Shown: positions 1 through 64,000 of the stretch, in pieces | Position numbering within the stretch: position 1 is the first letter of the stretch | Layout of the letters: each line of letters begins with the position of its first letter | Source of the DNA: an uncultured Mucilaginibacter sp. | Lineage (GTDB): Bacteria > Bacteroidota > Bacteroidia > Sphingobacteriales > Sphingobacteriaceae | Direction: 5' to 3' | Length of the DNA stretch: 64,000 nt | NCBI GenBank assembly: GCA_903863845.1 | Contig: CAIPDP010000018.1 | Span: forward strand, 1 to 64,000 | Notes under the pieces: generated by a model | The model's database searches: none | Seen by the model: the letters and a program-made list of their open reading frames with translations, nothing else | Told to the model about the DNA's origin: nothing | Made by a program: the position numbers and the translations under genes

Positions 1-478
1 CAGCTGTTTTAGTTTCGGTTAATTCCAGATTGCGTATATAGATCTCACATCGTACTTCTACACACAGTTCGTCATTTTTATCATACATAGTAATCGGGTG
101 AACTTTTATGTATTTTTCACCTTTTTTCAAAGTTTCTTCCACGGCTGCAATTACTTCATCAGTAATTTTTATGGTAAAATAGAGGTCTTTCCAGGCTGGC
201 TTCAGGTATTGAATTTCGGTGGCTTTCATCCAAACACGAACTTTGTAACCTTTGTGCGTTAATATCTGGTGAAAGAGCAAAGGGTAAAATGGGTCGGATG
301 CAGCAAAGATGGTACCGCCGAAGATCGAGTTGTTGTAATTACTATTGACCAGGCTTTTGTTGACTTTGACGCTGACACCCCTGAAGTCTTTATCAAATCT
401 GAGTACCCAGATGCGCTGAAATAAAAGCGGAGGGTAGAGCCGCATCGCCCATTTCAATACATTTTCAGAAACCCGCAT
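1..478 (-). CDS. DUF4442 (hotdog-fold) protein, 3' end beyond window
   Basis: Only the first ~159 residues are visible because the frame runs off the left edge without a stop. The start is the ATG whose complement ends at 478. The block NYNNSIFGGTIFAASDPF at about residues 46-63 is the pattern of DUF4442 proteins, which belong to the hotdog thioesterase-like superfamily; a strand-rich C-terminal half follows. The family has no firmly assigned substrate, and an acyl-CoA thioesterase role is only a guess. It is divergent from rpe with a 207-bp gap that holds nothing else I can name. Confidence 0.75.
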   Translation of the reverse strand, partial: MRVSENVLKWAMRLYPPLLFQRIWVLRFDKDFRGVSVKVNKSLVNSNYNNSIFGGTIFAASDPFYPLLFHQILTHKGYKVRVWMKATEIQYLKPAWKDLYFTIKITDEVIAAVEETLKKGEKYIKVHPITMYDKNDELCVEVRCEIYIRNLELTETKTA

Positions 479-673
479 GATGGCTAAATATCTGAAAATT
501 CCGGATAATGCAATGTTGGGAAGTAAAAAAGAAATTAACAAAATGAAGGGACCACGCTAACAGCGAATTAATTTTCGATCAGGCAAACTATAGGAGGCTG
601 GTTTCCTTATTGGTAAGTAGTATGGAAGTTTGATAACATAAAATAAATGACCTTAATAAAATACACAATTCCC

Positions 674-681
674 TATATTTG
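674..681 (+). promoter_or_regulatory. -7 element upstream of rpe
   Basis: TATATTTG matches the Bacteroidota -7 consensus TAnnTTTG exactly. It ends only 4 nt before the rpe ATG, so the transcript would be leaderless or nearly so. No good TTG was found at the expected -33 spacing, which lowers confidence. Confidence 0.45.
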
Positions 682-685
682 AACC

Positions 686-1333
686 ATGAACCACCTCGTT
701 TCTCCATCTATCCTTGCATCTGATTTTGGTAATCTTCAGCGCGATATAGAAATGCTTAACCGCAGTGATGCCGACTGGATACATGTTGATATCATGGATG
801 GCCTGTTCGTTCCTAATATTTCCTTTGGTTTTCCGGTTGTTGAAAAAGTTAGGCAACATGCGCAAAAGCCGCTTGATGTACACCTGATGATCGTTGATCC
901 CGACCGTTATCTTGAGCGTTTCAGCAAGGCAGGGGCGGAGATCATCACTGTACATTTCGAGGCTTGTACGCATTTGAACCGCACGGTGAACGCGATCAAA
1001 GAACTAGGCTGCAAGGCAGGTGTGGCTTTGAACCCGCATACTCCTGTCGCTTTTTTGGAAGATATCATCGAATACCTCGACCTGGTGCTGATCATGTCGG
1101 TTAACCCGGGTTTTGGCGGACAGAAGTTTATTCCGAACACTTATAAAAAAATAGCCGACCTGGTAAAATTGGGTTCCGGCCGCAATGAAAATTTACACAT
1201 AGAAATTGATGGCGGCGTTGATGAACATAATGCACGGCTACTGTTAGATACCGGCGCTAATGTATTGGTGGCAGGAAATTCGGTTTTTTCAGCGCCAGAT
1301 CCTATTGAAGCTATCAGCAAGCTCAAACACTGA
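686..1333 (+). CDS. rpe: Ribulose-phosphate 3-epimerase
   Basis: Interconverts ribulose 5-phosphate and xylulose 5-phosphate in the cytosolic pentose phosphate pathway. The 215-residue length fits the family. Visible motifs are SPSILASDF at the N-terminus, IHVDIMDGLFVPN with the first catalytic Asp near residue 35, the metal-ligand His in DVHLM, the phosphate/loop motif MSVNPGFGGQ, and IDGGV with the second catalytic Asp. The TIM-barrel fold is complete. It stands alone on the plus strand, with its own -7 element just upstream and 175 bp before serC. Confidence 0.96.
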   Translation: MNHLVSPSILASDFGNLQRDIEMLNRSDADWIHVDIMDGLFVPNISFGFPVVEKVRQHAQKPLDVHLMIVDPDRYLERFSKAGAEIITVHFEACTHLNRTVNAIKELGCKAGVALNPHTPVAFLEDIIEYLDLVLIMSVNPGFGGQKFIPNTYKKIADLVKLGSGRNENLHIEIDGGVDEHNARLLLDTGANVLVAGNSVFSAPDPIEAISKLKH

Positions 1334-1446
1334 GATTATTTTGTCAAATCAATATCATTAATCCGTTTTTATGAACTATTGTTAATAAAAATGGCCTTTG
1401 TTATAAAAAATTCGCAAGCAAACTGTTTAATCGTTAACAATTTCGC

Positions 1447-1454
1447 TACATTTG
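1447..1454 (+). promoter_or_regulatory. -7 element upstream of serC
   Basis: TACATTTG is an exact TAnnTTTG match 54 nt before the serC ATG. A T-rich GTTT lies about where the -33 element should be, but the spacing is not ideal. Confidence 0.5.
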
Positions 1455-1508
1455 CGACACCAAATATAAAATTAGTTAATAAGCTAAAATTACCTTATAA
1501 ATAAAATT

Positions 1509-2576
1509 ATGAAACATAATTTCGGTGCCGGACCAGGCATTTTACCGCACGAAGTATTAAAACAATCTGCCGAGGGCGTTTTGAATTTTAATGGAACTGG
1601 ATTATCTATCCTTGAAATTTCGCATCGTTCCCCGGAATTTGAATCTGTTTTAGACGAAGCGGTAGCATTGGTAAAAGAACTTTTAGCAGTTCCGGAAGGC
1701 TACTCAGTATTGTTCCTGCAAGGCGGGGCAAGCACCCAGTTTGCGCTGGCACCCTATAACCTGTTGCCCGATGGTGGTAAAGCAGCTTATGTTGAAAGTG
1801 GTGTTTGGGCAAATAAGGCGCTAAAAGAAGCTAAGTTTTTCGGTCAGGTTGAAGTAGTTGCTACTTCAAAGCCAACCAATTTCAACTATATCCCTAAGGA
1901 TTTTACCATTCCTGAGGATGCGGCTTATATCCACATCACCTCGAATAATACGATTTACGGCACGCAGCTGCAAAAGTTCTTTAAATCACCTATTCCGGTA
2001 GTTTGCGATATGTCGTCTGATATTTTTAGCCGCAAATTTGATGTGGCCGATTTCGGTCTGATCTATGCCGGTGCTCAAAAAAATATGGGCCCTGCTGGTG
2101 TTACGCTGGTGGTTGTTAAAAACGATATCCTTGGTAAAACGGGTCGCGCTATCCCTGCGATGTTTAATTACCAGGTGCAGATTGAAGGCGGCTCTATGTA
2201 CAATACGCCACCATGTTTTGCCATCTATGTGGCTATGCTTACCCTACGCTGGTTAAAAGCAAAAGGTGGTGTAGCTGGTATTGAATTAGAAAACATTGCA
2301 AAAGCAAAAGCTTTATATACAGAGATCGACCGTAACCCATTATTCAAAGGTGTTTCTGCTTTGGAAGACCGTTCACATATGAACGTTACTTTCGTGGTTG
2401 AAAATCCTGAGCACGAAAAACCATTCCTGAAATACTGTGATGAAAAAGGTATCGTAGGTATCAAGGGTCACCGTAGTGTTGGTGGTTTCAGGGCATCAAT
2501 TTATAATGCATTGCCTATTACCAGCGTACATGTGCTGATTGATGCTATGCAGGAATTTGAAGAGAAATATAGATAG
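1509..2576 (+). CDS. serC: Phosphoserine aminotransferase
   Basis: PLP-dependent transamination of 3-phosphohydroxypyruvate with glutamate to give phosphoserine, the second step of serine synthesis. The protein has 355 residues and starts [13 protein letters not shown], typical of SerC. GGASTQF binds phosphate, and the cofactor Lys lies in [11 protein letters not shown]. The tail contains [16 protein letters not shown], the substrate-binding Arg region. serA follows 82 bp downstream on the same strand, so the first two serine enzymes form a unit. The gap between them is a heptamer repeat hairpin. Confidence 0.97.
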
Positions 2577-2577
2577 T

Positions 2578-2648
2578 AGTGATTAGGTAACAGTTATTAG
2601 TTATCAGGATTGATAGCGTTTACTGATCACCAATCACAAGTTAACAAA
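2578..2648. repeat. Heptamer-periodic inverted repeat between serC and serA
   Basis: Beginning 1 nt after the serC stop, the DNA reads as successive 7-bp units of the type AGTGATT, AGTTATT and AGTTATC (2578-2612). From 2621 to 2648 complementary units such as ACCAATC follow, giving an imperfect hairpin. It belongs to the same class as the arrays at 5317, 9275, 53480 and 60182. Confidence 0.7.
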
Positions 2649-2658
2649 TCACTAAAAA

Positions 2659-3609
2659 ATGATCAAAATATTAGCCAACGACGGTATCGATCCAATAGGC
2701 AAAAAAATGCTTGAAGATGCCGGTTTTATTGTTGATACCAACAACATACCGCAGGATGAATTACCTGCAAGGTTAAATGAATACGACGCCATTACGGTGC
2801 GCAGCGCCACCAAAGTGCGCAAAGCCTTGATCGACGCTACCCCGAATCTGAAACTGATCGGTCGCGGTGGCGTGGGCGTAGATAATATTGATGTTGAATA
2901 TGCCAAAGAAAAAGGCATTGGTGTTTATAATACGCCTGCTTCATCTTCATTATCGGTAGCCGAACTGGTTTTTGCAAGCCTGTTTGGTTGCGTTCGTTTC
3001 CTGCCTGATAGCAACCGCAAAATGCCGGTAGATGGTCATACTAAATTTAACGACCTGAAAAAAGCCTATGCTAAAGGTGTTGAACTGCGTGGCAAAACAC
3101 TGGGTATCGTTGGTTTCGGTCGCATTGGCCGCGAGGTAGCAAAGATTGCTATAGGTGTTGGCATGGATGTGATCGCTTATGATCTTTATCCATTCAACCC
3201 CGAACTGGATCTGGTTTTAGGTGGTGGTATCCAGGTTAAAGCCTCTGTGAAGACTGCTACATTAGACGAGATCATCACTACGGCCGATTTCATCACCCTG
3301 CATACACCATTTATCGACAAAGCACTGTTAGGTGCTGAAGAATTAGCTAAAACTAAAAAAGGTATTGGCCTGGTGAACATCTCGCGCGGTGGTCTGATCG
3401 ACGAATTAGCGCTGATCGATGCATTGAACAGTGGTCATGTTTCCTTCGCTGCATTAGACGTGTTCGATAACGAACCTACACCACGCGAAGAGATATTGAA
3501 ACATCCTAAAATCTCCCTAACCCCGCATATCGGTGCCGCCACCAACGAAGCTCAGGAGCGCATCGGTGTTGAACTGGCTAGTTTGATCATCGGGCACTTT
3601 AAGAAATAA
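2659..3609 (+). CDS. serA: D-3-phosphoglycerate dehydrogenase (short form, no ACT domain)
   Basis: Oxidises 3-phosphoglycerate to 3-phosphohydroxypyruvate with NAD+, the entry step to serine. The D-2-hydroxyacid dehydrogenase signatures are all visible: the Rossmann motif GFGRIGREVA, the catalytic Arg in NISRGGLIDE, the Glu in FDNEP and the His in LTPHIG. At 316 residues it lacks the C-terminal ACT or ASB regulatory domains of longer SerA proteins, so classical serine feedback through an ACT domain is not expected. It follows serC, and a rho-independent terminator lies just downstream. Confidence 0.93.
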   Translation: MIKILANDGIDPIGKKMLEDAGFIVDTNNIPQDELPARLNEYDAITVRSATKVRKALIDATPNLKLIGRGGVGVDNIDVEYAKEKGIGVYNTPASSSLSVAELVFASLFGCVRFLPDSNRKMPVDGHTKFNDLKKAYAKGVELRGKTLGIVGFGRIGREVAKIAIGVGMDVIAYDLYPFNPELDLVLGGGIQVKASVKTATLDEIITTADFITLHTPFIDKALLGAEELAKTKKGIGLVNISRGGLIDELALIDALNSGHVSFAALDVFDNEPTPREEILKHPKISLTPHIGAATNEAQERIGVELASLIIGHFKK

Positions 3610-3636
3610 CAGGAATTCTACGAATTGTAGCGAATT

Positions 3637-3672
3637 GCACGAATGCCTGGAAATGGGGTTCGTGCTTTTTTT
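3637..3672 (+). terminator. Rho-independent terminator after serA
   Basis: A perfect 7-bp stem GCACGAA/TTCGTGC (3637-3643 and 3659-3665) is followed directly by an uninterrupted run of seven Ts (3666-3672). It lies 28 nt after the serA stop. Confidence 0.8.
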
Positions 3673-3693
3673 GGACACGATTTTGAGGATTTG
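3673..3693 (+). repeat. Dispersed GGACACGATTTT...GGATTT repeat copy
   Basis: Starts right after the serA terminator T-run. The same motif recurs in reverse orientation at 19588-19612, partly at 56810-56822, and as the flanks of the GxxExxY gene (46838-46885 and 47317-47346). Confidence 0.6.
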
Positions 3694-3763
3694 TTTTTGA
3701 TAGACAGGATTTAATTTGCTACTGTTGTTGTGCGGAGCTGTGTTGGCCTGTGCGCCAGGCAGC

Positions 3764-3861
3764 GACAAAGCAATCGCAAGGAGGACGGTACCGGTATTGT
3801 TCGAATACGGAAAGCTCAACTGCAAGACGGGCCTAAATGCATGCCTTGCGATTGCTGCGTC
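3764..3861. repeat. Inverted-repeat element with CAATCGCAAGG arms
   Basis: An 18-bp arm at 3764-3781 is complementary at 16 of 18 positions to 3844-3861, with a 62-bp spacer. The arms resemble the interspersed repeat (TTGCGAGG...AAGCAATCGCA) that I know from intergenic DNA of many bacteria. No coding signal is seen. The rest of the 3610-3908 gap holds the serA terminator, an ACACGATT repeat and a hairpin. Confidence 0.6.
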
Positions 3862-3876
3862 ATTTCATTCCTCGCA

Positions 3877-3898
3877 ATTGACAGGAAAAAATGTCAAT
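3877..3898 (-). terminator. Hairpin downstream of the beta-CASP gene
   Basis: A perfect 7-bp stem ATTGACA/TGTCAAT (3877-3883 and 3892-3898) lies 11 nt past the stop of the minus-strand gene ending at 3909. There is no strong T-tract on the minus strand, so it is only a possible terminator. Confidence 0.4.
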
Positions 3899-3908
3899 GA
3901 CAAGTATG

Positions 3909-5306
3909 TTATAATTCATAACCCAATCCTTTCTCCGGGATCGTCACTACAAAATCTTCTGATTCCAAACCTGCCGCCAATGCCTCCATACTCTCATCCT
4001 CACCATGCACCAGGAAGATGTTCTTTAGCCGGGTTTTATCCTGGGCGCGGGCAATATTCATCAGATCCTCATGATCGCCGTGGGCGCTGAGGACGTCGGT
4101 TTTTTTGATGGTGGCATAAACGGCTAGTTCGCGGTCTTTGATGCGTACGATAGGATCGCCGCGAAGCAGGCGGAAGCCCAGCGTGCCTTTGGCGCAATAG
4201 CCGATGAACAGAATCGTACAATAATAATTCTGTATGTTTTCATACAGGTGATCTTGTATTCGTCCGCCTTCCAGCATACCGGCCGAGGATATGATGATAC
4301 AGGGCTCGAAATAGTTGGATACCTGCTTGCTGTCCTTTAGGTTTTGAGTATAAACCAGGTTATCAAATTCAAACTCATCACCCTGACTTTGGTAGAAATG
4401 GCGCGCATCAGAGTTGACCAGGTTATGATGCTTACGGAATATCTCGGTTGCTGCAACCGCCATCGGGCTATCCACAAATACCCTGACGGGTGGGAGCAAA
4501 CCACTGGTAAATATTTTGTTTAAGGAATATACCAGTGATTGCGTACGTCCGATACTAAATGCGGGGATAATCAGTCGGCCTTGTTCTTTGATGCAGGCCT
4601 TCTCGATGGTTTCCACCAGTGCCTGCTCCACCGTTTTATCTTTGGTGTGGTAGCGCCCACCGTAGGTAGACTCACTGACAAGGTAGTCAACAGCTGGCAA
4701 AGGCTCGGGGTCGTTTAATACAGGGTAGTTATGGCGACCAATATCACCGGTAAAGCCGATGGTTTTTTCTTCGCCGTTATCGTTCACTTTAAAAATAGCT
4801 GCCGCTGCACCCAGCAAATGGCCGACCGGAACGAATGTTAGTTGAATATCACCATTGATGCGAAACGGCCGGTTAAAGCCTATCGTAACAAAGCGTTCCA
4901 TGGTATCCATTACATGTTTTTGCAGGTACAGTGGTTGCTGCTGCGAACTATGGTGATGTTTTTTGCGGTTATGTTTGTTCTTTTTAGCGGTCTTGTTAAG
5001 GAAAATGCTTACGGAATCAAACAACAGCAATTCGGTCAGGTCAGCCGTAGCCGGGGTACACAAAATCTGCCCCGCAAATCCAAGGCGTACCAAAGTCGGT
5101 AAATTACCCGAATGGTCGATATGCGCATGGGTAAGCACTACCACATCAATTTCAGCCGGATTGAATGGAAAATTCTCGTTGTCGATCATATTCCTATCCT
5201 TCTCGTAATCCAGCCCGCAATCGATCAATATTTTATAAACACCCACTTCCAGCAAGTGCATGCTTCCGGTCACCTGGCGCGCTGCGCCGTGTATGGTTAG
5301 TTTCAT
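3909..5306 (-). CDS. Metallo-beta-lactamase / beta-CASP RNase-family protein
   Basis: 465 residues. The metallo-beta-lactamase signature LTHAHIDHSGNLPTL (about residues 57-71) carries the HxHxDH zinc ligands, and further ligands lie in PVGHLLGAAAA and in FTGDIG. The beta-CASP part includes PAFSIGRTQSLVY, and the C-terminal RMMBL motif (VLSAHGDHEDL, FLVHGE) is present. Members are RNA processing exo- or endonucleases related to CPSF73/YSH1; this one is predicted to be a cytosolic RNase, but the RNA target is unknown. It is convergent with serA, and a heptamer repeat separates it from the ABC gene upstream. Confidence 0.9.
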   Translation of the reverse strand: MKLTIHGAARQVTGSMHLLEVGVYKILIDCGLDYEKDRNMIDNENFPFNPAEIDVVVLTHAHIDHSGNLPTLVRLGFAGQILCTPATADLTELLLFDSVSIFLNKTAKKNKHNRKKHHHSSQQQPLYLQKHVMDTMERFVTIGFNRPFRINGDIQLTFVPVGHLLGAAAAIFKVNDNGEEKTIGFTGDIGRHNYPVLNDPEPLPAVDYLVSESTYGGRYHTKDKTVEQALVETIEKACIKEQGRLIIPAFSIGRTQSLVYSLNKIFTSGLLPPVRVFVDSPMAVAATEIFRKHHNLVNSDARHFYQSQGDEFEFDNLVYTQNLKDSKQVSNYFEPCIIISSAGMLEGGRIQDHLYENIQNYYCTILFIGYCAKGTLGFRLLRGDPIVRIKDRELAVYATIKKTDVLSAHGDHEDLMNIARAQDKTRLKNIFLVHGEDESMEALAAGLESEDFVVTIPEKGLGYEL

Positions 5307-5316
5307 TCTTTATTTT

Positions 5317-5476
5317 AGTCGATAGTCTTTAGTCGATGGTAGATGGTCAATAGTCCATAGACCATGGTCCATAGCCCATAGTTCTAAAAGTAATGATATT
5401 AGTTTTAAGGCTATTGCCTTTTGAACGAATTACCTTTAAATTGCCAATAAAATATCCATGGACTATTGACCATGAA
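5317..5476. repeat. Heptamer array (RGTCCAT type) with distal inverted arm
   Basis: Nine consecutive 7-bp units of the type AGTCGAT, GGTCAAT, AGTCCAT run from 5317 to 5379. Three units in the opposite orientation (CCATGGA type) lie at 5456-5476. The second arm is complementary to about 5341-5358, so a long hairpin with a ~100-nt loop can form. It lies between the ABC gene stop and the beta-CASP gene start, both on the minus strand. Confidence 0.75.
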
Positions 5477-5485
5477 CCAGCGCAG

Positions 5486-7315
5486 CTATACCTCAAACTG
5501 TAACTGGCTCAAATAACGGTACAGTCCCTTTTCGTCGGCCACCAGTTCTTCATGCGTGCCGCTTTCCAATACTTTACCTTTTTCAAGTACGATGATTTTA
5601 TCGGCATCGCGTATGGTTGATAAGCGGTGTGCAATGATAATAGAAGTTCGGTTCTTCATCAATTCTTCCAGCGCCTCTTGTACCAAACGCTCCGATTCTG
5701 AATCGAGGGAAGAGGTTGCTTCATCCAAAATTAAAATCGACGGGTTCTTTAATAATGCCCGGGCAATAGCAATTCGCTGCCGCTGCCCCCCGGAAAGTTT
5801 TACGCCACGTTCGCCAACAATGGTATCATAGCCCTCGGGGAACGATTTAATAAACTCGTGCGCGTTCGCCCTTTCGGCGGCTCTTAATACTTCGGCTTCA
5901 CTGGCTTTCAATTTGCCATAGGCAATATTTTCGCGGATGGTACCGCCAAAAAGCAAAACGTCCTGAGGTACAATAGCTACCTGGTTGCGTATATCCGTCA
6001 ATGAAAAATTACTTGCTGGTTTGCCATCGAACAGGATGGTACCGCTTTGCGGATGATAAAATTGCAGGATGAGCGCAGCGGTGGTTGACTTACCCGAACC
6101 GCTCGGACCTACCAGAGCTATACGTTGACCTCTACCTGCTTCAAAGGAAACATCTTTCAAAACTTCAATCTCTGTTCGGGAAGGGTAATGGAAGTTAACG
6201 TGCTCAAAAGCTATCTCACCGGTGATTTTTTGTTTGATCTCATTTTCGGTATCGATAATAGATACGTCTTCGCCTTCTTCGGCTAAAATTTCCAGCACAC
6301 GCTCGCTGGCACCGACGGCCCGCTGGACATTGGCGTACATTTCGGGGAAGCTGCCCATAGCGCTACCAACAAAAGCTGCATATAAAGCAAATTTGAAGAG
6401 CTCGCCGACACTTAATTCATGATGGCTAACCAGTATGCATCCGTAGGCAACAACAGCTACTATGGCCCCAAACAGGCCAAATACGATGAATGAAGCAAAC
6501 AATCCCCGGTATTTTGCGCCCGTTATAGCAATGTTTGCCACTTCGCGGATATTGGTATTGTAGCGCCCGGCTTCAAAGGCTTCGTTAACAAAGGCTTTTA
6601 CATTGGCGATACCTTGCAAAGTTTCTTCAACAATGGTATTTGATTCAGCTAATTTGTCCTGAGCTTTACGCGATAATTTTCGGATAAATCGTCCAAAAAA
6701 AATGGCGATCACGATAAGTACCGGTAATACAACCAATAATGAAAGTGTAAGCTTAATGGAGATGATCGCTAAAAAAGCGATACCACCAATTAACAGCACC
6801 AATTGACGGGTCATTTCGGCAAGCGTAGTAGTTAAAGTGTCCTGTATCTGGGAAAGGTCTGCCGAAATGCGACTGTTTAATTCACCAACCCTGCGGTTGG
6901 AAAAGAAATTCATAGGAAGTGTGATCAGCTTAAAATAAGTGTCCCGCCGAATATCGGCCAACGATCGTTCCGCGACCTGTACGAACCATAATATCCTGAA
7001 AAAAGATACAAAGCCTTGTCCAAATAAAACCAGCAGTGCTAAAATCCCGATACCTTGTATGCATGCCGGTAAAAATTTGCTGGTTGCTTTACCCTGGGCG
7101 GCATCGATCAATCCACCTATGAACGAAGGGAAGGCCAAGCCCACCAAACTTGAAAGTAACAGGAAGAACATCGCACCAAAAAATTTAGCGCGATAGGGCC
7201 GGAGGTAACTAAGTAGTTTGGATATGCTTTTTAAGGTCTCGCGGTTGATCTGGGCTTTGGGTAATTCCTCTTTCTGCCTGTTGCCACTATTTAAAGTACT
7301 TCTGCCTCTTGCCAT
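5486..7315 (-). CDS. MsbA-type ABC exporter (fused permease and ATPase)
   Basis: 609 residues: an N-terminal ABC transmembrane domain with about six helices (roughly residues 45-330) and a C-terminal nucleotide-binding domain. The ATPase carries Walker A GPSGSGKS, signature LSGGQRQRIAIARAL and Walker B ILILDEATSSLD. It would work as an inner-membrane homodimer exporting a lipid or hydrophobic compound; the substrate cannot be read from the sequence. The family includes lipid A flippases and drug exporters. It is on the minus strand downstream of the SAM hydrolase gene. Confidence 0.93.
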   Translation of the reverse strand: MARGRSTLNSGNRQKEELPKAQINRETLKSISKLLSYLRPYRAKFFGAMFFLLLSSLVGLAFPSFIGGLIDAAQGKATSKFLPACIQGIGILALLVLFGQGFVSFFRILWFVQVAERSLADIRRDTYFKLITLPMNFFSNRRVGELNSRISADLSQIQDTLTTTLAEMTRQLVLLIGGIAFLAIISIKLTLSLLVVLPVLIVIAIFFGRFIRKLSRKAQDKLAESNTIVEETLQGIANVKAFVNEAFEAGRYNTNIREVANIAITGAKYRGLFASFIVFGLFGAIVAVVAYGCILVSHHELSVGELFKFALYAAFVGSAMGSFPEMYANVQRAVGASERVLEILAEEGEDVSIIDTENEIKQKITGEIAFEHVNFHYPSRTEIEVLKDVSFEAGRGQRIALVGPSGSGKSTTAALILQFYHPQSGTILFDGKPASNFSLTDIRNQVAIVPQDVLLFGGTIRENIAYGKLKASEAEVLRAAERANAHEFIKSFPEGYDTIVGERGVKLSGGQRQRIAIARALLKNPSILILDEATSSLDSESERLVQEALEELMKNRTSIIIAHRLSTIRDADKIIVLEKGKVLESGTHEELVADEKGLYRYLSQLQFEV

Positions 7316-7431
7316 AATTCGATACTAAATCCCGGCCAAATTAAGCAGCATTGCATCTTTGGGGGTATAATAAAAAAAAATTGACGCTGCCATGAGAACC
7401 TAAAACGAAAACAGTCGACAGGCAGGCAACG

Positions 7432-8208
7432 TTATTCAAAATTGATGATCACCGTATCGCCCAGGTTCAAACCCAGCAAACCGCTGGCATTACCTTTGTT
7501 AATAGCGATCTCCAGATGGTCGCTAATACCAAACAGGCATAGCTTTTCACCCTCGGGCACTTCGTTATAATACCAGCTCAGGTGATTGATAGTTTCGTTA
7601 CGCTTGAAGGATAAAGTAAAATTACGTCCCTGTTGCACCTGGTTGAAAAATTCCTTTGTGATATTAGTGATCACATTCTGGAACGAATCGATATAAATAA
7701 CCACGCCTTTAATGAGGCTTTTCTCAATTACCGGCTGCAGGTTCATTTTTTTATCGATAGAATTTACCGGTAACCCGATATCTCTCAGCTTTCCGCCATC
7801 GGCTAAATGACAGGCCGTTTTAACAAAAATATCAGCCAGCGGAAAATGCAGGAATTTAAGATCCTGCATGATATTGATCTCAACCATCTCGTCGGGATCA
7901 GCATTGAACATTAACGAAAAAATACCGTTATCGGAGCCTACAAAAAAATGGTTTTTGTAATTAACAGCCAGGTATTTGGTTTCCTTGTTAAATACCGTAT
8001 CGATACCTATCAAATGTACCGTGCCTTCAGGAAAATAGTGAAAGCTATTTTTAAGGATAAATGCCGCCTGCTGCACATTAAAGGCCGAAACGTTATGTGT
8101 AATATCGACTATACTTGCGCCGGGCAATAATTTTAAGATACTTCCTTTAAGGGCTGCCTGGTAAATATCTTTGTCGCCCAGATCAGTAGTTAAAGTTATT
8201 ATTGCCAT
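7432..8208 (-). CDS. SAM hydrolase / SAM hydroxide adenosyltransferase (DUF62 family)
   Basis: 258 residues. The N-terminus ITLTTDLGDKDIY with a conserved Asp, VDITHNV, and the later SDNGIFS block are characteristic of the DUF62/fluorinase-like family, whose bacterial members split S-adenosylmethionine into adenosine and methionine with water. The C-terminal beta-barrel domain ends in LGDTVIINFE. The cytosolic role is probably SAM turnover. It is divergent from phoH and lies upstream of the ABC exporter, with no obvious functional link to either. Confidence 0.88.
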   Translation of the reverse strand: MAIITLTTDLGDKDIYQAALKGSILKLLPGASIVDITHNVSAFNVQQAAFILKNSFHYFPEGTVHLIGIDTVFNKETKYLAVNYKNHFFVGSDNGIFSLMFNADPDEMVEINIMQDLKFLHFPLADIFVKTACHLADGGKLRDIGLPVNSIDKKMNLQPVIEKSLIKGVVIYIDSFQNVITNITKEFFNQVQQGRNFTLSFKRNETINHLSWYYNEVPEGEKLCLFGISDHLEIAINKGNASGLLGLNLGDTVIINFE

Positions 8209-8310
8209 TAATTATTCAAATATTTATTGCTAATCTTGTGCAAGCATTACAAGCTACAAATATTCAATTTTTAATTCATAAAAAGTCTCGAACATAAAAA
8301 TCTATTAAGT

Positions 8311-9273
8311 TTGACGGAGCTAAAAATATCTATCGAAAACGTGAACCCGGCAGTGTTGTGGGGACCCAATAACGACCACTTCGAGATCATCAAAAAGCAA
8401 TATCCAAAATTAAAACTTGTGGCACGTGGCAACGAGTTAAAGGTTTTGGGTGATGATCATGAATTATCGGTATTCGACGAAAAATTCAACCACCTGTTGA
8501 AGCATGTCGAAAAATTTGAAAACCTGAATATTACCGATATCGAAAGAATATTGGGTTCAAAAGTTTCGTTAAGCGCAGTGTCAGAACCTGCACCTTCAGA
8601 TAAATCGACCACTGGCGAGGTGATCGTATTTGGTCCGAATGGTATCCTGGTAAAAGCACGAACCGCTAACCAGCGCAGAATGGTGGATGGTATCGTTCGG
8701 AACGATATTTTGTTTGCCATCGGCCCGGCAGGTACCGGAAAAACCTATACCGCGGTAGCGCTGGCTGTAAGGGCATTGAAAAATAAAGAGATCAAACGGA
8801 TCATACTAACCCGTCCGGCTGTTGAGGCAGGTGAGAACCTGGGCTTTTTGCCGGGCGACCTGAAAGAAAAGATCGATCCTTACCTGCGTCCGCTTTATGA
8901 TGCGCTGGATGATATGATACCGGCAGAAAAGCTGAAAGTTTACCTCGAGAACCGTACCATCGAGATTGCACCGCTGGCATTTATGCGCGGCCGTACGCTC
9001 GACAACTGTTTTGTAATTTTGGATGAGGCGCAGAATGCCACCGATATGCAGTTGAAGATGTTCCTGACCCGTATGGGACCTACAGCGAAATTTATCGTCA
9101 CCGGCGACGTAACCCAGATAGATTTGCCCAAAAAGCAGCAATCAGGTTTACACACCGCTTTACGCATCCTGACCGACATTAAAGGTATCGAGATCATTTA
9201 CCTGACCGGCGAAGACGTGGTACGCCATAAACTGGTTAGGCGGATACTGGAAGCATACGGGGATATACAGTAA
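8311..9273 (+). CDS. phoH: PhoH-family ATPase
   Basis: 320 residues. P-loop GPAGTGKT (about residue 138) and Walker B FVILDEAQNA define the PhoH/PhoL domain, and TRPAVEAGENLGFLPG is a further family block. PhoH proteins are cytosolic ATPases linked to RNA metabolism or phosphate stress; the role is poorly defined. The only workable start is TTG at 8311, judged from the family-like N-terminal sequence ELKISIENVNPAVLWGP. That TTG lies inside TAAGTTTG (8306-8313), which also resembles a -7 promoter element, so the true start or promoter needs care. purC follows on the same strand. Confidence 0.9.
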   Translation: MTELKISIENVNPAVLWGPNNDHFEIIKKQYPKLKLVARGNELKVLGDDHELSVFDEKFNHLLKHVEKFENLNITDIERILGSKVSLSAVSEPAPSDKSTTGEVIVFGPNGILVKARTANQRRMVDGIVRNDILFAIGPAGTGKTYTAVALAVRALKNKEIKRIILTRPAVEAGENLGFLPGDLKEKIDPYLRPLYDALDDMIPAEKLKVYLENRTIEIAPLAFMRGRTLDNCFVILDEAQNATDMQLKMFLTRMGPTAKFIVTGDVTQIDLPKKQQSGLHTALRILTDIKGIEIIYLTGEDVVRHKLVRRILEAYGDIQ

Positions 9274-9274
9274 T

Positions 9275-9366
9275 AGGGATTAGAGAATAGTTAACCAGTG
9301 ATTGGGAGTATCATTTTAGATTTGCTACAACTAGTCACAAGTTAACCGATCACCAATTAACTAAAA
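9275..9366. repeat. Heptamer-periodic repeat between phoH and purC
   Basis: Units such as AGGGATT, AGAGAAT and AGTTAAC start 1 nt after the phoH stop. Reverse-type units (ACAAGTT, CACCAAT) fill the distance up to purC. The degenerate arms can pair only weakly. Confidence 0.55.
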
Positions 9367-9367
9367 A

Positions 9368-10312
9368 ATGGCATCACTAAAAGAAACACACTTCAATTTT
9401 CCAAAGCAGACAGCTTTTTACAAGGGTAAAGTACGCGATGTATATACCATCGACAATAAATACCTCGCAATGGTGGTAACCGACCGGATATCGGCATTTG
9501 ATGTGGTATTACCTGAGGCTATTCCTTATAAGGGCCAGGTATTAAATCAAATTGCTGCAAAGTTTCTGTTGGATACTGCTGATATAGTACCCAACTGGGT
9601 AATAACAGTACCTGATCCATCGGTTACTATTGGTCGCATTTGTGTGCCGTTTAAAGTGGAGATGGTGATCCGTGGGTATTTGGCCGGGCATGCCGCGCGT
9701 GAATACAGCGCGGGCAAACGCCTGTTGTGTGGTGAAACACTAGCCGAAGGCTTAAGAGAAAATGATAAGCTGCCTGAACCCATTATAACGCCCACTACCA
9801 AAGCATCGGTAGGGCATGATGAAGATATTTCAAAAGCAGATATCCTGGCGAAAGGCATTGTTTCTGCCGAAGATTATGCGCAACTGGAAAAATATACCAA
9901 ATCACTTTACGAACGCGGTACCGAGATCGCAGCTAGGCAGGGGCTGATTTTGGTTGATACCAAATATGAGTTTGGTAAAGCCAACGGCGAGATATATTTA
10001 ATTGATGAGATACATACGCCGGATTCATCCCGGTATTTTTACCAGGAAGGCTATGAGGAAAGGCAGTTGCGCGGTGAACCGCAAAAACAATTGTCGAAGG
10101 AATTTGTCAGAAGATGGCTGATTGAAAATGGTTTTCAGGGTAAAGAGGGGCAGGTTGTACCGGTAATGACGCCTGAGATAGTGAATTCGATATCAGAGCG
10201 GTATATCGAGTTATTTGAACAAATCACCGGGGAAAATTTTGTTAAAAGTGACAATGCTGATGTTTTGAAAAGAGTTGAAGCAGCAATTAACAAGGCCTTA
10301 AGTGATTTGTAA
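9368..10312 (+). CDS. purC: Phosphoribosylaminoimidazole-succinocarboxamide synthase
   Basis: Joins CAIR and aspartate using ATP to make SAICAR in purine synthesis. The 314-residue length fits the longer (~300 aa) PurC subtype. Visible motifs are [13 protein letters not shown] at the N-terminus, [37 protein letters not shown], and [20 protein letters not shown] near residues 197-216 with the nucleotide/Mg-binding acids. It lies in a plus-strand series after phoH. Confidence 0.96.
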
Positions 10313-10363
10313 TTTTTTATTGTAGATAAAAAAATTATATCTTAGTAGCGTAATTAATAAAAA

Positions 10364-10741
10364 ATGAAGTTTACTGTTGATAAGCACGAAAAGTACGTAT
10401 TGCTGAAACTAAATGAATCAAAGTTAAATTCATTGGTTACTCCGCAATTAAAGTCTGAGTTGATATTGATCAATACCGAAGGGCAGAGAAATATCATCAT
10501 GGATCTGTCGCAGATTAAGTTTGCTGATTCCTCAGGTTTAAGCAGTTTGCTGGTAGGTCACCGTTTGTGCAAGAACGCATCAGGCGTATTTATCCTATCC
10601 GGCCTGAATGATGCAGTTGCGCGTTTGATCTCTATTTCCCAGTTAGACAGCGTACTTTCAATTGTTCCCACCACCGAAGAAGCCATCGATCTTATTTTTA
10701 TGGAAGAAGTGGAAAAGCAATTGAAGAAAGAAGCGAAATAA
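10364..10741 (+). CDS. STAS-domain protein (anti-sigma factor antagonist type)
   Basis: 125 residues, essentially a single STAS domain. The phosphorylatable loop reads FADSSGLSSLLVGHR, with the conserved DSSGL serine as in SpoIIAA/RsbV antagonists. Such proteins bind a serine kinase/anti-sigma partner and are controlled by Ser phosphorylation; no partner kinase is encoded in the window. It lies 22 bp upstream of RNase Z on the same strand, so the two are probably cotranscribed. Confidence 0.88.
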   Translation: MKFTVDKHEKYVLLKLNESKLNSLVTPQLKSELILINTEGQRNIIMDLSQIKFADSSGLSSLLVGHRLCKNASGVFILSGLNDAVARLISISQLDSVLSIVPTTEEAIDLIFMEEVEKQLKKEAK

Positions 10742-10763
10742 CAATTTTCACCCCTTTCCCGAT

Positions 10764-11678
10764 ATGAAATTTGAAGTTACTATATTGGGAAGCAGTTCGG
10801 CTACGCCAATTTTTAACCGAAATCCATCGGCGCAAGCATTAAATATTAACGAACATTATTATCTGGTTGATTGTGGCGAAGGAACGCAACAGCAAATGCT
10901 GCGTTTTGATATAAAAGCCAGCCGGATCGATCATATCTTTATCAGCCACCTGCACGGCGATCATTACCTTGGGCTTGTTGGATTACTGTCGTCTATGCAC
11001 CTGAACGGACGCACGAGAACCCTAAAGCTTTTTTGCCCCGAACCCTTAAAGGAAATCATCGAGATTCAATTAAAATACTCTGATACTACTTTGCAATATA
11101 ATATTGAGTATTGTTTTACCAATTCGAGTGTTGCAGAAAAGATATTGGAAACCCAGGACCTCGTAGTTGAAAGCATCCCGCTTGATCACCGCATCGCCTG
11201 CACTGGTTTCCTGTTCAAGCAAAAGAAACGATTAAGAAAGCTGATCAAGGAAAAGATCGCTGAATTGGATATTTCTGTTGAATATTATTCGGCTATAAAA
11301 AAAGGAGCTGATTATACCGCCCCGAATGGAAAGATCTTCCTCAATAACGAACTAACTTTCGATCCCGAACTGCCCAAAAGCTATGCATACTGTTCGGATA
11401 CGCAATATAACGAGAACTATTTTGCACAGATCAAGGGGGTTGATCTGCTATACCACGAAGCTACTTTTACCCATAGTATGCTATCCCGTGCCGAAATTAC
11501 CCACCATACCACAGCACTCCAGGCAGCCGAAATAGCAAAAATTACCCAAGCTAAAAGGTTGATCATTGGCCATTTTTCGGCCCGATACAAAACCTTGAAC
11601 GAACTGCTCGACGAAGCCCAGTCGGTATTCCCGGCAACTGAATTGGCGATAGAAGGGAAAACCTTTTCCATTGAGTAA
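10764..11678 (+). CDS. rnz: Ribonuclease Z
   Basis: Zinc endonuclease that trims the 3' ends of pre-tRNAs. The 304-residue length matches the short RNase Z form. Ligand motifs include FISHLHGDHYLGLVGLL (about residues 59-75), LDHRIACTGF, and YCSDTQYNE, and the late HHTTALQAAEIA and IIGHFSARY motifs supply further ligands. The TAA stop is also the first three bases of an inverted-repeat arm that spans the gap to the convergent MCE gene. Confidence 0.95.
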   Translation: MKFEVTILGSSSATPIFNRNPSAQALNINEHYYLVDCGEGTQQQMLRFDIKASRIDHIFISHLHGDHYLGLVGLLSSMHLNGRTRTLKLFCPEPLKEIIEIQLKYSDTTLQYNIEYCFTNSSVAEKILETQDLVVESIPLDHRIACTGFLFKQKKRLRKLIKEKIAELDISVEYYSAIKKGADYTAPNGKIFLNNELTFDPELPKSYAYCSDTQYNENYFAQIKGVDLLYHEATFTHSMLSRAEITHHTTALQAAEIAKITQAKRLIIGHFSARYKTLNELLDEAQSVFPATELAIEGKTFSIE

Positions 11679-11779
11679 TTTGAAGATTTGGTAATTTGAA
11701 GATTTGACAATTAATTGGCCTGCTTTAAAATCTTCGATTTTAAAATCAATCATCTTCAAATTAACCAATTTTCAAATTA
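11677..11779. repeat. Octamer (TTTGAAGA-type) inverted repeat between rnz and the MCE gene
   Basis: The left arm 11677-11704 and right arm 11752-11779 match as inverted repeats at 25 of 28 positions, with a 47-nt spacer. Each arm is built of TTTG-starting 8-bp units. Both convergent genes end inside or against it: the rnz TAA overlaps the left arm, and the complement of 11777-11779 is the TAA of the minus-strand gene. It probably acts as a bidirectional terminator hairpin. Confidence 0.8.
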
Positions 11780-12721
11780 CTTATCCTTCTTCCCAAAAAC
11801 CGAGAAGCTTACGTAGCGTTTGGGATGGGCCTTCAAGTCAACCAGCAATTTATTTAAACTGTTTGAGGCGCTGTCAAGGTTGCGGTACAGGTGGTCATCG
11901 TTCAAAAGTAATCCCATTGAGCCTTTGCCGTTATTGATCTTTGCCAATGACTCCTGCAGGTTTCCGATCGCCTTATTGGCGTTTTCTAAGGTTTGTTTGA
12001 TATTTGAATGTGCCAGATCATTTGAAAAACTTTCGGCATTACCTGCTATGGTGTTCAAATGTGCCGTGCTGGTTTTAAGATTATCAGAGGTTGCTTCAGC
12101 ATTGGCCAGTATCCCTTTAATATGACCTGATTGCGATCCTACGAGGGTATCAATCTTTTTGGTGGTCCCTTCCAACGTTTGGAGGGTATTTGCGATACTC
12201 AGGAAGCTTCTGTTGATATTTTTCTGAAATTCAGGATTCATGGTCTTGTTGATCGCATCCAGTGAAGAATCCATTTTGCTGATCAGCTGTTCGGTTTTCT
12301 TTTGTATCGGTTGCAAGCTTTCTGCCAGGCTGCCCTGTATATCGGCCTCGAGTGTATCCTGATCGGTAGCAAATTTTTTGCTATTACCCATTTGAAATAC
12401 GATGGCTTTTGAACCCAACAGGTCGGTACTTTCCAACTTTGCCCGCGTATTATCCGGAATATTATATTGTGGCTCGATCTTAAATTCAACGATCGTGCGC
12501 CCGTCAGGCTGCAAGGTCATTTTTGAAATATGGCCGATTTGGAAGCCGTTTACCAATACAGGTTTTGATACCGACAATCCCTCAACACTATTATAAATGG
12601 CGTAATAACGGTTTGTCGTAGAAAAGATATCGTTTCCCCGCAAATAACTATAGCAAAGGATCAATATCGTTATCGCGATAGTGGTTAGTACACCTATTTT
12701 TGTTTCGTTTGATATCTTCAT
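11777..12721 (-). CDS. MlaD-like MCE-domain protein
   Basis: 314 residues. One N-terminal membrane helix (about residues 9-26) is followed by a single MCE domain (about 37-115, FSTTNRYYAIYNSVEGLSV onward, with NGFQIGHI) and a long helical C-terminal tail. MCE proteins bind lipids and form hexameric rings in the periplasm for phospholipid transport, with MlaE/MlaF-type permease and ATPase partners that are not present here. The amidase gene lies upstream on the same strand, so this is an envelope-maintenance neighbourhood. Confidence 0.88.
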   Translation of the reverse strand: MKISNETKIGVLTTIAITILILCYSYLRGNDIFSTTNRYYAIYNSVEGLSVSKPVLVNGFQIGHISKMTLQPDGRTIVEFKIEPQYNIPDNTRAKLESTDLLGSKAIVFQMGNSKKFATDQDTLEADIQGSLAESLQPIQKKTEQLISKMDSSLDAINKTMNPEFQKNINRSFLSIANTLQTLEGTTKKIDTLVGSQSGHIKGILANAEATSDNLKTSTAHLNTIAGNAESFSNDLAHSNIKQTLENANKAIGNLQESLAKINNGKGSMGLLLNDDHLYRNLDSASNSLNKLLVDLKAHPKRYVSFSVFGKKDK

Positions 12722-12894
12722 TGGGTGTTTTATATTAATTGGGGGTTCTTATATTGATGATTTGAGATCAATATGTTCTATTTGATCTGCAAATCGAATC
12801 TTAATCCCCAATAAAATGATCAACCTTAAATTATTTTAGCCCGGTAATACTATTTGACTATTAAACAAAATTCACTCAAAATCCAAAACCTATC

Positions 12895-12943
12895 CCCAAT
12901 ACCCAATACCCAATACCCGATACCCGATACCCGATACCCGATT
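12895..12943. repeat. Heptamer tandem array CCCAATA/CCCGATA x7
   Basis: Seven contiguous 7-bp units: three CCCAATA, three CCCGATA and a final CCCGATT. It starts 13 nt after the stop of the minus-strand amidase gene. The flanking gap (12722-12956) shows no other feature. Confidence 0.85.
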
Positions 12944-12956
12944 CCAACAACCCACC

Positions 12957-13871
12957 TTATTTCCCTGTATCCTCAACTTCGTCTTTATACTTTTGTATAG
13001 CCCTAACGATCGAAGCAGCAATTTCGTTTTGTCCTTTTTCAGAATTCAGGTAGTCTTCTTCTTCATGGTTATTGATATAGCCCGTTTCAACCAATACCGA
13101 TGGCATTGCTGTATGGTCCAATACAAAAACCACCTGTTCGCGCACCCCATCACTTGGGCGGCCATCACCCTGGGTAAATTCAGTATTGATGAGGTCGGCC
13201 AGATGAATACTTTGTTTACGGTACCTGTTTTTCATCTGGTTAAGTAAAATGGCTGCCATGGGGTCATCGGCCCTGGCTTCAGTTGATGTGATTACTTTAT
13301 TATCATCGCCAACCTCTTCGTTTTCGCGAAGCGCCTCATTTTGAGGGCCTATACGATTGGTGCTATACACCAGCAGCAAAACACCTTTACCCGAGCGATC
13401 GGCAACGCTCACCGTTCTGTAAACAGGCTTGTGATGCTTATGTCCGATCACCTCCCTTACCTTCCTGTCGGGAAGTGCGTTGCAGTGTATTGAAATAAAA
13501 AGGTCGCCATGATTCGAGTTCGCAATCTCGGCGCGTTTGCCCCAAAGTACATCATAATTATCAGTTCGGGTCATAACGATCCTTACATCGGGAAACTGTT
13601 TTTCTAATTCGTCCTGCAATTTCTTCGCTATTGCAAGCGTTACATTCCTTTCGAAAGAATAAGCGCCCTGGGCTCCCGGCGAATATCGACCCCCTTGTGG
13701 TGGGCGATCACCGTGCCCGGCATCGACAATAATGGTTCTGATTTTGAAACCACTGTCGGTAACAGGGTTATTGTTTTTTATTGAAACCGGATTCCTGAAT
13801 GAAAATAGTGTAAGGGTTATTACGGATATTGATAAACCATAAATCAGATTTTTAAATGCCTTATTTTTCAT
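12957..13871 (-). CDS. N-acetylmuramoyl-L-alanine amidase (Amidase_3)
   Basis: 304 residues. An N-terminal hydrophobic signal or anchor (about residues 10-25) precedes the Amidase_3 catalytic domain. Zinc-ligand motifs are VDAGHGD near residue 50, ERNVTLAIA with its Glu, and ISIHCNALP; PSVLVETGYINN carries the catalytic Glu. It cleaves the amide bond between MurNAc and the peptide stem during cell separation or peptidoglycan turnover in the periplasm. The metal site looks complete. It lies upstream of the MCE gene and is divergent from lptD. Confidence 0.93.
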   Translation of the reverse strand: MKNKAFKNLIYGLSISVITLTLFSFRNPVSIKNNNPVTDSGFKIRTIIVDAGHGDRPPQGGRYSPGAQGAYSFERNVTLAIAKKLQDELEKQFPDVRIVMTRTDNYDVLWGKRAEIANSNHGDLFISIHCNALPDRKVREVIGHKHHKPVYRTVSVADRSGKGVLLLVYSTNRIGPQNEALRENEEVGDDNKVITSTEARADDPMAAILLNQMKNRYRKQSIHLADLINTEFTQGDGRPSDGVREQVVFVLDHTAMPSVLVETGYINNHEEEDYLNSEKGQNEIAASIVRAIQKYKDEVEDTGK

Positions 13872-14002
13872 TCGTTTTATATGTTCATTTGATAGCCTTA
13901 ACGCTTGCTTATTATTCAGTCACTATTGTGATGAATAATGTGCAGGTTTCATTATTTTTGGAGGCTGTTAACATTAAGCAAAAATACTATTCATAATCGA
14001 CT

Positions 14003-16729
14003 TTGAAATTCGTTAGCCTGTTTTTTCTGCCCGTATTCTTCTTAATGGCCAACGTGACAGCATCTGCAAAAAAAAGCAGCGTTAACGGGTCCCGCTTTTC
14101 TATTGACACTATTATTAAACTGGATAGTGCCAAATACCGGAAACTGACTAAAGGTACAAAATCTGTGTCGAATTTGGGGACCCAAAAGCTTGTCAACGAT
14201 ACCAGCAAGAATAAAGGCGGACTTAAGTCGATGATCACCGCCCGGGAAAATGATTCCGACTATTACGATGCCGTACACCAGGTGCTGTACCTTTACGGTC
14301 AGGCTAGGGTAACTTATGAAGATTTTGAATTGGACGCCGATTATATCCGGGTTGATGAAAAAAACAAATTGATCTTTGCCAGCGGCAGGATCGATCCACT
14401 TACTAAACGCTACGTTGGCCGACCTATTTCAAAACAGAAAAAGGATAAACCGGTAATCTCCGATTCGTTGATATTTAACTACGATACGAAAAAGGGTAAA
14501 ATTTACAATGCCGCATCAGACCAGGACGGTAATTATATTTCAGGCGGACAGATCAGGAAATTGAACGGAGATGATGCCGCCTACGATCACGTGATCTTCA
14601 GTACCTGCGATTTGCCCTACCCGGATACGCATTTTGGTATCGTGATCACTAAAGGGATAGGCGAGAAGAACCAGATATTTTCGGGGCCGGCATTCCTCGA
14701 GGTGGAAGGCATACCGCTTCCTTTGGCAATTCCCTTTGGTTTCTTCCCCAAACCCGACTCCCGTTCTTCGGGGGTGATCATACCAACTTTTGGGGAGGAC
14801 CAAAAACTTGGCTTTTACCTCAGAAACTTTGGTTATTACCTTGCGCTTAATGATTATGTCGACCTGACCAATACAGGTACGCTGTATTCAAAAGGTTCAT
14901 ACGAAGTAAGTTCTTCTGCCCGATATTTTAACCGATATAAATATACCGGCACAGTAACTCTGAGTTATAGCTCTACCAATTACGGTTTACCTACCGACCC
15001 TGCAAGCCACGATTTTCACATCGACTGGTCGCATTCCCAAAACCCGAACTCCAACCCGGGCACAACTTTTACCGCATCGGTTAATGCAGGTACAGCTGGT
15101 TTTTATTCACATAACCCGGCCACCGAAGGGTTTAACCTGCAGACGCTAACGCAGAATACTTTACGCTCAAGTATCGCTTACGGAAAAACATGGGCAGGTT
15201 CGCCTTTTAACTTAACGGTCAATCTTTCCCATAGCCAGGATCTGACAAATAAAACCGTAACACTCGAGCTACCAACCTTTAATTTTAACATGTCGACCAT
15301 CAATCCCTTCGATTCAAAAGACAGGGTTGGCACACAGCTTTGGTACCAAAAGATAACGGTGGGTTATAGCGTACAGGGTACCAATAAACTAAATAATATA
15401 CCCGAAGCCAACTTGTTTCAAAGTACTACATTAACTAAACGGCTGCAAAATGGGTTCGAACATACGATACCCGTTGGTTTTAATCAAACGATCGCCAAAT
15501 ATTTCCAGTTCAGTGCTAACTTTAATTATAGCGAATACTGGTATTTTCAACATATAAAAGAATCATTCTCAAGGGGAAGCGTCCCTGGCAGGGACTCCCT
15601 GGTTTATGATACAGTTGGCGGATTTAAAAGAGCCGGGCAATACAATTTTGGCGCTTCAATATCAACCAAGGTATATGGAATGATGACTTTTAAGAGCGGC
15701 AACGTTATGGCTCTGAGGTATGTAGCCACACCTTCAATTGGCGTTAGTTTTCACCCCGATTTTTCCGATCCTAAGTTTGGTTATTATCAAACCGCAGTTA
15801 GTAATGCAACTGTTCCCTACCAAATTTCAACGCAACGCTATTCTATTTTTCAGAACTCAGTTTATGGTGGCCCGGGGGCCGGCAAAGCCGCAGCAATGAC
15901 TTTTTCGCTTGATAATAATATCGAAGCCAAATTGCGCCCAAAAAGTACAGATACGTCAACAAACGGTAAAAAGGTAAAGATACTGGAGGGATTCACGATC
16001 TCAACCTCGTACAATTTTGCAGCTGATTCATTCCGCCTTTCGCCGATCGCATTTTCAGGCCACACTACTTTATTCAAGGATAAAGTAAATGTTACGTTCA
16101 ACGGCACGTTCGATCCTTATACCACTGTGGTTCGTGATTCAATTTACAATGGTGGTGTTATCAAATATAAAATACCTATCGACAGGTATACTTTCCAGGA
16201 TGGAAAATTGCCTTCGCTGATACAGGCAAGCGTTTCCGCCAGTGCTAGTTTGAATCCTGCAGTTTTTCATCCAAGCGTACAACCTGCCGCGCCGGGAACG
16301 AGCCTGCAAACAATGAACCCCGAGCAGGCTGCAAAGCTCGCCTTATTAAACAGCGATCCTTCCGCCTACCTCGATTTTAATATTCCATGGAATATTTCTG
16401 TCAATTATTCATTTACCTACAGCAACCTTTACACAAGTACTTATATTAGCAACACGCTGATGTTTTCGGGTGATGTGAGTGTTACAAAAAACTGGAAAGT
16501 TCAATATACCACAAACTACGACCTTCGGAAAGGTCAGCTGAGCAGCGCCACTTCCTTTGGTATTTCGCGCAATTTGCATTGTTGGGATTTGTCGATGCAA
16601 TGGCTGCCATTTGGATATTATAAGTCGTACATGGTTACATTAAAGGTAAATGCAGCTATATTGCAAGACTTGAAATTAACCAAACGCAGTGATTATACTA
16701 ACAATCAAAGCTATAACCCTTACCAGTAA
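14003..16729 (+). CDS. lptD: LPS-assembly outer membrane protein LptD
   Basis: 908 residues. A signal-type N-terminus KFVSLFFLPVFFLMA precedes an OstA/LptA-like jellyroll region (about residues 90-200, with LYGQARVTYEDFELDADYI) and the LptD C-terminal beta-barrel rich in alternating aromatic strands. It inserts LPS into the outer leaflet of the outer membrane. The TTG at 14003 is preferred because an in-frame TAA lies 9 nt upstream and the signal peptide starts here; the next ATG would remove most of it. The stop overlaps the cinA start (TAATG). Confidence 0.9.
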   Translation: MKFVSLFFLPVFFLMANVTASAKKSSVNGSRFSIDTIIKLDSAKYRKLTKGTKSVSNLGTQKLVNDTSKNKGGLKSMITARENDSDYYDAVHQVLYLYGQARVTYEDFELDADYIRVDEKNKLIFASGRIDPLTKRYVGRPISKQKKDKPVISDSLIFNYDTKKGKIYNAASDQDGNYISGGQIRKLNGDDAAYDHVIFSTCDLPYPDTHFGIVITKGIGEKNQIFSGPAFLEVEGIPLPLAIPFGFFPKPDSRSSGVIIPTFGEDQKLGFYLRNFGYYLALNDYVDLTNTGTLYSKGSYEVSSSARYFNRYKYTGTVTLSYSSTNYGLPTDPASHDFHIDWSHSQNPNSNPGTTFTASVNAGTAGFYSHNPATEGFNLQTLTQNTLRSSIAYGKTWAGSPFNLTVNLSHSQDLTNKTVTLELPTFNFNMSTINPFDSKDRVGTQLWYQKITVGYSVQGTNKLNNIPEANLFQSTTLTKRLQNGFEHTIPVGFNQTIAKYFQFSANFNYSEYWYFQHIKESFSRGSVPGRDSLVYDTVGGFKRAGQYNFGASISTKVYGMMTFKSGNVMALRYVATPSIGVSFHPDFSDPKFGYYQTAVSNATVPYQISTQRYSIFQNSVYGGPGAGKAAAMTFSLDNNIEAKLRPKSTDTSTNGKKVKILEGFTISTSYNFAADSFRLSPIAFSGHTTLFKDKVNVTFNGTFDPYTTVVRDSIYNGGVIKYKIPIDRYTFQDGKLPSLIQASVSASASLNPAVFHPSVQPAAPGTSLQTMNPEQAAKLALLNSDPSAYLDFNIPWNISVNYSFTYSNLYTSTYISNTLMFSGDVSVTKNWKVQYTTNYDLRKGQLSSATSFGISRNLHCWDLSMQWLPFGYYKSYMVTLKVNAAILQDLKLTKRSDYTNNQSYNPYQ

Positions 16730-17985
16730 TGCAGGCAGAAATTATAACTATTGGCGATGAGATTTTAATAGGGCAAATCGTAGATACAAATTCGGCCTGG
16801 ATAGCGCAGCAATTAAACGCTATCGGGATAAGAGTTAAGCAAATATCTTCGGTATCAGACGACAAAAGCCATATTATCGCTGCACTTAAAGAAGCCCATG
16901 AGCGCGCCAATGTTATATTGATCACCGGGGGACTCGGTCCGACCAAAGACGATATCACAAAAAAAACTTTGGCCGATTACTTTGGTGTCAAATTAGTGCA
17001 GAACGCGGCGGCGCTGGCCAATGTCAAAGCGATTTTCAGGCGTTTACGTGGCAATAACTTTACCGAACTACTGGAAGTAAACAAACAACAGGCCCTGGTT
17101 CCGGAGAATTGTGAGGTGATACTCAACCGAAACGGTACCGCACCCGGTATGTGGTTCAACTACGATGATACCATTTATATGTCGATGCCGGGTGTACCGC
17201 ATGAAATGATGTATATGATGGAAGAGCAGGTATTGCCGAAGTTAAAATCTAGCCTGAAACTGCCGCATATCATTCATCATACGATATTGACCGCGGGTGA
17301 AGGGGAGTCGTACCTGGCCGAAAAAATAGCCGATATTGAAGATGCACTGCCTCCTTATATTAAATTAGCCTATTTACCTAAACTTGGGCAGGTTCGTTTG
17401 CGTTTAAGTGCTTATGGCGATAATGAAGACTTTTTGAAAGAAAAGGTCAATGAGTTTGCAGTCAGAATAACAGAACGGGTTGGCAAAGCGGTGGTTTCAC
17501 AGGAAGATATTCCACTTGAAAAGGCTATTTTGGATGTGATGGCCGATCGGGGATTAACACTTTCTGCAGCCGAGAGTTGTACGGGGGGCTATATTTCGCA
17601 CCTGATCACGCAACATCCGGGCTCATCAAAGGTGTTTTTCGGGGGAGCGGTTTCTTATTCGTACGAATTGAAAGAGAGTATCCTGGGCGTAAAAAACGAA
17701 ACGTTATGGCAACATGGAGCTGTAAGCCAGGAAACAGTGACCGAAATGGTTGAAGGCGCGCTCGAAAATTTTAAATCAGACTATGCGATCGCTGTTACCG
17801 GCATTGCCGGGCCCGATGGAGGAACAACAGAAAAGCCGGTTGGCACAGTTTGGATCGGCGTGGCCAACAAGACTAAAACCGTCACTAAGAAATTTTCATT
17901 TGGCAATAAGCGCCGCCAGAATATAGAAAGAACAGCAATTGCAGCATTGAACATGCTGAATATTTTGCTAAATGAATTAAAGTAA
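16729..17985 (+). CDS. cinA: CinA-family protein (competence/damage-inducible, nicotinamide-nucleotide amidohydrolase)
   Basis: 418 residues. The N-terminal MoCF-like COG1058 domain begins EIITIGDEILIGQIVDTNS and contains ITGGLGPTKDD. The C-terminal PncC domain (from about residue 260) shows LSAAESCTGGYISHLIT and AVTGIAGPDGGTTEKPVG. The PncC part deamidates NMN to NaMN; the N-terminal part acts on ADP-ribose or NMN in characterised homologues. The ATG overlaps the lptD stop codon, so translation is probably coupled. Confidence 0.94.
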   Translation: MQAEIITIGDEILIGQIVDTNSAWIAQQLNAIGIRVKQISSVSDDKSHIIAALKEAHERANVILITGGLGPTKDDITKKTLADYFGVKLVQNAAALANVKAIFRRLRGNNFTELLEVNKQQALVPENCEVILNRNGTAPGMWFNYDDTIYMSMPGVPHEMMYMMEEQVLPKLKSSLKLPHIIHHTILTAGEGESYLAEKIADIEDALPPYIKLAYLPKLGQVRLRLSAYGDNEDFLKEKVNEFAVRITERVGKAVVSQEDIPLEKAILDVMADRGLTLSAAESCTGGYISHLITQHPGSSKVFFGGAVSYSYELKESILGVKNETLWQHGAVSQETVTEMVEGALENFKSDYAIAVTGIAGPDGGTTEKPVGTVWIGVANKTKTVTKKFSFGNKRRQNIERTAIAALNMLNILLNELK

Positions 17986-17990
17986 ATAAG

Positions 17991-17998
17991 TAATTTTG
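17991..17998 (+). promoter_or_regulatory. -7 element upstream of the E2 gene
   Basis: TAATTTTG fits TAnnTTTG and ends 20 nt before the ATG at 18019. A TTTG lies 23 nt further upstream, slightly longer than the ideal spacing. The E2 gene may therefore have its own promoter in addition to readthrough from cinA. Confidence 0.4.
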
Positions 17999-18018
17999 CC
18001 CCGATATATCTAAAATAT

Positions 18019-19476
18019 ATGGCTAAATACCAATTGTTACTGCCTAAAATGGGCGAAAGTGTTGCTGAAGCTACCATAATTAAATGGAGTAAAGCTGTTG
18101 GCGACATGATCGAGGCCGATGAGACAGTAATGGAAATTGCTACCGATAAAGTTGATTCCGAAGTTCCATCACCGGTTTCCGGTAAACTTTTAGAGCAATT
18201 GTGCGGCGAAAATGAAGTAGTGCAGGTTGGATCGGTGATCGCAATTATTGACACTGGGGGTGAGGAAGAAAAAAGCGAAGTAGCTGCACCTGTAGCGGTT
18301 GAGGCCCCTGTGGCGGAGCCAGGTCCGGTAGCCGAAGTTATAGAAGAAACTGTTGCTGCTGCTCAAAATATACCGGGTATCGAACAACTTCAGCCAAAAC
18401 CGATCGTAGCTCAGGAAATTATAGAAGGAAACCGGAGTTCGGGCAGGTTTTATTCGCCTCTGGTGAAAAACATAGCCGCACAGGAAGGTTTTACGCTCGA
18501 AGAACTGGATCAGATACCCGGAACCGGGGCTGAAGGTCGTTTAACCAAGGACGATCTGTTGAATTATATTCAGAATCCAGCTGCTTATAAAGCTGCTAAT
18601 GCGCAGCCTAAGTCCGTTGAACAGCCTAAGGAAGAACCTAAGGTTATTGAAATAGCACCTGAACCAGTTCAGGCGGAACCCGTTAAGCAGGAACCTGTTG
18701 TTCAAAAACCAGTGGAACAGGCACCGCAGCCCGAGGCGAAGCCCGCTCCGGCAGTATCTGTTTCGGGCGGAGACGAGATCATCGAAATGGATCGTATGCG
18801 TCGCCTGATCGCCGATCATATGGTGATGAGCAAGCAAACTTCACCACACGTAACTTCGTTTATCGAGGCTGACGTGACCAATATTGTGCAATGGCGCGAA
18901 AAAGTTAAAAACGCTTTTGAGAAGAAAGAAGGCGAAAAAATAACTTTCACCCCGATATTTATCGAGGCAGTTGCACGCGCTATCCGTGATTTTCCATTTG
19001 TGAACGTATCCGTTAGCGGGAATCAGATCATCAAAAAAGCAAATATAAACATAGGTATGGCTACGGCTTTGCCTAGCGGTAACCTTATCGTTCCGGTTAT
19101 TAAAAAGGCAGATGAACTTAACCTTGTTGGCTTAACCAAAGCTGTCAACGACCTTGCCAATCGCGCGCGTAACAATAAATTACTGCCCGACGAGGTAAAA
19201 GATGGAACATTCACGATCACCAATGTTGGTTCTTTCGGCAATGTGATGGGTACACCTATTATCAATCAGCCGCAAGTTGCAATTCTGGCAGTAGGGGCCA
19301 TAAAAAAGAAACCAGCCGTTATCGAAACACCACAGGGTGATATGATCGCCATCAGGCATATGATGTTTCTGTCGCTTTCCTACGACCATAGGGTAGTAGA
19401 CGGAGCCTTAGGCGGAACTTTCCTTCGCCGCATCGCCGATTACCTCGAGAAATGGGATATTAACAGGACGGTTTGA
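18019..19476 (+). CDS. Dihydrolipoamide acyltransferase (2-oxoacid dehydrogenase E2)
   Basis: 485 residues in the classic E2 order: lipoyl domain (about 1-78; lipoyl-Lys in EIATDKVDSEV), Pro/Glu/Ala-rich linker, peripheral subunit-binding domain (about 138-176, FYSPLVKNIAAQEGF...GRLTKDDLL), a second Pro/Glu/Val linker, and the catalytic core (about 250-485) with SYDHRVVDGALGG. It transfers acyl groups to CoA in a cytosolic complex. The sequence fits the branched-chain/pyruvate-type E2 better than a certain assignment to one substrate; E1 and E3 are not in the window. Confidence 0.9.
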   Translation: MAKYQLLLPKMGESVAEATIIKWSKAVGDMIEADETVMEIATDKVDSEVPSPVSGKLLEQLCGENEVVQVGSVIAIIDTGGEEEKSEVAAPVAVEAPVAEPGPVAEVIEETVAAAQNIPGIEQLQPKPIVAQEIIEGNRSSGRFYSPLVKNIAAQEGFTLEELDQIPGTGAEGRLTKDDLLNYIQNPAAYKAANAQPKSVEQPKEEPKVIEIAPEPVQAEPVKQEPVVQKPVEQAPQPEAKPAPAVSVSGGDEIIEMDRMRRLIADHMVMSKQTSPHVTSFIEADVTNIVQWREKVKNAFEKKEGEKITFTPIFIEAVARAIRDFPFVNVSVSGNQIIKKANINIGMATALPSGNLIVPVIKKADELNLVGLTKAVNDLANRARNNKLLPDEVKDGTFTITNVGSFGNVMGTPIINQPQVAILAVGAIKKKPAVIETPQGDMIAIRHMMFLSLSYDHRVVDGALGGTFLRRIADYLEKWDINRTV

Positions 19477-19481
19477 TTTGT

Positions 19482-19533
19482 TGGGTATTGGGTATCAGGT
19501 ATTGGGTATCAGGTATTGGGTATCAGGTATTGG
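19482..19533. repeat. Heptamer tandem array GTATTGG/GTATCAG
   Basis: A 14-bp unit made of the two heptamers GTATTGG and GTATCAG repeats three times, followed by a partial fourth copy. It begins about 6 nt after the E2 stop codon. Confidence 0.85.
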
Positions 19534-19587
19534 TTAATAGGGAATTTTACTTTAGTAAGTTAACTAAACTAGACATCTTGAGCATCA

Positions 19588-19612
19588 CCAAAAAATCCTG
19601 AAAATCGTGTCC
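19588..19612 (-). repeat. Dispersed ACACGATTTTCAGGATTTTTTGG repeat copy
   Basis: On the minus strand it reads GGACACGATTTTCAGGATTT and on. It is the same family as 3673-3693 and the GxxExxY flanks. Confidence 0.6.
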
Positions 19613-19624
19613 AAAAAATGATAT

Positions 19625-19677
19625 TCACTCACTCACTCACTCACTCACTAATTCACTAATTCACTCATTCACTAATT
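19625..19677. repeat. CACT/CACTAATT simple tandem repeat
   Basis: A run of TCAC tetramers passes into 8-bp CACTAATT-type units, immediately before the shared terminator. A related GAGTGAGTG run occurs on the plus strand near 28481. Confidence 0.75.
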
Positions 19678-19678
19678 A

Positions 19679-19712
19679 AACAGCAAAGGCTCCCGCAGGA
19701 GCCTTTGTTGTT
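19679..19712. terminator. Bidirectional terminator between E2 and hom genes
   Basis: A perfect 10-bp stem CAAAGGCTCC/GGAGCCTTTG (19684-19693 and 19698-19707) has a 4-nt loop, and flanking AACAG/TTGTT pairs extend it to about 15 bp. It lies between convergent genes and can serve both strands. Confidence 0.85.
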
Positions 19713-19739
19713 CATAAACTAACCGTAAAATTAGCCAAT

Positions 19740-20963
19740 TTAAACGGCTTGTTTTTTAGCCGGAGCTAAACTGACCCCTTTCAGCTGATCGGCAAAGGCG
19801 ATGAAAGCCTTGGTTGATATACGATGCTGATAATCGATCAGTTTTTGCAAATTGATTTTTCCGATCACATATTTAAAACTTCCTGAGTAATAACGTTCCT
19901 GGATATATTCAAATCCGAGCGCATCAACCAGGTCGTCATCTTCGTAGCGCAGGTAAATATTGAGCTCGATATCATTCGTAAATTGAAGCTCTTTCCTTGA
20001 TTTGGCTTTCTTGTATTCGTACTGGTACTCATAACGCAAGGCGGCAATATCCGATAAGACAGCCGAGCCGGTTGGATGTCCGCCTGCACCTTTGCCGAAA
20101 AAGAATTGCTGGTCGGCGAAAGCTGCCTGCACGATGACCCCGTTGTATTCATATTCCACATTATAGAGGAATTCTTTATCGTTAACGAATTTCGGCAAAA
20201 CAAATAGTGCCACATGCTGGTCGTCCAGTTCCTTAGCAACCGGCACCATTTTGATCTTCAGGTTTTTTTCGCGGGCATATTGCAGATCGTAGGCCGATAG
20301 GTTTTGTATCCCCAGGTTAAAAACTTCCTCGGGTTTAACCACAACACCATAAGCGTGAGCAGCCACGATAACCAGTTTGAATTTTGCATCAAAACCACCA
20401 ACGTCCATCGTAGGGTCGGTCTCAGCAAAGCCCAGGTCCTGAGCCTGTTTCAATGCACTGGCATAATCAAGCCCCTCTAAATAGCCTTTTGATAAAATAT
20501 AATTGGACGAACCATTGAATATACCGCAAATAGAATGCAGTAATTCGTTGTCGTAATACTCCTCCAGGTTACGGATGATAGGAATACTGCCGCAGACTGA
20601 TCCTTCATACAAAAGTGACGTGCCGTGTTGATGTTGTAAATTGATCAGCTCTTCGAGGTGATTTGCGATCATTTTCTTGCTGGCAGAAACCACATTCTTA
20701 CCACTGCTCAGTGCACGCGAAACGATCTCAAAAGCCGGTTCAGTTTCGTTGATCAGTTCAACAATGGTATTAATTTCGGGGTTATTCAATAATTCTTCAC
20801 GATCGGTAGTAAACAGTTCGGATGGTAGCGAACGTTGCTTGCTCTTATCCTTTATACATATTTTTACGATCTCGATATTCAGGTTCTTGGTTTTGATGAT
20901 GTCATGCAAACCCTGGCCGACAACGCCAAAACCAAAAAGTCCAATAGTTAGTTTCTTACTCAT
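19740..20963 (-). CDS. hom: Homoserine dehydrogenase
   Basis: Reduces aspartate semialdehyde to homoserine with NAD(P)H. 407 residues: N-terminal Rossmann motif GLFGFGVVGQGLHD, catalytic-domain blocks EGSVCGSIPIIRNLEEYYDNELLHSICGIFNGSSNYIL (residues ~119-156) and GFAETDPTMDVGGFDAKFKLVI, and GKGAGGHPTGSAVLSD. The C-terminal ~80 residues could be a degenerate ACT-like segment. It is the last gene of metY-metX-hom, overlaps metX by 4 nt, and supplies homoserine for the acetyltransferase. Confidence 0.94.
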   Translation of the reverse strand: MSKKLTIGLFGFGVVGQGLHDIIKTKNLNIEIVKICIKDKSKQRSLPSELFTTDREELLNNPEINTIVELINETEPAFEIVSRALSSGKNVVSASKKMIANHLEELINLQHQHGTSLLYEGSVCGSIPIIRNLEEYYDNELLHSICGIFNGSSNYILSKGYLEGLDYASALKQAQDLGFAETDPTMDVGGFDAKFKLVIVAAHAYGVVVKPEEVFNLGIQNLSAYDLQYAREKNLKIKMVPVAKELDDQHVALFVLPKFVNDKEFLYNVEYEYNGVIVQAAFADQQFFFGKGAGGHPTGSAVLSDIAALRYEYQYEYKKAKSRKELQFTNDIELNIYLRYEDDDLVDALGFEYIQERYYSGSFKYVIGKINLQKLIDYQHRISTKAFIAFADQLKGVSLAPAKKQAV

Positions 20964-22018
20964 GCTGATTGTTGTAGTTCTATAATTTTTCCTTTTACGT
21001 CGGTCTTAAAAAATGAAGTGATAACGTTGGTCAGGAGTTCTGTTTCAATAAGGAAGCCATCGTGCCCGTAAAACGAGTCGAGTTCGGCAAAAGCGGCTTT
21101 TGGAATATGCCTGAAGAGGTATTGCTGTTCTTCGATGGGGAAAAGCAGGTCGGATTTTAAGCCGATAACCAGCGTTTTGGCTTTGATCAGGCTCAAGGCT
21201 TTTTCAACGCCATTGCGTCCGCGGCCTACATTATGGGAGTCCATCACTTTGGACAGGTACCAATAGCTATAGGCATTAAAACGTTTTACCAGTTTTTCGC
21301 CCTGATAATTCTGGTATGAAGCGGCTTTAAAGTCGTCAGTTTTTTTATCATCATCCTCCTGCTGTGTTATCGAGTAGGTTTTGTACCCTCGGTAGGAGAG
21401 TAATGCGATACTGCGTGCAACTTTCAAACCTTTAGCACCGCCATCGGGTTGGTTGGCAAAAAAGCTGCGATCGGTAGCTATTGCCAACCGTTGCGATTCG
21501 TTAAATGCGATACCCCACGGAGAATGACGTGCGTTGGTGGCTATTAAAATAAGGTTTTTGATCCGCTCAGGTTCTATGATTGCCCATTCCATGGCTTGCT
21601 GACCACCCAAAGAACCCCCAATAACGATATGGATATTATTAATGTCGAGGTGTTCGGCTAAAAGCTGGTGTGCCTTTACCATATCGCGAACCGATATTTC
21701 GGGGAATGCAAGGTAGTAAGGCTGACCGTTAACCGGGTTGATGCTCAACGGGTTGCTGGTGCCGTAGTTTGAACCTAAAATATTGGCACAAACGATAAAA
21801 TGTTCATCCGGATTAAAATGGTAGCCATCGCCAAACAAGCCTTTCCACCAATCCAACACGTCGGAATTTGCCGTCAAGGCATGGCATACCCATACTACGT
21901 TATCCTTGTTTTTGTTCAGCTTGCCATAGGTATGAAATCCTATTTCTAAATGAGGCAGCTTGTGGCCGGATTCGAGTGCAAATTCCTGTTGATAATTAAA
22001 TTTTTGTAAGGTATTCAT
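20960..22018 (-). CDS. metX: Homoserine O-acetyltransferase
   Basis: Acetylates homoserine with acetyl-CoA to O-acetylhomoserine, the activated precursor for direct sulfhydrylation by MetY. 352 residues with an alpha/beta-hydrolase fold. The nucleophile elbow GGSLGGQQAMEW carries the Ser, and the His is in FYGHDGFLIE; the NILGSNYGTSNPLSINP block is typical of MetX. The C-terminus overlaps the hom start by 4 nt, which suggests coupled translation. A 169-bp gap containing hairpins separates it from metY. Confidence 0.94.
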   Translation of the reverse strand: MNTLQKFNYQQEFALESGHKLPHLEIGFHTYGKLNKNKDNVVWVCHALTANSDVLDWWKGLFGDGYHFNPDEHFIVCANILGSNYGTSNPLSINPVNGQPYYLAFPEISVRDMVKAHQLLAEHLDINNIHIVIGGSLGGQQAMEWAIIEPERIKNLILIATNARHSPWGIAFNESQRLAIATDRSFFANQPDGGAKGLKVARSIALLSYRGYKTYSITQQEDDDKKTDDFKAASYQNYQGEKLVKRFNAYSYWYLSKVMDSHNVGRGRNGVEKALSLIKAKTLVIGLKSDLLFPIEEQQYLFRHIPKAAFAELDSFYGHDGFLIETELLTNVITSFFKTDVKGKIIELQQSA

Positions 22019-22041
22019 CTGGTTGCTTTGTTAATCGGGAA

Positions 22042-22163
22042 GCGGCTATTTGCCGCCCCCGCTTAACTTGTTATATGATTGTATTTAAATCGCTTTGGCC
22101 TTCTGTTAAACTCTTTCTCTTCTTTTTATCAGAAAGCCTCCAATACTCCTTTTTTTGAGGAGT
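22042..22163 (-). other. Hairpin-rich metY-metX intergenic region
   Basis: Two hairpins are visible: ACTCC...GGAGT with a T-rich loop just past the metY stop (about 22144-22162), and a GCGGC...GCCGC stem near 22043-22062 about 25 nt before metX. They could attenuate readthrough or stabilise the processed ends of the operon mRNA. No aptamer was recognised here. Confidence 0.45.
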
Positions 22164-22187
22164 TAATTAAAATTATTTGTGTTGACG

Positions 22188-23510
<1,323 letters not shown>

Positions 23511-23666
23511 TTATTATTTCAATTTAAAATGGTTTTGCAAAAAGCTAAAAGAGACAGTGATCCAATATAGAGGCGAGCAGTGCTATCAGAAAATAGTAGT
23601 GCAGCCTACGCCGGGATCAACAATAACAAATACACATACACATGCGCTGAGCTACAAAACTGCGCG

Positions 23667-23689
23667 AGGGTACGAACCCTTTGAAGGGT
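23667..23689 (-). promoter_or_regulatory. Three-segment alternating hairpin downstream of the SAM aptamer
   Basis: On the minus strand the segments ACCCT (23685-23689), AGGGT (23676-23680) and ACCCT (23667-23671) occur in order, so the middle one can pair with either neighbour. This is the layout expected of mutually exclusive expression-platform helices. No strong U-tract follows, so the mode (termination or translation) is unclear. Confidence 0.4.
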
Positions 23690-23737
23690 ATGAATAATAC
23701 TTGCCGGAAAATGTAATTCAAACTTTTCATGGTTATT

Positions 23738-23848
23738 AATTTATATCCCCCGGAGATCCATTCTCCGGGCCAGGAATTGGCACCTTCTCAATCTGAGGGT
23801 TGCCAGCGGGTCATTGAGCCTGATCTCTCGCCGCTTCTTTATAAATCA
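23738..23848 (-). ncRNA. SAM-I (S-box) riboswitch upstream of metY
   Basis: On the minus strand the region contains the S-box core in order: AGAGATCAGGCTCAATGACC, CGCTGGCAACC, then AGGTGCCAATTCC, and a closing GGAGA...GGGGATATAAA side. P1 pairs TTTATA with TATAAA at the ends. SAM-I aptamers sense S-adenosylmethionine and repress methionine genes. It lies about 250 nt upstream of metY, matching the metY-metX-hom operon function. The assignment rests on motif reading, not on a covariance model. Confidence 0.88.
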
Positions 23849-23887
23849 AAACCTGTTTTGGAGGTATTGATCGAAAGGTATTGCTAC

Positions 23888-23919
23888 CAAATATTGTTGC
23901 GAAGATAATGCATAGCAAA
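23888..23919 (-). promoter_or_regulatory. Promoter of the SAM riboswitch-metY operon
   Basis: On the minus strand TTTG (complement of 23916-23919), a 20-nt spacer, then AATATTTG (complement of 23888-23895), which differs from TAnnTTTG at one position. The predicted RNA start lies about 30 nt before the aptamer P1. Confidence 0.6.
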
Positions 23920-23949
23920 GTAAATCTCCAAATTAAATTTGTTTTTTGT

Positions 23950-23969
23950 GGGAAGGGCAGGGCGGAGGG
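23950..23969 (+). other. Potential G-quadruplex
   Basis: Four GGG runs (23950-23952, 23955-23957, 23960-23962, 23967-23969) with loops of 2, 2 and 4 nt. They are about 30 bp upstream of the metY promoter -33 element. The neighbouring DNA to about 24020 is unusually G-rich. Confidence 0.45.
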
Positions 23970-24070
23970 TGGTTGGCGCGAGGCGGTTAGCGGAGGATGC
24001 GAGCAGAGGTGGTGGAAACGGTGAATTTATTCTTTGTATGTACTTAGGTCCTTTACAACTTTGCCTATTT

Positions 24071-24121
24071 CGGCTAAAGCCGTTTTGTTGAAATTCTTAT
24101 TCCGTTGGCTGAAGCCAACGG
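24071..24121. repeat. REP-like palindromes
   Basis: CGGCTAAAGCCG (24071-24082) and CCGTTGGCTGAAGCCAACGG (24102-24121) are near-perfect palindromes of the REP type. They precede the first of two related direct repeats. Confidence 0.65.
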
Positions 24122-24360
24122 CAATGAAATTTACAAAGCTATTGCTGCTACATTTAGGTTACGGATAAAGGATATAATATAAATGCTTTAGCCAAATCAA
24201 TTAGCTTGCTGTTTAATATAGGGCGTTTCAATATCTCCGCATACGACAATTTGCCTTAAGCCAACGGTAATGAAATTTAGAAACCTATTGCCGTCACATT
24301 TATTTGACGGATAAAGGATAAAGGATAAAGGATAAAGGATAAAGGATGAGGGCTTTAGCC
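24112..24360. repeat. Two diverged direct repeats, second with GGATAAA expansion
   Basis: Copy 1 (24112-24193) and copy 2 (24258-24360) both start AAGCCAACGG, share AATGAAATTTA and TATTGC blocks, and end CTTTAGCC. Copy 2 contains five perfect GGATAAA heptamers (24309-24343) where copy 1 has one. The gene-free stretch 23487-24442 thus holds the metY leader, a G-rich patch and these repeats. No protein-coding signal was seen in it. Confidence 0.7.
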
Positions 24361-24442
24361 AAACAGACAGACGCCTGGTTAATAAATAGTATATTGAAGG
24401 ATGATCGTCTCCATTTCCGGCAATCGCATGGCGGATATTTAC

Positions 24443-25087
24443 TTACCTGGCCCCAAACAAATTTCGCTTCAATTCATCCGAGATAACTTTGGTTACTTCG
24501 ATAATATCATCAGCTACTTGGGTATTGTTGGCTACGTGCCGGTGCGATTGATCGCGATAGGGCAGCAGGTATTGCTGGTAGGCCGGCATCACATGGTTAT
24601 GCCATCGGTACATCACATCTTCGTGGTCATAACCACGCTCGTGCAGGTCACGTTTAAGGCGCCGGGATAGGGCAATGGGTTCATCAGCTTCGATGAAAAT
24701 TTTCAGATCGAGCTTTTGCGCTATTTCTTCAAAGTGGAAGATGAACAGTCCTTCAATGATCAGTATCGGAGCGGGTTTGATCTCCAGCATTTTAGGAACG
24801 GCATCAGGGTTATTGAACGTATATTCCTTTTTATAAACCGTATTGCCAGCAATAAGTTGTTCGATGTCGGCCATAAACTGCTTACGGTCTATAGTCTCCG
24901 GTAGATCGAAATTGTACAGGGTATTTTCTTCCCGTGTCATCCCTGCTGCAACCGGAAAATAGTAATCATCCTGCGAAAGGAGGCAAATTTCATCAGCTGC
25001 AAAATGTTCCTGAAAACACTTCAGAAAAAAAGTTTTTCCGGAACCACTTCCGCCTGCTATACCTATGATGAAGGGAGCCTTAACCAT
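24443..25087 (-). CDS. udk: Uridine kinase
   Basis: Phosphorylates uridine/cytidine to UMP/CMP in pyrimidine salvage. 214 residues. P-loop GIAGGSGSGKT at about residues 9-19, then LLSQDDYYFP, NFDLPETIDR, LIIEGLFIFH and RLKRDLHERG (the lid/substrate Arg region), all typical of the uridine kinase/PRK family. It is the last gene of a three-gene minus-strand unit (DUF4905, LysM protein, udk) with gaps of 5-6 nt, so the three are cotranscribed. Confidence 0.93.
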   Translation of the reverse strand: MVKAPFIIGIAGGSGSGKTFFLKCFQEHFAADEICLLSQDDYYFPVAAGMTREENTLYNFDLPETIDRKQFMADIEQLIAGNTVYKKEYTFNNPDAVPKMLEIKPAPILIIEGLFIFHFEEIAQKLDLKIFIEADEPIALSRRLKRDLHERGYDHEDVMYRWHNHVMPAYQQYLLPYRDQSHRHVANNTQVADDIIEVTKVISDELKRNLFGAR

Positions 25088-25093
25088 TAAAAC

Positions 25094-26122
25094 CTATTGT
25101 TCGTTAGGGACGCCGTAGCTTAAATTTACCTGGAAACGTTTATCTAGAGCACCCAAAGCCTGGGCTACGTTTTTGGTCATTACGATGATCACGTCTTTCG
25201 TTTGTTCGTTATCCGTAAAGCGACCAACAACTTTTGCAAAAGTGGTGCGGTTGGTCATGATATTGGTTATTTTGATCACCGTACCAATTGGAGCTGTACG
25301 ATGCAGTACCAGTTTTTTATTGGGGTCCAGACTTTCGTCTTCGATCCATGTTCCTACGCCATGCTCATCCTTTTCAAAAATTCCAAATTTGTTCGAATTG
25401 GCATGAAAAACAGTTGCGTTAGCACTATCCTGGTGCGATACGACCAGTGTTGAATCCCGTTTAACAGTTTGGCTTTCAGTTGGGCTATCGAGCACTTTGG
25501 CAGGTGTTTGAACCGGTTCGGCAGGTACATTGGCACTGATATTCAATATTTGCCCGGGTTGTATCGTATTTGATGGCAGGTTGTTTTGCTTTTCGATATT
25601 GTCAACCGTAGTATTAAAACGTTTAGCTATTGAGTACAGGGTTTCGCCGGCCGATACCTTATATTGAGTTGGCGGGCCTGCCGGCTGCATTTCGGTATGT
25701 TTGGGCGAGTTTTGCTGTTGTACCGGTTGTTGTACTATCTTCGATTGTTCAGGTTCGCGACTTGCTGCCTGGCTATCTTCCGTCGACTGATCCTTTTCAC
25801 CCTTATGTTTTTTCTTGCTCTTTTTATCTGACGTGCTTGCTTTTTCTTTCTTTTTGGGCTCAGCGGCAGGTGCGCTCGCAGGAATTTTTATCGTTTTACC
25901 GATAGTCATTTTAGCATTGTCATTATAACTCTGCAATTCACTAACCGGTATATGGTATTTATGGGCGATCGAATAATACGTGTCTTTCTTTTTGATCTTA
26001 TAAACGATCACTTTTTTGCCTTTATGTTCTTCCTGAACCACCGAAGCAGCAGCAGAACGAGTAAAAGATAGGAGCGAGATCGTAAATATTGTCAGCGTCA
26101 GTAATAGAATTTTAAATTTCAT
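25094..26122 (-). CDS. LysM peptidoglycan-binding protein with C-terminal RlpA-like domain
   Basis: 342 residues. A signal peptide (about 1-26) precedes LysM 1 (VYKIKKKDTYYSIAHKYHIP, about 45-90), a Lys/Ser/Gln-rich linker, LysM 2 (YKVSAGETLYSIAKRF, about 152-198), a Ser/Thr-rich linker and a C-terminal ~95-residue domain resembling the RlpA double-psi beta-barrel (KFGIFEKDEHGVGTW...VVGRFTDNEQTKDVIIVMTK). It is predicted to bind peptidoglycan in the periplasm. The catalytic Asp/His pair of lytic RlpA is not obvious, so a structural role is as likely. It sits between DUF4905 and udk. Confidence 0.86.
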   Translation of the reverse strand: MKFKILLLTLTIFTISLLSFTRSAAASVVQEEHKGKKVIVYKIKKKDTYYSIAHKYHIPVSELQSYNDNAKMTIGKTIKIPASAPAAEPKKKEKASTSDKKSKKKHKGEKDQSTEDSQAASREPEQSKIVQQPVQQQNSPKHTEMQPAGPPTQYKVSAGETLYSIAKRFNTTVDNIEKQNNLPSNTIQPGQILNISANVPAEPVQTPAKVLDSPTESQTVKRDSTLVVSHQDSANATVFHANSNKFGIFEKDEHGVGTWIEDESLDPNKKLVLHRTAPIGTVIKITNIMTNRTTFAKVVGRFTDNEQTKDVIIVMTKNVAQALGALDKRFQVNLSYGVPNEQ

Positions 26123-26127
26123 TTCTT

Positions 26128-26889
26128 TTAGAAGTATTGTAAGTTTAAAACTTTCAACTGCGAATAGTTCTTTAGGTAGATCAACTGATCTTTAAAGATC
26201 AAGAACGACTCAGGCTGCATTTTTTGTATCCCGCTGTGTAATAAATCGTGGTAGATGATGTTATTCTCGTCCAGGAGGTACAGCAATTGCTGCAATTCGT
26301 CTTCCTTTTTCGCGTGCAAAGATACAATTCTCCACTTATTGCGTTCAAGATAAAAGCTTGAATTTTCCAGTGGATGAACAGGTATTTTTAGTGAAAGGAG
26401 GAATTCAGCCGAAACCGGGTCGGGTAATGACAGGTCTTTATTCAATTCAAGGTCGATGAGCGGCTGATATTCACGCAAAAACCGGCCGGTTTGAATGTCG
26501 ATCAGTTGCAGTTTTTTAGGCTGGAAGCGGATGTCATAACCGATAGGGCCGTTAATGGTCAGGTGGTCAAAAGCCAGGTTATAATTGCTCCAAACGGTTT
26601 TGCCGGTTTCAGACCGTAACGCTATCAATGCTTTGTGCACCGGGCTTTCCGTAGTTTGGTAGTGGTGTAATAACAAAATGCCGTCATTTGCAGCTTCGAT
26701 ACCTGTTAACCAGCGCTCATCGGTAGCCAGGTCTTCGAAATGAATTTTGCCGGTTTTCAGGCAAACAGACGAAAATAAAACGCTTTTATTGGCGGCATCC
26801 CGTGTTTCGATCAACAGGATATCCCTTAAGCTATCGATGTCGAAACGCCAGACGGGAGACTTAAAATGATGATCAATAAAAAGCGTCAT
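26128..26889 (-). CDS. DUF4905-like protein
   Basis: About 254 residues from ATG at 26889 (MTLFIDHHFKSPVWRFDID). An in-frame TTG 42 nt upstream is possible, but the ATG gives the more natural start. Repeating beta-strand blades (SVCLKTGKIHFEDL, ALRSETGKTVWSNYN, LIDIQTGRFLREYQPL) suggest a partial beta-propeller-like fold. It resembles DUF4905 proteins of Sphingobacteriaceae, with no known function. No signal peptide. It is the first gene of the unit with the LysM protein and udk. Confidence 0.65.
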   Translation of the reverse strand: MTLFIDHHFKSPVWRFDIDSLRDILLIETRDAANKSVLFSSVCLKTGKIHFEDLATDERWLTGIEAANDGILLLHHYQTTESPVHKALIALRSETGKTVWSNYNLAFDHLTINGPIGYDIRFQPKKLQLIDIQTGRFLREYQPLIDLELNKDLSLPDPVSAEFLLSLKIPVHPLENSSFYLERNKWRIVSLHAKKEDELQQLLYLLDENNIIYHDLLHSGIQKMQPESFLIFKDQLIYLKNYSQLKVLNLQYF

Positions 26890-26958
26890 GCTGCAAAGAT
26901 GGTGTTTTCCTGTGGATACCTTTATATACAAAGTAGCCTTACCTTAGGTTTTAATTTA

Positions 26959-26966
26959 TAAATTTG
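26959..26966 (+). promoter_or_regulatory. -7 element upstream of proS
   Basis: TAAATTTG is an exact TAnnTTTG match 26 nt before the proS ATG. No clear TTG at -33 was found. Confidence 0.45.
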
Positions 26967-26992
26967 GCCCTTAATCAGTTACTGATATTTAT

Positions 26993-28465
26993 ATGAGCAA
27001 AGGGATAATAAGCAAAGAAGAAGATTACTCGCAATGGTATAACGACCTGGTCATTAAAGCAGATATGGCCGAATATTCGCCTGTAAGGGGCTGTATGATC
27101 ATCAAACCTTATGGCTACTCGATCTGGGAGAAAATGCAGGCCGTTTTGGATGGCATGTTTAAAGAAACCGGTCATAGCAATGCCTATTTTCCGCTTTTTA
27201 TTCCGAAATCGTTCTTCTCTAAAGAAGCCAGCCACGTGGAGGGCTTTGCCAAAGAATGCGCGGTAGTAACGCACTATCGTCTGAAAAACGACGAGAACGG
27301 AAATATTGTGGTCGACGAAGATGCCAAACTGGAAGAAGAATTGATCGTAAGACCAACTTCCGAAACTATTATCTGGAATACCTACCGCGGCTGGATACAA
27401 TCCTACCGCGATTTGCCGATACTGGTCAACCAATGGGCCAATGTGGTGCGTTGGGAGATGCGTACACGCCTGTTTTTGCGTACCAGCGAATTTTTATGGC
27501 AGGAGGGGCATACCGCCCATGCCACCGCTGAAGAGGCAATAGCAGAAACCGAACAAATGCTGGAAGTTTATGCTGATTTTGCAGAAAACTGGCTGGCTTT
27601 ACCGGTAGTTCGTGGTCGTAAAACGCCGAATGAACGCTTTGCCGGGGCTTTGGATACCTATTGTATAGAGGCATTGATGCAGGATGGTAAAGCATTGCAG
27701 GCTGGCACATCACACTTTTTAGGTCAGAATTTTGCCAAGGCCTTTGATGTGAAATTCACGAGTAAAGAGAATAAACTGGATTACGTTTGGGCCACCTCAT
27801 GGGGGGTATCAACCCGGTTGATCGGTGCACTGATCATGTCACATTCGGATGATGCAGGACTGGTATTGCCACCAAAACTGGCACCTATCCAGGTGGTCAT
27901 CGTTCCGATCTATAAGCACGAAGAAGAATTACAGAATATCTCGGCCTACGTTAAAGAATTGACAAAAGAGCTGAAATCAAAAGGTATATCTGTTAAGTTT
28001 GATAGCAGGGATACACATCGCCCGGGAGCAAAATTTGCCGAGTGGGAGTTAAAAGGTGTACCTGTAAGGGTGGCCATTGGCAGCCGCGATATGCAGAACG
28101 GAACGGTAGAGCTGGCACGCCGGGATACCAAAACCAAAGAAACTGTTAATCAGGAGGGATTAGCCGGGGTGATCGGCCAATTGCTGGAAGAAATTCAAAC
28201 CAATATTTACACCAAAGCTCTGAATTTCAGAACTGAAAACACCCGTCAGGCCGACGATTACGAAGAGTTTAAACGATTGCTTGACGAAGCACCGGGTTTC
28301 ATCTCAGCACACTGGGATGGCACGGCCGAAACCGAGCAAGTGATCAAGGAAGAAACCAAAGCTACCATACGCTGTATACCTTTGAATAATACTTTAGAAG
28401 AAGGCAAATGTATCCGTACCGGAAAACCTTCAACACAAAGGGTATTATTTGCAAGGGCATATTAA
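26993..28465 (+). CDS. proS: Prolyl-tRNA synthetase (archaeal/eukaryotic-like, type 3)
   Basis: Charges tRNA-Pro with proline. 490 residues without the editing insertion of the ~570-aa bacterial form. Class II motifs are visible: [12 protein letters not shown] (motif 1 region), [15 protein letters not shown] and [28 protein letters not shown] (motif 2; residues ~147-174), and [18 protein letters not shown] (motif 3). The anticodon-binding domain follows (IQVVIVPIY...), and the protein ends with the ProS C-terminal zinc-like domain. It is divergent from the DUF4905 unit. Confidence 0.96.
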
Positions 28466-28466
28466 T

Positions 28467-28598
28467 TTGAGTTGATCAGGTTGAGTGAGTGAGTGGTTGA
28501 GTGGTTAAGTTACCACTAATCAAACTTAATCCAACTTTACCGATAGCTATCGGGACAACTTAATCCAACTTAATCAACCCAATCCAACTTAACCAACC
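28467..28598. repeat. Inverted repeat of GGTTAAGTT / AACTTAACC units with GAGT runs
   Basis: The proS-CGS gap is filled by GAGTGAGTG and GGTTGAGTGG units on the left and AACTTAATCC/AACTTAACC units on the right. GTGGTTAAGTT (28501-28511) is complementary to 28586-28596 with one mismatch. In the centre lies the palindrome CCGATAGCTATCGG. Confidence 0.65.
28540..28553. repeat. Perfect 14-bp palindrome CCGATAGCTATCGG
   Basis: Fully self-complementary, inside the proS downstream repeat. I recall similar palindromes as dispersed elements in Bacteroidota genomes. It could form a hairpin in either transcript. Confidence 0.6.
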
Positions 28599-28603
28599 AA
28601 CCC

Positions 28604-29743
28604 ATGAAATTCGCAACAAAAGCTATCCACGCAGGGCAGGAGCCCGATCCAACAACCGGGGCTATCATGACACCGATATACCAAACTTCTACCTATTGGC
28701 AGAAATCGCCGGGAGATAATAAAGGATTTGAGTACTCGCGCGGTACCAACCCTACCCGTAAGGCTTTAGAGGCATGTTTGGCGGCTTTGGAAAATGCAAA
28801 CTACGGACTGGCATTTTCAAGCGGTATGGGTGCAACTGATGCGGTAATGAAATTGCTGCAACCCGGAGATGAAGTGATTACTGGGAACGATCTGTACGGT
28901 GGTTCATACCGTATTTTTACCAAGGTATTCGCAAATTATGGAATCAAATTTCATTTCCTCGACTTGTCGAAACCCGAGATCATAACAGAATATATAAACG
29001 AAAAAACAAAGCTGGTTTGGATCGAAACACCTACCAATCCAACTATGCAAATTATTGATATAGAAGCCATTGCTAAAATCACCAAAAGTAAAGGTTTATT
29101 ACTGGCAGTGGATAATACCTTTGCTTCGCCCTACCTGCAAAACCCGATCGACCTGGGGGCAGATATTGTGATGCATTCGGTTACTAAATACATCGGCGGG
29201 CACAGTGATGTGGTAATGGGTGCCCTGATGCTGAATGACGAAGTGCTTTACAAAAAGCTCTGGTTTATTTACAATGCCTGTGGTGCCACACCGGGGCCAA
29301 TGGATAGTTTCCTGGTATTGCGTGGTATCAAAACCCTGCACCTGCGCATGAAGGCACATTGCGAGAACGGTCGCGTTGTCGCCGAATTTTTAAAGACGCA
29401 TCCTAAAGTTGACAAGATCTACTGGCCCGGTTTCAGCGATCATCCTAACCACGACATCGCGAAAAAGCAGATGAAAGATTTTGGCGGGATGATCTCGATC
29501 ACCCTTAAAGGTGCCAATTTGAAGGAAACATTCCGTATTGCATCGTCTTTCAAAGTTTTTTCACTGGCGGAGTCGTTAGGAGGTGTCGAATCGCTGATCA
29601 ATCACCCGGTTACCATGACACATGCCTCGATCCCGAAAGAAGAACGGGAAAAGGCTGGTGTAGTGGATAACCTGTTACGTTTGAGCGTTGGGGTGGAAGA
29701 TATCGATGACCTGATCGACGATTTGAAACAGGCTTTAGTTTAA
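28604..29743 (+). CDS. Cystathionine gamma-synthase / lyase family PLP enzyme
   Basis: 379 residues. The start [19 protein letters not shown] and the PLP-Lys motif HSVTKYIGGHSDVVMG place it in the Cys/Met metabolism PLP family; EYSRGTNPTRKALE, SSGMGATDAV and ETPTNPTM are further blocks. The length fits MetB/MetC/CGL. Whether it runs synthase, beta-lyase or gamma-lyase chemistry cannot be decided by eye. It complements metX-metY-hom by linking homocysteine and cysteine through cystathionine. TIGR02757 follows after 29 bp. Confidence 0.9.
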   Translation: MKFATKAIHAGQEPDPTTGAIMTPIYQTSTYWQKSPGDNKGFEYSRGTNPTRKALEACLAALENANYGLAFSSGMGATDAVMKLLQPGDEVITGNDLYGGSYRIFTKVFANYGIKFHFLDLSKPEIITEYINEKTKLVWIETPTNPTMQIIDIEAIAKITKSKGLLLAVDNTFASPYLQNPIDLGADIVMHSVTKYIGGHSDVVMGALMLNDEVLYKKLWFIYNACGATPGPMDSFLVLRGIKTLHLRMKAHCENGRVVAEFLKTHPKVDKIYWPGFSDHPNHDIAKKQMKDFGGMISITLKGANLKETFRIASSFKVFSLAESLGGVESLINHPVTMTHASIPKEEREKAGVVDNLLRLSVGVEDIDDLIDDLKQALV

Positions 29744-29772
29744 CTGATGCCAACCGTTGCTATTTGTGACGA

Positions 29773-30621
29773 ATGATAGTCGACCTCAAAGCATTTCTTG
29801 ATTCCAAAGTCGACCAATATAACCGGCTGGATTTTATCGACAACGACCCCATTTCTATTCCGCACCTGTTCACAAAAAAGCAGGATATCGAGATCATGGG
29901 TTTTTGGGCCGCTACTTTGGCCTGGGGACAGCGCGTTACCATAATCAATAAGAGCAAAGAACTGATCAGCCTGATGGACGGTGCGCCTTATGATTTTATT
30001 AGTAATCATGAAGAAACCGACCTGAAAAGGCTGCTGCATTTCAAACACCGCACTTTTAACGATATCGATACGCTGTATTTTATTTCATTTTTTAGAGATC
30101 ATTATCGTCGCTATGCCTCATTGGAGGATGCTTTTGTGCCTGGGAATTTCATGCAGAGTCAAAGGCTGCATGAGCGTCAGGGCCTTTCGACAAATCCTTC
30201 GACGGGGCTCATGATGACAGCCGGCGCGCATGATAGTAAGGTGGTGGAAAACAGTCTCGATCATTTTAGAAAATACTTTTTTTCCTTACCCGATCACCCG
30301 CACCGGACGATGAAACATGTTTCGTCGCCCTCCCAAAAATCAACCTGCAAGCGTTTGAATATGTTTTTGCGCTGGATGGTGCGTAAAGATGAAAAGGGTG
30401 TCGATTTTGGTATCTGGAACAAGATCAAGCCCGCAGACTTGATCATGCCCTGTGATTTGCATGTCGACCGGGTATCCCGTAAATTAGGCTTAATTTCCCG
30501 CAAACAAACCGACTGGCAAACTGCGATCGAATTGACGGAGCGGTTGAGAGAATTTGACCCATTGGATCCGGTAAAATATGATTTTGCATTGTTTGGGTTG
30601 GGGATAGAGGAAAAGTTTTGA
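29773..30621 (+). CDS. TIGR02757 (DUF2400) family protein with a repeat-derived insertion
   Basis: 282 residues. The N-terminus has NRLDFIDNDPISIPHLFTKK and EIMGFWAATLAWGQRVTIINK, and the C-terminal half has RLNMFLRWMVRKDEKGVDFGIW, MPCDLHVDRVSRKLGL and FDPLDPVKYDFALFGLG, resembling helix-hairpin-helix DNA glycosylase-like folds. Function is unknown. Residues ~127-156 (codons 30151-30240) are low in family character and coincide with a TTCGAC/TCATGATGACA palindromic repeat, apparently inserted in frame. The stop lies 29 nt before the antitoxin start. Confidence 0.82.
   Translation: MIVDLKAFLDSKVDQYNRLDFIDNDPISIPHLFTKKQDIEIMGFWAATLAWGQRVTIINKSKELISLMDGAPYDFISNHEETDLKRLLHFKHRTFNDIDTLYFISFFRDHYRRYASLEDAFVPGNFMQSQRLHERQGLSTNPSTGLMMTAGAHDSKVVENSLDHFRKYFFSLPDHPHRTMKHVSSPSQKSTCKRLNMFLRWMVRKDEKGVDFGIWNKIKPADLIMPCDLHVDRVSRKLGLISRKQTDWQTAIELTERLREFDPLDPVKYDFALFGLGIEEKF
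30151..30240. repeat. Palindromic repeat inserted in frame in the TIGR02757 gene
   Basis: The segment contains CCTTTCGACAAATCC followed by TTCGACGGGGCTCATGATGA. It resembles the dispersed TTCGACAGGCTCAGGATGACA-type repeat I know from Bacteroidota intergenic DNA. At about 90 nt (30 codons) it keeps the frame and adds the segment after GNF and before VVENSLDHFRKY. Confidence 0.5.
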
Positions 30622-30647
30622 TAACAATTTTTTACTTGGTAAATTTG
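30617..30647 (+). promoter_or_regulatory. Promoter of the toxin-antitoxin operon
   Basis: TTTG (30617-30620), a 19-nt spacer, then TAAATTTG (30640-30647): a perfect Bacteroidota promoter. It overlaps the end of the TIGR02757 gene and ends 3 nt before the antitoxin ATG, so a leaderless mRNA is predicted. Confidence 0.75.
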
Positions 30648-30650
30648 TAT

Positions 30651-30881
30651 ATGACCAAATTAACAGTAAGTATACCTGATAACAATGATGTTCTTTTTTT
30701 GCAGGGAATATTGGATCGTTTTGGCTTATTATATAAAATTGAACAAGACGAAAAGGAATATACTTTTTCTGATGCCGAAATAAAGGATTTGGTCAAAACC
30801 AGGCAAGACTATATTGATGGTAAAACTACTGCCCGGGATTGGAAAGAAATTGAGGCCGATTTGAACCGTGCCTTCGATTAA
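30651..30881 (+). CDS. Putative antitoxin of a RelE/ParE-type module
   Basis: 76 residues from the ATG at 30651, chosen because the promoter ends 3 nt before it and an alternative upstream start would fall before the transcript. The N-terminal strand MTKLTVSIPDNNDVLFL is followed by helices and a charged C-terminus YIDGKTTARDWKEIEADL typical of small antitoxins that neutralise a RelE-like partner. It overlaps the toxin gene by 14 nt, the usual coupling. DNA binding and autoregulation are inferred, not seen. Confidence 0.75.
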   Translation: MTKLTVSIPDNNDVLFLQGILDRFGLLYKIEQDEKEYTFSDAEIKDLVKTRQDYIDGKTTARDWKEIEADLNRAFD

Positions 30882-31167
30882 ATTACTCAGACGAGCAGAG
30901 GTTGAACTAACCGAGGCTTGTCAATGGTACGAAAAACAGCAAAAAGGACTATCTCGCCATCTAAGAATAGCTGTCAGAAACAGTCTGGGCTCTATTGCAA
31001 CGAAACCCTTTATTTTTTCAAAAAGATTCGATTCAGAATTGCGTGTTGCAGTACTCTATAAATTCCCCTATGTGATCGTTTATTGGTTTGATGAAACATT
31101 GGATATTGTTTTTGTAACATCCATATTTCATACAAAAAGGAATCCGAATAAATTCGAAAAAGAGTAA
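30868..31167 (+). CDS. RelE/ParE-family toxin
   Basis: 99 residues, GTG start within the antitoxin 3' end. The family pattern is clear: RRAEVELTEACQWYEKQQKGLSRHL at the N-terminus (residues ~7-31), a central basic helix, then KFPYVIVYWFDETLDIVFVTSIFHTKRNP with the FPY and FH..R.P signatures (residues ~65-93). Members either cleave mRNA at the ribosome or poison gyrase; the wet target cannot be told from sequence. The DUF5655 gene starts 3 nt downstream. Confidence 0.85.
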   Translation: MPSIKLLRRAEVELTEACQWYEKQQKGLSRHLRIAVRNSLGSIATKPFIFSKRFDSELRVAVLYKFPYVIVYWFDETLDIVFVTSIFHTKRNPNKFEKE

Positions 31168-31170
31168 TAA

Positions 31171-31551
31171 ATGGTCTGTTATATAAATACTCCGGAGGAA
31201 GAAAGAGAACAACTTCATTCATTTCTAACCGGCAAATCCGTACACACCCTGGCGCTTTTCGATCATTTCATAACTGAATTTCAAAAAATAGGCCCTATAG
31301 CCGTTCATCCGGCCAAAACAATGATCGGTATCAGTAATGGTCGTAAACGAATCGTATATATCATACGATTAGGAAAAGACTTCCTGCTGGTGGTATTTCC
31401 TTTTAAACTTCGCTATGATGACAACCTATGTTTCGAGAAGATCGCCCAGGTGCCGGGTGATGAACAATGCAATCATTATTTCAGGATGCTGCAGGTGGAA
31501 GATGTGAATGATGAACTCCGTACATACATGAGCATTGCTTATGGCGGCTAA
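31171..31551 (+). CDS. DUF5655-like protein coupled to the toxin-antitoxin pair
   Basis: 126 residues. The block FLTGKSVHTLALFDHFITEF...IGPIAVHPAKTMIGISNGRKRIVYIIRLGKDFLLVV (residues ~18-75) fits DUF5655, a small alpha/beta domain of unknown role often found alone or at the end of restriction-like and regulatory proteins. No signal peptide or membrane segment. With only 3 nt between the toxin stop and this ATG, it is almost certainly cotranscribed with the toxin-antitoxin genes; whether it takes part in the module is unknown. Confidence 0.7.
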   Translation: MVCYINTPEEEREQLHSFLTGKSVHTLALFDHFITEFQKIGPIAVHPAKTMIGISNGRKRIVYIIRLGKDFLLVVFPFKLRYDDNLCFEKIAQVPGDEQCNHYFRMLQVEDVNDELRTYMSIAYGG

Positions 31552-31705
31552 TCCTAATTTACAGATGCGTTTGGGCACAAGCTTTGACTTTCGGCCATCA
31601 CCTCAAACTTAATTGCGGCAGCTCAGCAAAAATGGTTTTTTATTACGATTTTTGCGCCTGAGTCCATAGCCATCAAAACATAGCCGATCTTTCGTTATGG
31701 TACAG

Positions 31706-31733
31706 CTATGGACCATGGACCATCGACTATGGA
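31706..31733. repeat. Heptamer array covering the mnmE start codon
   Basis: Four 7-bp units (CTATGGA, CCATGGA, CCATCGA, CTATGGA). The ATG chosen for mnmE (31729) lies in the last unit. It is the same unit type as at 5317-5476. Confidence 0.7.
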
Positions 31734-33108
31734 CAAAAAAAACTCACACGAAAGCACCATCGTTGCATTGGCAACCCCTAACGGTACGGGGGCTATTGGC
31801 ATTATCCGCCTGTCGGGGCCGGATGCTATTGTTATTGCCAACAGTGTATTCAAAGGCAAAGATCTGGCAAAACAGCTTTCGCACACCATCCATTTCGGGC
31901 ATATTGTTGATGGCGATGTGGTGCTGGATGAGGTTTTGGTGTCACTGTTCATAGCGCCGCGCTCCTATACCCGCGAGAATGTGGTGGAGATATCCTGTCA
32001 CGGTTCAAATTATATCATTGAGTCTATCATCAGGTTGCTGATCAAACAGGGAGCAAGAGCAGCTAAACCGGGTGAATTTACCTTAAGGGCTTTCCTAAAC
32101 GGTCAGCTCGATCTTTCCCAGGCTGAAGCGGTGGCCGACCTTATCGCCTCCAATTCAAAAGCATCACAACAGGTAGCGCTGCAGCAATTGCGCGGTGGTT
32201 TTAGTAACGAACTGCAGCAACTGCGCGAACAACTGGTTCAATTTGCTTCATTGGTCGAACTGGAGCTCGATTTTTCGGAAGAGGACGTCGAGTTTGCCAA
32301 CCGCGGGCAGTTGAAACAACTGGTCGTCAATATCGATCGGATTGTGTCGCGACTGATCGATTCATTTGAATTGGGGAATGTGATCAAGCATGGTGTCAAT
32401 ACCGTCATCGCCGGGCGTCCCAATGCAGGTAAATCGACTTTGCTAAACGCGCTTTTGAACGAAGAAAGAGCGATCGTTAGTCATATACCCGGTACAACCC
32501 GCGATACCATCGAAGAACTATTGAACATCAACGGGATCAGCTTCCGCCTGATCGATACCGCCGGGATACGCGAAGCCACCGATGCCATCGAACAGATAGG
32601 GGTGGAGCGCACGATGGAAAAGATCAGCCAGTCGGCTTTGCTGGTGTATGTGTACGATGCAGCCGAGCTCAGCGAAGCTGAATTGCAAGCCGACCTGCAA
32701 AACCTGCAAAAACCCGGCATCAATATCCTGGTTGTAGCCAATAAGATCGATCTTTTAAATACGGAGCCCAATTCCGCATTCGACATTCCGCAATCCGCAT
32801 TTCTGGCGGTTTCCGCCAAAGAAAAACAATACATTGATGCACTAAAGCAGAAGATATACGATGCCACCGTCAAATACCAATTGACGGGCGATGAAACGCT
32901 GGTCACCAATATCCGCCACCTGGAGGCACTGCAAAAAACAGGCGCAGCATTGAGTCGTGTACTTACCGGAATAGACAACCAGGTCACTTCCGATTTTCTG
33001 GCGATGGATATCAAACAGGCCCTGCATTACCTCGGCGAGATCACGGGTGCGGTAACTACGGATGATTTGCTGGATAATATATTTTCGAAGTTTTGTATCG
33101 GGAAGTAA
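31729..33108 (+). CDS. mnmE: tRNA modification GTPase MnmE
   Basis: With MnmG it forms the xm5s2U wobble modification of tRNAs. About 459 residues from ATG 31729. The N-terminal folate-binding domain starts STIVALATPNGTGAIGIIRLSG; the G domain has GRPNAGKSTLLNALL, the switch GTTRDTIEE, DTAGIRE and NKID; the C-terminus ends in the expected FCIGK with its Cys. An in-frame ATG 21 nt upstream lies in the heptamer repeat and is less likely. The loop between NKID and SAKEKQ contains codons made of heptamer repeat (32770-32804). Confidence 0.95.
   Translation: MDKKNSHESTIVALATPNGTGAIGIIRLSGPDAIVIANSVFKGKDLAKQLSHTIHFGHIVDGDVVLDEVLVSLFIAPRSYTRENVVEISCHGSNYIIESIIRLLIKQGARAAKPGEFTLRAFLNGQLDLSQAEAVADLIASNSKASQQVALQQLRGGFSNELQQLREQLVQFASLVELELDFSEEDVEFANRGQLKQLVVNIDRIVSRLIDSFELGNVIKHGVNTVIAGRPNAGKSTLLNALLNEERAIVSHIPGTTRDTIEELLNINGISFRLIDTAGIREATDAIEQIGVERTMEKISQSALLVYVYDAAELSEAELQADLQNLQKPGINILVVANKIDLLNTEPNSAFDIPQSAFLAVSAKEKQYIDALKQKIYDATVKYQLTGDETLVTNIRHLEALQKTGAALSRVLTGIDNQVTSDFLAMDIKQALHYLGEITGAVTTDDLLDNIFSKFCIGK
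32770..32804. repeat. Heptamer repeat inside the mnmE coding sequence
   Basis: Five 7-bp units (AATTCCG, CATTCGA, CATTCCG, CAATCCG, CATTTCT) in the loop between the G4 (NKID) and G5 (SAK) motifs. The reverse complement matches the type of the intergenic array at 47997-48079. Confidence 0.6.
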
Positions 33109-33132
33109 CCCCACAGTCATCCCCCTGGTACA

Positions 33133-33150
33133 CCCACCCGCACCCCACCC
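33133..33150 (-). other. Potential G-quadruplex on the minus strand
   Basis: Runs CCC, CCC, CCCC, CCC with loops of 1, 3 and 1 nt on the plus strand give four G-runs on the minus strand. It lies in the C-rich mnmE-pabAB gap, which has no other visible feature. Confidence 0.45.
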
Positions 33151-33258
33151 ATTTATCCAATTTAAGTCAAACTATTCAACCCTCACCACCCCCTCCCCAA
33201 AATTACCCGATTTATCGCTAATATCGCAGATCGTTTGCAAGCTGCGCTGAGCGTAAAA

Positions 33259-35361
33259 ATGAAAGTATTAATTATCGATAACTACGATTCGTTTACTTAC
33301 AACTTGTACCAGCAGGTTGCGGGTATTACGCAATGCATTCCGGATGTATTTAAGAACGACGAGATAACTTATACGGAAATAGTCGCCCGTAATTATGATG
33401 CCATTATCATTTCACCCGGACCGGGACGGCCGGATGTGCCTGCTGATTTTGGTGTTTGCGCGGATGTTTTAAAGTTATCGGAAATGCCTGTTTTAGGTGT
33501 TTGCCTTGGTCACCAGGGTATCGCTTGCATTGCTGGTGCTGAGGTGAACCTGGCGCCGGAACCCTATCACGGGCGTTTGTCGGCCATCTATCATACTGGC
33601 GGCGGACTATTTAAAGGGTTGCCACAGGGTTTTAGCGCTGTCAGATACCATTCTTTGCTGGTTTCTAAGCCATTGCCTGCCGGAATGATCGAAACCGCCT
33701 GGACCGCGGATGGGATCGTGATGGGTATTGCCCATGAAAGCAAACCATTTTGGGGCATTCAGTATCATCCCGAATCTATTTCTACAGAATATGGCGATGA
33801 GGTGGTTGCTGCATTTCTACGCCTGGCTAATGACTTTAATAAAAGCGAAATTGCAATTGAGCAACATTCAAAGCAACCAGCAATAGCCCCTAAACCCATC
33901 AATCCCCGAAGTTTAATTATTGAGCACCAGATTGTTGATTTGAACACTAGAGCTGATGTGATATTTTACAATCTATACGCCAATAGCAAATACGCCTTTT
34001 GGCTGGACAGCTCAAAGATCATCCCCGATCATTCGCGTTTCTCATTTATGGGAAGTATCGATAGCAACAGGGGCAAAGCTATTCTTTTTGATGGCCCTGA
34101 TCAAACCCTGTCAGTGAAGCAACATGGAAACACAACGATAATTCACGAGGATCTGTTTGACTACCTCAAACGCGACCTGGAGAGCCAAACCGTAGTACCG
34201 GACCACGATTTTCCCTTTGATTTTAAGGGTGGTTATATTGGCTATTTCGGCTACGAATTAAAATCTCAACTGGGTTTTAATACTTCTCACCGTTCTGAGG
34301 TGCCTGACGCGGCTTTGCTATTCTCAACGCGCTATCTGGTCCTCGATCACCTGGATCATAAAATTTATATCATTGCCCTGGCCAAAGATGGGGGAGAAGC
34401 TGAAAATGCCCGGCAATGGATCGCTGAAGTTGCCGGTAAATTGGCTGATTTGAGTCCTATTCCGGATAAGAAGCGCCCGCCCCTATCAGAAAAGCTAAAT
34501 TTTAATGGTAGCCAAAATCATTCAAAATATCTTGAAAACATTAGTCGCAGCCTTACCGAGATCAGAAGGGGCGAAAGTTATGAGGTATGTTTAACTAACC
34601 GCATAGCGATCGATCTGGATATCGATCCGCTGGATCTGTATCTGGATCTGCGGACGATCAACCCGGCCCAATATGCCGCCTACCTGCATTTTGATGAATT
34701 TAGTATACTAAGTTCATCGCCTGAGCAATTCTTAAAGCTCGACAATAAAAAGAACGTATCAACCAAACCGATTAAAGGAACGATCTACCGCGACGAAGAT
34801 GCCGCTGCCGACGAAAAAAACAAACGTTCGCTGCAGGAGAATGAAAAATTCAGGGCCGAAAACCTGATGATCGTTGACCTGTTACGGAACGATTTTGGTC
34901 GCGTTTGCGAAATAGGCAGCGTGAAAGTTCCGCATCTGATGGCGGTAGAAAGCTATGAAACCTTAAGTCACCTTGTAAGTACCGTAGTAGGAAAGCTAAA
35001 ACAGGAATATTCGGTCATCGACCTGTTTAAAGCCACTTTCCCGGGTGGATCGATCACCGGTGCACCGAAAAAGCGGACCATGGAGATCATCGATCAACTG
35101 GAAACAGACGCGCGCGGCCCCTATACCGGATCGCTTGGTTACCTCAGTTTATGCGGAGCGGCGGAACTGAACATCATCATCCGTACGGCTGTGGTGCAAC
35201 AAAGCAAAATTACCATAGGTACCGGCGGTGCCATCATCTCGCTTTCGGATGCTAATGAAGAATTTGAGGAAACTTTACTAAAGGCATTCCCGGTAATAAA
35301 AGCGATCGTCGTAAATGCTAAAGGTGCTTTCGACGAAAGTTTTTACAATTTGAATTTGTAG
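33259..35361 (+). CDS. pabAB: Fused aminodeoxychorismate synthase (PabA-PabB)
   Basis: About 700 residues from ATG 33259 (MKVLIIDNYDSFTYNLYQQ). The N-terminal glutamine amidotransferase (1-195) has SPGPGRP, the nucleophile Cys in GVCLGHQG, and the His/Glu in WGIQYHPES. The C-terminal chorismate-binding domain (about 240-690) has KPIKGTIYRD, whose Lys marks PabB rather than TrpE, and PGGSITGAPKKRTME. Amidotransferase-first order also matches PabAB fusions; TrpE-TrpG fusions have the reverse order. It makes 4-amino-4-deoxychorismate for folate. An anthranilate synthase role is less likely but not excluded. Confidence 0.88.
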   Translation: MKVLIIDNYDSFTYNLYQQVAGITQCIPDVFKNDEITYTEIVARNYDAIIISPGPGRPDVPADFGVCADVLKLSEMPVLGVCLGHQGIACIAGAEVNLAPEPYHGRLSAIYHTGGGLFKGLPQGFSAVRYHSLLVSKPLPAGMIETAWTADGIVMGIAHESKPFWGIQYHPESISTEYGDEVVAAFLRLANDFNKSEIAIEQHSKQPAIAPKPINPRSLIIEHQIVDLNTRADVIFYNLYANSKYAFWLDSSKIIPDHSRFSFMGSIDSNRGKAILFDGPDQTLSVKQHGNTTIIHEDLFDYLKRDLESQTVVPDHDFPFDFKGGYIGYFGYELKSQLGFNTSHRSEVPDAALLFSTRYLVLDHLDHKIYIIALAKDGGEAENARQWIAEVAGKLADLSPIPDKKRPPLSEKLNFNGSQNHSKYLENISRSLTEIRRGESYEVCLTNRIAIDLDIDPLDLYLDLRTINPAQYAAYLHFDEFSILSSSPEQFLKLDNKKNVSTKPIKGTIYRDEDAAADEKNKRSLQENEKFRAENLMIVDLLRNDFGRVCEIGSVKVPHLMAVESYETLSHLVSTVVGKLKQEYSVIDLFKATFPGGSITGAPKKRTMEIIDQLETDARGPYTGSLGYLSLCGAAELNIIIRTAVVQQSKITIGTGGAIISLSDANEEFEETLLKAFPVIKAIVVNAKGAFDESFYNLNL

Positions 35362-35437
35362 GAGTCGCAATTAGATATTACAGCTTTACACGCGTCTACA
35401 CGGCGGATTCACAAATCTTACAGGACAGGGGAATAGC

Positions 35438-36913
35438 TTATAGTTCTTTCCTCAACCTGGCAACAGGGATATTCATCTGTTCGCGGTATTTGGCTACGGT
35501 ACGGCGGGCTATATTGTAGCCCTTTTCTTTGAGGATCTCGGTCAGTCGCTCATCAGCAAGCGGATGGCGTTTATCTTCGGCGCCGATATTTTCTTCCAGT
35601 ATCTTTTTAACCTCTTTATTGGATACTTCTTCTCCGCTTTCGGTTTGAATAGCTTCCGAGAAGAAGGATTTGAGCAGGAAGGTGCCATGCTCGGTTTGTA
35701 CATATTTGGAGTTGGCTACCCTTGATACTGTAGAAATATCCATCCCGATCCGATCGGCAATATCTTTCAGGATCATTGGTTTCAGGTTTTTATCGTCGCC
35801 GGTCAGGAAAAACTCATACTGGTATTGCATGATGGCATTCATGGTTTTCAGTAAGGTTTGCTGGCGCTGTTTGATGGCGTCAATGAACCACTTGGCTGAA
35901 TCGAGCTTTTGTTTAACAAATTGTACTGCTTCTTTCAGTTTTTTATCGCGTTGAGAAGCTTTGTCGTAATGCTCAAACATCTCCTGATAAGAACGGCTAA
36001 CGCGAAGTTCGGGCGCATTTTTTGAATTGAGTGTTAAAACCAGCACACCATCGTTGTTAACGATATGAAAATCTGGGATAACCTGCAGCTGTTTTGAATT
36101 TACTTCATTTGAATCGCCGGGTTTGGGATTCAGCTTCAGTATCTCCGCAATTACCGCGCGTAACTCCTGCGAGTTCATGTTGAGCGATTTCTCCAGCTTA
36201 TCGTAATGTTTACGGGTAAACTCGTCGAGATAGTTCTCAACCACTAAGGTGGCTTTTCTGATGATAGGATCGCCCTGGTCTTTTTTTCTTAGTTGTATCA
36301 GCAAACATTCCTGCAAGCTGCGCGCACCTACACCCGGCGGATCAAATGACTGGATCACTTTCAGCATTTCTTCCACTTCCTCGTCATCGGCAAAAATATT
36401 CTGCGAGAATGCCAGGTCGTCCGTTAATGAAGTAACAGAACGGCGCAGGTAGCCATCATCATCCAAACTGCCAATGATCTGTTGCCCAACCCTAAAGTCT
36501 TTGTCTGAAAGAGGCAACAGGTCGAGCTGAGCCTGCAGGTTCTCGAAAAACGAACTTTGTACTGCTATCGGAATTTCTTTGCGGTCATCATCATCGTCGC
36601 CATTTTGATCATAGCGCGAACCATATTCATTCAGGTTATCTTCCTGTAAGTAATCTTCTATATTAAACTCGTCTGCCGGCCCCTGTTCCTCGTCGCTGTT
36701 GTAATTATCATCGTCTGAATCGTGGTCGGCATACTGGTCTTCGGGTTCATTCAGGTTGGTCAGGCTCAGGTCTTCCAATGCAGGGTTTTCCTCAAGCTCT
36801 TCTTTTATACGGGTATCCAAAGAAACCGTGGGCACCTGCAGCAGTTTAATAAACTGTATTTGCTGCGGGGAAAGCTTTTGTAAAAGTTTCTGTTGAAGAT
36901 TCTGTTTTAGCAT
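35438..36913 (-). CDS. rpoN: RNA polymerase sigma-54 factor
   Basis: 491 residues. The N-terminal activator-interacting region I is Gln/Leu-rich (LQQKLLQKLSPQQIQFIKLLQVP), followed by a very acidic linker (residues ~60-120). A core-binding domain and the C-terminal DNA-binding domain with the RpoN box ARRTVAKYREQ near residue 470 complete it. It directs transcription from -24/-12 promoters with AAA+ activators; no activator is encoded in the window. It is convergent with pabAB and divergent from mscL. Confidence 0.97.
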   Translation of the reverse strand: MLKQNLQQKLLQKLSPQQIQFIKLLQVPTVSLDTRIKEELEENPALEDLSLTNLNEPEDQYADHDSDDDNYNSDEEQGPADEFNIEDYLQEDNLNEYGSRYDQNGDDDDDRKEIPIAVQSSFFENLQAQLDLLPLSDKDFRVGQQIIGSLDDDGYLRRSVTSLTDDLAFSQNIFADDEEVEEMLKVIQSFDPPGVGARSLQECLLIQLRKKDQGDPIIRKATLVVENYLDEFTRKHYDKLEKSLNMNSQELRAVIAEILKLNPKPGDSNEVNSKQLQVIPDFHIVNNDGVLVLTLNSKNAPELRVSRSYQEMFEHYDKASQRDKKLKEAVQFVKQKLDSAKWFIDAIKQRQQTLLKTMNAIMQYQYEFFLTGDDKNLKPMILKDIADRIGMDISTVSRVANSKYVQTEHGTFLLKSFFSEAIQTESGEEVSNKEVKKILEENIGAEDKRHPLADERLTEILKEKGYNIARRTVAKYREQMNIPVARLRKEL

Positions 36914-37089
36914 AAATTAACTACCATCAAAAATACATCTATTTACTGTAAACCCGAAAATTTACGCGATGCGGCATTTGTTTCCCCTTTTAACGTAAAA
37001 ACGCTCTAAGTGTTCAGTCTAAGTGCGTGAATAAACAATTTTTATGTTTTTATAATTTTTGTATGTTTAGCAAACTTTAAACTTCACTT

Positions 37090-37500
37090 ATGGCTATTAT
37101 TAAAGAATTCAAAGAATTTGCGATGCGCGGCAATGTTGTCGACCTCGCAGTGGGTGTTATCATCGGTGCTGCATTTGGCAAGATCGTAAGCTCATTGGTA
37201 AACGATATCATTATGCCCCCGATAGGATATCTTTTGGGAGGTATTGACTTTTCGAACAAGAAAATTACCCTGGTAGAGGCCGATGCTGCCAAAAAAGTTG
37301 CTGAAGTTGCGATTCGTTATGGCACATTCATCAATTCGATCATCGACTTTCTGATCGTAGCATTCTGTATCTTCCTGGTAATTAAAGGGATAAATTCAGT
37401 TAAGAAAAAAGAAGAAGAAGCTCCAGCAGCGGCTCCTGCACCAAGCAACGAGGAAGTATTACTTACCGAGATTCGCGACCTGCTGGCCAAAGGCAAATAA
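37090..37500 (+). CDS. mscL: Large-conductance mechanosensitive channel (copy 1)
   Basis: 136 residues. N-terminal amphipathic helix [33 protein letters not shown] leads into TM1 (residues ~5-37); TM2 is [23 protein letters not shown] (residues ~77-99); the C-terminal helix ends in [16 protein letters not shown]. It opens under membrane tension to release solutes on hypo-osmotic shock. A second mscL follows after 139 bp, and a strong terminator sits between the copies, so they are separate transcription units. Confidence 0.95.
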
Positions 37501-37521
37501 TATTTTATCATTTTAGTATTG

Positions 37522-37557
37522 AATGCCCTGAACTTTTATACGGTTCAGGGCATTTTT
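37522..37557 (+). terminator. Rho-independent terminator between the two mscL genes
   Basis: A perfect 12-bp stem AATGCCCTGAAC/GTTCAGGGCATT (37522-37533 and 37543-37554) with a 9-nt loop, ending in a T-run. Confidence 0.9.
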
Positions 37558-37639
37558 TATTGCCGGTAGGCAACGCTTGCAATTTTTATTATTTTCGGAT
37601 AATAAAAACTTTTGATCAAAACACAAAACGTTTAAAACC

Positions 37640-38050
37640 ATGTCTGTAGTAAAAGAATTTAAAGAATTTGCCATGAAAGGCAATGTCATCGACCTGGCAG
37701 TCGGTGTTGTTATCGGTGCCGCTTTTGGCAAGATCGTCAATTCGCTGGTGACCGATGTGATGTTACCCCCTTTGGGTTTGTTAACCGGGGGTATCGATTT
37801 TTCGGATATCAAGATCGTTATCAAAGCTGCTGATGCGGTAAAGCATACCCCGGCAGTGAACATGAATGTGGGCCTTTTCCTGAATGTGGTGATCCAGTTT
37901 GTCATTGTTGCTTTCTGCGTATTTATTGCAGTGAAGGGTATCAATGCGATCAAAAAGAAAGAAGTTCCGCCACCGGTAGCCGATCCTGTTCCTACGAATG
38001 AAGAGGTGTTATTGACTCAGATCAGGGATCTGCTGGCGAAAGGGAAATAA
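37640..38050 (+). CDS. mscL: Large-conductance mechanosensitive channel (copy 2)
   Basis: 136 residues, exactly the length of copy 1. TM1 ([23 protein letters not shown]) and the C-terminal helix ([16 protein letters not shown]) are nearly identical to the first copy. The periplasmic loop (about residues 52-75) and TM2 have diverged, so gating tension or conductance may differ. It probably arose by tandem duplication. It is convergent with chaN, with only 7 bp between the genes. Confidence 0.94.
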
Positions 38051-38057
38051 TTAAATA

Positions 38058-38927
38058 TCAGAACGTTTTAGGCAACTTAGGATCAGTAAGGAGGATGAAA
38101 TCATTTTCCTTACTGTATTTCGACCAGTCGGGATTGTCAAAATTATTATCCGAGAAGGTAGCCAGGTTGATGATTTTCGCCTTAGCATCATATTTTTTCA
38201 ATTGCGCTGCAGTACCCAGCTTGTCTTCGCTATGAAAACCGCCGTTTACCTGCAGGAGCTTATAATCGCGGTGTTTTTTCAGGAAACGGGAGATCGACCA
38301 GCCCATGGTAGCATCCCAGGTATTTTGCGCCTGAAACATTTGCATCCCGCCCATGGCACCATGTCCGCCCATGATATTTAAAAATTTATCATAATAGGCA
38401 CCGGTAGCCGTATCGATGGGCAGGGGAGCCAGCCAGGCTTTACTGGTATTATCCAACTGATCCAAACTTGCCAGACCCAGACGGTTTACCCGGTTTACAT
38501 AGCGGGCCGGGGCATTGGCTGCCACAACCGGGTTATGATTGGCTTTGGCATATTCAATCATTGGGCGGTAATCTTTGTAATTATGCCATGCCCGTCCTTC
38601 GGTCACAAAATTCTTTTCGCGTATCAAGCCGCCCAGGTATTCATTCAGCACACCCTGGCAATCGGTTTCGAACATTTCTAAACTCAATGCAGTTTTGCCG
38701 GGATATTTTTCTGAAATCTTTTGAAATAACAAAGCTTCCAGCATATGACAGGTTGAGTCGTTATGTTCTTCGCCGAAAAATAAAACGTCGGCTTTATCAA
38801 GACCGGCAACAACATCATCAACCGATACTTCTTTTTGAAGACTGGTACTATAGATCTTATAATGTGTTGTTTGACCCAAAACAAAAAACGGGAGGGCAAA
38901 TACCAGGAGCGTTGAAAGGAATTTCAT
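38058..38927 (-). CDS. ChaN-like (Tiki superfamily) haem-binding/uptake protein
   Basis: 289 residues. The signal peptide KFLSTLLVFALPFFVLGQ (about 2-19) indicates export. The ChaN domain begins ADVLFFGEEHNDSTCHMLEALL with the GEEH motif (residue ~52) and continues with LSLEMFETDCQGVLNEYL and ANAPARYVNRVNRLGL. ChaN proteins bind haem or are implicated in iron uptake; the wider Tiki/EreA-like fold can be hydrolytic. No lipobox Cys is seen. A strong hairpin lies in the 5' leader. Confidence 0.85.
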   Translation of the reverse strand: MKFLSTLLVFALPFFVLGQTTHYKIYSTSLQKEVSVDDVVAGLDKADVLFFGEEHNDSTCHMLEALLFQKISEKYPGKTALSLEMFETDCQGVLNEYLGGLIREKNFVTEGRAWHNYKDYRPMIEYAKANHNPVVAANAPARYVNRVNRLGLASLDQLDNTSKAWLAPLPIDTATGAYYDKFLNIMGGHGAMGGMQMFQAQNTWDATMGWSISRFLKKHRDYKLLQVNGGFHSEDKLGTAAQLKKYDAKAKIINLATFSDNNFDNPDWSKYSKENDFILLTDPKLPKTF

Positions 38928-38948
38928 ACTATAATATTAAAAATAGGG

Positions 38949-38987
38949 GTAGCAGAAAGGTTTCTTGAACCTATAAAGGCCTGCTAC
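38949..38987 (-). promoter_or_regulatory. Structured hairpin in the chaN leader
   Basis: The 7-bp arms GTAGCAG (38949-38955) and CTGCTAC (38981-38987) are perfectly complementary. They enclose an inner stem AGGTT/AACCT (38958-38962 and 38968-38972). It starts 22 nt upstream of the chaN ATG. It could be a regulatory leader structure or a terminator for an antisense RNA. Confidence 0.45.
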
Positions 38988-39042
38988 GCAATTGCCCACA
39001 AGTTACGGCGCGAAATTTCATTTAACAAATACTAAAATTGTA

Positions 39043-39073
39043 TTTGAAAAGATTAAAAAATACGCTACATTTG
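39043..39073 (+). promoter_or_regulatory. Promoter of rpmH-rnpA-yidD
   Basis: TTTG (39043-39046), exactly 19 nt, then TACATTTG (39066-39073): a full match to the Bacteroidota -33/-7 consensus. The rpmH ATG follows 39 nt later. Confidence 0.85.
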
Positions 39074-39112
39074 CGCTCTTGTTTTTAAACACGACGAATA
39101 GACTAAATAGCG

Positions 39113-39271
39113 ATGAAAAGAACGTTTCAGCCTTCTCAAAGAAAAAGAAGAAATAAACACGGGTTCCGTGAGCGTATGGCAACCGCCAATGGCAGAAGAG
39201 TATTGGCAGCCAGGAGAGCGAAAGGCAGAAAAAGATTATCTGTTTCTGACGAACGCGCGCACAAAGCTTAA
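39113..39271 (+). CDS. rpmH: Ribosomal protein L34
   Basis: 52 residues, a small basic protein of the large ribosomal subunit. It reads [20 protein letters not shown] and continues with [27 protein letters not shown] (residues ~21-47), the universal L34 pattern. rnpA starts 64 bp downstream, the conserved rpmH-rnpA order found near many bacterial origins; no dnaA is seen in the window. Its promoter is one of the clearest here. Confidence 0.97.
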
Positions 39272-39335
39272 TAGCGATAATTGCTTTTTCTCCTTACTGA
39301 GGCTCGGGCCGTTATTGCTAAATTGCAGTTAAGGC

Positions 39336-39728
39336 ATGAGCAAAATATACACTTTTACTAAAGAAGAACGGTTATGTAATAAAAAGCTCATTGACGGGCT
39401 TTTTCGTAACGGTTCTTCTTTTTTAGTTTATCCTTTTAAAGTTTCCTGGCTGATCAGCGAAACTGAACAGCCTTACCCGGCTCAGGTACTTTTTTCGGTC
39501 CCCAAAAAGCGATTTAAAAGTGCGGTCGACCGCAATCTGCTCAAACGCCGCATGCGCGAGGCCTATCGCCTCAACAAAGCTCAATTTTTATATTTGCCAT
39601 TGACCGAAAAGGATAGAAAGATCGTTTTTTCGGTAGGCTATATCGGGAAAGAAATAGCTGATTACAGCCTGATCGAGAAAAAAATGCTGAAATTGCTGCA
39701 ATTATTGGCCCAATCGGAAACCCTATGA
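39336..39728 (+). CDS. rnpA: Ribonuclease P protein component
   Basis: 130 residues. It binds the catalytic RNase P RNA and helps cleave 5' leaders from pre-tRNAs. The N-terminal [20 protein letters not shown] is followed by [27 protein letters not shown] (residues ~53-79), which contains the RNR motif (a variant of SAVDRNRIKR). The last 4 nt overlap the yidD start, so translation is coupled. Confidence 0.95.
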
Positions 39729-39967
39729 TAGCGATCATTGAGGTATTGAAAACGATCATAGGTTGGTTGTTTTTGTTGCTGATCAAAATTTACCAATACT
39801 TAATTTCGCCGCTTACGGGAGCAGCCTGCAGGTATACGCCAACCTGTTCGCAATATGGGGTGGAAGCGATAAAAAAGTATGGCCCCTTTAAAGGTGGTTG
39901 GTTAACTTTGAAGCGATTGGCCCGATGCCATCCCTGGGGTGGTCATGGCCATGATCCGGTTCCCTGA
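39725..39967 (+). CDS. yidD: Membrane protein insertion efficiency factor YidD
   Basis: 80 residues. A hydrophobic N-terminal helix (about 5-24) precedes [33 protein letters not shown] (residues ~26-58), the conserved Cys-rich core, and [12 protein letters not shown]. It associates with the inner membrane and helps YidC-dependent insertion. It overlaps rnpA by 4 nt in the standard rpmH-rnpA-yidD order; yidC itself is not in the window. Confidence 0.95.
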
Positions 39968-40030
39968 ACAGGTAATAATTTCAGCGTCGGGTGGATTTTG
40001 TAGGAAGGGTTTATTCCATTTTGTATTAAG

Positions 40031-40711
40031 ATGATTTTACAAATAGAAACGGCAACAACGGTATGCTCGGTAGCTTTAGCTTCAGAAGGACAGCTAATAG
40101 CCTGTATTGAAGCTGATCAGCGTAATATTCATGCCGAGAAGATCACGGTTTTTATCGATGAACTATTAACGTCGACCAATACCAATTACCACGACCTGGA
40201 TGCCATCGCAGTAAGCAGCGGGCCGGGTTCGTATACGGGTTTACGTATCGGGGTTTCGGTTGCAAAGGGTTTGAGTTTTGCACTGGACAAACCTTTGATC
40301 AGCGTAGAAACGCTGGAAGCGATGGCCGATGGCTATATCGCTCAGTTCAATCCTGATGAAGACACCTTGCTTTGTCCTATGATCGATGCACGCAGGATGG
40401 AGGTGTTTACCGCTATTTTTGATGCCAGGGGCAATCGCATTCAGCCTACTTCAGCTGAAATAATTGATGAGCATAGTTTTTCAGATCTGCTATCAAACCA
40501 CAAGATCATATTTTTTGGTGATGGCGCCGAAAAATGCAGTAGCGTTCTGAGTGATAAAAAAGGAGTTGAGATCGTAACAGGCTTTGTTAATTCTGCCAAA
40601 TACCTTACCGCAAAGGCAGAACAGAAGTTCAGAAACAAGCAATTTGAAGATGTTGCCTACTTTGAGCCCTATTACCTGAAAGATTTTATCGCCGGAAAGA
40701 AAGCCCTTTAA
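40031..40711 (+). CDS. tsaB: tRNA threonylcarbamoyladenosine biosynthesis protein TsaB
   Basis: 226 residues. The ASKHA-type N-terminus ILQIETATTVCSVAL and the core SSGPGSYTGLRIGVSVAKGLSFAL (about 62-85) are diagnostic of TsaB, which pairs with TsaD and TsaE to form t6A37 in tRNAs. The metal-ligand His pair of TsaD is absent, as expected. It follows yidD by 63 bp and is convergent with the DUF5723 gene, only 2 bp apart. Confidence 0.94.
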   Translation: MILQIETATTVCSVALASEGQLIACIEADQRNIHAEKITVFIDELLTSTNTNYHDLDAIAVSSGPGSYTGLRIGVSVAKGLSFALDKPLISVETLEAMADGYIAQFNPDEDTLLCPMIDARRMEVFTAIFDARGNRIQPTSAEIIDEHSFSDLLSNHKIIFFGDGAEKCSSVLSDKKGVEIVTGFVNSAKYLTAKAEQKFRNKQFEDVAYFEPYYLKDFIAGKKAL

Positions 40712-40713
40712 TT

Positions 40714-42138
40714 TTACCAGTAGGTTTTAAACAAACGGTTGTACAAACGGCCCAGGAAACCGCGTTCGCCTGTAGGTATCGTACTGGCGTTTAGCGGATG
40801 CTCTATCACCTGTCCGAATTTCAGCGAGAAACCAAGGAAAAAGCTTGCTCCTGTAAAACTTCCATTGGTATAGGAAGCATAGTTATGCGAAGCACCGAGG
40901 AGCGATAATGACTGCGTTAGCTTATCAGAACCAATAAAGAATTCACCATTGGCAGACTTGATCATAAATTGCAGGCCAAGGTTGAAAAGATTCAAATTAT
41001 CATAAGTTCCGGTAAGACTCACGTTATAGTTCTGATACTGGAAGCGATTGACAAAAGCCCCGGTAAAACCGCTGTATAGCAGTTCTTTAGACGCGATTAG
41101 TGTCGGAATATATTTGATCGTTTTATCGTCATCAACAAAATAGGTCTTTGAAGCACTTATTTCAAATTTTGAATTAGTTGAAGAAGAAAAAGATGCCAGA
41201 CCCTTGTTGAAATTTAAGATCTGCAAAGCGCCATTGACTAAATTGGTTTCTCTTTTGGCGCTGGTAGTACCAGTGATCAATTCGGTACCGCTGAAATTGG
41301 CAACGGTAGAATTATTGTACCAGTGAATAAATCCCAGGTCTTTTAAATTGAACTGCAGGGTAATGTGGTCCTCAGTTTTATAGGATGAGCCCAATGAGAG
41401 CTGAACACCGGAGCTTCTTGTATTGGGCAAAAAGCTTTGTCCGTCAAAATTGCCGGGGCCCTGACTTTTGTAATATTTGCCGGCTAATGAAACGGTCTCG
41501 GTATTATTCACATTGTCAAAACTGATATGCGATTGGTTGATATCCAACTTGTTATAATCAATACCAAGCAGCATACCTAATTTAAAACCAAGAGCCAGTT
41601 TGGGTGTCACCTGCTCACGGTAGGAGACGCCGATATCGTTGTAGATCTGGTAATATTCATGGTCGTTAAAAATATTGTCATAAACACTGTTGGGAAATGC
41701 CCCGGGCCCGTTCAATGCGGCAATTGATTCATCAGTAAAACTGCCCTTGCCTTCCATTTTAGTAGCGACGAATATGCCCCATTCTGAGTTCCCTTTCAGG
41801 CTTCCGAAAAGCTTGAACATAATATCGTAATTTCCGGCATCAATATTAAACTGATTATACTTACCCTGCCCGATAACCAGTTTGTTATCAACATACCTGC
41901 CTCCGAATTCACGATTGATGAGGGTTGATTGGATATCGCCAGTCAGGAAAAAACTGGCATTGATATTTGGTACGAAAAAATTTGATGCAAATTGTTTACT
42001 TGAATCTGGTATAAATGAACGCTGCGATGGATTCTCAAATGAATCGTAAAGCGTACCAGTATTGTACTGTGAAAATTGTTGCGAGAACCCCCTGGCTGCT
42101 ATTAGTAGTAAAAAGGAAAAAAGTAAAATTTTCTTCAT
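40714..42138 (-). CDS. DUF5723-like outer membrane barrel protein
   Basis: 474 residues. The signal peptide KKILLFSFLLLIAARGFSQ (about 2-20) is followed by QFSQYNTGTLYDSFENPSQRSFIPDSSKQF and many alternating aromatic/hydrophobic strands with Gly-Asn turns, as in outer membrane beta-barrels. The protein ends in an aromatic residue (YW), a common outer membrane insertion signal. It resembles the DUF5723 family of Bacteroidota; no function is known. It may be cotranscribed with the larger gene upstream (42282-43877). Confidence 0.75.
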   Translation of the reverse strand: MKKILLFSFLLLIAARGFSQQFSQYNTGTLYDSFENPSQRSFIPDSSKQFASNFFVPNINASFFLTGDIQSTLINREFGGRYVDNKLVIGQGKYNQFNIDAGNYDIMFKLFGSLKGNSEWGIFVATKMEGKGSFTDESIAALNGPGAFPNSVYDNIFNDHEYYQIYNDIGVSYREQVTPKLALGFKLGMLLGIDYNKLDINQSHISFDNVNNTETVSLAGKYYKSQGPGNFDGQSFLPNTRSSGVQLSLGSSYKTEDHITLQFNLKDLGFIHWYNNSTVANFSGTELITGTTSAKRETNLVNGALQILNFNKGLASFSSSTNSKFEISASKTYFVDDDKTIKYIPTLIASKELLYSGFTGAFVNRFQYQNYNVSLTGTYDNLNLFNLGLQFMIKSANGEFFIGSDKLTQSLSLLGASHNYASYTNGSFTGASFFLGFSLKFGQVIEHPLNASTIPTGERGFLGRLYNRLFKTYW

Positions 42139-42281
42139 GTATATATCTCAGGGGCAATACTGTAATTATAGCGTCTTAAAGATAAACTTCAAAAACCAAA
42201 TTTTTATTAAAAATTAAAAAATAACAGCTTTGGATGTTTAACGTAATTTTGCCATTTGGGTTGTGTAAAGACAGTTTTTTT

Positions 42282-43877
42282 TTAAAAAAGTACTTTTTCG
42301 GTTGTCGTATCCCGGGGTAAACCCAGACAAAAATTGGTATAATAGGTTTTTTCCGATACCGACATCTGCCACGAAGCCCCATAAAAATTTTTCCAACCCG
42401 GCTCCGAATTGCTGAAATCATTAAAAAATGAAGGACGCATATCCTGTTTAAATAGCTGCATGGTATTTTTTATACGAGCAAAAAACGAAAGGTTACTGCG
42501 CTGTGCCAGCAGGTTATTAAAGTTATTATAGCCCTCAGTTTTCGGTAAAAACTTGCGGTTAAAATAGGTGTCGTAATAACTGGCTAATTCTGATTCGCTG
42601 TTGGTAATGATGAGATAATTGTCAACCACCCTGAAATACGGGCGCTTAAATATGCCGAATGCGTCCCCAAACAGTATTTGCGGTATTTTTTCAAAGTTAA
42701 ACTGACCGCTATTGTCCGAGTTCATTTTACTGATATTGGTGAGTAATGCCAAAAGTTTTACCCCATCAGTAATTTGGATGATCCCAAACTTTTCGCGGTA
42801 CTGGGTGGTAACTACGGCAAATTCATTACCCAGCAGAGCGGCAAATTCCTTTTGCAGGCGTAAACCGGTTTGCATTTTTATTTTTTTTAAAATGCTGCTG
42901 CTTTCTACCGAAAAACCAGAAAGCTGAAGTGCTGCCGACATCCGGTTTTCAAATTTCGTAGGGTTCGACAAAGCAATATTTGTAAAATAGGCAGTTGTAC
43001 TGGGGAATATTTCTTTCAGGCTATTAATGATCGGCTGTTGGTCGTCCAATACATTTAAATAGTTATTGGGTTGATTGGTTTGAACCTGGCTTGTACCATT
43101 AAAAAGCAAGGCATCACTTTTATAGTCGATACTTAAAGCCGCTGCAGCCGGCATTTCCCTGAAGGTCTTAAAAAATTCAGGGTTTTTGCCTGAAAATAGT
43201 TGCTCAGCCAGTGCATTTAAGGCTCTGTAGTTGACATAAACATTGGCTAACGAATTGATGCGCTGCTGTTCAGGCATTAATACCAGCGAATCCTTCTCTT
43301 TTCGGTAATCGTATTTTGCATAGGACGCTATTACGTCTTTTGAAAAACTGCCCGAAAGGCTCAGATCATCTTTATTGATCAAATAAAAACGTCTTTTCAG
43401 GTCACTGAGGTAAATCTGGTAGCCGGGTTTGCCCGAAAAGCTGGTGGGCGTTATCAGCATGCCTTTCGGATTTTTTTTTGCAAACTGCTCCAAAAATTCG
43501 TCCTGGAATTCTTTTGAAACCGATGCTGTAAAAAGAAAATCAATAGTATTACCTTTTTGCGGCAGCAAGGATATATAGATATCTTCATTGCTAAAATACT
43601 TGCCCAGCTGTGGGTTTTGCAGCAAAAGTTTGCGTAGTGCGAATAGCTCATCCTGTTTGTCTTGCCCTATTAGTGCACTGAAAAGCTTATTGCCGGCAAA
43701 AATATCGTAAAAGTCTTTATCGTTGCTGAATTCAAATATGATCGATGCCGTATTGGGTATACGGCGCAGTGCCGGATCGGCGCTTTGACCTGATCGGTTC
43801 AAATGCCTGAAATAGACCAGTGTTACCAGCACGGTAGCAGCAAAAAGCAATAGGGTAACTATAATAAGTCGCTTCAT
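42282..43877 (-). CDS. Hypothetical membrane-anchored protein, DUF3352-like
   Basis: 531 residues. An N-terminal helix (residues ~3-22, IIVTLLLFAATVLVTLVYF) anchors a large extracytoplasmic domain. Motifs such as IPNTASIIFEFSNDKDFYD near the start, a repeated alpha/beta pattern and ELASYYDTYF near the end loosely resemble DUF3352-type proteins. No catalytic residues are evident. I do not recognise it with certainty. The genes on either side are also envelope proteins. Confidence 0.6.
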   Translation of the reverse strand: MKRLIIVTLLLFAATVLVTLVYFRHLNRSGQSADPALRRIPNTASIIFEFSNDKDFYDIFAGNKLFSALIGQDKQDELFALRKLLLQNPQLGKYFSNEDIYISLLPQKGNTIDFLFTASVSKEFQDEFLEQFAKKNPKGMLITPTSFSGKPGYQIYLSDLKRRFYLINKDDLSLSGSFSKDVIASYAKYDYRKEKDSLVLMPEQQRINSLANVYVNYRALNALAEQLFSGKNPEFFKTFREMPAAAALSIDYKSDALLFNGTSQVQTNQPNNYLNVLDDQQPIINSLKEIFPSTTAYFTNIALSNPTKFENRMSAALQLSGFSVESSSILKKIKMQTGLRLQKEFAALLGNEFAVVTTQYREKFGIIQITDGVKLLALLTNISKMNSDNSGQFNFEKIPQILFGDAFGIFKRPYFRVVDNYLIITNSESELASYYDTYFNRKFLPKTEGYNNFNNLLAQRSNLSFFARIKNTMQLFKQDMRPSFFNDFSNSEPGWKNFYGASWQMSVSEKTYYTNFCLGLPRDTTTEKVLF

Positions 43878-43959
43878 GGTCTATTTCACGCAAAGGTAGA
43901 TTTTTGGCGAACTTCGTAAAGTAATACTTTCAATTGGTAACTTAGCAGTTTAAAATCCT

Positions 43960-44343
43960 ATGTCGCGCAAAATCATTATTACTGCTTCTATTATAGGCCT
44001 GCTGGGGGTAATAGCCGGTGCCTTTGGCGCTCATGGTTTAGACCCATTATTTACCCCCAAACAAAAAGAAATTTGGCGAACTGCGGTACAGTACCAGTTT
44101 TATCATGCTTTTGTCTTGCTTTTTCTATCGTATTTTAAAGCGGATGTTAAAGCGATACGACTGAGCTATTACCTGTTTACCATTGGTATCCTGTTCTTCT
44201 CAGGCTCTTTGTACCTGCTTGCCTGTGCCGACTTGCTGGGTATTACCAATTTGTCTTACATCGGACCAATTACTCCCCTTGGCGGATTGCTGTTCATAGC
44301 GGGCTGGGCCAGCCTGGCTTATGCTGCCTATAGAAATAAATAA
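43960..44343 (+). CDS. DUF423 integral membrane protein
   Basis: 127 residues with four predicted helices (about 6-28, 45-62, 69-92, 102-123). The DUF423 signature GLLGVIAGAFGAHGL at the N-terminus, the QYQFYHAFVLLFL block and LTPLGG-like ITPLGGLLFIAGW near the C-terminus are present. The function is unknown; the family is widespread in inner membranes. It ends 1 nt before the preferred priA ATG. Confidence 0.88.
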   Translation: MSRKIIITASIIGLLGVIAGAFGAHGLDPLFTPKQKEIWRTAVQYQFYHAFVLLFLSYFKADVKAIRLSYYLFTIGILFFSGSLYLLACADLLGITNLSYIGPITPLGGLLFIAGWASLAYAAYRNK

Positions 44344-44344
44344 G

Positions 44345-46831
44345 ATGCTGGAGTTTGCCGATGCACAGCATACCGACCGCCAGACCTTGTTTGTTGAGGT
44401 TATCCTGCCCCTGGCAATAGCGAAAAATTATACCTATCGTGTACCCTTCCAACAGAATGATGCTGTGGCGATAGGCAAAAGGGTAATTGTACAATTTGGC
44501 AAGAGTAAAATATACACCGCTATTATTGCCGGTATCAGCAACAAAGCTCCCGAAAAGTACGAAGCAAAATATATACTGGATATTTTAGACGATCAGCCGG
44601 TTGTTACAACTGTGCAACTTCAGTTCTGGACCTGGCTAGCCGACTACTACTTATGCCATGTCGGCGAGGTAATGAATGCCGCATTGCCATCAGCTTTAAA
44701 ACTGGCAAGTGAGACCAAAATAGTTCTCAATCACGAATTTGCCGTTGATAAACCCGCTTTGCACGATAAAGAATACCTGATAGTTGAGGCCCTTGAATTA
44801 CAGCCCGAACTAACCGTTGGCGATATTGTAAAGCTACTCGGCCAAAAAACGGTGATGCCGATTTTGAAATTGATGTTTGAAAAAAACATCATTCATATTT
44901 CAGAAGAAGTAGCTGATCGCTATAAACCCCGGAAAAAGACATTTTTAACTCTAAACCCTGTTTACCATAACCAGGATAATTTAAAAGAACTGTTTCCGAT
45001 ACTTGAAAAACGGGCGCCGAAGCAGGCAGATGCCTTACTGGCCTACATCAAACTATCCCGGCATCAGCAAAACATTTCTAAGACTGAGTTAATAGAAGAA
45101 AGTGGCGCCGGAGATAGCAGTATAAAAGCGCTGATTGAAAAAGATATTCTATTTGCAGAGGAAAGAAATGTCAGCCGCCTTTATTTCGATGAAGATGAGT
45201 TTAGTGATGATTTTCAGTTAAGCGAATCACAAACCGGGGTGCTTGACCAGATCAAAGATCAGTTCGCGCAGAAAGAGGTGGTTTTATTACATGGTGTTAC
45301 CTCGTCCGGAAAAACACAGCTTTATGTCCGCTTGATCGAAGAAATGATCAATTCCGGTCGCCAGGTATTGTATTTGCTGCCCGAAATTGCGCTTACCACA
45401 CATATCATCGAAAGGTTACGACAGTATTTTGGGAGTAGTATCGGTGTATATCATTCGCGTTTTAATGATAATGAAAGGGTAGAGGTTTGGCAAAAAGTAT
45501 TGCGGCATGAATATAAAGTGGTGCTGGGCGCCCGTTCATCGGTATTCCTGCCATTTGCCGATCTGGGTTTGATCATTGTTGATGAGGAGCATGAAACCTC
45601 CTATAAACAATTCGATCCGGCTCCGCGCTACAATGCGCGTGATGCGGCCATTTACCTCGCCAACCGTTACCAGGCTAAAGTGTTGCTGGGCTCTGCTACG
45701 CCTTCTTTCGAATCGTATTATAATGCCCGCAACCATAAATACGGTTTTGCTGAACTGACCGAGCGTTTTGGTGGTGTGCAGTTACCGCAAACTGAAGTGG
45801 TAAGCATCAGCGAAGAACTCAAAAAGAAAACCATGCAGTCGCACTTTACCAGTGTGCTGATGGAGGAGATCAAAACGGCGCTCAGTAACAAAGAGCAGGT
45901 GATCCTGTTTCAGAACCGTCGTGGTTACGCCCCCGTGCTAATGTGCAAAATTTGCGCCTACACCCCAAAATGTATCAACTGCGATGTTAGTCTTACCTTC
46001 CATAAAAGCAGCGGTAAATTGCATTGCCACTATTGCGGTTACCGTGATGAAGCCCCATCGATATGCCCGGCATGTGGTTCAACCCATATGGAGTATAAAG
46101 GCTTCGGCACCGAAAAAGTGGAAGATGAACTTAGCATGCTGCTGCCGGAGTCGCGCATAGCCCGTATGGACCTGGACACCACCCGTTCAAAAAATGCTTT
46201 GCAAAATATTCTGAACGACCTGGAGGAAAAGAAGATAGATATATTGGTAGGTACCCAAATGGTTGCCAAAGGGCTCGATTTTGCCGACGTGACCGTTATT
46301 GGAATCATCAATGCCGACAGTCTGTTAAAATACCCCGATTACCGTGCTAACGAACGCAGTTTTCAAATGCTGGCACAGGTGAGCGGAAGGGCCGGGCGAA
46401 GGGGCAAGCAGGGTAAAGTGGTGATCCAGACATACGACCCCGGCCACCGGGTCATCAAACAGGTAATTGAAAACGATTATATAGATCTGTACCTGACCGA
46501 GATGGAAGAACGCCGGAGTTTTAAATACCCGCCGTTTTACCGCATCATCAACCTCGATATCAAGCATAAAAACCCCGAGATACTCTACAACCAGGCCGAA
46601 TACCTGGCCAACGAACTCCGCAAGAGCTTCGGCGACCGCGTCATCGGCCCCGAATTCCCCTTAGTTAACCGTATCCGAAACTTTTACATCAAATCCATCA
46701 TGCTCAAATTTGAGCGCGATGTGGAGTCGATCAACCGTGCCAAATCCATCATCCGCGAAACCATAACACAGTTTCAGACAACGAAGTTGAGTAAGGGCTC
46801 AATAGTTCAGGCGGATGTGGATCCGGTTTAG
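44345..46831 (+). CDS. priA: Primosomal replication helicase PriA
   Basis: Restarts stalled forks by loading the replisome. About 828 residues from ATG 44345 (MLEFADAQHTDRQTLFVEV); an in-frame ATG 24 nt earlier would overlap DUF423. The N-terminal DNA-binding domain is followed by the helicase core with Walker A GVTSSGKTQLY and the DEEH box IIVDEEHETSYKQ. The zinc-binding Cys pairs are CKICAYTPKCINC and CHYCGY...CPACGS. The C-terminal helicase motifs include AQVSGRAGRRGKQGKVVIQT. Confidence 0.95.
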   Translation: MLEFADAQHTDRQTLFVEVILPLAIAKNYTYRVPFQQNDAVAIGKRVIVQFGKSKIYTAIIAGISNKAPEKYEAKYILDILDDQPVVTTVQLQFWTWLADYYLCHVGEVMNAALPSALKLASETKIVLNHEFAVDKPALHDKEYLIVEALELQPELTVGDIVKLLGQKTVMPILKLMFEKNIIHISEEVADRYKPRKKTFLTLNPVYHNQDNLKELFPILEKRAPKQADALLAYIKLSRHQQNISKTELIEESGAGDSSIKALIEKDILFAEERNVSRLYFDEDEFSDDFQLSESQTGVLDQIKDQFAQKEVVLLHGVTSSGKTQLYVRLIEEMINSGRQVLYLLPEIALTTHIIERLRQYFGSSIGVYHSRFNDNERVEVWQKVLRHEYKVVLGARSSVFLPFADLGLIIVDEEHETSYKQFDPAPRYNARDAAIYLANRYQAKVLLGSATPSFESYYNARNHKYGFAELTERFGGVQLPQTEVVSISEELKKKTMQSHFTSVLMEEIKTALSNKEQVILFQNRRGYAPVLMCKICAYTPKCINCDVSLTFHKSSGKLHCHYCGYRDEAPSICPACGSTHMEYKGFGTEKVEDELSMLLPESRIARMDLDTTRSKNALQNILNDLEEKKIDILVGTQMVAKGLDFADVTVIGIINADSLLKYPDYRANERSFQMLAQVSGRAGRRGKQGKVVIQTYDPGHRVIKQVIENDYIDLYLTEMEERRSFKYPPFYRIINLDIKHKNPEILYNQAEYLANELRKSFGDRVIGPEFPLVNRIRNFYIKSIMLKFERDVESINRAKSIIRETITQFQTTKLSKGSIVQADVDPV

Positions 46832-46837
46832 TTTTGA

Positions 46838-46885
46838 ACACGATTTGACACGATGCAGCGATTTAATTGATTTTTAGGATTTTTG
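46838..46885. repeat. Left inverted repeat of the GxxExxY cassette
   Basis: AACACGATT at the outer end and GGATTTTTG at the inner end match, in inverted orientation, the right repeat at 47317-47346. The left copy carries extra bases (an internal second ACACGAT). It begins 6 nt after the priA stop. Confidence 0.65.
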
Positions 46886-46908
46886 CTAAATTGCTAATAT
46901 ATTTAGCC

Positions 46909-47310
46909 ATGGAAATTAATGACATCACCCATAAAATCATTGGTTGCGCTATGAAGGTTCATAATACTTTAGGTAGCGGATTTGCAGAATTGATCTATCA
47001 ACGAGCCCTGGCAAAAGAGATGGCTAAAAATGGATTGAGCTTCGAACAGGAAAAAGATATGCCAATTGTATATGATGGGGAAAAAATCGGTTCACGACGC
47101 GTTGATTTTTTTGTCGAAAATTGTATCATGCTGGAAATAAAGGCATTCGAAAAAATACAGGAGGTACATAAAAATCAGGCTATAAATTACCTGGAAGTAT
47201 TTAATATTGCAGACGGATTATTAATAAATTTTGGCAGCGATAGTCTGGAATTTAAAAGACTGTACAATAAAAAAATGGTCAATCCGAAGGATTTACCTTT
47301 TAACAATTAA
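46909..47310 (+). CDS. GxxExxY protein (PD-(D/E)XK-like)
   Basis: About 133 residues from ATG 46909 (MEINDITHKIIGCAMKVHN). The name-giving motif GFAELIY follows (residues ~23-29), then RRVDFFVENCIMLEIKAFEKI with the Asp and the ExK pair of a PD-(D/E)XK nuclease core. Pfam groups this family with PD-(D/E)XK nucleases, but its biological role is unknown. The gene is flanked by inverted copies of a dispersed repeat and has no functional link to priA or pcm, which suggests a mobile cassette. Confidence 0.85.
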   Translation: MEINDITHKIIGCAMKVHNTLGSGFAELIYQRALAKEMAKNGLSFEQEKDMPIVYDGEKIGSRRVDFFVENCIMLEIKAFEKIQEVHKNQAINYLEVFNIADGLLINFGSDSLEFKRLYNKKMVNPKDLPFNN

Positions 47311-47316
47311 TAATCT

Positions 47317-47346
47317 CAAAAATCCATCAAATCCCAGAATCGTGTT
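47317..47346. repeat. Right inverted repeat of the GxxExxY cassette, reaching the pcm start
   Basis: On the minus strand it reads AACACGATTCTGG and then GATTTGATGGATTTTTG, matching the left repeat. Its outer AATCGTGTT contains the GTG used as the pcm start. Confidence 0.65.
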
Positions 47347-47995
47347 TAAGTTCGTTGATAACTACCGTGAGCGTGGCGCCCGAAAAAGGTTGGTTGAGTT
47401 GCTGGAGAAAAAAGGTATCGAAGATAAACGTATCCTTAAAGCCATAGGCAAGGTGCCAAGGCATTTCTTTTTTGATGAAACATTCTGGAACCAGGCGTAC
47501 AAGGATATTGCTTTCCCGATAGGCGAGGAGCAAACCATCTCGCAGCCCTATACTGTGGCGTACCAAACCCAGTTGTTGCAGGTAAATAAAGGTGATAAGG
47601 TGCTCGAGATCGGTACCGGATCAGGTTATCAGGCTTGTATTTTAGTTGAAATGGGTGCCGATGTTTATACCATTGAGCGTCAGCAGAAATTGTATGAGCG
47701 TACCATACAGGTATTGCCTTATATGGGTTATAAGCCCTATTTTTTCCTGGGCGATGGCTCAAGGGGACTAAAACAAAACGCGCCATTTGATAAGATCATC
47801 GTTACTGCCGGGGCACCTACCGTACCTGAGGAATTATTGAAACAATTGAAAGTTGGCGGTATCCTGGTCATCCCCGTAGGTGATGAGGAAGCACAAAAAA
47901 TGGTCACCGTTTTGAAAACCGGCGAGAACGATTACGAAAAGCATGTGCTGGATACCTTTAGATTTGTGCCTCTGGTTGGGGATAAGGCGTGGTAG
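47342..47995 (+). CDS. pcm: Protein-L-isoaspartate O-methyltransferase
   Basis: Methylates abnormal isoaspartyl residues with SAM so they can be repaired. About 217 residues from GTG 47342 (FKFVDNYRERGARKRLVELL follows). A longer frame from 47231 overlaps the GxxExxY gene in another frame and lacks family sequence, so it is rejected as the start. The PCMT signatures QTISQPYTVAYQTQLL, the SAM site VLEIGTGSGYQACIL and the late KIIVTAGAPTVP are visible. The start codon lies inside the right repeat of the preceding cassette. Confidence 0.92.
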   Translation: MFKFVDNYRERGARKRLVELLEKKGIEDKRILKAIGKVPRHFFFDETFWNQAYKDIAFPIGEEQTISQPYTVAYQTQLLQVNKGDKVLEIGTGSGYQACILVEMGADVYTIERQQKLYERTIQVLPYMGYKPYFFLGDGSRGLKQNAPFDKIIVTAGAPTVPEELLKQLKVGGILVIPVGDEEAQKMVTVLKTGENDYEKHVLDTFRFVPLVGDKAW

Positions 47996-47996
47996 G

Positions 47997-48079
47997 AGTT
48001 CGGAATGTGGAATTTAGAGTGCGAAATGCGAAATGCCAATTGCGAAATGCGGAATGATGAATTTCGGATTCCGAACAAT
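47997..48079. repeat. Heptamer inverted repeat (TGCGAAA type) between pcm and smpB
   Basis: From 1 nt after the pcm stop the DNA reads as 7-bp units (AATGTGG, AATGCGA, AATGCGG and so on). The two ends, GTTCGGAAT and ATTCCGAAC, are perfect complements. It lies between convergent genes and may terminate both. Confidence 0.75.
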
Positions 48080-48080
48080 G

Positions 48081-48530
48081 TTACCTTTTCATCGCCCTGT
48101 CAATCTCGATCTTGGTATCGCGTTCTTTTAGCGTTTCACGTTTATCAAAGGTCTTTTTACCTTGTGCCAGTCCGATCTCCAGTTTGGCAAAACCGCGTTC
48201 GCTGATAAATAGGGCGATTGGTACAATAGTCAGGCCTTTTTCTTCTCCGCGGGTTTGGAGTTTTTTCAGTTCCTTTTTGTTGAGTAATAGCACCCGGTCG
48301 CGTTTGGCCTCATGGTTGTAGAACGAACCGAAGGAATATTCAGCAATATGCAGATTCCGCACGTAGAGTTGATTGTCGATAAACGTGCAAAATGCATCAT
48401 TCAGGTTAGCCTTGCCCTCACGTATCGACTTGATCTCGGTACCCAATAGTTTGATACCGGCAATATATTTATCGAGTATCGCGTACTCAAAATAGGCTTT
48501 TTTATTCTTTATGTAGATATCCTGACTCAT
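48081..48530 (-). CDS. smpB: SsrA-binding protein SmpB
   Basis: 149 residues. It binds tmRNA and brings it to stalled ribosomes for trans-translation. The N-terminal block IKNKKAYFEYAILDKYIAGIKLLGTEIKSIR is typical, as are RVLLLNKKELKKL and the C-terminal basic tail KTFDKRETLKERDTKIEIDRAMK. The order of motifs and the length fit SmpB fully. tmRNA was not found in the window. mntH lies just upstream on the same strand (19 bp), perhaps by chance. Confidence 0.96.
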   Translation of the reverse strand: MSQDIYIKNKKAYFEYAILDKYIAGIKLLGTEIKSIREGKANLNDAFCTFIDNQLYVRNLHIAEYSFGSFYNHEAKRDRVLLLNKKELKKLQTRGEEKGLTIVPIALFISERGFAKLEIGLAQGKKTFDKRETLKERDTKIEIDRAMKR

Positions 48531-48549
48531 CCGGCTGCAAATATGCGAA

Positions 48550-50448
48550 TTATTGTGGTTTTACTACCAGTACCGGGATATTCACCCGATGACGTACAGA
48601 ATTAACCGTTGTGCCAAATACCAGGTCCTTGATCACCTTGTGTCCGTGTGAACCCATTACCAGGAAATCGATCTGCTCTTCTTTTACGATCAACGGTATC
48701 GCCTTTGCCGGTTGGCCGAAGCCGATCTTACCCTCAGCATCATAACCCTTCTCTTTCATCGAATCCACATACATTTCCAGGTTATCGGCATCGCTTTGTG
48801 TCTCGTGGTCCAATACATCCATACCATAATACCGTGCTGCTGCTGTTTCAACCACGTGGATCAGGATATAACTCGCATGTTTATGACCCTGCATAATGGC
48901 ATGGCGGATACATTCCTTGTCGTTTTTTGAAAAATCGATAGTGATACCGATTTTTTTGTAGGAGATAGCCGAAAAATCGGTGATCATGGTTGCCAGGCCA
49001 TGCGGCACCTGCGAGGGTTGGTCGCGGTGTTTGAAAAGCAGCGGACGTAATAATATATATACCAGCAACAGGGCAATGGCAATAGTAATGGGTACAACGA
49101 TCGCATAAAGCCAAATTGCTGCAGCAGGATATTGTCTGATCCAGTCGAATAACTGGTCGTATACCAGTTTGCCGTTCAGCCCCAATATCAGCGTGGCACA
49201 TGCCCAGGCCAGCACTTGTATATAAGGCTTGATGGCAAATTTACCCATCCTGTTTTTGTCGGATGTAAAATGGATCAGCGGTATCACCGCAAAGCCCAAT
49301 TGGAGGCTTAGTACTACCTGACTCAGGATAATAAGGTTGCCCAATCCATTTTCGCCAAAATACGTGATCGTAAATACTGCAGGCACAATTGCCATTAAGC
49401 GGGTAAGCAATCGCCGCAACCAGGGCTCGATACGGAGGTTGATATGTCCCTCCATAATGATCTGACCAGCCAGCGTACCTGTTATGGTTGAACTTTGGCC
49501 CGAAGCGATCAGGGCTATGGCAAATAAAACAGGTGCCAATGACCCGAACAGATGTTCCAATAGTTTATAGGCATCCTGTATCTCGGCTACTTTAAAAAAA
49601 CCGTTGGTGAAAAAGGCGCCGGCTGCAAGTATCAAAATAGCGGCATTTACAAAAAAAGCCAGGTTAAGCGCGATCATCGTATCGAACAGGTTGAACCGGA
49701 GCGAAGAACGTATACCTTCGTCTGAACGGGTGATCTGGCGTGTTTGTACCAATGATGAATGCAGGTAAAGGTTATGCGGCATCACGGTTGCACCGATGAT
49801 ACCGATGGCGATATAGAGCATTTCGTGACTGGCAGCATCATTTTTAAACAAATTGTTGGGTATAAAGCCTTTGGCAATACCAACAATATCGGGTTTAACA
49901 ATAAACATCTCTACCAGGTAGGCTATCCCGATTATAAAGATCATAGACATGATGAAAATCTCGAGTTTACGCATACCCCTGTTCATCAGGAAAAGCATCA
50001 GCACCGTATCTGTAAGGGTTAAACCGACACCCCATATCAGTGGCAGGTGAAACAGGAGGTTCAAGCCGATGGCCATGCCTATTACTTCGGCCAGGTCGCA
50101 GGCAATGATAGCTACCTGTGCCAATAGGTACAGGCAGAAGTTTACCGTCCGCGGATAGGTATTTTTTGAAACCTGTGCCAGGTCGAGTCCGCGTACGATG
50201 CCCAGCCTTGCCGCCAGCGATTGCAATAGCAGGGCGATCAGGTTTGATACAAATAATACCCAGATGAGTTGATAACCAAAGGCACTGCCACCTGCAATAT
50301 CAGTGGCCCAGTTGCCCGGATCCATATAGCCCACGCTAACCAGGTATGCCGGGCCCAGAAAGGCCAGCAGTTTGCGCCAGCCTAATTTATTTTCGGTTGT
50401 TACCGAACTGTGTACGTTACTTAATGATCGGCTTTGTTCAGGACTCAT
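48550..50448 (-). CDS. mntH: NRAMP metal transporter with C-terminal universal stress domain
   Basis: 632 residues, ~200 more than a plain NRAMP. The transporter part (about 1-450) has LVSVGYMDPGNWATDIAGGSAFGY with the conserved DPGN metal-site motif, the MPHN motif in IIGATVMPHNLYLHSSL, and about 11-12 helices. Residues ~490-632 form a Usp domain ending GSHGHKVIKDLVFGTTVNSVRHR, with the G-x2-G-x(9)-G(S/T) nucleotide pattern mostly kept. It imports Mn(II)/Fe(II) with protons. The gene overlaps mntR by 4 nt, and a DtxR-type operator precedes mntR. Confidence 0.93.
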   Translation of the reverse strand: MSPEQSRSLSNVHSSVTTENKLGWRKLLAFLGPAYLVSVGYMDPGNWATDIAGGSAFGYQLIWVLFVSNLIALLLQSLAARLGIVRGLDLAQVSKNTYPRTVNFCLYLLAQVAIIACDLAEVIGMAIGLNLLFHLPLIWGVGLTLTDTVLMLFLMNRGMRKLEIFIMSMIFIIGIAYLVEMFIVKPDIVGIAKGFIPNNLFKNDAASHEMLYIAIGIIGATVMPHNLYLHSSLVQTRQITRSDEGIRSSLRFNLFDTMIALNLAFFVNAAILILAAGAFFTNGFFKVAEIQDAYKLLEHLFGSLAPVLFAIALIASGQSSTITGTLAGQIIMEGHINLRIEPWLRRLLTRLMAIVPAVFTITYFGENGLGNLIILSQVVLSLQLGFAVIPLIHFTSDKNRMGKFAIKPYIQVLAWACATLILGLNGKLVYDQLFDWIRQYPAAAIWLYAIVVPITIAIALLLVYILLRPLLFKHRDQPSQVPHGLATMITDFSAISYKKIGITIDFSKNDKECIRHAIMQGHKHASYILIHVVETAAARYYGMDVLDHETQSDADNLEMYVDSMKEKGYDAEGKIGFGQPAKAIPLIVKEEQIDFLVMGSHGHKVIKDLVFGTTVNSVRHRVNIPVLVVKPQ

Positions 50449-51095
50449 AGGGTGATCAGTAAATTATTGGCCACATCGCGACTGATATACAATAGTTCAT
50501 CCTCAAGTAAAAGTGTAATTGAATGATCGTAACTATTTATATCACAAACTTTTATTTTCTTTCCTATAACTAATTTTATTTTTTCAAGGTGTTGGAGAAA
50601 TGCAGGTGAATGTTCTCTGACACCAGAAATTATCCCCACTGTATCAACCAGCAGTGATGAAACCGGTTTTAGTTCATTTGCTTTAAAATGCCCGTTTTTA
50701 TCGGGTATCGGATCGCCATGCGGGTCATATTTGGGATGCCCCATAAACTCGTCCAGGCGGTCGACCAGTTCGCGGGATGAAATATGTTCCAGTTCCTCGG
50801 CTACTTCATGCACTTCGTCCCATTTAAAATTGAGCTTTTCTACCAGAAAATATTCCCATAGCCGGTGTTTGCGCACGATACTAAGCGCAACTTTTTCGCC
50901 TTTTTGCGACAGGGTTACGCCCTGATAGCGGGCATAATTGATCAGCTCTTTCTCCGCTAATTTCTTCAGCATATCCGTTACCGACGCCGCTTTGGTATTA
51001 AGCGAAGCCGCTATCTGATTGGTGCTTACACTTTCTGATTGCGTAGAAAGATGGTAAATAGCTTTCAGGTAATTCTCTTCGGTAAAAGTGTTCAT
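50445..51095 (-). CDS. mntR: DtxR/MntR-family metal-dependent repressor
   Basis: 216 residues. The N-terminal winged helix (FTEENYLKAIYHLSTQ...TKAASVTDMLKKLAEKELI, ~4-50) is followed by a dimerisation and metal-binding domain with HRLWEYFLVEKLNFKWDEVHEVAEELEHIS (about 76-106; ligand-type Glu/His residues), and a C-terminal FeoA/SH3-like domain. It likely represses mntH when Mn(II)/Fe(II) is abundant. It is the first gene of mntR-mntH, and a palindromic operator lies between its promoter elements. Confidence 0.92.
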   Translation of the reverse strand: MNTFTEENYLKAIYHLSTQSESVSTNQIAASLNTKAASVTDMLKKLAEKELINYARYQGVTLSQKGEKVALSIVRKHRLWEYFLVEKLNFKWDEVHEVAEELEHISSRELVDRLDEFMGHPKYDPHGDPIPDKNGHFKANELKPVSSLLVDTVGIISGVREHSPAFLQHLEKIKLVIGKKIKVCDINSYDHSITLLLEDELLYISRDVANNLLITL

Positions 51096-51100
51096 TTAAG

Positions 51101-51132
51101 CAAATCTAATAAAAAATTTAGATTAGTCTAAA
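51101..51132 (-). promoter_or_regulatory. mntR promoter with DtxR-type operator
   Basis: On the minus strand TAGATTTG (complement of 51101-51108) is an exact -7 element ending 5 nt before the mntR ATG. Immediately upstream lies the palindrome TTTAGATTAGTCTAAA (51117-51132) with perfect 6-bp arms and a 4-nt centre, the size and AT-rich layout of DtxR/MntR boxes. Its position between -33 and -7 fits repression by MntR. Confidence 0.7.
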
Positions 51133-51202
51133 ATTCAAACAGAAATTTATATCGGCCTAAGTACTTTTTTAAGAAATTTTATTCGGTAAAGCGAGGAAAA
51201 AC

Positions 51203-51210
51203 TATATTTG
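51203..51210 (+). promoter_or_regulatory. -7 element upstream of the lrp-type gene
   Basis: TATATTTG exactly matches TAnnTTTG and ends 8 nt before the ATG at 51219. A -33 TTG is not evident. Confidence 0.45.
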
Positions 51211-51218
51211 TAATCACC

Positions 51219-51689
51219 ATGGCAGCCGAAATCGATAAAATAGACTTGCAGATACTGCGCATCTTACAGGAAAACGGAAGAATCACCAATCTTCAGCTTT
51301 CGAATGAGATCGGACTATCACCTGCCCCGACACTCGAACGGGTTCGCAAACTGGAGAATGCGGAATATATAAAGAGCTACCACGCACTGGTAGATGAAGA
51401 AAAACTCGGGCTGGGCATCAAAACCTTTATACAGGTATCTTTAGATTTCCACAAGAACAATACGATCCAGGTATTTTTAGATGAGATTCAAAAGATCAAA
51501 GAAGTAACCGAATGTCACCACGTGACCGGGCAATGCGATTTCCTGCTCAAGGTTTATGTAAAGGATATCAAATCGTACGAACAATTGATCATGGAAAAGA
51601 TCAGCCGCATCCCCGTGGTAAAAACTTTCCAAACCATGATGATCATGTCAACCAGCAAGAAAGAACCTATCGTACCGCTGGAATATTAA
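51219..51689 (+). CDS. Lrp/AsnC-family transcriptional regulator
   Basis: 156 residues. The N-terminal helix-turn-helix (IDLQILRILQENGRITNLQLSNEIGLSPAPTLERVRKLENAEYI, ~7-51) is followed by the RAM effector domain (IKTFIQVSLDFH...TECHHVTGQCDFLLKVYVKDI). Such proteins bind amino acids and control their metabolism; the target here is unknown. It is divergent from mntR. The TAA stop forms the first bases of a perfect inverted-repeat arm. Confidence 0.92.
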   Translation: MAAEIDKIDLQILRILQENGRITNLQLSNEIGLSPAPTLERVRKLENAEYIKSYHALVDEEKLGLGIKTFIQVSLDFHKNNTIQVFLDEIQKIKEVTECHHVTGQCDFLLKVYVKDIKSYEQLIMEKISRIPVVKTFQTMMIMSTSKKEPIVPLEY

Positions 51690-51833
51690 TTTGAAAATTT
51701 GGTAATTTGAAAATAAACGAATTTGAAAATTTGAAGATTTGAAAATTTGAAAATGAAGGATTTCTCGGTAACCAAATAATATTTGAAGGAAGTAAGCATC
51801 TTCAAATTTTCAAATTACCAAATTTTCAAATTA
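51687..51833. repeat. Perfect 28-bp octamer inverted repeat between lrp gene and ung
   Basis: Arm 51687-51714 is complementary at all 28 positions to arm 51806-51833, with a 91-nt spacer that holds more TTTGAAAA units. The left arm starts TAATTTGAAAATTTGG, and its TAA is the stop of the lrp gene. The complement of the last three bases of the right arm is the TAA of ung. It likely acts as a double terminator. Confidence 0.88.
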
Positions 51834-52508
51834 AAAAATTAACCAATTAATTTCCCTTTTTCCTGTTTTCAGTAAAATTTCGTTTGTTTTTGAGAATGGT
51901 TTAGAGCCGAAGAAACCCCGGTCGGCGGAGAATGGCGAGGGGTGGGGAGATTTGATGATAAAATGCTTTGTTTGATCGATGAGTTCGGCTTTGGCCTGAG
52001 CAAAGGCCCCCCACAGTATAAATACGATTCCTTCTTTCTGTTCGGATATCGTTTTGATCACTTTATCGGTGAATTCTTCCCAGCCTTTCTTTTGATGCGA
52101 ACCGGGACTGCTGTCTCTGACGGTTAAAGTGGCATTGAGTAATAAAACACCCTGTTCGGCCCAGCTGCTGAGGTCGCCGTGTGAGGGGATCGTAAAGCCG
52201 GGTATATCCTTTACCAGTTCTTTAAAAATGTTCTTTAGCGATGGCGGCGGATTGATACCCCTTTGAACTGAAAATGAAAGTCCATGTGCCTGACCGGGAC
52301 CGTGATAGGGATCCTGGCCCAGGATAACCACTTTCAGTTGATCAAAAGGTGTTTTTTTAAATGCATTAAAAATATCGCCGCCTTTCGGGTAAATTTTATA
52401 GCCGGCTTCCCTTTCATTTTGCAGAAATGCTTTGAGTTTGACCATGTATTCCTTGTCAAATTCATCCTGCAATACAAGCATCCATGAAGGTTCTAAATCA
52501 ATTGCCAT
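51831..52508 (-). CDS. ung: Uracil-DNA glycosylase (family 1)
   Basis: Removes uracil from DNA to start base excision repair. 225 residues. Catalytic water-activating motif GQDPYHGPGQAHGLSFSV near residues 64-81, LLLNATLTVR in the core, and HPSPFSADRGFFGSKPFSKTN near the C-terminus (about 187-207) with the catalytic His and the Leu/Ser intercalation region. The N-terminus has SWMLVLQDEF. The stop codon is part of the inverted repeat. It is divergent from the small membrane gene at 52580. Confidence 0.96.
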   Translation of the reverse strand: MAIDLEPSWMLVLQDEFDKEYMVKLKAFLQNEREAGYKIYPKGGDIFNAFKKTPFDQLKVVILGQDPYHGPGQAHGLSFSVQRGINPPPSLKNIFKELVKDIPGFTIPSHGDLSSWAEQGVLLLNATLTVRDSSPGSHQKKGWEEFTDKVIKTISEQKEGIVFILWGAFAQAKAELIDQTKHFIIKSPHPSPFSADRGFFGSKPFSKTNEILLKTGKREINWLIF

Positions 52509-52579
52509 AAATAATGCCGTAGCTGTTGGTTAAAAGTACAAATTAACGGATATTTGCATTCTATTTTTAGCCATAGGAT

Positions 52580-53131
52580 ATGATGTCAAATACAGTTCGT
52601 TTAATAATTGCAATTGTTTTAGGTGCTGCTGGTATTGCAGGTTGCGTGTTTGGGTTTTGGGGATGGGGAATATTGGTATTCCTGTTTGGTGGTATCGTGC
52701 TGTTAACCTGGTTCTTTAACGAGAATATGATCATCGCACAATTTTATCTCCGTAAGGAAAATACCGATAAAGCTGAGCAATGGCTTGCCAAAATAACCGA
52801 CTACGAAAAACAACTCAATAAAAATCAGTTTGGGTATTATAACCTCTTGTTAGGTTTGATGGAATCGAGGAAAGCGCCGTTGAAATCGGAAAAATATTTC
52901 AAAAAAGCTTTATCGCTTGGAATGAAAATGTCGCATAATATCGCATTGGCCAAGATCAGTCTGGCAGGGATAGCCATGGCAAAACGCAACAAACGCGAGG
53001 CGCAAATGTATTTGTCGGAAGCTACGAAAGACGACAAAAACAAACTGTTATCCGAGCAGATAAAGATGATGAAGAGCCAGATGGCGCAAATGGATAAACA
53101 GGTAATAAGGGGCGGATATCGCCAATATTAA
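52580..53131 (+). CDS. Hypothetical membrane protein with TPR-like helices
   Basis: 183 residues. Two close hydrophobic helices (about 6-23 and 27-47) are followed by helical repeats with a TPR-like pattern (AEQWLAKITDYEKQL, YYNLLLGLMESRKAPLKSEKYFKKALSLG, ALAKISLAGIAMAKRNKREAQMYL). It is probably inner-membrane anchored with a cytosolic scaffolding domain. I do not recognise a named family. A strong hairpin downstream separates it from the convergent small gene. Confidence 0.7.
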   Translation: MMSNTVRLIIAIVLGAAGIAGCVFGFWGWGILVFLFGGIVLLTWFFNENMIIAQFYLRKENTDKAEQWLAKITDYEKQLNKNQFGYYNLLLGLMESRKAPLKSEKYFKKALSLGMKMSHNIALAKISLAGIAMAKRNKREAQMYLSEATKDDKNKLLSEQIKMMKSQMAQMDKQVIRGGYRQY

Positions 53132-53138
53132 AAGCAAA

Positions 53139-53176
53139 AAAATAGGCTTTAAAATGAAAATTTTAAAGCCTATTTT
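53139..53176. terminator. Bidirectional terminator at 53.15 kb
   Basis: A perfect 17-bp stem built around ATAGGCTTTAAAAT and ATTTTAAAGCCTAT (arms 53139-53155 and 53160-53176) with a GAAA tetraloop. A/T runs on both sides give T-tracts for both strands. It lies between the convergent genes at 52580-53131 and 53170-53382. Confidence 0.9.
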
Positions 53177-53382
53177 TCTTCAATCGAACTGTAATACTCC
53201 GGTTCAGATGAGTGATTTAGTTTGGGTGCCGAATATCGCTCCGCAATAAAATCGTGGTCAGAAGAAGGATTCGCCACCTCTACCATTTTCAATAAACTCC
53301 TGATAAACGACAGGTCAAAAGTACTCCTGTTTAGTTTGATCAGGTACTCGCTCTCGGTGATCTCTAAAATAGAATTAGTCAT
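53170..53382 (-). CDS. Small hypothetical protein
   Basis: 70 residues: MTNSILEITESEYLIKLNRS, then DLSFIRSLLKMVEVANP and an acidic C-terminus. It has one beta-rich and one helical part, like small DNA-binding or antitoxin-type proteins, but no family is recognised and there is no toxin next to it. Support comes from the dedicated terminator at its 3' end and a protein-like composition. It lies downstream of lysS across a repeat-filled gap. Confidence 0.5.
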   Translation of the reverse strand: MTNSILEITESEYLIKLNRSTFDLSFIRSLLKMVEVANPSSDHDFIAERYSAPKLNHSSEPEYYSSIEEK

Positions 53383-53479
53383 AATCTTGCATAACTTGTG
53401 TAATTATAAAGTTATACAGCCATTTTGATACAAAAGTTCTATTTATTTTATGATTTTATTAACAAATTGTTATGATATC

Positions 53480-53657
53480 GGTATTAGGTATTGGGTATTA
53501 GGTATTGGCCATTAGGCATTAGGCTTTAGTCCATAGTCCTTCATCCTTGCTCCTTCGCCCGCAATCGGTTAACAATTATAGATCCCGATCCTAAATAGCT
53601 ACCCAACAACTAATACCCGATACCTAATACCCGATAACTGTTACCCAATACCCAATT
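53480..53657. repeat. Heptamer inverted repeat (GGTATTA/GGTATTG) downstream of lysS
   Basis: Nine 7-bp units (GGTATTA, GGTATTG, GGCATTA, GTCCATA and so on) run from 53480 to 53542. Six complementary units (CCCGATA, CCTAATA, CCCAATA type) run from 53616 to 53657. The last unit runs straight into the lysS stop codon. The 53383-53655 gap holds nothing else. Confidence 0.85.
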
Positions 53658-55380
53658 ACTCGAACCACGCCATCACCACTTCCTTTGTCGGCATAGTGAT
53701 ATCCAGCTTCAATTTCTTGCGCATGCCGCCCAGGTCGTTGAATACTTTGTTGGGGTTCGCGGCTTTCAGTTCTTCGATGGTATTGAAGCCCATTTTATTG
53801 AGTACCGGCACCCATTCGACGGGTACGCCAATATTGATGAAGTCTTCTGCAGTAACCACTTTGGCTTTTTTCTCGGGGCGCATTTGTGGGAAGAACAATA
53901 CTTCCTGTATGGTATGCTGGTTGGTTAACAGCATCACCAGGCGGTCGATACCAATACCAAGGCCCGATGTTGGTGGCATGCCGTATTCCAATGCACGTAA
54001 AAAATCATCATCCATGGCCATGGCTTCCTCATCTCCGCGACCAGCCAGGGTCAGTTGCTCCTCAAAACGTGCACGCTGATCGATAGGGTCATTCAACTCC
54101 GAATAAGCGTTGGCGATCTCTTTGCCGTTAACAAACAACTCAAAACGCTCAACCAATCCTTCTTTGCTGCGGTGCTTTTTAGCCAGCGGTGTCATTTCTA
54201 TCGGGTAATCGGTGATATAGGTTGGCTGGATCAGGTTGGCTTCCACTTTGGCGCCAAATATTTCGTCCACAAGTTTACCTTTACCCATGGTGGCATCCGT
54301 TTCGATTCCCAATTGGTGGCAGGTTTGGCGTAGCGCATCTTCATCCATGGCTGAAACATCGATACCGGTATATTTTTGGATCGATTCAAACATGGTCAGG
54401 CGCTCATAGGGACCGGCAAAGCTGATCTCGTGTTTACCTACCTGTACTACGGGATCACCATGTACGGCTCTGGCTACAGTTTCGAGGCAATTTTCTACCA
54501 TTTCCATCATCCAAACATAGTCCTTGTAGGCTACATAGATCTCAAGCGAGGTGAACTCCGGATTATGGGTGCGATCCATACCTTCGTTACGGAACATCTT
54601 GCCAAACTCGTATACGCCGTCAAAACCAGCGACAATAAGGCGTTTTAAATATAATTCATTAGCGATACGGAGGAAAAGCCCCATATCCAGCGTATTATGA
54701 TGCGTTTTAAAGGGACGTGCCGCAGCTCCACCATGTACAGCCTGCAGGATGGGCGTTTCTACTTCCATCCAGCCCTGCTGGTTGAAGTACTCGCGCATGG
54801 CACTGATCACCTTCGAGCGATTGATGAAGATCTGTTTGTACTCCGGGTTAACGGTCAGGTCGACGTAGCGCTGGCGGTAACGCATTTCGGGATCAGTAAA
54901 ACCATCGTGGATGGTGCCGTCATCTTCGCGTTTTACTACAGGTAATGGTTTGAGTGATTTAGAAAGCAAGGTCAGTTCGGTAACATGAACCGATATTTCA
55001 CCGGTTTGGGTAATAAAAGCATAGCCTTTAACACCGATGAAATCGCCGATATCCAGCAGCTTCTTAAATACGGTATTGTACAGGGTTTTATCCTCACCAG
55101 GGCAAATATCATCGCGTTTCAAGTAGATCTGGATACGACCGGTTGAATCCTGCAGCTCGGCAAACGAAGCGCTGCCCATAATACGACGGGTCATGATGCG
55201 ACCGGCTAACACTACATCCTGGTAAAGTTCAGGAGCATCCGGGTTAAAGTTCTCCAGTATATCTTTGGCGAATGCTGTTACTTTAAATGCCTCGGCAGGG
55301 TAGGGATCGATACCTAAATTGCGCAATTGCTCTAAAGATTCGCGGCGTAAAATTTCTTGTTCGGATAGTACAATACTCAT
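53656..55380 (-). CDS. lysS: Lysyl-tRNA synthetase (class II)
   Basis: 574 residues, slightly longer than the usual ~500 because of a C-terminal extension (about 500-574) with a helix-hairpin-helix-like stretch ([17 protein letters not shown]). The N-terminal OB-fold has [23 protein letters not shown]. Class II motifs are [18 protein letters not shown] (motif 1-2), [20 protein letters not shown] and [13 protein letters not shown] (motif 3). It charges tRNA-Lys. The stop codon abuts a heptamer repeat. Confidence 0.96.
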
Positions 55381-55397
55381 AGCTAATAGTAAGGACG

Positions 55398-55429
55398 CAA
55401 AAATAGGCTATTTCGACGATGTTAGCAAC
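55398..55429 (-). promoter_or_regulatory. lysS promoter
   Basis: On the minus strand GTTG (complement of 55426-55429), a 20-nt spacer and TATTTTTG (complement of 55398-55405), an exact TAnnTTTG. The ATG follows 17 nt later. Confidence 0.65.
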
Positions 55430-55516
55430 CGGGAAGGGGTATAGATAAGCGCTTGAATCGATCTGATTTCGGTCAATTTTTTAAACCTTTCAGCACGATG
55501 CTGCATTTGATTTTTT

Positions 55517-56140
55517 TTAATACCAAATACCAATGATTTTATGGTTATCGTCATGGTCTATTTCATCAAAAATAGCCTTTGCTACATCGCCCGGGTGAAT
55601 TGTTTTAAATCCGCCCCTGAATTTTGAATCCCTTTTGAAAGTACCTGTTTCGGGCCCATCTTTAATGTATGGACATCCAATTAAAGTCCAGTTAATGGTT
55701 GATTTTGAAATTTGATCAAAGGCATTTTGATGGTCAGCAATAGCGTTTTTAATTGGAGTAAGTTTAAAAATTGCTACAACAAGTTTCCCAAATAATGTCT
55801 TTTCCATTTGTGCAATTCCGGTTATTGCCAGGTACCTTTTTCCGGGTTTTATCCTTGTCAGTAAATCTATAACTACTTTGGTGGTATCGCCGAATAGCGT
55901 TGAGGGCTTCAACGGATTGGCTCCAATAACGTTGATCAAAATATCAAAATCTATCTTGCTCAATTTTTCAAGGGCATCATTATCGTAAATATCCCCCTCA
56001 ACAACTGAAAGGCGTTCATTTTGAAGCGTAAATTTGCTTTTATTGCGTACAAAAGCGATCAGCTCATGTCCTGCGTCCAGGGATTTTATCGCAATTGAAT
56101 TACCGACTCTGCCCGTGGCGCCAAAAAGTAAAATTTTCAT
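55517..56140 (-). CDS. NAD(P)-binding (NmrA-like/atypical SDR) oxidoreductase
   Basis: About 207 residues from ATG 56140 (MKILLFGATGRVGNSIAIKS), preferred over an earlier in-frame start because the Rossmann strand begins there. The dinucleotide motif GATGRVG and the block LSVVEGDIYDNDALEKL are typical of atypical short-chain dehydrogenases, including NmrA/YwnB-type redox sensors and flavin reductases. A catalytic YxxxK is not clear, so it may be a regulator or isomerase. Single gene on the minus strand next to a gene-poor 690-bp region. Confidence 0.8.
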   Translation of the reverse strand: MKILLFGATGRVGNSIAIKSLDAGHELIAFVRNKSKFTLQNERLSVVEGDIYDNDALEKLSKIDFDILINVIGANPLKPSTLFGDTTKVVIDLLTRIKPGKRYLAITGIAQMEKTLFGKLVVAIFKLTPIKNAIADHQNAFDQISKSTINWTLIGCPYIKDGPETGTFKRDSKFRGGFKTIHPGDVAKAIFDEIDHDDNHKIIGIWY

Positions 56141-56170
56141 ACTTGTTTTTTGATTGTGAGGTATTTGCAA

Positions 56171-56827
56171 AAATGAACTCCTCTAAATTTACAATTTTCA
56201 TTAATTGGGCGACTATAGTTTGTAAGCTTTTTTAGCATTTTTTTTCCGCAATTGTCAGTCAGGAAAATGTGGAAATGCATCCTGATGAACTGGTTTAATT
56301 TAGAGCCTCAATCTGCAAATGTGGCCGATAGTTTAGGTCGGATTTTTCGCAATTCGCTCATTTTCAGCTTATAACTGAAGTTGTTGAACGGCACCGGAAA
56401 TTGTTAGTCGAAAAAATGGCATTTTGAAAAAAAGGATACTGATGATCAATCGATTATAAAAGCTAAATGCTTTAGGTCGAAAATGAATTAACCTGCTGAA
56501 ATTCAGATACCTACGTATTGAATTTTTGGCGACCGGTAATTTTACCGGCATTTCGGGCGCAAGTTAATGATTACTAAGGAGTTAGAGTTTCCGGTGCGGC
56601 CTATTCCAATGAACACTTAAAACTCGCTACGAAGCACTTACAAAAAAACATGAAAAGAACTGGAAATCCAGAGGCCACTTTTAGGGCTTTTTTAGCCTCA
56701 AAACGCAGTTTTTAAGTCGTTTTAAGCGTGTTTTAACGCAATTTTCGTGAACGCTTGAAAAAACGGAATTTATTATTTTGAATATCCTGTTTAGCTAAAA
56801 AAACCTACCAAATCGTGTCAGGGAACA
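56171..56827. other. Gene-poor stretch with hairpins and a repeat fragment
   Basis: No convincing CDS. Visible items are an inverted repeat CCGGTAA/TTACCGG (56533-56539 and 56542-56548), a GAGGC...GCCTC hairpin downstream of the PD40 gene with an inner GGCT/AGCC stem (about 56672-56700), and AAATCGTGTCAGG (56810-56822), part of the dispersed ACACGATT family. It may be a decayed mobile element or a 3' region of the lipoprotein gene. Confidence 0.45.
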
Positions 56828-57772
56828 CTAATGTACCACCGGATACTCGTAAAAGCCCGGCAGTATCTTTACCTGCACCCCGGTGCCGTCGCTGTTCATC
56901 CGGTAAATGCCAAACAAGCCATTCGGGTAGTCGGTATAAGAGCTATAGATCTCCGAATCATCAGCCGCCCAGGATGCGCCTAGCAGCGAATTTGGGGTAT
57001 TATTGTCGAAGTTGAATATCTTTTTAACGTTGGTGCCGTCAACATTGCAGGTAAATAAGCCGTAACTGAGGTCGTACAATATTTTCTTTCCATCATGTGA
57101 TAATCCAAGGAAATCTACGCCAGGAACCAGTGAATTTAGCTTGAGTCCGGTGGTATCGATATTGTAGATACCTTCCGGGTGATGTTGACCGGCGGCATTA
57201 AAATAAATTTTATAATCCGAGCCCCACTGCAGGTTCATTACGGCGCCACCATCATCACCAAAATAGGTTAAGCGTTGTTCGTTGCTTCCGTTGATATTGG
57301 CGATGTATACGTCGTAATTATACAGCGAATCAATGGTTGATTTAGCATAGGCCACTTTTTTCCCATCAGGTGATATCGACCCATAATCAACCTGATGGCC
57401 CCTGGTTATAACTGTAAAATTACCACCCGGTACGCTGGTAATACAAAGTGCCCGGTAGCTGTCATCTGCATTGCCCCGTGTAAATACCACCTTAGTGCCA
57501 TCCGGCGACCATGAGGCCCGGTAACTGTAATACCCCGGGTCGAGTGAGGTAACAGCTGTAATGCCGCTGCCATCCAATTTACAGTAATAAATAGAAGTGT
57601 AGGAGCTAGGCGCATTGCTCATGCCAAGATTAAAAGTTTCATCTGCCGCAAACAACATATACGTACCGGGGTGGGTTGAATCCTTCAACGGTACAACGCT
57701 GCTATTCTTTTTGCATGAAGAAAATATGCTTAAACTTATTAAAAGCCCCCAAATAACTGATCTCTTGCACAT
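56828..57772 (-). CDS. Beta-propeller (PD40/TolB-like) lipoprotein
   Basis: 314 residues. The N-terminal signal with lipobox LSIFSSCKKNS (Cys ~residue 20) marks a lipoprotein, probably surface- or periplasm-exposed. The rest consists of WD40-like PD40 blades: RASWSPDGTKVVFTRG, GSISPDGKKVAYAKS, LGLSHDGKKILYDL, ASWAADDSEIYSS. No catalytic residues; a binding or scaffolding role is likely. It lies 27 bp downstream of the acyl-CoA ligase gene on the same strand, with no clear functional link. Confidence 0.82.
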   Translation of the reverse strand: MCKRSVIWGLLISLSIFSSCKKNSSVVPLKDSTHPGTYMLFAADETFNLGMSNAPSSYTSIYYCKLDGSGITAVTSLDPGYYSYRASWSPDGTKVVFTRGNADDSYRALCITSVPGGNFTVITRGHQVDYGSISPDGKKVAYAKSTIDSLYNYDVYIANINGSNEQRLTYFGDDGGAVMNLQWGSDYKIYFNAAGQHHPEGIYNIDTTGLKLNSLVPGVDFLGLSHDGKKILYDLSYGLFTCNVDGTNVKKIFNFDNNTPNSLLGASWAADDSEIYSSYTDYPNGLFGIYRMNSDGTGVQVKILPGFYEYPVVH

Positions 57773-57799
57773 AAGCTAATATTTATCAAACTGCTGCCC

Positions 57800-59716
57800 T
57801 TAGTCTGCCTCTGCTTCGTGCAGGTACATTTGGTCAATTGCAGTTGCGTATTTTTTCTCGATCACCTTACGTTTAGCCTTTAAGGTTGGTGTAATTTCAC
57901 CTTCGTCTAAGCTAAATGGTGTACGCTTTACCCTAAAATTTTTGATCCTTTCGAATTTTGCCAGTTCATTCGACAAACGCTTGATATCCTGGCCGATCCA
58001 GTCGACGATCTCTTTGTCTTCAATGAACAGATCAGGCTTTTCAAAAAATTCGTTACTAAGGTTAAAAGTTTCCTGTAAAGTTTCCCGCGATGGTACAATG
58101 ATGGCGGTAATATACTCCCGCTTATCGCCGATCAGGAAAACCTGTTCAATTTTCGAGCTTTTTAAATAGGTATTCTCAACCGGCGTAGGGTAAATGTTTT
58201 TACCATAGGCATTAACCAGCATATTTTTCAACCTATCGGTGATCTGTAAATTCCCTTTAAAAAACCGGCCAATATCGCCAGTATGGAACCAACCTTCCGA
58301 ATCAATTACTGAAGCAGTTTCTTCAGGTTTATTCCAGTAACCTTTCATCACACAATGCCCGCGCACAATAATCTCACCTTCTTCCGATTGGAATTGCGGA
58401 TCGAAGCTTTCATGCGTTTGAATGGTATAAATATGTTTGGTATCTACGTTTTGTATGGCCACTTCGATACGTGGAATGATGCGCCCGACGGTACCATAGA
58501 TCACTCTTTCATTTTCGGTTACCGACATTACCGGTGAGGTTTCGGTCAGACCAAAGCCCTCCAATACTTTAATGCCCAGATCGCCAAAAAACTCGCCGAT
58601 ATTTTTAGGCAAAGCCCCACCGCCCGATATCAGGAATTTAAGGCGGCCGCCGGTACGTTCTTTGATCTTGCTGAATACCAGTTTCTCAGCAATTTTATGC
58701 TGATTACGCAGGATAACATTGGGTCGTTTGCCGGATTCCAGCACCAGGCGGTATTTGCGACCGATACCCAGGGCCCAAAGGAATATCTTTGTTTTTGCAC
58801 CGCCAGCCGATGTGCCATTCTTCATGGCCCTGTCATGTATACGTTCCAGTAATCGCGGTACGCAGCACATGATGGTTGGTTTTACCTCGGCCATATTTTT
58901 AGCCAAAAGCTCCAGGCTTTGAGAAAAAGCAATGGTGCAGCCCTCAAAGAGGCAGATATGGTAAGTGCCCGTGCGTTCAAAAACGTGTGATAATGGCAGG
59001 AAGGATAGGAAGATATCTGTTTTTTCAAGCACCTGGATCTGTTCCAGTGCAGCACGAACGTTCTCTGTCAGGTTGAAATGCGTCAACATCACACCTTTTG
59101 GAGTACCCGTGGTGCCGGAAGTGTAGATGAGGCAGGAGAGATCAGAAGGTAATACCGCTTCTCGTGCTGCATTGATGGCATGGCGGTACTGTTCAATCAT
59201 TTTACTGCCTTCTTCTATCACATTTTTCAGACAGGTAACACCCGGATTCATGGTATTACCGCGATCGGCATATTTTTCCAGATCGTCAAAAGCTATTACA
59301 ATGCGGAGCAAATTCGGGCAATTATTGGCGATCTTATAAACCTTACGCAATAGGAAAGGTGTACCCACTAAAATCGTTTTAGCTTCAGAATCGTTGAGAA
59401 TATACTCTATTTCAGCTTCCGAAAGGGTAGGATAGATGGAAGCATTTACAGCGCCGATCTGTTGCAGGGCCTGGTCGTAAAAAATATAATCCGGTCCATT
59501 TTCAATAATCAGGGCTAGCCGGTCGCCTTTTTTGATCCCGATCTCGAGAAACCAGGCCGAGATGGCATCAATTTTTTCTAAAGCCTCACGGTAAGAAATA
59601 TTCACCCATTCGTCGTTTACTTTATGAACTAAAAAAGTATGGGAATCGGGATGAATATTGGCTACAACATTTCGTATTAAACAAGGGACTGTTTTTTTTT
59701 CAGCTACTGAATTCAT
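57800..59716 (-). CDS. Long-chain fatty-acid-CoA ligase (AMP-forming)
   Basis: 638 residues. P-loop-like motif LIYTSGTTGTPKGVMLTHFN near residues 196-215, LSFLPLSHVFERTG, the core ISGGGALPKNIGEFF and EGFGLTETSPV, GWFHTGDIGRF, and the C-terminal lid Lys region (LTPTLKAKRKVIEKKY). Length and the FLPLSHVFER block match the long-chain FAA/FadD15-like subgroup. It activates fatty acids to acyl-CoA at the membrane, feeding beta-oxidation or lipid remodelling. It is first in a two-gene minus-strand unit with the PD40 lipoprotein. Confidence 0.92.
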   Translation of the reverse strand: MNSVAEKKTVPCLIRNVVANIHPDSHTFLVHKVNDEWVNISYREALEKIDAISAWFLEIGIKKGDRLALIIENGPDYIFYDQALQQIGAVNASIYPTLSEAEIEYILNDSEAKTILVGTPFLLRKVYKIANNCPNLLRIVIAFDDLEKYADRGNTMNPGVTCLKNVIEEGSKMIEQYRHAINAAREAVLPSDLSCLIYTSGTTGTPKGVMLTHFNLTENVRAALEQIQVLEKTDIFLSFLPLSHVFERTGTYHICLFEGCTIAFSQSLELLAKNMAEVKPTIMCCVPRLLERIHDRAMKNGTSAGGAKTKIFLWALGIGRKYRLVLESGKRPNVILRNQHKIAEKLVFSKIKERTGGRLKFLISGGGALPKNIGEFFGDLGIKVLEGFGLTETSPVMSVTENERVIYGTVGRIIPRIEVAIQNVDTKHIYTIQTHESFDPQFQSEEGEIIVRGHCVMKGYWNKPEETASVIDSEGWFHTGDIGRFFKGNLQITDRLKNMLVNAYGKNIYPTPVENTYLKSSKIEQVFLIGDKREYITAIIVPSRETLQETFNLSNEFFEKPDLFIEDKEIVDWIGQDIKRLSNELAKFERIKNFRVKRTPFSLDEGEITPTLKAKRKVIEKKYATAIDQMYLHEAEAD

Positions 59717-59738
59717 TAAATTTTACCAGGTTATAATA

Positions 59739-59844
59739 GGATTACACCGATAAATATAGGGGAATTACACCGTTTTTGAAAATAGGAAAGCACCGATGCT
59801 ATATAAAAACATCGGTGCAATCAAAAAAAAAATCTGTGTAATCC
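59739..59844. repeat. Inverted repeat GGATTACAC...GTGTAATCC
   Basis: GGATTACACCGAT (59739-59751) and the complement of 59832-59844 match at 12 of 13 positions. They enclose the GCACCGATG/CATCGGTGC stem. It fills the gap between the ligase and iscA genes. Confidence 0.65.
59790..59818 (-). terminator. Hairpin terminator after the isc genes
   Basis: Perfect 9-bp stem GCACCGATG/CATCGGTGC (59790-59798 and 59810-59818) with an 11-nt loop, 31 nt past the iscA stop. On the minus strand it is followed by a moderately T-rich stretch. Confidence 0.6.
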
Positions 59845-59849
59845 GAAAA

Positions 59850-60176
59850 CTAAACTGAGAAACTCTCGCCGCAGCCACAGGTACGGGTTGCGTTGGGGTT
59901 ATGGAAGTTAAAACCTTTACCGTTCAATCCATCGCTGAAATCGAGTTCGGTGCCGGCAAGATAAAGGAACGACTTCATATCCAAAGCCAGGCGTACGCCC
60001 TTATCTTCGAAAAACTGGTCGCCTTTTTTTATTTCGTTATCAAAATCAAGGTTATATGACAGACCCGAACAGCCGCCACCTTTCACCGAAACCCGCAGAA
60101 AGTACGAGCCATCCAACTCGGCATCCTGCATCAGGTGATTTATTTTTGATAGTGCTTTATCTGTTATTGTTACCAT
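59850..60176 (-). CDS. iscA: IscA/HesB-type iron-sulfur carrier
   Basis: 108 residues from ATG 60176 (MVTITDKALSKINHLM). An upstream in-frame ATG falls inside the GTCATTA repeat and is not used. The A-type carrier Cys ligands are all present: SVKGGGCSGLSYNL (about residues 34-47) and the C-terminal CGCGESF. It accepts clusters from IscU and delivers them to apoproteins. It is the third gene of iscS-iscU-iscA on the minus strand, separated from iscU by a heptamer array. Confidence 0.94.
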   Translation of the reverse strand: MVTITDKALSKINHLMQDAELDGSYFLRVSVKGGGCSGLSYNLDFDNEIKKGDQFFEDKGVRLALDMKSFLYLAGTELDFSDGLNGKGFNFHNPNATRTCGCGESFSV

Positions 60177-60181
60177 TTTTT

Positions 60182-60286
60182 TGTCATTGGTCATTAGTCA
60201 TTAGTCATTAGTCATTAGTCATTAGTCATTGGTGGATGGGCATAATAAAAATACCTGATACCTAATAACTGTTAACTAATAACGAA
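60182..60286. repeat. Heptamer array (GTCATTA) between iscU and iscA
   Basis: GTCATTA-type units are tandemly repeated five to six times from about 60182 to 60229. Complementary-type units (CCTGATA, CCTAATA, ACTGTTA, ACTAATA) at 60253-60286 run directly into the iscU stop codon (60287-60289). Confidence 0.85.
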
Positions 60287-60700
60287 TTAATGATGTGCCT
60301 TAGCTGTTTCTATCGGCGATAAACCGTTTTTCACGCGGTAATCATTGATCGCTGCTTTGATAGCGTCTTCGGCCAGTACAGAGCAGTGGATCTTCACCGG
60401 TGGCAGAGCCAGTTCTTCAACGATATCCATGTTGTCGATCTTCATTGCATCATCGATAGATTTGCCTTTCAGCCACTCTGTTGCCAAAGATGAAGATGCA
60501 ATAGCCGAACCACATCCAAAGGTTTTAAACTTGGCATCGGTGATCACGTTTTCATCATTTACCTCGATCTGCAAACGCATTACGTCGCCGCACTCCGGTG
60601 CGCCTACCAAACCTGTACCCACTTTGTGACTGCTTTTGTCTAAAGTACCCACGTTGCGGGGGTTTGTGTAATGATCAATTACTTTATCTGAATAAGCCAT
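60287..60700 (-). CDS. iscU: Iron-sulfur cluster scaffold IscU
   Basis: 137 residues. The scaffold motifs are complete: the N-terminal VIDHYTNPRNVG, the first Cys in GAPECGDVMRLQIEV (near 37), FKTFGCGSAIASSS with the second Cys, and the third in VKIHCSVLAEDAIKAA. The cysteine desulfurase IscS supplies sulfur, and IscA receives clusters; all three genes are present in order. The stop codon is the first codon of the heptamer array. Confidence 0.96.
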   Translation of the reverse strand: MAYSDKVIDHYTNPRNVGTLDKSSHKVGTGLVGAPECGDVMRLQIEVNDENVITDAKFKTFGCGSAIASSSLATEWLKGKSIDDAMKIDNMDIVEELALPPVKIHCSVLAEDAIKAAINDYRVKNGLSPIETAKAHH

Positions 60701-60713
60701 GTTGTTAATTTTT

Positions 60714-60880
60714 TAATTTGGTTATTTGATGATTTGAAAATGACCCCAAATCATCTGTTTCTTTATTGCTGATAATCTCTAATTATCTCTTTGTTTATTT
60801 CTTTATAACGCTCTTATCTACCCGCCCTAAACCTGATTTTCAAATTTTCAAATCATCAAATTTTCAAATTTTTCAAATCA
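60714..60880. repeat. Octamer (TTTGAAAA) inverted repeat between iscS and iscU
   Basis: An 18-bp arm ATTTGATGATTTGAAAAT (60724-60741) is perfectly complementary to 60844-60861, within longer TTTG-type arrays on each side. Unlike the other octamer repeats, it lies between two codirectional genes of one operon. Confidence 0.8.
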
Positions 60881-60881
60881 C

Positions 60882-62093
60882 TCAATGCTCTGCCCACTCA
60901 ATTTTACTCAAATCGATACCTTCTTTGAACATTTCCCAAAGTGGAGAAAGCTCGCGAAGGTGGGTAACAGCTTTTTTAGTGACTGCGATAGCATGGTCAA
61001 CTTCTTCATCGGTAGTGAAGCGACCCAATCCAAAACGAATGGAAGAGTGCGCCAGATCGTCAGACAGACCCAGGCTCTTCAAAACGTAAGATGGCTCCAA
61101 TGAAGCTGAGGTACAAGCCGAGCCGGATGAAACTGCCAGATCTTTCATGGCCATCATTAAGCCTTCACCTTCAACATATTTGAAGGAAATATTGGCAACA
61201 TGTGGTAAACGATGCTCCTGATTGCCATTTGCATAGCTTTCTTCCAGTTCTAGCAGCGAGGTTTGCAACCTTTCGCGCAAAGCCGACAGACGTTTTGCTT
61301 CGCTTTCCATTTCCTGAAAGCATAATTCACAGGCTTTGCCGAAACCAACAATTCCTGGTACATTCAACGTGCCCGAACGCATACCGCGTTCGTGACCACC
61401 ACCATCCATCTGTGCGGTAACCTTTACACGTGGACCTTTACGACGTACGTACAATGCACCTACACCTTTAGGGCCGTATATTTTGTGGGCAGTAAATGCC
61501 AATAAATCAATACCATCTGTATTCACATCAACCGGTATCTTACCAACGGCCTGTGTAGCATCGGTCATAAATAAAGCACCGTATTTGTGTGCGATAGCCG
61601 ATATTTCTTTTACTGGCTGGATCACACCGATCTCGTTATTGCCATACATTATGGAAACCAGGATAGTTTCTTTGCTCATGGCAGCTTCCAGTTCAGCAAG
61701 ATCGATCAAACCGTCCTCTTTAACCGGAAGATAGGTAACACGGGCACCCAGTTTTTCGATATGCTTGCAGGCATCCAATACAGCTTTGTGTTCGGTAACC
61801 GCAGTAATAATGTGGTTGCCTTTATCTTTATACATTTCAAACACACCCTTGATTGCCAGGTTATCGGCTTCGGTTGCGCCCGATGTAAAAATGATCTCTT
61901 TCTCGCTGGCGCCGATCAGCCTGGCCACCTGCTCACGTGCATAATCAACACCTTCTTCGGCAACCCATCCAAAAGCATGGTTACGACTTGCTGCGTTCCC
62001 GAATTTTTGCGTAAAATAGGGGATCATAACGTCCAGAACCCGGGGGTCCATCGGCGTTGTGGCATTGTTATCGAGGTATATTGGAAGATTCAT
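60882..62093 (-). CDS. iscS: Cysteine desulfurase IscS
   Basis: 403 residues from ATG 62093 ([20 protein letters not shown]); the frame is open 54 nt further but that extension lacks family character. PLP-Lys lies in [18 protein letters not shown], the His-binding region in [14 protein letters not shown], and the active-site Cys in [14 protein letters not shown] near residue ~326. It mobilises sulfur from cysteine for Fe-S clusters, with IscU and IscA downstream. It is divergent from the methylmalonyl-CoA epimerase gene. Confidence 0.96.
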
Positions 62094-62115
62094 AGTCGCT
62101 GATTTTATAACGCAA

Positions 62116-62123
62116 CAAAGATA
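62116..62123 (-). promoter_or_regulatory. -7 element upstream of iscS
   Basis: On the minus strand TATCTTTG matches TAnnTTTG; it ends 22 nt before the iscS ATG. The -33 element is not clear. Confidence 0.45.
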
Positions 62124-62199
62124 ATTAAAGTTTTTATTTATAATCATTAAAAATAAGGACGAATAATCAGCTAAACGTAATTATTTGCAATCTTTGAAC

Positions 62200-62601
62200 A
62201 TGAACAAGATCGAGCACATTGGTATCGCAGTAAAAGACCTTGCAGCAGCAGGCAGGATTTACGAGAAATTACTGAATACTTCTGTCTACAAAACCGAGGA
62301 AGTTAGGGGCGAAGCTGTTAAAACAGCTTTTCTGCAATCCGGGCCCAACAAGATCGAGTTGCTTGAAGCTACTTCCAGCAATAGCGTCATCAACCAGTTC
62401 ATCGAAAAAAGGGGCGAGGGATTGCATCATATCGCTTTCGACGTCGATGATATTGAAGCTGAAATGGTACGTTTAAAAGCTGAAGGTTTTATTCTGTTGA
62501 GCGATCAACCTAAAACTGGTGCAGATAATAAGCTGGTATGCTTTCTTCATCCAAAAAGCACTAATGGGGTGTTGATCGAGTTGTGCCAGGAAAAAAGATA
62601 A
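62200..62601 (+). CDS. mce: Methylmalonyl-CoA epimerase
   Basis: 133 residues from ATG 62200 (MNKIEHIGIAVKDLAAAGRI). This vicinal-oxygen-chelate enzyme converts (S)- to (R)-methylmalonyl-CoA in propionate metabolism. Metal ligands are the His of IEHIGIAV, a Gln/Glu in the QSGPNKIELLEAT region, the His of GLHHIAFDVDD and the late Glu of NGVLIELCQ. A TTG 15 nt upstream is a poorer start. It stands alone on the plus strand. Methylmalonyl-CoA mutase genes are not in the window. Confidence 0.92.
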   Translation: MNKIEHIGIAVKDLAAAGRIYEKLLNTSVYKTEEVRGEAVKTAFLQSGPNKIELLEATSSNSVINQFIEKRGEGLHHIAFDVDDIEAEMVRLKAEGFILLSDQPKTGADNKLVCFLHPKSTNGVLIELCQEKR

Positions 62602-62640
62602 ACTTTACTTGTTCAAACCAGTTGAGGGCAGATTGCCTTA

Positions 62641-63036
62641 TTATTTCTTTTTCTTCCGGGCTTCCAGCATAGCCGGCAAATTGATCGGCGAACAATCTGT
62701 TACCAATGCAGATACGATCGCTGCTGGGATAGCTTCCGCATCAGTAAAATTGATACATCCCTTTTGAAATTTAGCGCCTGGCAACAAGGGCTCATATTTA
62801 GCATGTAGCTGCGCATTCATGTACATAGGCAGGCAATGCAGCGACATATGGCTTTTTACACTTGCCAAAGCATATTTCATATAGTTGCCTTCCTCGTACA
62901 TGATCATGTCTTTGCCCATCATTGGCTTTATCGAGTATTCAACTTTTGGATCATTTGCGATGATCGTTTGGTGCAGGCTGGACATTAATTCCTGCCTGTC
63001 GGATGGTAGAGTGGCTATAAATTCGGGGATGGTCAT
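62641..63036 (-). CDS. DUF1801 domain protein
   Basis: 131 residues from ATG 63036 (MTIPEFIATLPSDRQELMSS). The pattern EFIATLPSDRQELMSSLHQTI...KVEYSIKPMMGKDMIMYEE followed by YMKYALASVKSHMSLHCLPMYMN fits DUF1801, a small alpha/beta domain (YdhG-like) of unknown function. It ends in a poly-Lys tail. A TTG 18 nt upstream is possible. A small open frame and the Kir channel lie upstream on the same strand. Confidence 0.8.
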   Translation of the reverse strand: MTIPEFIATLPSDRQELMSSLHQTIIANDPKVEYSIKPMMGKDMIMYEEGNYMKYALASVKSHMSLHCLPMYMNAQLHAKYEPLLPGAKFQKGCINFTDAEAIPAAIVSALVTDCSPINLPAMLEARKKKK

Positions 63037-63066
63037 TTGATCTCGAAAGCTCAAATAAAATTACAT

Positions 63067-63180
63067 TTATTTCTTTGGAATAAAAGCCTTTGTTCCGCCC
63101 CGCCCGTTCAAGTAGGACAATTGATCGGGCGGGAAATGTTGTTTGCTTTGCAGTACTGCCGGGTCGCTATTATTATCCAT
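63067..63180 (-). CDS. Possible 37-aa small protein
   Basis: Reads MDNNSDPAVLQSKQHFPPDQ then LSYLNGRGGTKAFIPKK and a TAA stop, in the 143-bp gap between the Kir channel and DUF1801 genes, 17 bp after the channel stop. The composition is protein-like, and tight spacing suggests translation in the same mRNA. No homolog family is recognised. It could still be chance. Confidence 0.4.
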   Translation of the reverse strand: MDNNSDPAVLQSKQHFPPDQLSYLNGRGGTKAFIPKK

Positions 63181-63197
63181 TATATAGTTTCTGACAA

Positions 63198-64000
63198 TTA
63201 GGCGCCTTGTATTACCGGAAGATCAGCCGCTTTATATTCGCTGATCTTACTCAGATCCAAAACAATACGACCATCCTGGTCGCGGTCGAATGCAGGTACA
63301 AAGCGGGCTCCCCAAACCAGTTGATGATGCTGGTATGAAGTGCGCGAATGTACGTTTTGCGCAAAAGTATCATCAAATGCCTTTAACAAAACTGCAAATG
63401 TGGCTTCTGTTCGTTCAAGGTCTTCGGGTGTCATATCCTTCAGCGGACTTTTATCATCCAGCGGATGTACCACTGTCCAGTTTAAAGTAAGTATACTTAC
63501 CTGTGTACGTTCAAGGTCTAATTGATAGAAGCGGCGCATGATCTTGCCGTTAACGTCTTCGTTATAAGAGAAAATCACTTCTATTTTTAGGTCGATGAGC
63601 GTATTCCTGCGCAAATTGGCTAAGCGGAACATGAGCCCCCTGCCGTTTTCGAGGTAAGGTGCAACCAATAAATTATTACTGTAAAGTATTTTTGCCGATG
63701 GGCGCGAAAAACGCCCGTAAAGCAAGCCGGTTGCCAATGCAAAACCAACCAGACCCAGCATCGATTCGAGTGCTGCCACCGTGTTTGTAGCCATTCCTTT
63801 CGGACTGATACGGCCGTAACCTACCGTAGCTATCGTCTGGGCCGAGAAGAAAAATGCATCCCAAAAATGTTCATAGGTGGTGGTTCCCTCGGCACCATTC
63901 AGGTATTGTACCCCAATGGCAAGGTATAAGAGGGCAAATAAAACATTTGCCACGAAATAGCCGGCCAATATCAAAAGCCAGAACTTTGTCCAGCTCATGG
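63198..64000 (-). CDS. Inward-rectifier (KirBac-type) potassium channel, 5' end beyond window
   Basis: 267 residues are visible. The frame is still open at the right edge, and the N-terminal slide helix expected in KirBac is missing, so the protein probably begins outside. TM1 (WLLILAGYFVANVLFALLYL), the pore helix and filter ATVGYGRISPKG, TM2 (TVAALESMLGLVGFALATGLLYGRFSRP), and a C-terminal immunoglobulin-like cytoplasmic domain follow (VAPYLENGRGLMFRLANLRRNTLIDLKI, ~111-138). The K+ filter TVGYG is intact. Gating by lipids or other ligands is inferred from the family. Confidence 0.92.
   Translation of the reverse strand, partial: MSWTKFWLLILAGYFVANVLFALLYLAIGVQYLNGAEGTTTYEHFWDAFFFSAQTIATVGYGRISPKGMATNTVAALESMLGLVGFALATGLLYGRFSRPSAKILYSNNLLVAPYLENGRGLMFRLANLRRNTLIDLKIEVIFSYNEDVNGKIMRRFYQLDLERTQVSILTLNWTVVHPLDDKSPLKDMTPEDLERTEATFAVLLKAFDDTFAQNVHSRTSYQHHQLVWGARFVPAFDRDQDGRIVLDLSKISEYKAADLPVIQGA

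Follow-up and report, generated by a model that had tools for sequence, protein, structure and literature searches.

RAYT (TnpA-REP) is a small gene tied to inverted repeats (PMC3116915), and gene-free hairpin doublets of such repeats, known as REPINs, occupy extragenic space (PMC8266576). The intervening sequences of 23S rRNA contain a small S23p/IVP open reading frame between stem-forming inverted repeats, occur sporadically and are suspected of mobility (PMC4990558).

Here, a locus of related layout was analysed in an uncultured Mucilaginibacter sp. It lies in a window of 64,000 nucleotides (contig CAIPDP010000018.1, assembly GCA_903863845.1, positions 1 to 64,000), in which a GxxExxY gene is bracketed by inverted arms between priA and pcm. 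Like RAYT and its repeats (the REPtron), it consists of a gene between inverted repeats that are also dispersed as gene-free hairpins. By family, residues and fold, however, the enzyme is of the PD-(D/E)XK type and theirs is a HuH tyrosine transposase, and an arm here is a direct run of repeats phased at 9 nt that pairs with the opposite arm, whereas theirs is a palindromic repeat. A further difference is that four gene copies with four arm sequences are present here in one genome. The likeness to RAYT and REPINs is one of apparent function, an analogy; enzyme and repeat structure place the unit outside that group.

With the 23S rRNA intervening sequences the unit shares a small open reading frame between inverted repeats, a parallel that concerns the layout and the IVP family, but the intervening sequences interrupt rRNA genes and leave the RNA through RNase III cleavage (PMC4990558), whereas the window unit lies between two protein genes. 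Like MITEs, the gene-free relatives of the unit are short, end in terminal inverted repeats and occur in many copies; unlike MITEs, they show no target-site duplication in 26 end pairs, their arms are phased arrays and the partner protein is not a DDE transposase. IS200/IS605 elements are single-strand transposons with folded single-strand ends, a HuH transposase and short subterminal hairpins, and they insert without target duplication. The absence of target duplication, in the end pairs checked here, is common to both, and so, on the route proposed below, would be the folded single-strand ends. Here, however, pairing of the arms spans the entire unit, and the enzyme is of another class.

The motifs of RecB/Cas4 nucleases include QxxxY, and Cas4 has four conserved iron-sulphur cysteines. 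In its modelled fold, and in having E after the first helix, D, ExK and QxxxY, the GxxExxY protein resembles these nucleases; it differs in comprising 133 aa and in being encoded inside its own inverted arms, and from Cas4 in having no cysteine among the invariant or nearly invariant columns of 60 sequences. A search of the open-access literature (listed titles, starts of abstracts and passages) returned no link between GxxExxY and flanking repeats.

The unit between priA and pcm

The initial annotation had assigned the gene to the GxxExxY family with a PD-(D/E)XK core. Profile searches confirmed the family, with scores above both curated cut-offs, for TIGR04256 'GxxExxY' (E 1.4e-41; 141.5 bits, cut-off 35) and for PF13366 (E 1.1e-39; 135.9 bits, cut-off 22). 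The downstream neighbour, which we take to be pcm following the first annotation, has homologues in 117 of the 120 genomes compared in the genus. Its start codon here is probably now a GTG that belongs to the right arm, where relatives show an ATG (Table 1).

The outer (46834-46845 / 47338-47349; 12 nt, 92%) and inner (46869-46885 / 47317-47333; 17 nt, 82%) inverted repeats that had been described are both present, as portions of one longer arm on each side, built from GAT(T) repeated at intervals of about 9 nt. Read from the outside inward, the left arm is TTGAACACGATTTGACACGATGCAGCGATTTAATTGATTTTTAGGATTTTTG, with GAT(T) at steps of about 9 nt, and the right arm is its inverted counterpart.

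Table 1. Features of the window that belong to, adjoin or resemble the GxxExxY unit.
Feature	Position	Strand	Sequence or remark	Basis
Left arm of unit	46834..46885	+	TTGAACACGATT, then GAT(T) units about 9 nt apart up to GGATTTTTG	sequence, inverted partners
GxxExxY gene, 133 aa, PD-(D/E)XK nuclease-like	46909..47310	+	ATG to TAA	profiles, alignment, model
Right arm of unit, inverted	47309..47349	-	CAAAAATCC...AATCGTGTTTAA	sequence, inverted partners
priA, upstream neighbour	44321..46831	+	unit starts at most 2 nt from priA stop codon	
pcm, downstream neighbour	47342..47995	+	GTG start codon, inferred	open frame
Gene-free 9-nt phased run, AAT type	3609..3645	+	GAATTCTACGAATTGTAGCGAATTGCACGAATG	sequence, by eye
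Gene-free run, the unit's own CACGATT type	3673..3711	+		sequence, pattern count
Gene-free run, CACGATT type as in the unit	19588..19612	-	close match to 3673-3692	

Across the window and 20 stretches of its own genome (287,200 bases, of them 4,000 N), 43 inverted pairs scored at least 14, against one after one block shuffle. The window unit is among them (46848-46884 / 47309-47345, score 17), and 23 of the 43 pairs have no clear period. Solo copies of the repeat had been reported at three places. Those at 3673-3693 and 19588-19612 are real, and 3673-3692 and 19593-19612 are alike (GGACACGATTTTNAGGATTT; two matches versus none expected in 100 shuffles), but the third, at 56810-56822, consists of ACACGATT and a weak second unit and is alone within chance expectation; ACACGATT occurs five times in the window, with 2.1 expected. 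Folded whole, the window unit is no more stable than its shuffles (z -0.25), and the solo stretch 3600-3720 does not form a strong hairpin (z -1.8); 53480-53628 gave z -2.4. A search for known RNAs between 46700 and 47500 gave just one sub-threshold snoRNA match.

The source genome is a 3.98-Mb draft, and the best matches of the window gene are Mucilaginibacter records, one of them at 99% identity. Each of its three other GxxExxY genes is located elsewhere and has an arm sequence of its own. Two have inverted phased arms on both sides, made of CTGATT units in one case and of CACAGAG/CACAAAG units in the other; the last has CACAGATT units that form a clear phased array on its downstream side, and in inverted orientation its flanks match each other (score 22.5).

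Inverted arms across host groups

Survey loci were taken from the genus, from a genome scan and five genomes so reached, and from samples of three further groups, each defined through a MAG: the phylum of an Anaerolineae one (Chloroflexota), the class of a Thioploca one and the phylum of a Patescibacteria one. The GxxExxY gene is present in 48 of 61 genomes of the genus and in 35 of 151, 45 of 274 and 31 of 192 genomes of these three groups, respectively. At each locus, an alignment was made between 300 nt upstream of the domain and 360 nt downstream, the latter reverse-complemented, and a score of at least 14 was taken as the threshold; three of 170 loci had flanks too short for this, and 11 duplicates among the remaining 167 were left out.

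Inverted arms were identified at 123 of the 156 distinct loci in four host groups (132 of 167 before removal of duplicates), with 33 below threshold, so that the flanks which the initial annotation had proposed to look for do in most cases accompany other GxxExxY genes. By group, they were found at 54 of 64 loci in Bacteroidota and mixed hosts, 25 of 31 in Chloroflexota, 28 of 33 in the Thioploca class and 16 of 28 in Patescibacteria, where 12 stayed under the threshold. None of 668 shuffled flank pairs reached it, and scoring for direct repeats at the same threshold yielded 29 of 167 loci (27 of the 156 distinct ones). Mismatched pairs within a group reached it in 134 of 1304 cases, which surely reflects the sharing of motif families. 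For the first 61 loci, analysed with 250-nt windows, arms were detected at 47, against six of 598 random placements within those same loci.

Searching with the window protein (tblastn) gave eight matches among plasmid records and none in 50,697 phage records. Arm scores at five plasmid-record loci were 54.0 in Gemmatirosa (by score alone), 22.5 in Bacteroides, where the arms are plain, and 12.0, 11.5 and 11.0 in Fusobacteriota, Sphingomonas and Treponema, where like motifs can be seen by eye on both sides. Five units (L045, L048, L052, L053 and L059) sit at the end of genes that look by eye like hsdS of type I restriction systems; the left arm is there read as the C-terminal end. The Pseudarcicella copy (L051) shares 83-85% protein identity with Thioploca copies (L050, L052), a sign of transfer across phyla. 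In Patescibacteria, a GxxExxY domain lies in frame within a protein that we take from its sequence to be LepA (L177:1255-3342; L180:1-2088, minus strand; probably also L178), between the ERGITIK and DTPGHVDF motifs, and in L180 it is preceded by an apparent translated arm (KTQTNADKTQTDAD).

Phasing and motif families

The best lag was 8-10 nt in 223 of the 264 arms of 132 loci (8 nt in 57, 9 nt in 136 and 10 nt in 30), with a match peak at 9 that became flat after shuffling. Read by eye, an arm usually comprises three to five near-copies of a motif of seven letters that follow one another at a phase of 9 (8-10) nt; the units include CACAGAG, CGCCAAG, CGCAAAG, CACGAAG, CACGGAT, CACGAAT, CGCTGAT, TACGAAT, ACAGGAT, CACGATT and similar sequences.

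The relation between motif and protein was evaluated at the 109 distinct loci where arms were present, the unit was clear and the gene nearly full-length, each given one of four coarse labels (GAG, AAG, GAT, AAT). The label changes 23 times on the protein tree, compared with a mean of 59.5 and a minimum of 51 in 200 shuffles; within groups, there are 6 changes versus 19.5 in Bacteroidota, 8 versus 12.1 in the Thioploca class and 7 versus 12.8 in Chloroflexota. The nearest relative from another host group has the same label at 67 of the 109 loci, against 26.3 expected by within-group permutation (maximum 53 in 5000), and as 20 loci alone act as these cross-host relatives, the 67 matches are not independent. 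Since the label follows both the protein tree and the cross-host relatives, arm type and gene tend to travel together between host groups.

The twelve residues that covary most with motif type are 25, 93, 67, 109, 28, 68, 115, 91, 33, 26, 23 and 98; most of them adjoin conserved motifs, and phylogeny confounds this signal. Within a unit, the left arm scores 19 against the right one, and the same arm compared across loci scores 9 to 15; as arms were picked by mutual match, this is only a hint of their concerted evolution.

Occupancy of gene junctions

The stretch upstream of pcm was compared in 70 genomes of the genus, in 53 of which priA is adjacent. Seven of these 53 have a GxxExxY gene between priA and pcm, shortened in L088 and split in L268. 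The other junctions are empty or hold gene-free units or remnants, so that sites lacking the gene, which had been proposed as a check, do exist. Among them are gene-free AAT-type units (L097, L266 and, with an extra insert, L270), a gene-free palindromic stretch (L091) and half units (L095, L105, L241). The closest relative by pcm is 97% identical in the pcm protein and 92% in the last 600 nt of priA; its GxxExxY gene is 67% identical, lies in the opposite orientation (gene minus, pcm plus) and belongs to a unit with the ends TTTTGAACACGATT...AATCGTGTTCAAAA. An ancient priA-GxxExxY-pcm operon, named at the outset as one reading that would count against mobility, is ruled out by the presence of the gene in so few of the adjacent pairs.

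A second junction lies between genes that appear by eye to be glutamine-synthetase-like and phosphotransferase-like. Here 28 of 30 loci were comparable and 12 of the 28 genomes carry the GxxExxY gene (four of the 34 loci in the set were added by hand and fall outside both counts). Five of these copies have CACAGAG arms and seven have GAT arms, and some are broken (L286, L287). Among the gene-less states, L281 has a gene-free AAT unit, L285 and L289 keep right-side remnants only, and in L279, L282 and L283 the stop codon abuts the start codon with no array. With CACAGAG, GAT and AAT units all represented, three motif families have entered one junction.

When both neighbours were called, 94 of 126 units (duplicates kept) lie between genes codirectional with the GxxExxY gene, and the medians from arm end to neighbouring frame are 6.5 and 6.0 nt. 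The junction comparisons used one genome per species, with relatives differing by several per cent or more, so that the exact joints are inferred.

Gene-free hairpin units

The pattern GTCTGAAC-N(65-95)-GTTCAGAC was matched 388 times, in 52 of the 100 genomes of the genus that were scanned and up to 43 times in one genome, against a single match for the reversed pattern. The matches are too short for a gene, and phased arms are seen among the matches listed. In these relatives the arms remain, with a short loop between them (81-111 nt in the family that was counted). The initial annotation had proposed a mobile unit of about 500 bp with gene-free, MITE-like relatives, and both these copies and the patchy junctions agree with it.

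Twenty gene-free copies were read in one genome, of which 20 have TT at the left flank and 18 have A at the right; by eye, two of them (L356, L372) are nested in GAT-type units. When folded as DNA, six of the twenty form hairpins (z from -5 to -12). Target-site duplications of k = 2 to 9, which had been suggested as a sign of insertion, were absent from all 26 end pairs, some of which have an end in common. A gene-free unit with the same ends and GAT-type arms occurs at a Patescibacteria locus (L173).

Empty sites were searched for with seven gene-free copies in 20 genomes. Three sites could be aligned across relatives, with no clean empty joint, and what they hold ranges from the same unit, in one genome (L377), through other units and other repeats to nothing, a variety that suggests high turnover. 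Another dispersed repeat, of GTCATTGCGAG...GAAGCAATC style, occupies the same intergenic spots as gene-free units in L270, L378 and L379. Gene-free copies occur in 24 of 48 genomes with the GxxExxY gene and in 4 of 13 without it, which is not a significant difference (Fisher p 0.35); genome G013 has 14 pattern matches and zero PF13366 matches.

Conservation and predicted structure of the GxxExxY protein

In an alignment of 60 intact sequences, chosen from 104 that qualified, residues G22, E27, D66, E76, K78, Q90, Y94 and F108 are invariant, among them those of the GxxE motif and of QxxxY and the D and ExK of the proposed nuclease core; Y30, the Y of GxxExxY, is conserved in at least 90%. Purifying selection is evident from a median dN/dS of 0.07 (range 0.03 to 0.27) over 31 pairs, which are not all independent and mostly have dS above 1.

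The structure model (pLDDT 93.9) has a PD-(D/E)XK-type core. Its best solved match is 4ic1, SSO0001 (Foldseek E 2e-4; by a second aligner Z 9.9, rmsd 4.3, 103 aligned), which we take to be a Cas4 protein, followed by lambda exonuclease (Foldseek E 8.5e-3) and the restriction enzyme BpuSI (Z 8.3), with the rest at Z below 8. By sequence, no solved relative was found at E up to 1 from the single sequence, and a profile gave one, 3hpe, at E 1.1. In defence and phage libraries, the matches to PADLOC Cas4 and PDC-M36A and to PHROG families were weak. The protein thus models as a mini RecB/Cas4-like nuclease.

A second protein family with the same layout

For comparison, the four-helix-bundle family PF05635 (23S_rRNA_IVP) was examined; it is present in 41 of 41 genomes of genus and class. 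Its loci in these relatives (L201-L230) have inverted arms in 26 of 30 cases; leaving out two clipped loci, the count is 24 of 28, against none of 56 shifted windows. In Chloroflexota (L396-L425), arms were found at 15 of 29 usable loci versus two of 58 shifted windows. The arm period is 7 nt, in 46 of 52 arms of the first set and 26 of 30 in Chloroflexota. Two unrelated folds thus share one layout with different periods, which suggests that the period reflects the protein; as the IVP family is without a nuclease fold, the layout itself does not need a nuclease.

The source genome probably has IVP units of its own at L307:1296-1862 and L322:8012-8527. Inverted units phased at 7 nt in the style of IVP arms also lie in the window at 5334-5482 and 53480-53631, and at L306:1188-1362, L311:5185-5332 and L311:14849-14990; the interior of the gene-free 7-nt units, about 90-110 nt, is below gene size. 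Two further 7-nt runs were seen by eye at 19490-19545 (TATCAGGTATTGGG) and 48001-48070 (GAAATGCGGAATGC), one of them directly behind pcm, with no obvious inverted partner. A third kind, with arms phased at 8 nt (AATTTGAAAATTTGGTAATTTGAAAAT), is found in the window at 11674-11781, 51686-51834 and 60715-60870, and no partner protein was found for it.

Movement of the units

Beyond what the initial annotation described, the arms are arrays phased at about 9 nt whose motif differs by protein clade, and the unrelated 23S-IVP family has the same layout at 7 nt. Mobility of the units is well supported by comparison of their sequences, and the layout, its recurrence in distant bacteria and the gene-free copies point to an undescribed kind of mobile DNA. 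We consider it somewhat probable, at a little better than even, that the locus is one copy of a miniature mobile unit of about 500 bp, REPIN/RAYT-like in its behaviour, and built on an unrelated nuclease which recognises the arms around its own gene. Judging from its co-segregation, its fold and the purifying selection on it, the GxxExxY protein would move or maintain the repeat.

Because the arms are inverted copies of each other, either strand of the unit, once single, can fold back on itself as one hairpin. The GxxExxY protein would recognise the phased arms of its own clade, perhaps with one protomer per repeat, and its nuclease might trim or nick the unit ends while these are folded as single strands, for which the lagging strand is the simplest setting. 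Host repair could then join the freed hairpin into A+T-rich gene junctions (TT/A) without target duplication. The cutting role of GxxExxY, the single-strand route and recognition by tandem protomers are all conjectured steps of this scheme.

A wider reading, which we put forward tentatively and hold a little less probable than not, is an undescribed superclass of bacterial miniature mobile elements with inverted end arrays phased to the encoded protein (9 nt for GxxExxY, 7 nt for IVP and perhaps 8 nt for a third). The protein would coat or process the arms repeat by repeat, folded single strands would move without target duplication, and gene-free hairpins would be mobilised in trans.

The occurrence of one layout with two unrelated proteins, at about 9 nt and at 7 nt, and the gene-free matches in four of 13 genomes without a PF13366 match would also fit a passenger role, in which a host or resident enzyme moves any inverted-arm hairpin and GxxExxY (like IVP) only binds, protects or regulates the arms. 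An accessory binder, however, would not need nuclease residues that stay invariant in 60 distant relatives, and the arm motif tracks the nuclease clade; we regard this role as rather unlikely. It is less likely still that the nuclease acts in a homing-like manner, cutting gene-free arrays of its own type so that repair from a gene-bearing copy spreads the gene into existing arrays. The nuclease fold would suit such a process, as would junctions that are filled, gene-free, remnant or empty depending on species, but it is opposed by the array-less sites with abutting stop and start codons at the second junction, and by the two gene-free units nested, by eye, in units of another motif, which require insertion of the unit itself.

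The arms might instead act as an RNA stem cut by RNase III, which would make insertions in operons harmless and leave the nuclease with another task. This agrees with the prevalence of codirectional neighbours and the short distances to their frames, and with the excision of intervening sequences by RNase III (PMC4990558). As an account of the whole it is very unlikely, for it leaves the phased repeats, the match of motif and clade and the gene-free copies unexplained; it is nevertheless compatible with a mobile unit whose nuclease reads its own arms, and the two are not exclusive. Flanks that match by chance are ruled out by the shuffles, the same-locus placements and the direct-repeat and mismatched-pair controls. 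That A+T-rich intergenic repeats simply happen to flank the gene would fit the count of ACACGATT taken alone, but given in addition the period and the block-shuffle, reversed-pattern and tree-label controls, we hold this to be exceedingly improbable.

Implications

GxxExxY is a named yet uncharacterised family, for which the present finding supplies a DNA target that can be read from the flanks of each gene, so that specificity can be tested clade by clade. If the favoured reading is true, a class of nucleases would join the enzymes known beside miniature mobile DNA, and a kind of intergenic repeat would be explained. The same reading would also bear on what the rRNA intervening sequences and the S23p protein are for, a question that has been open for more than 25 years (PMC4990558). 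If the superclass reading holds as well, such elements would have their proteins in two common families that are so far uncharacterised.
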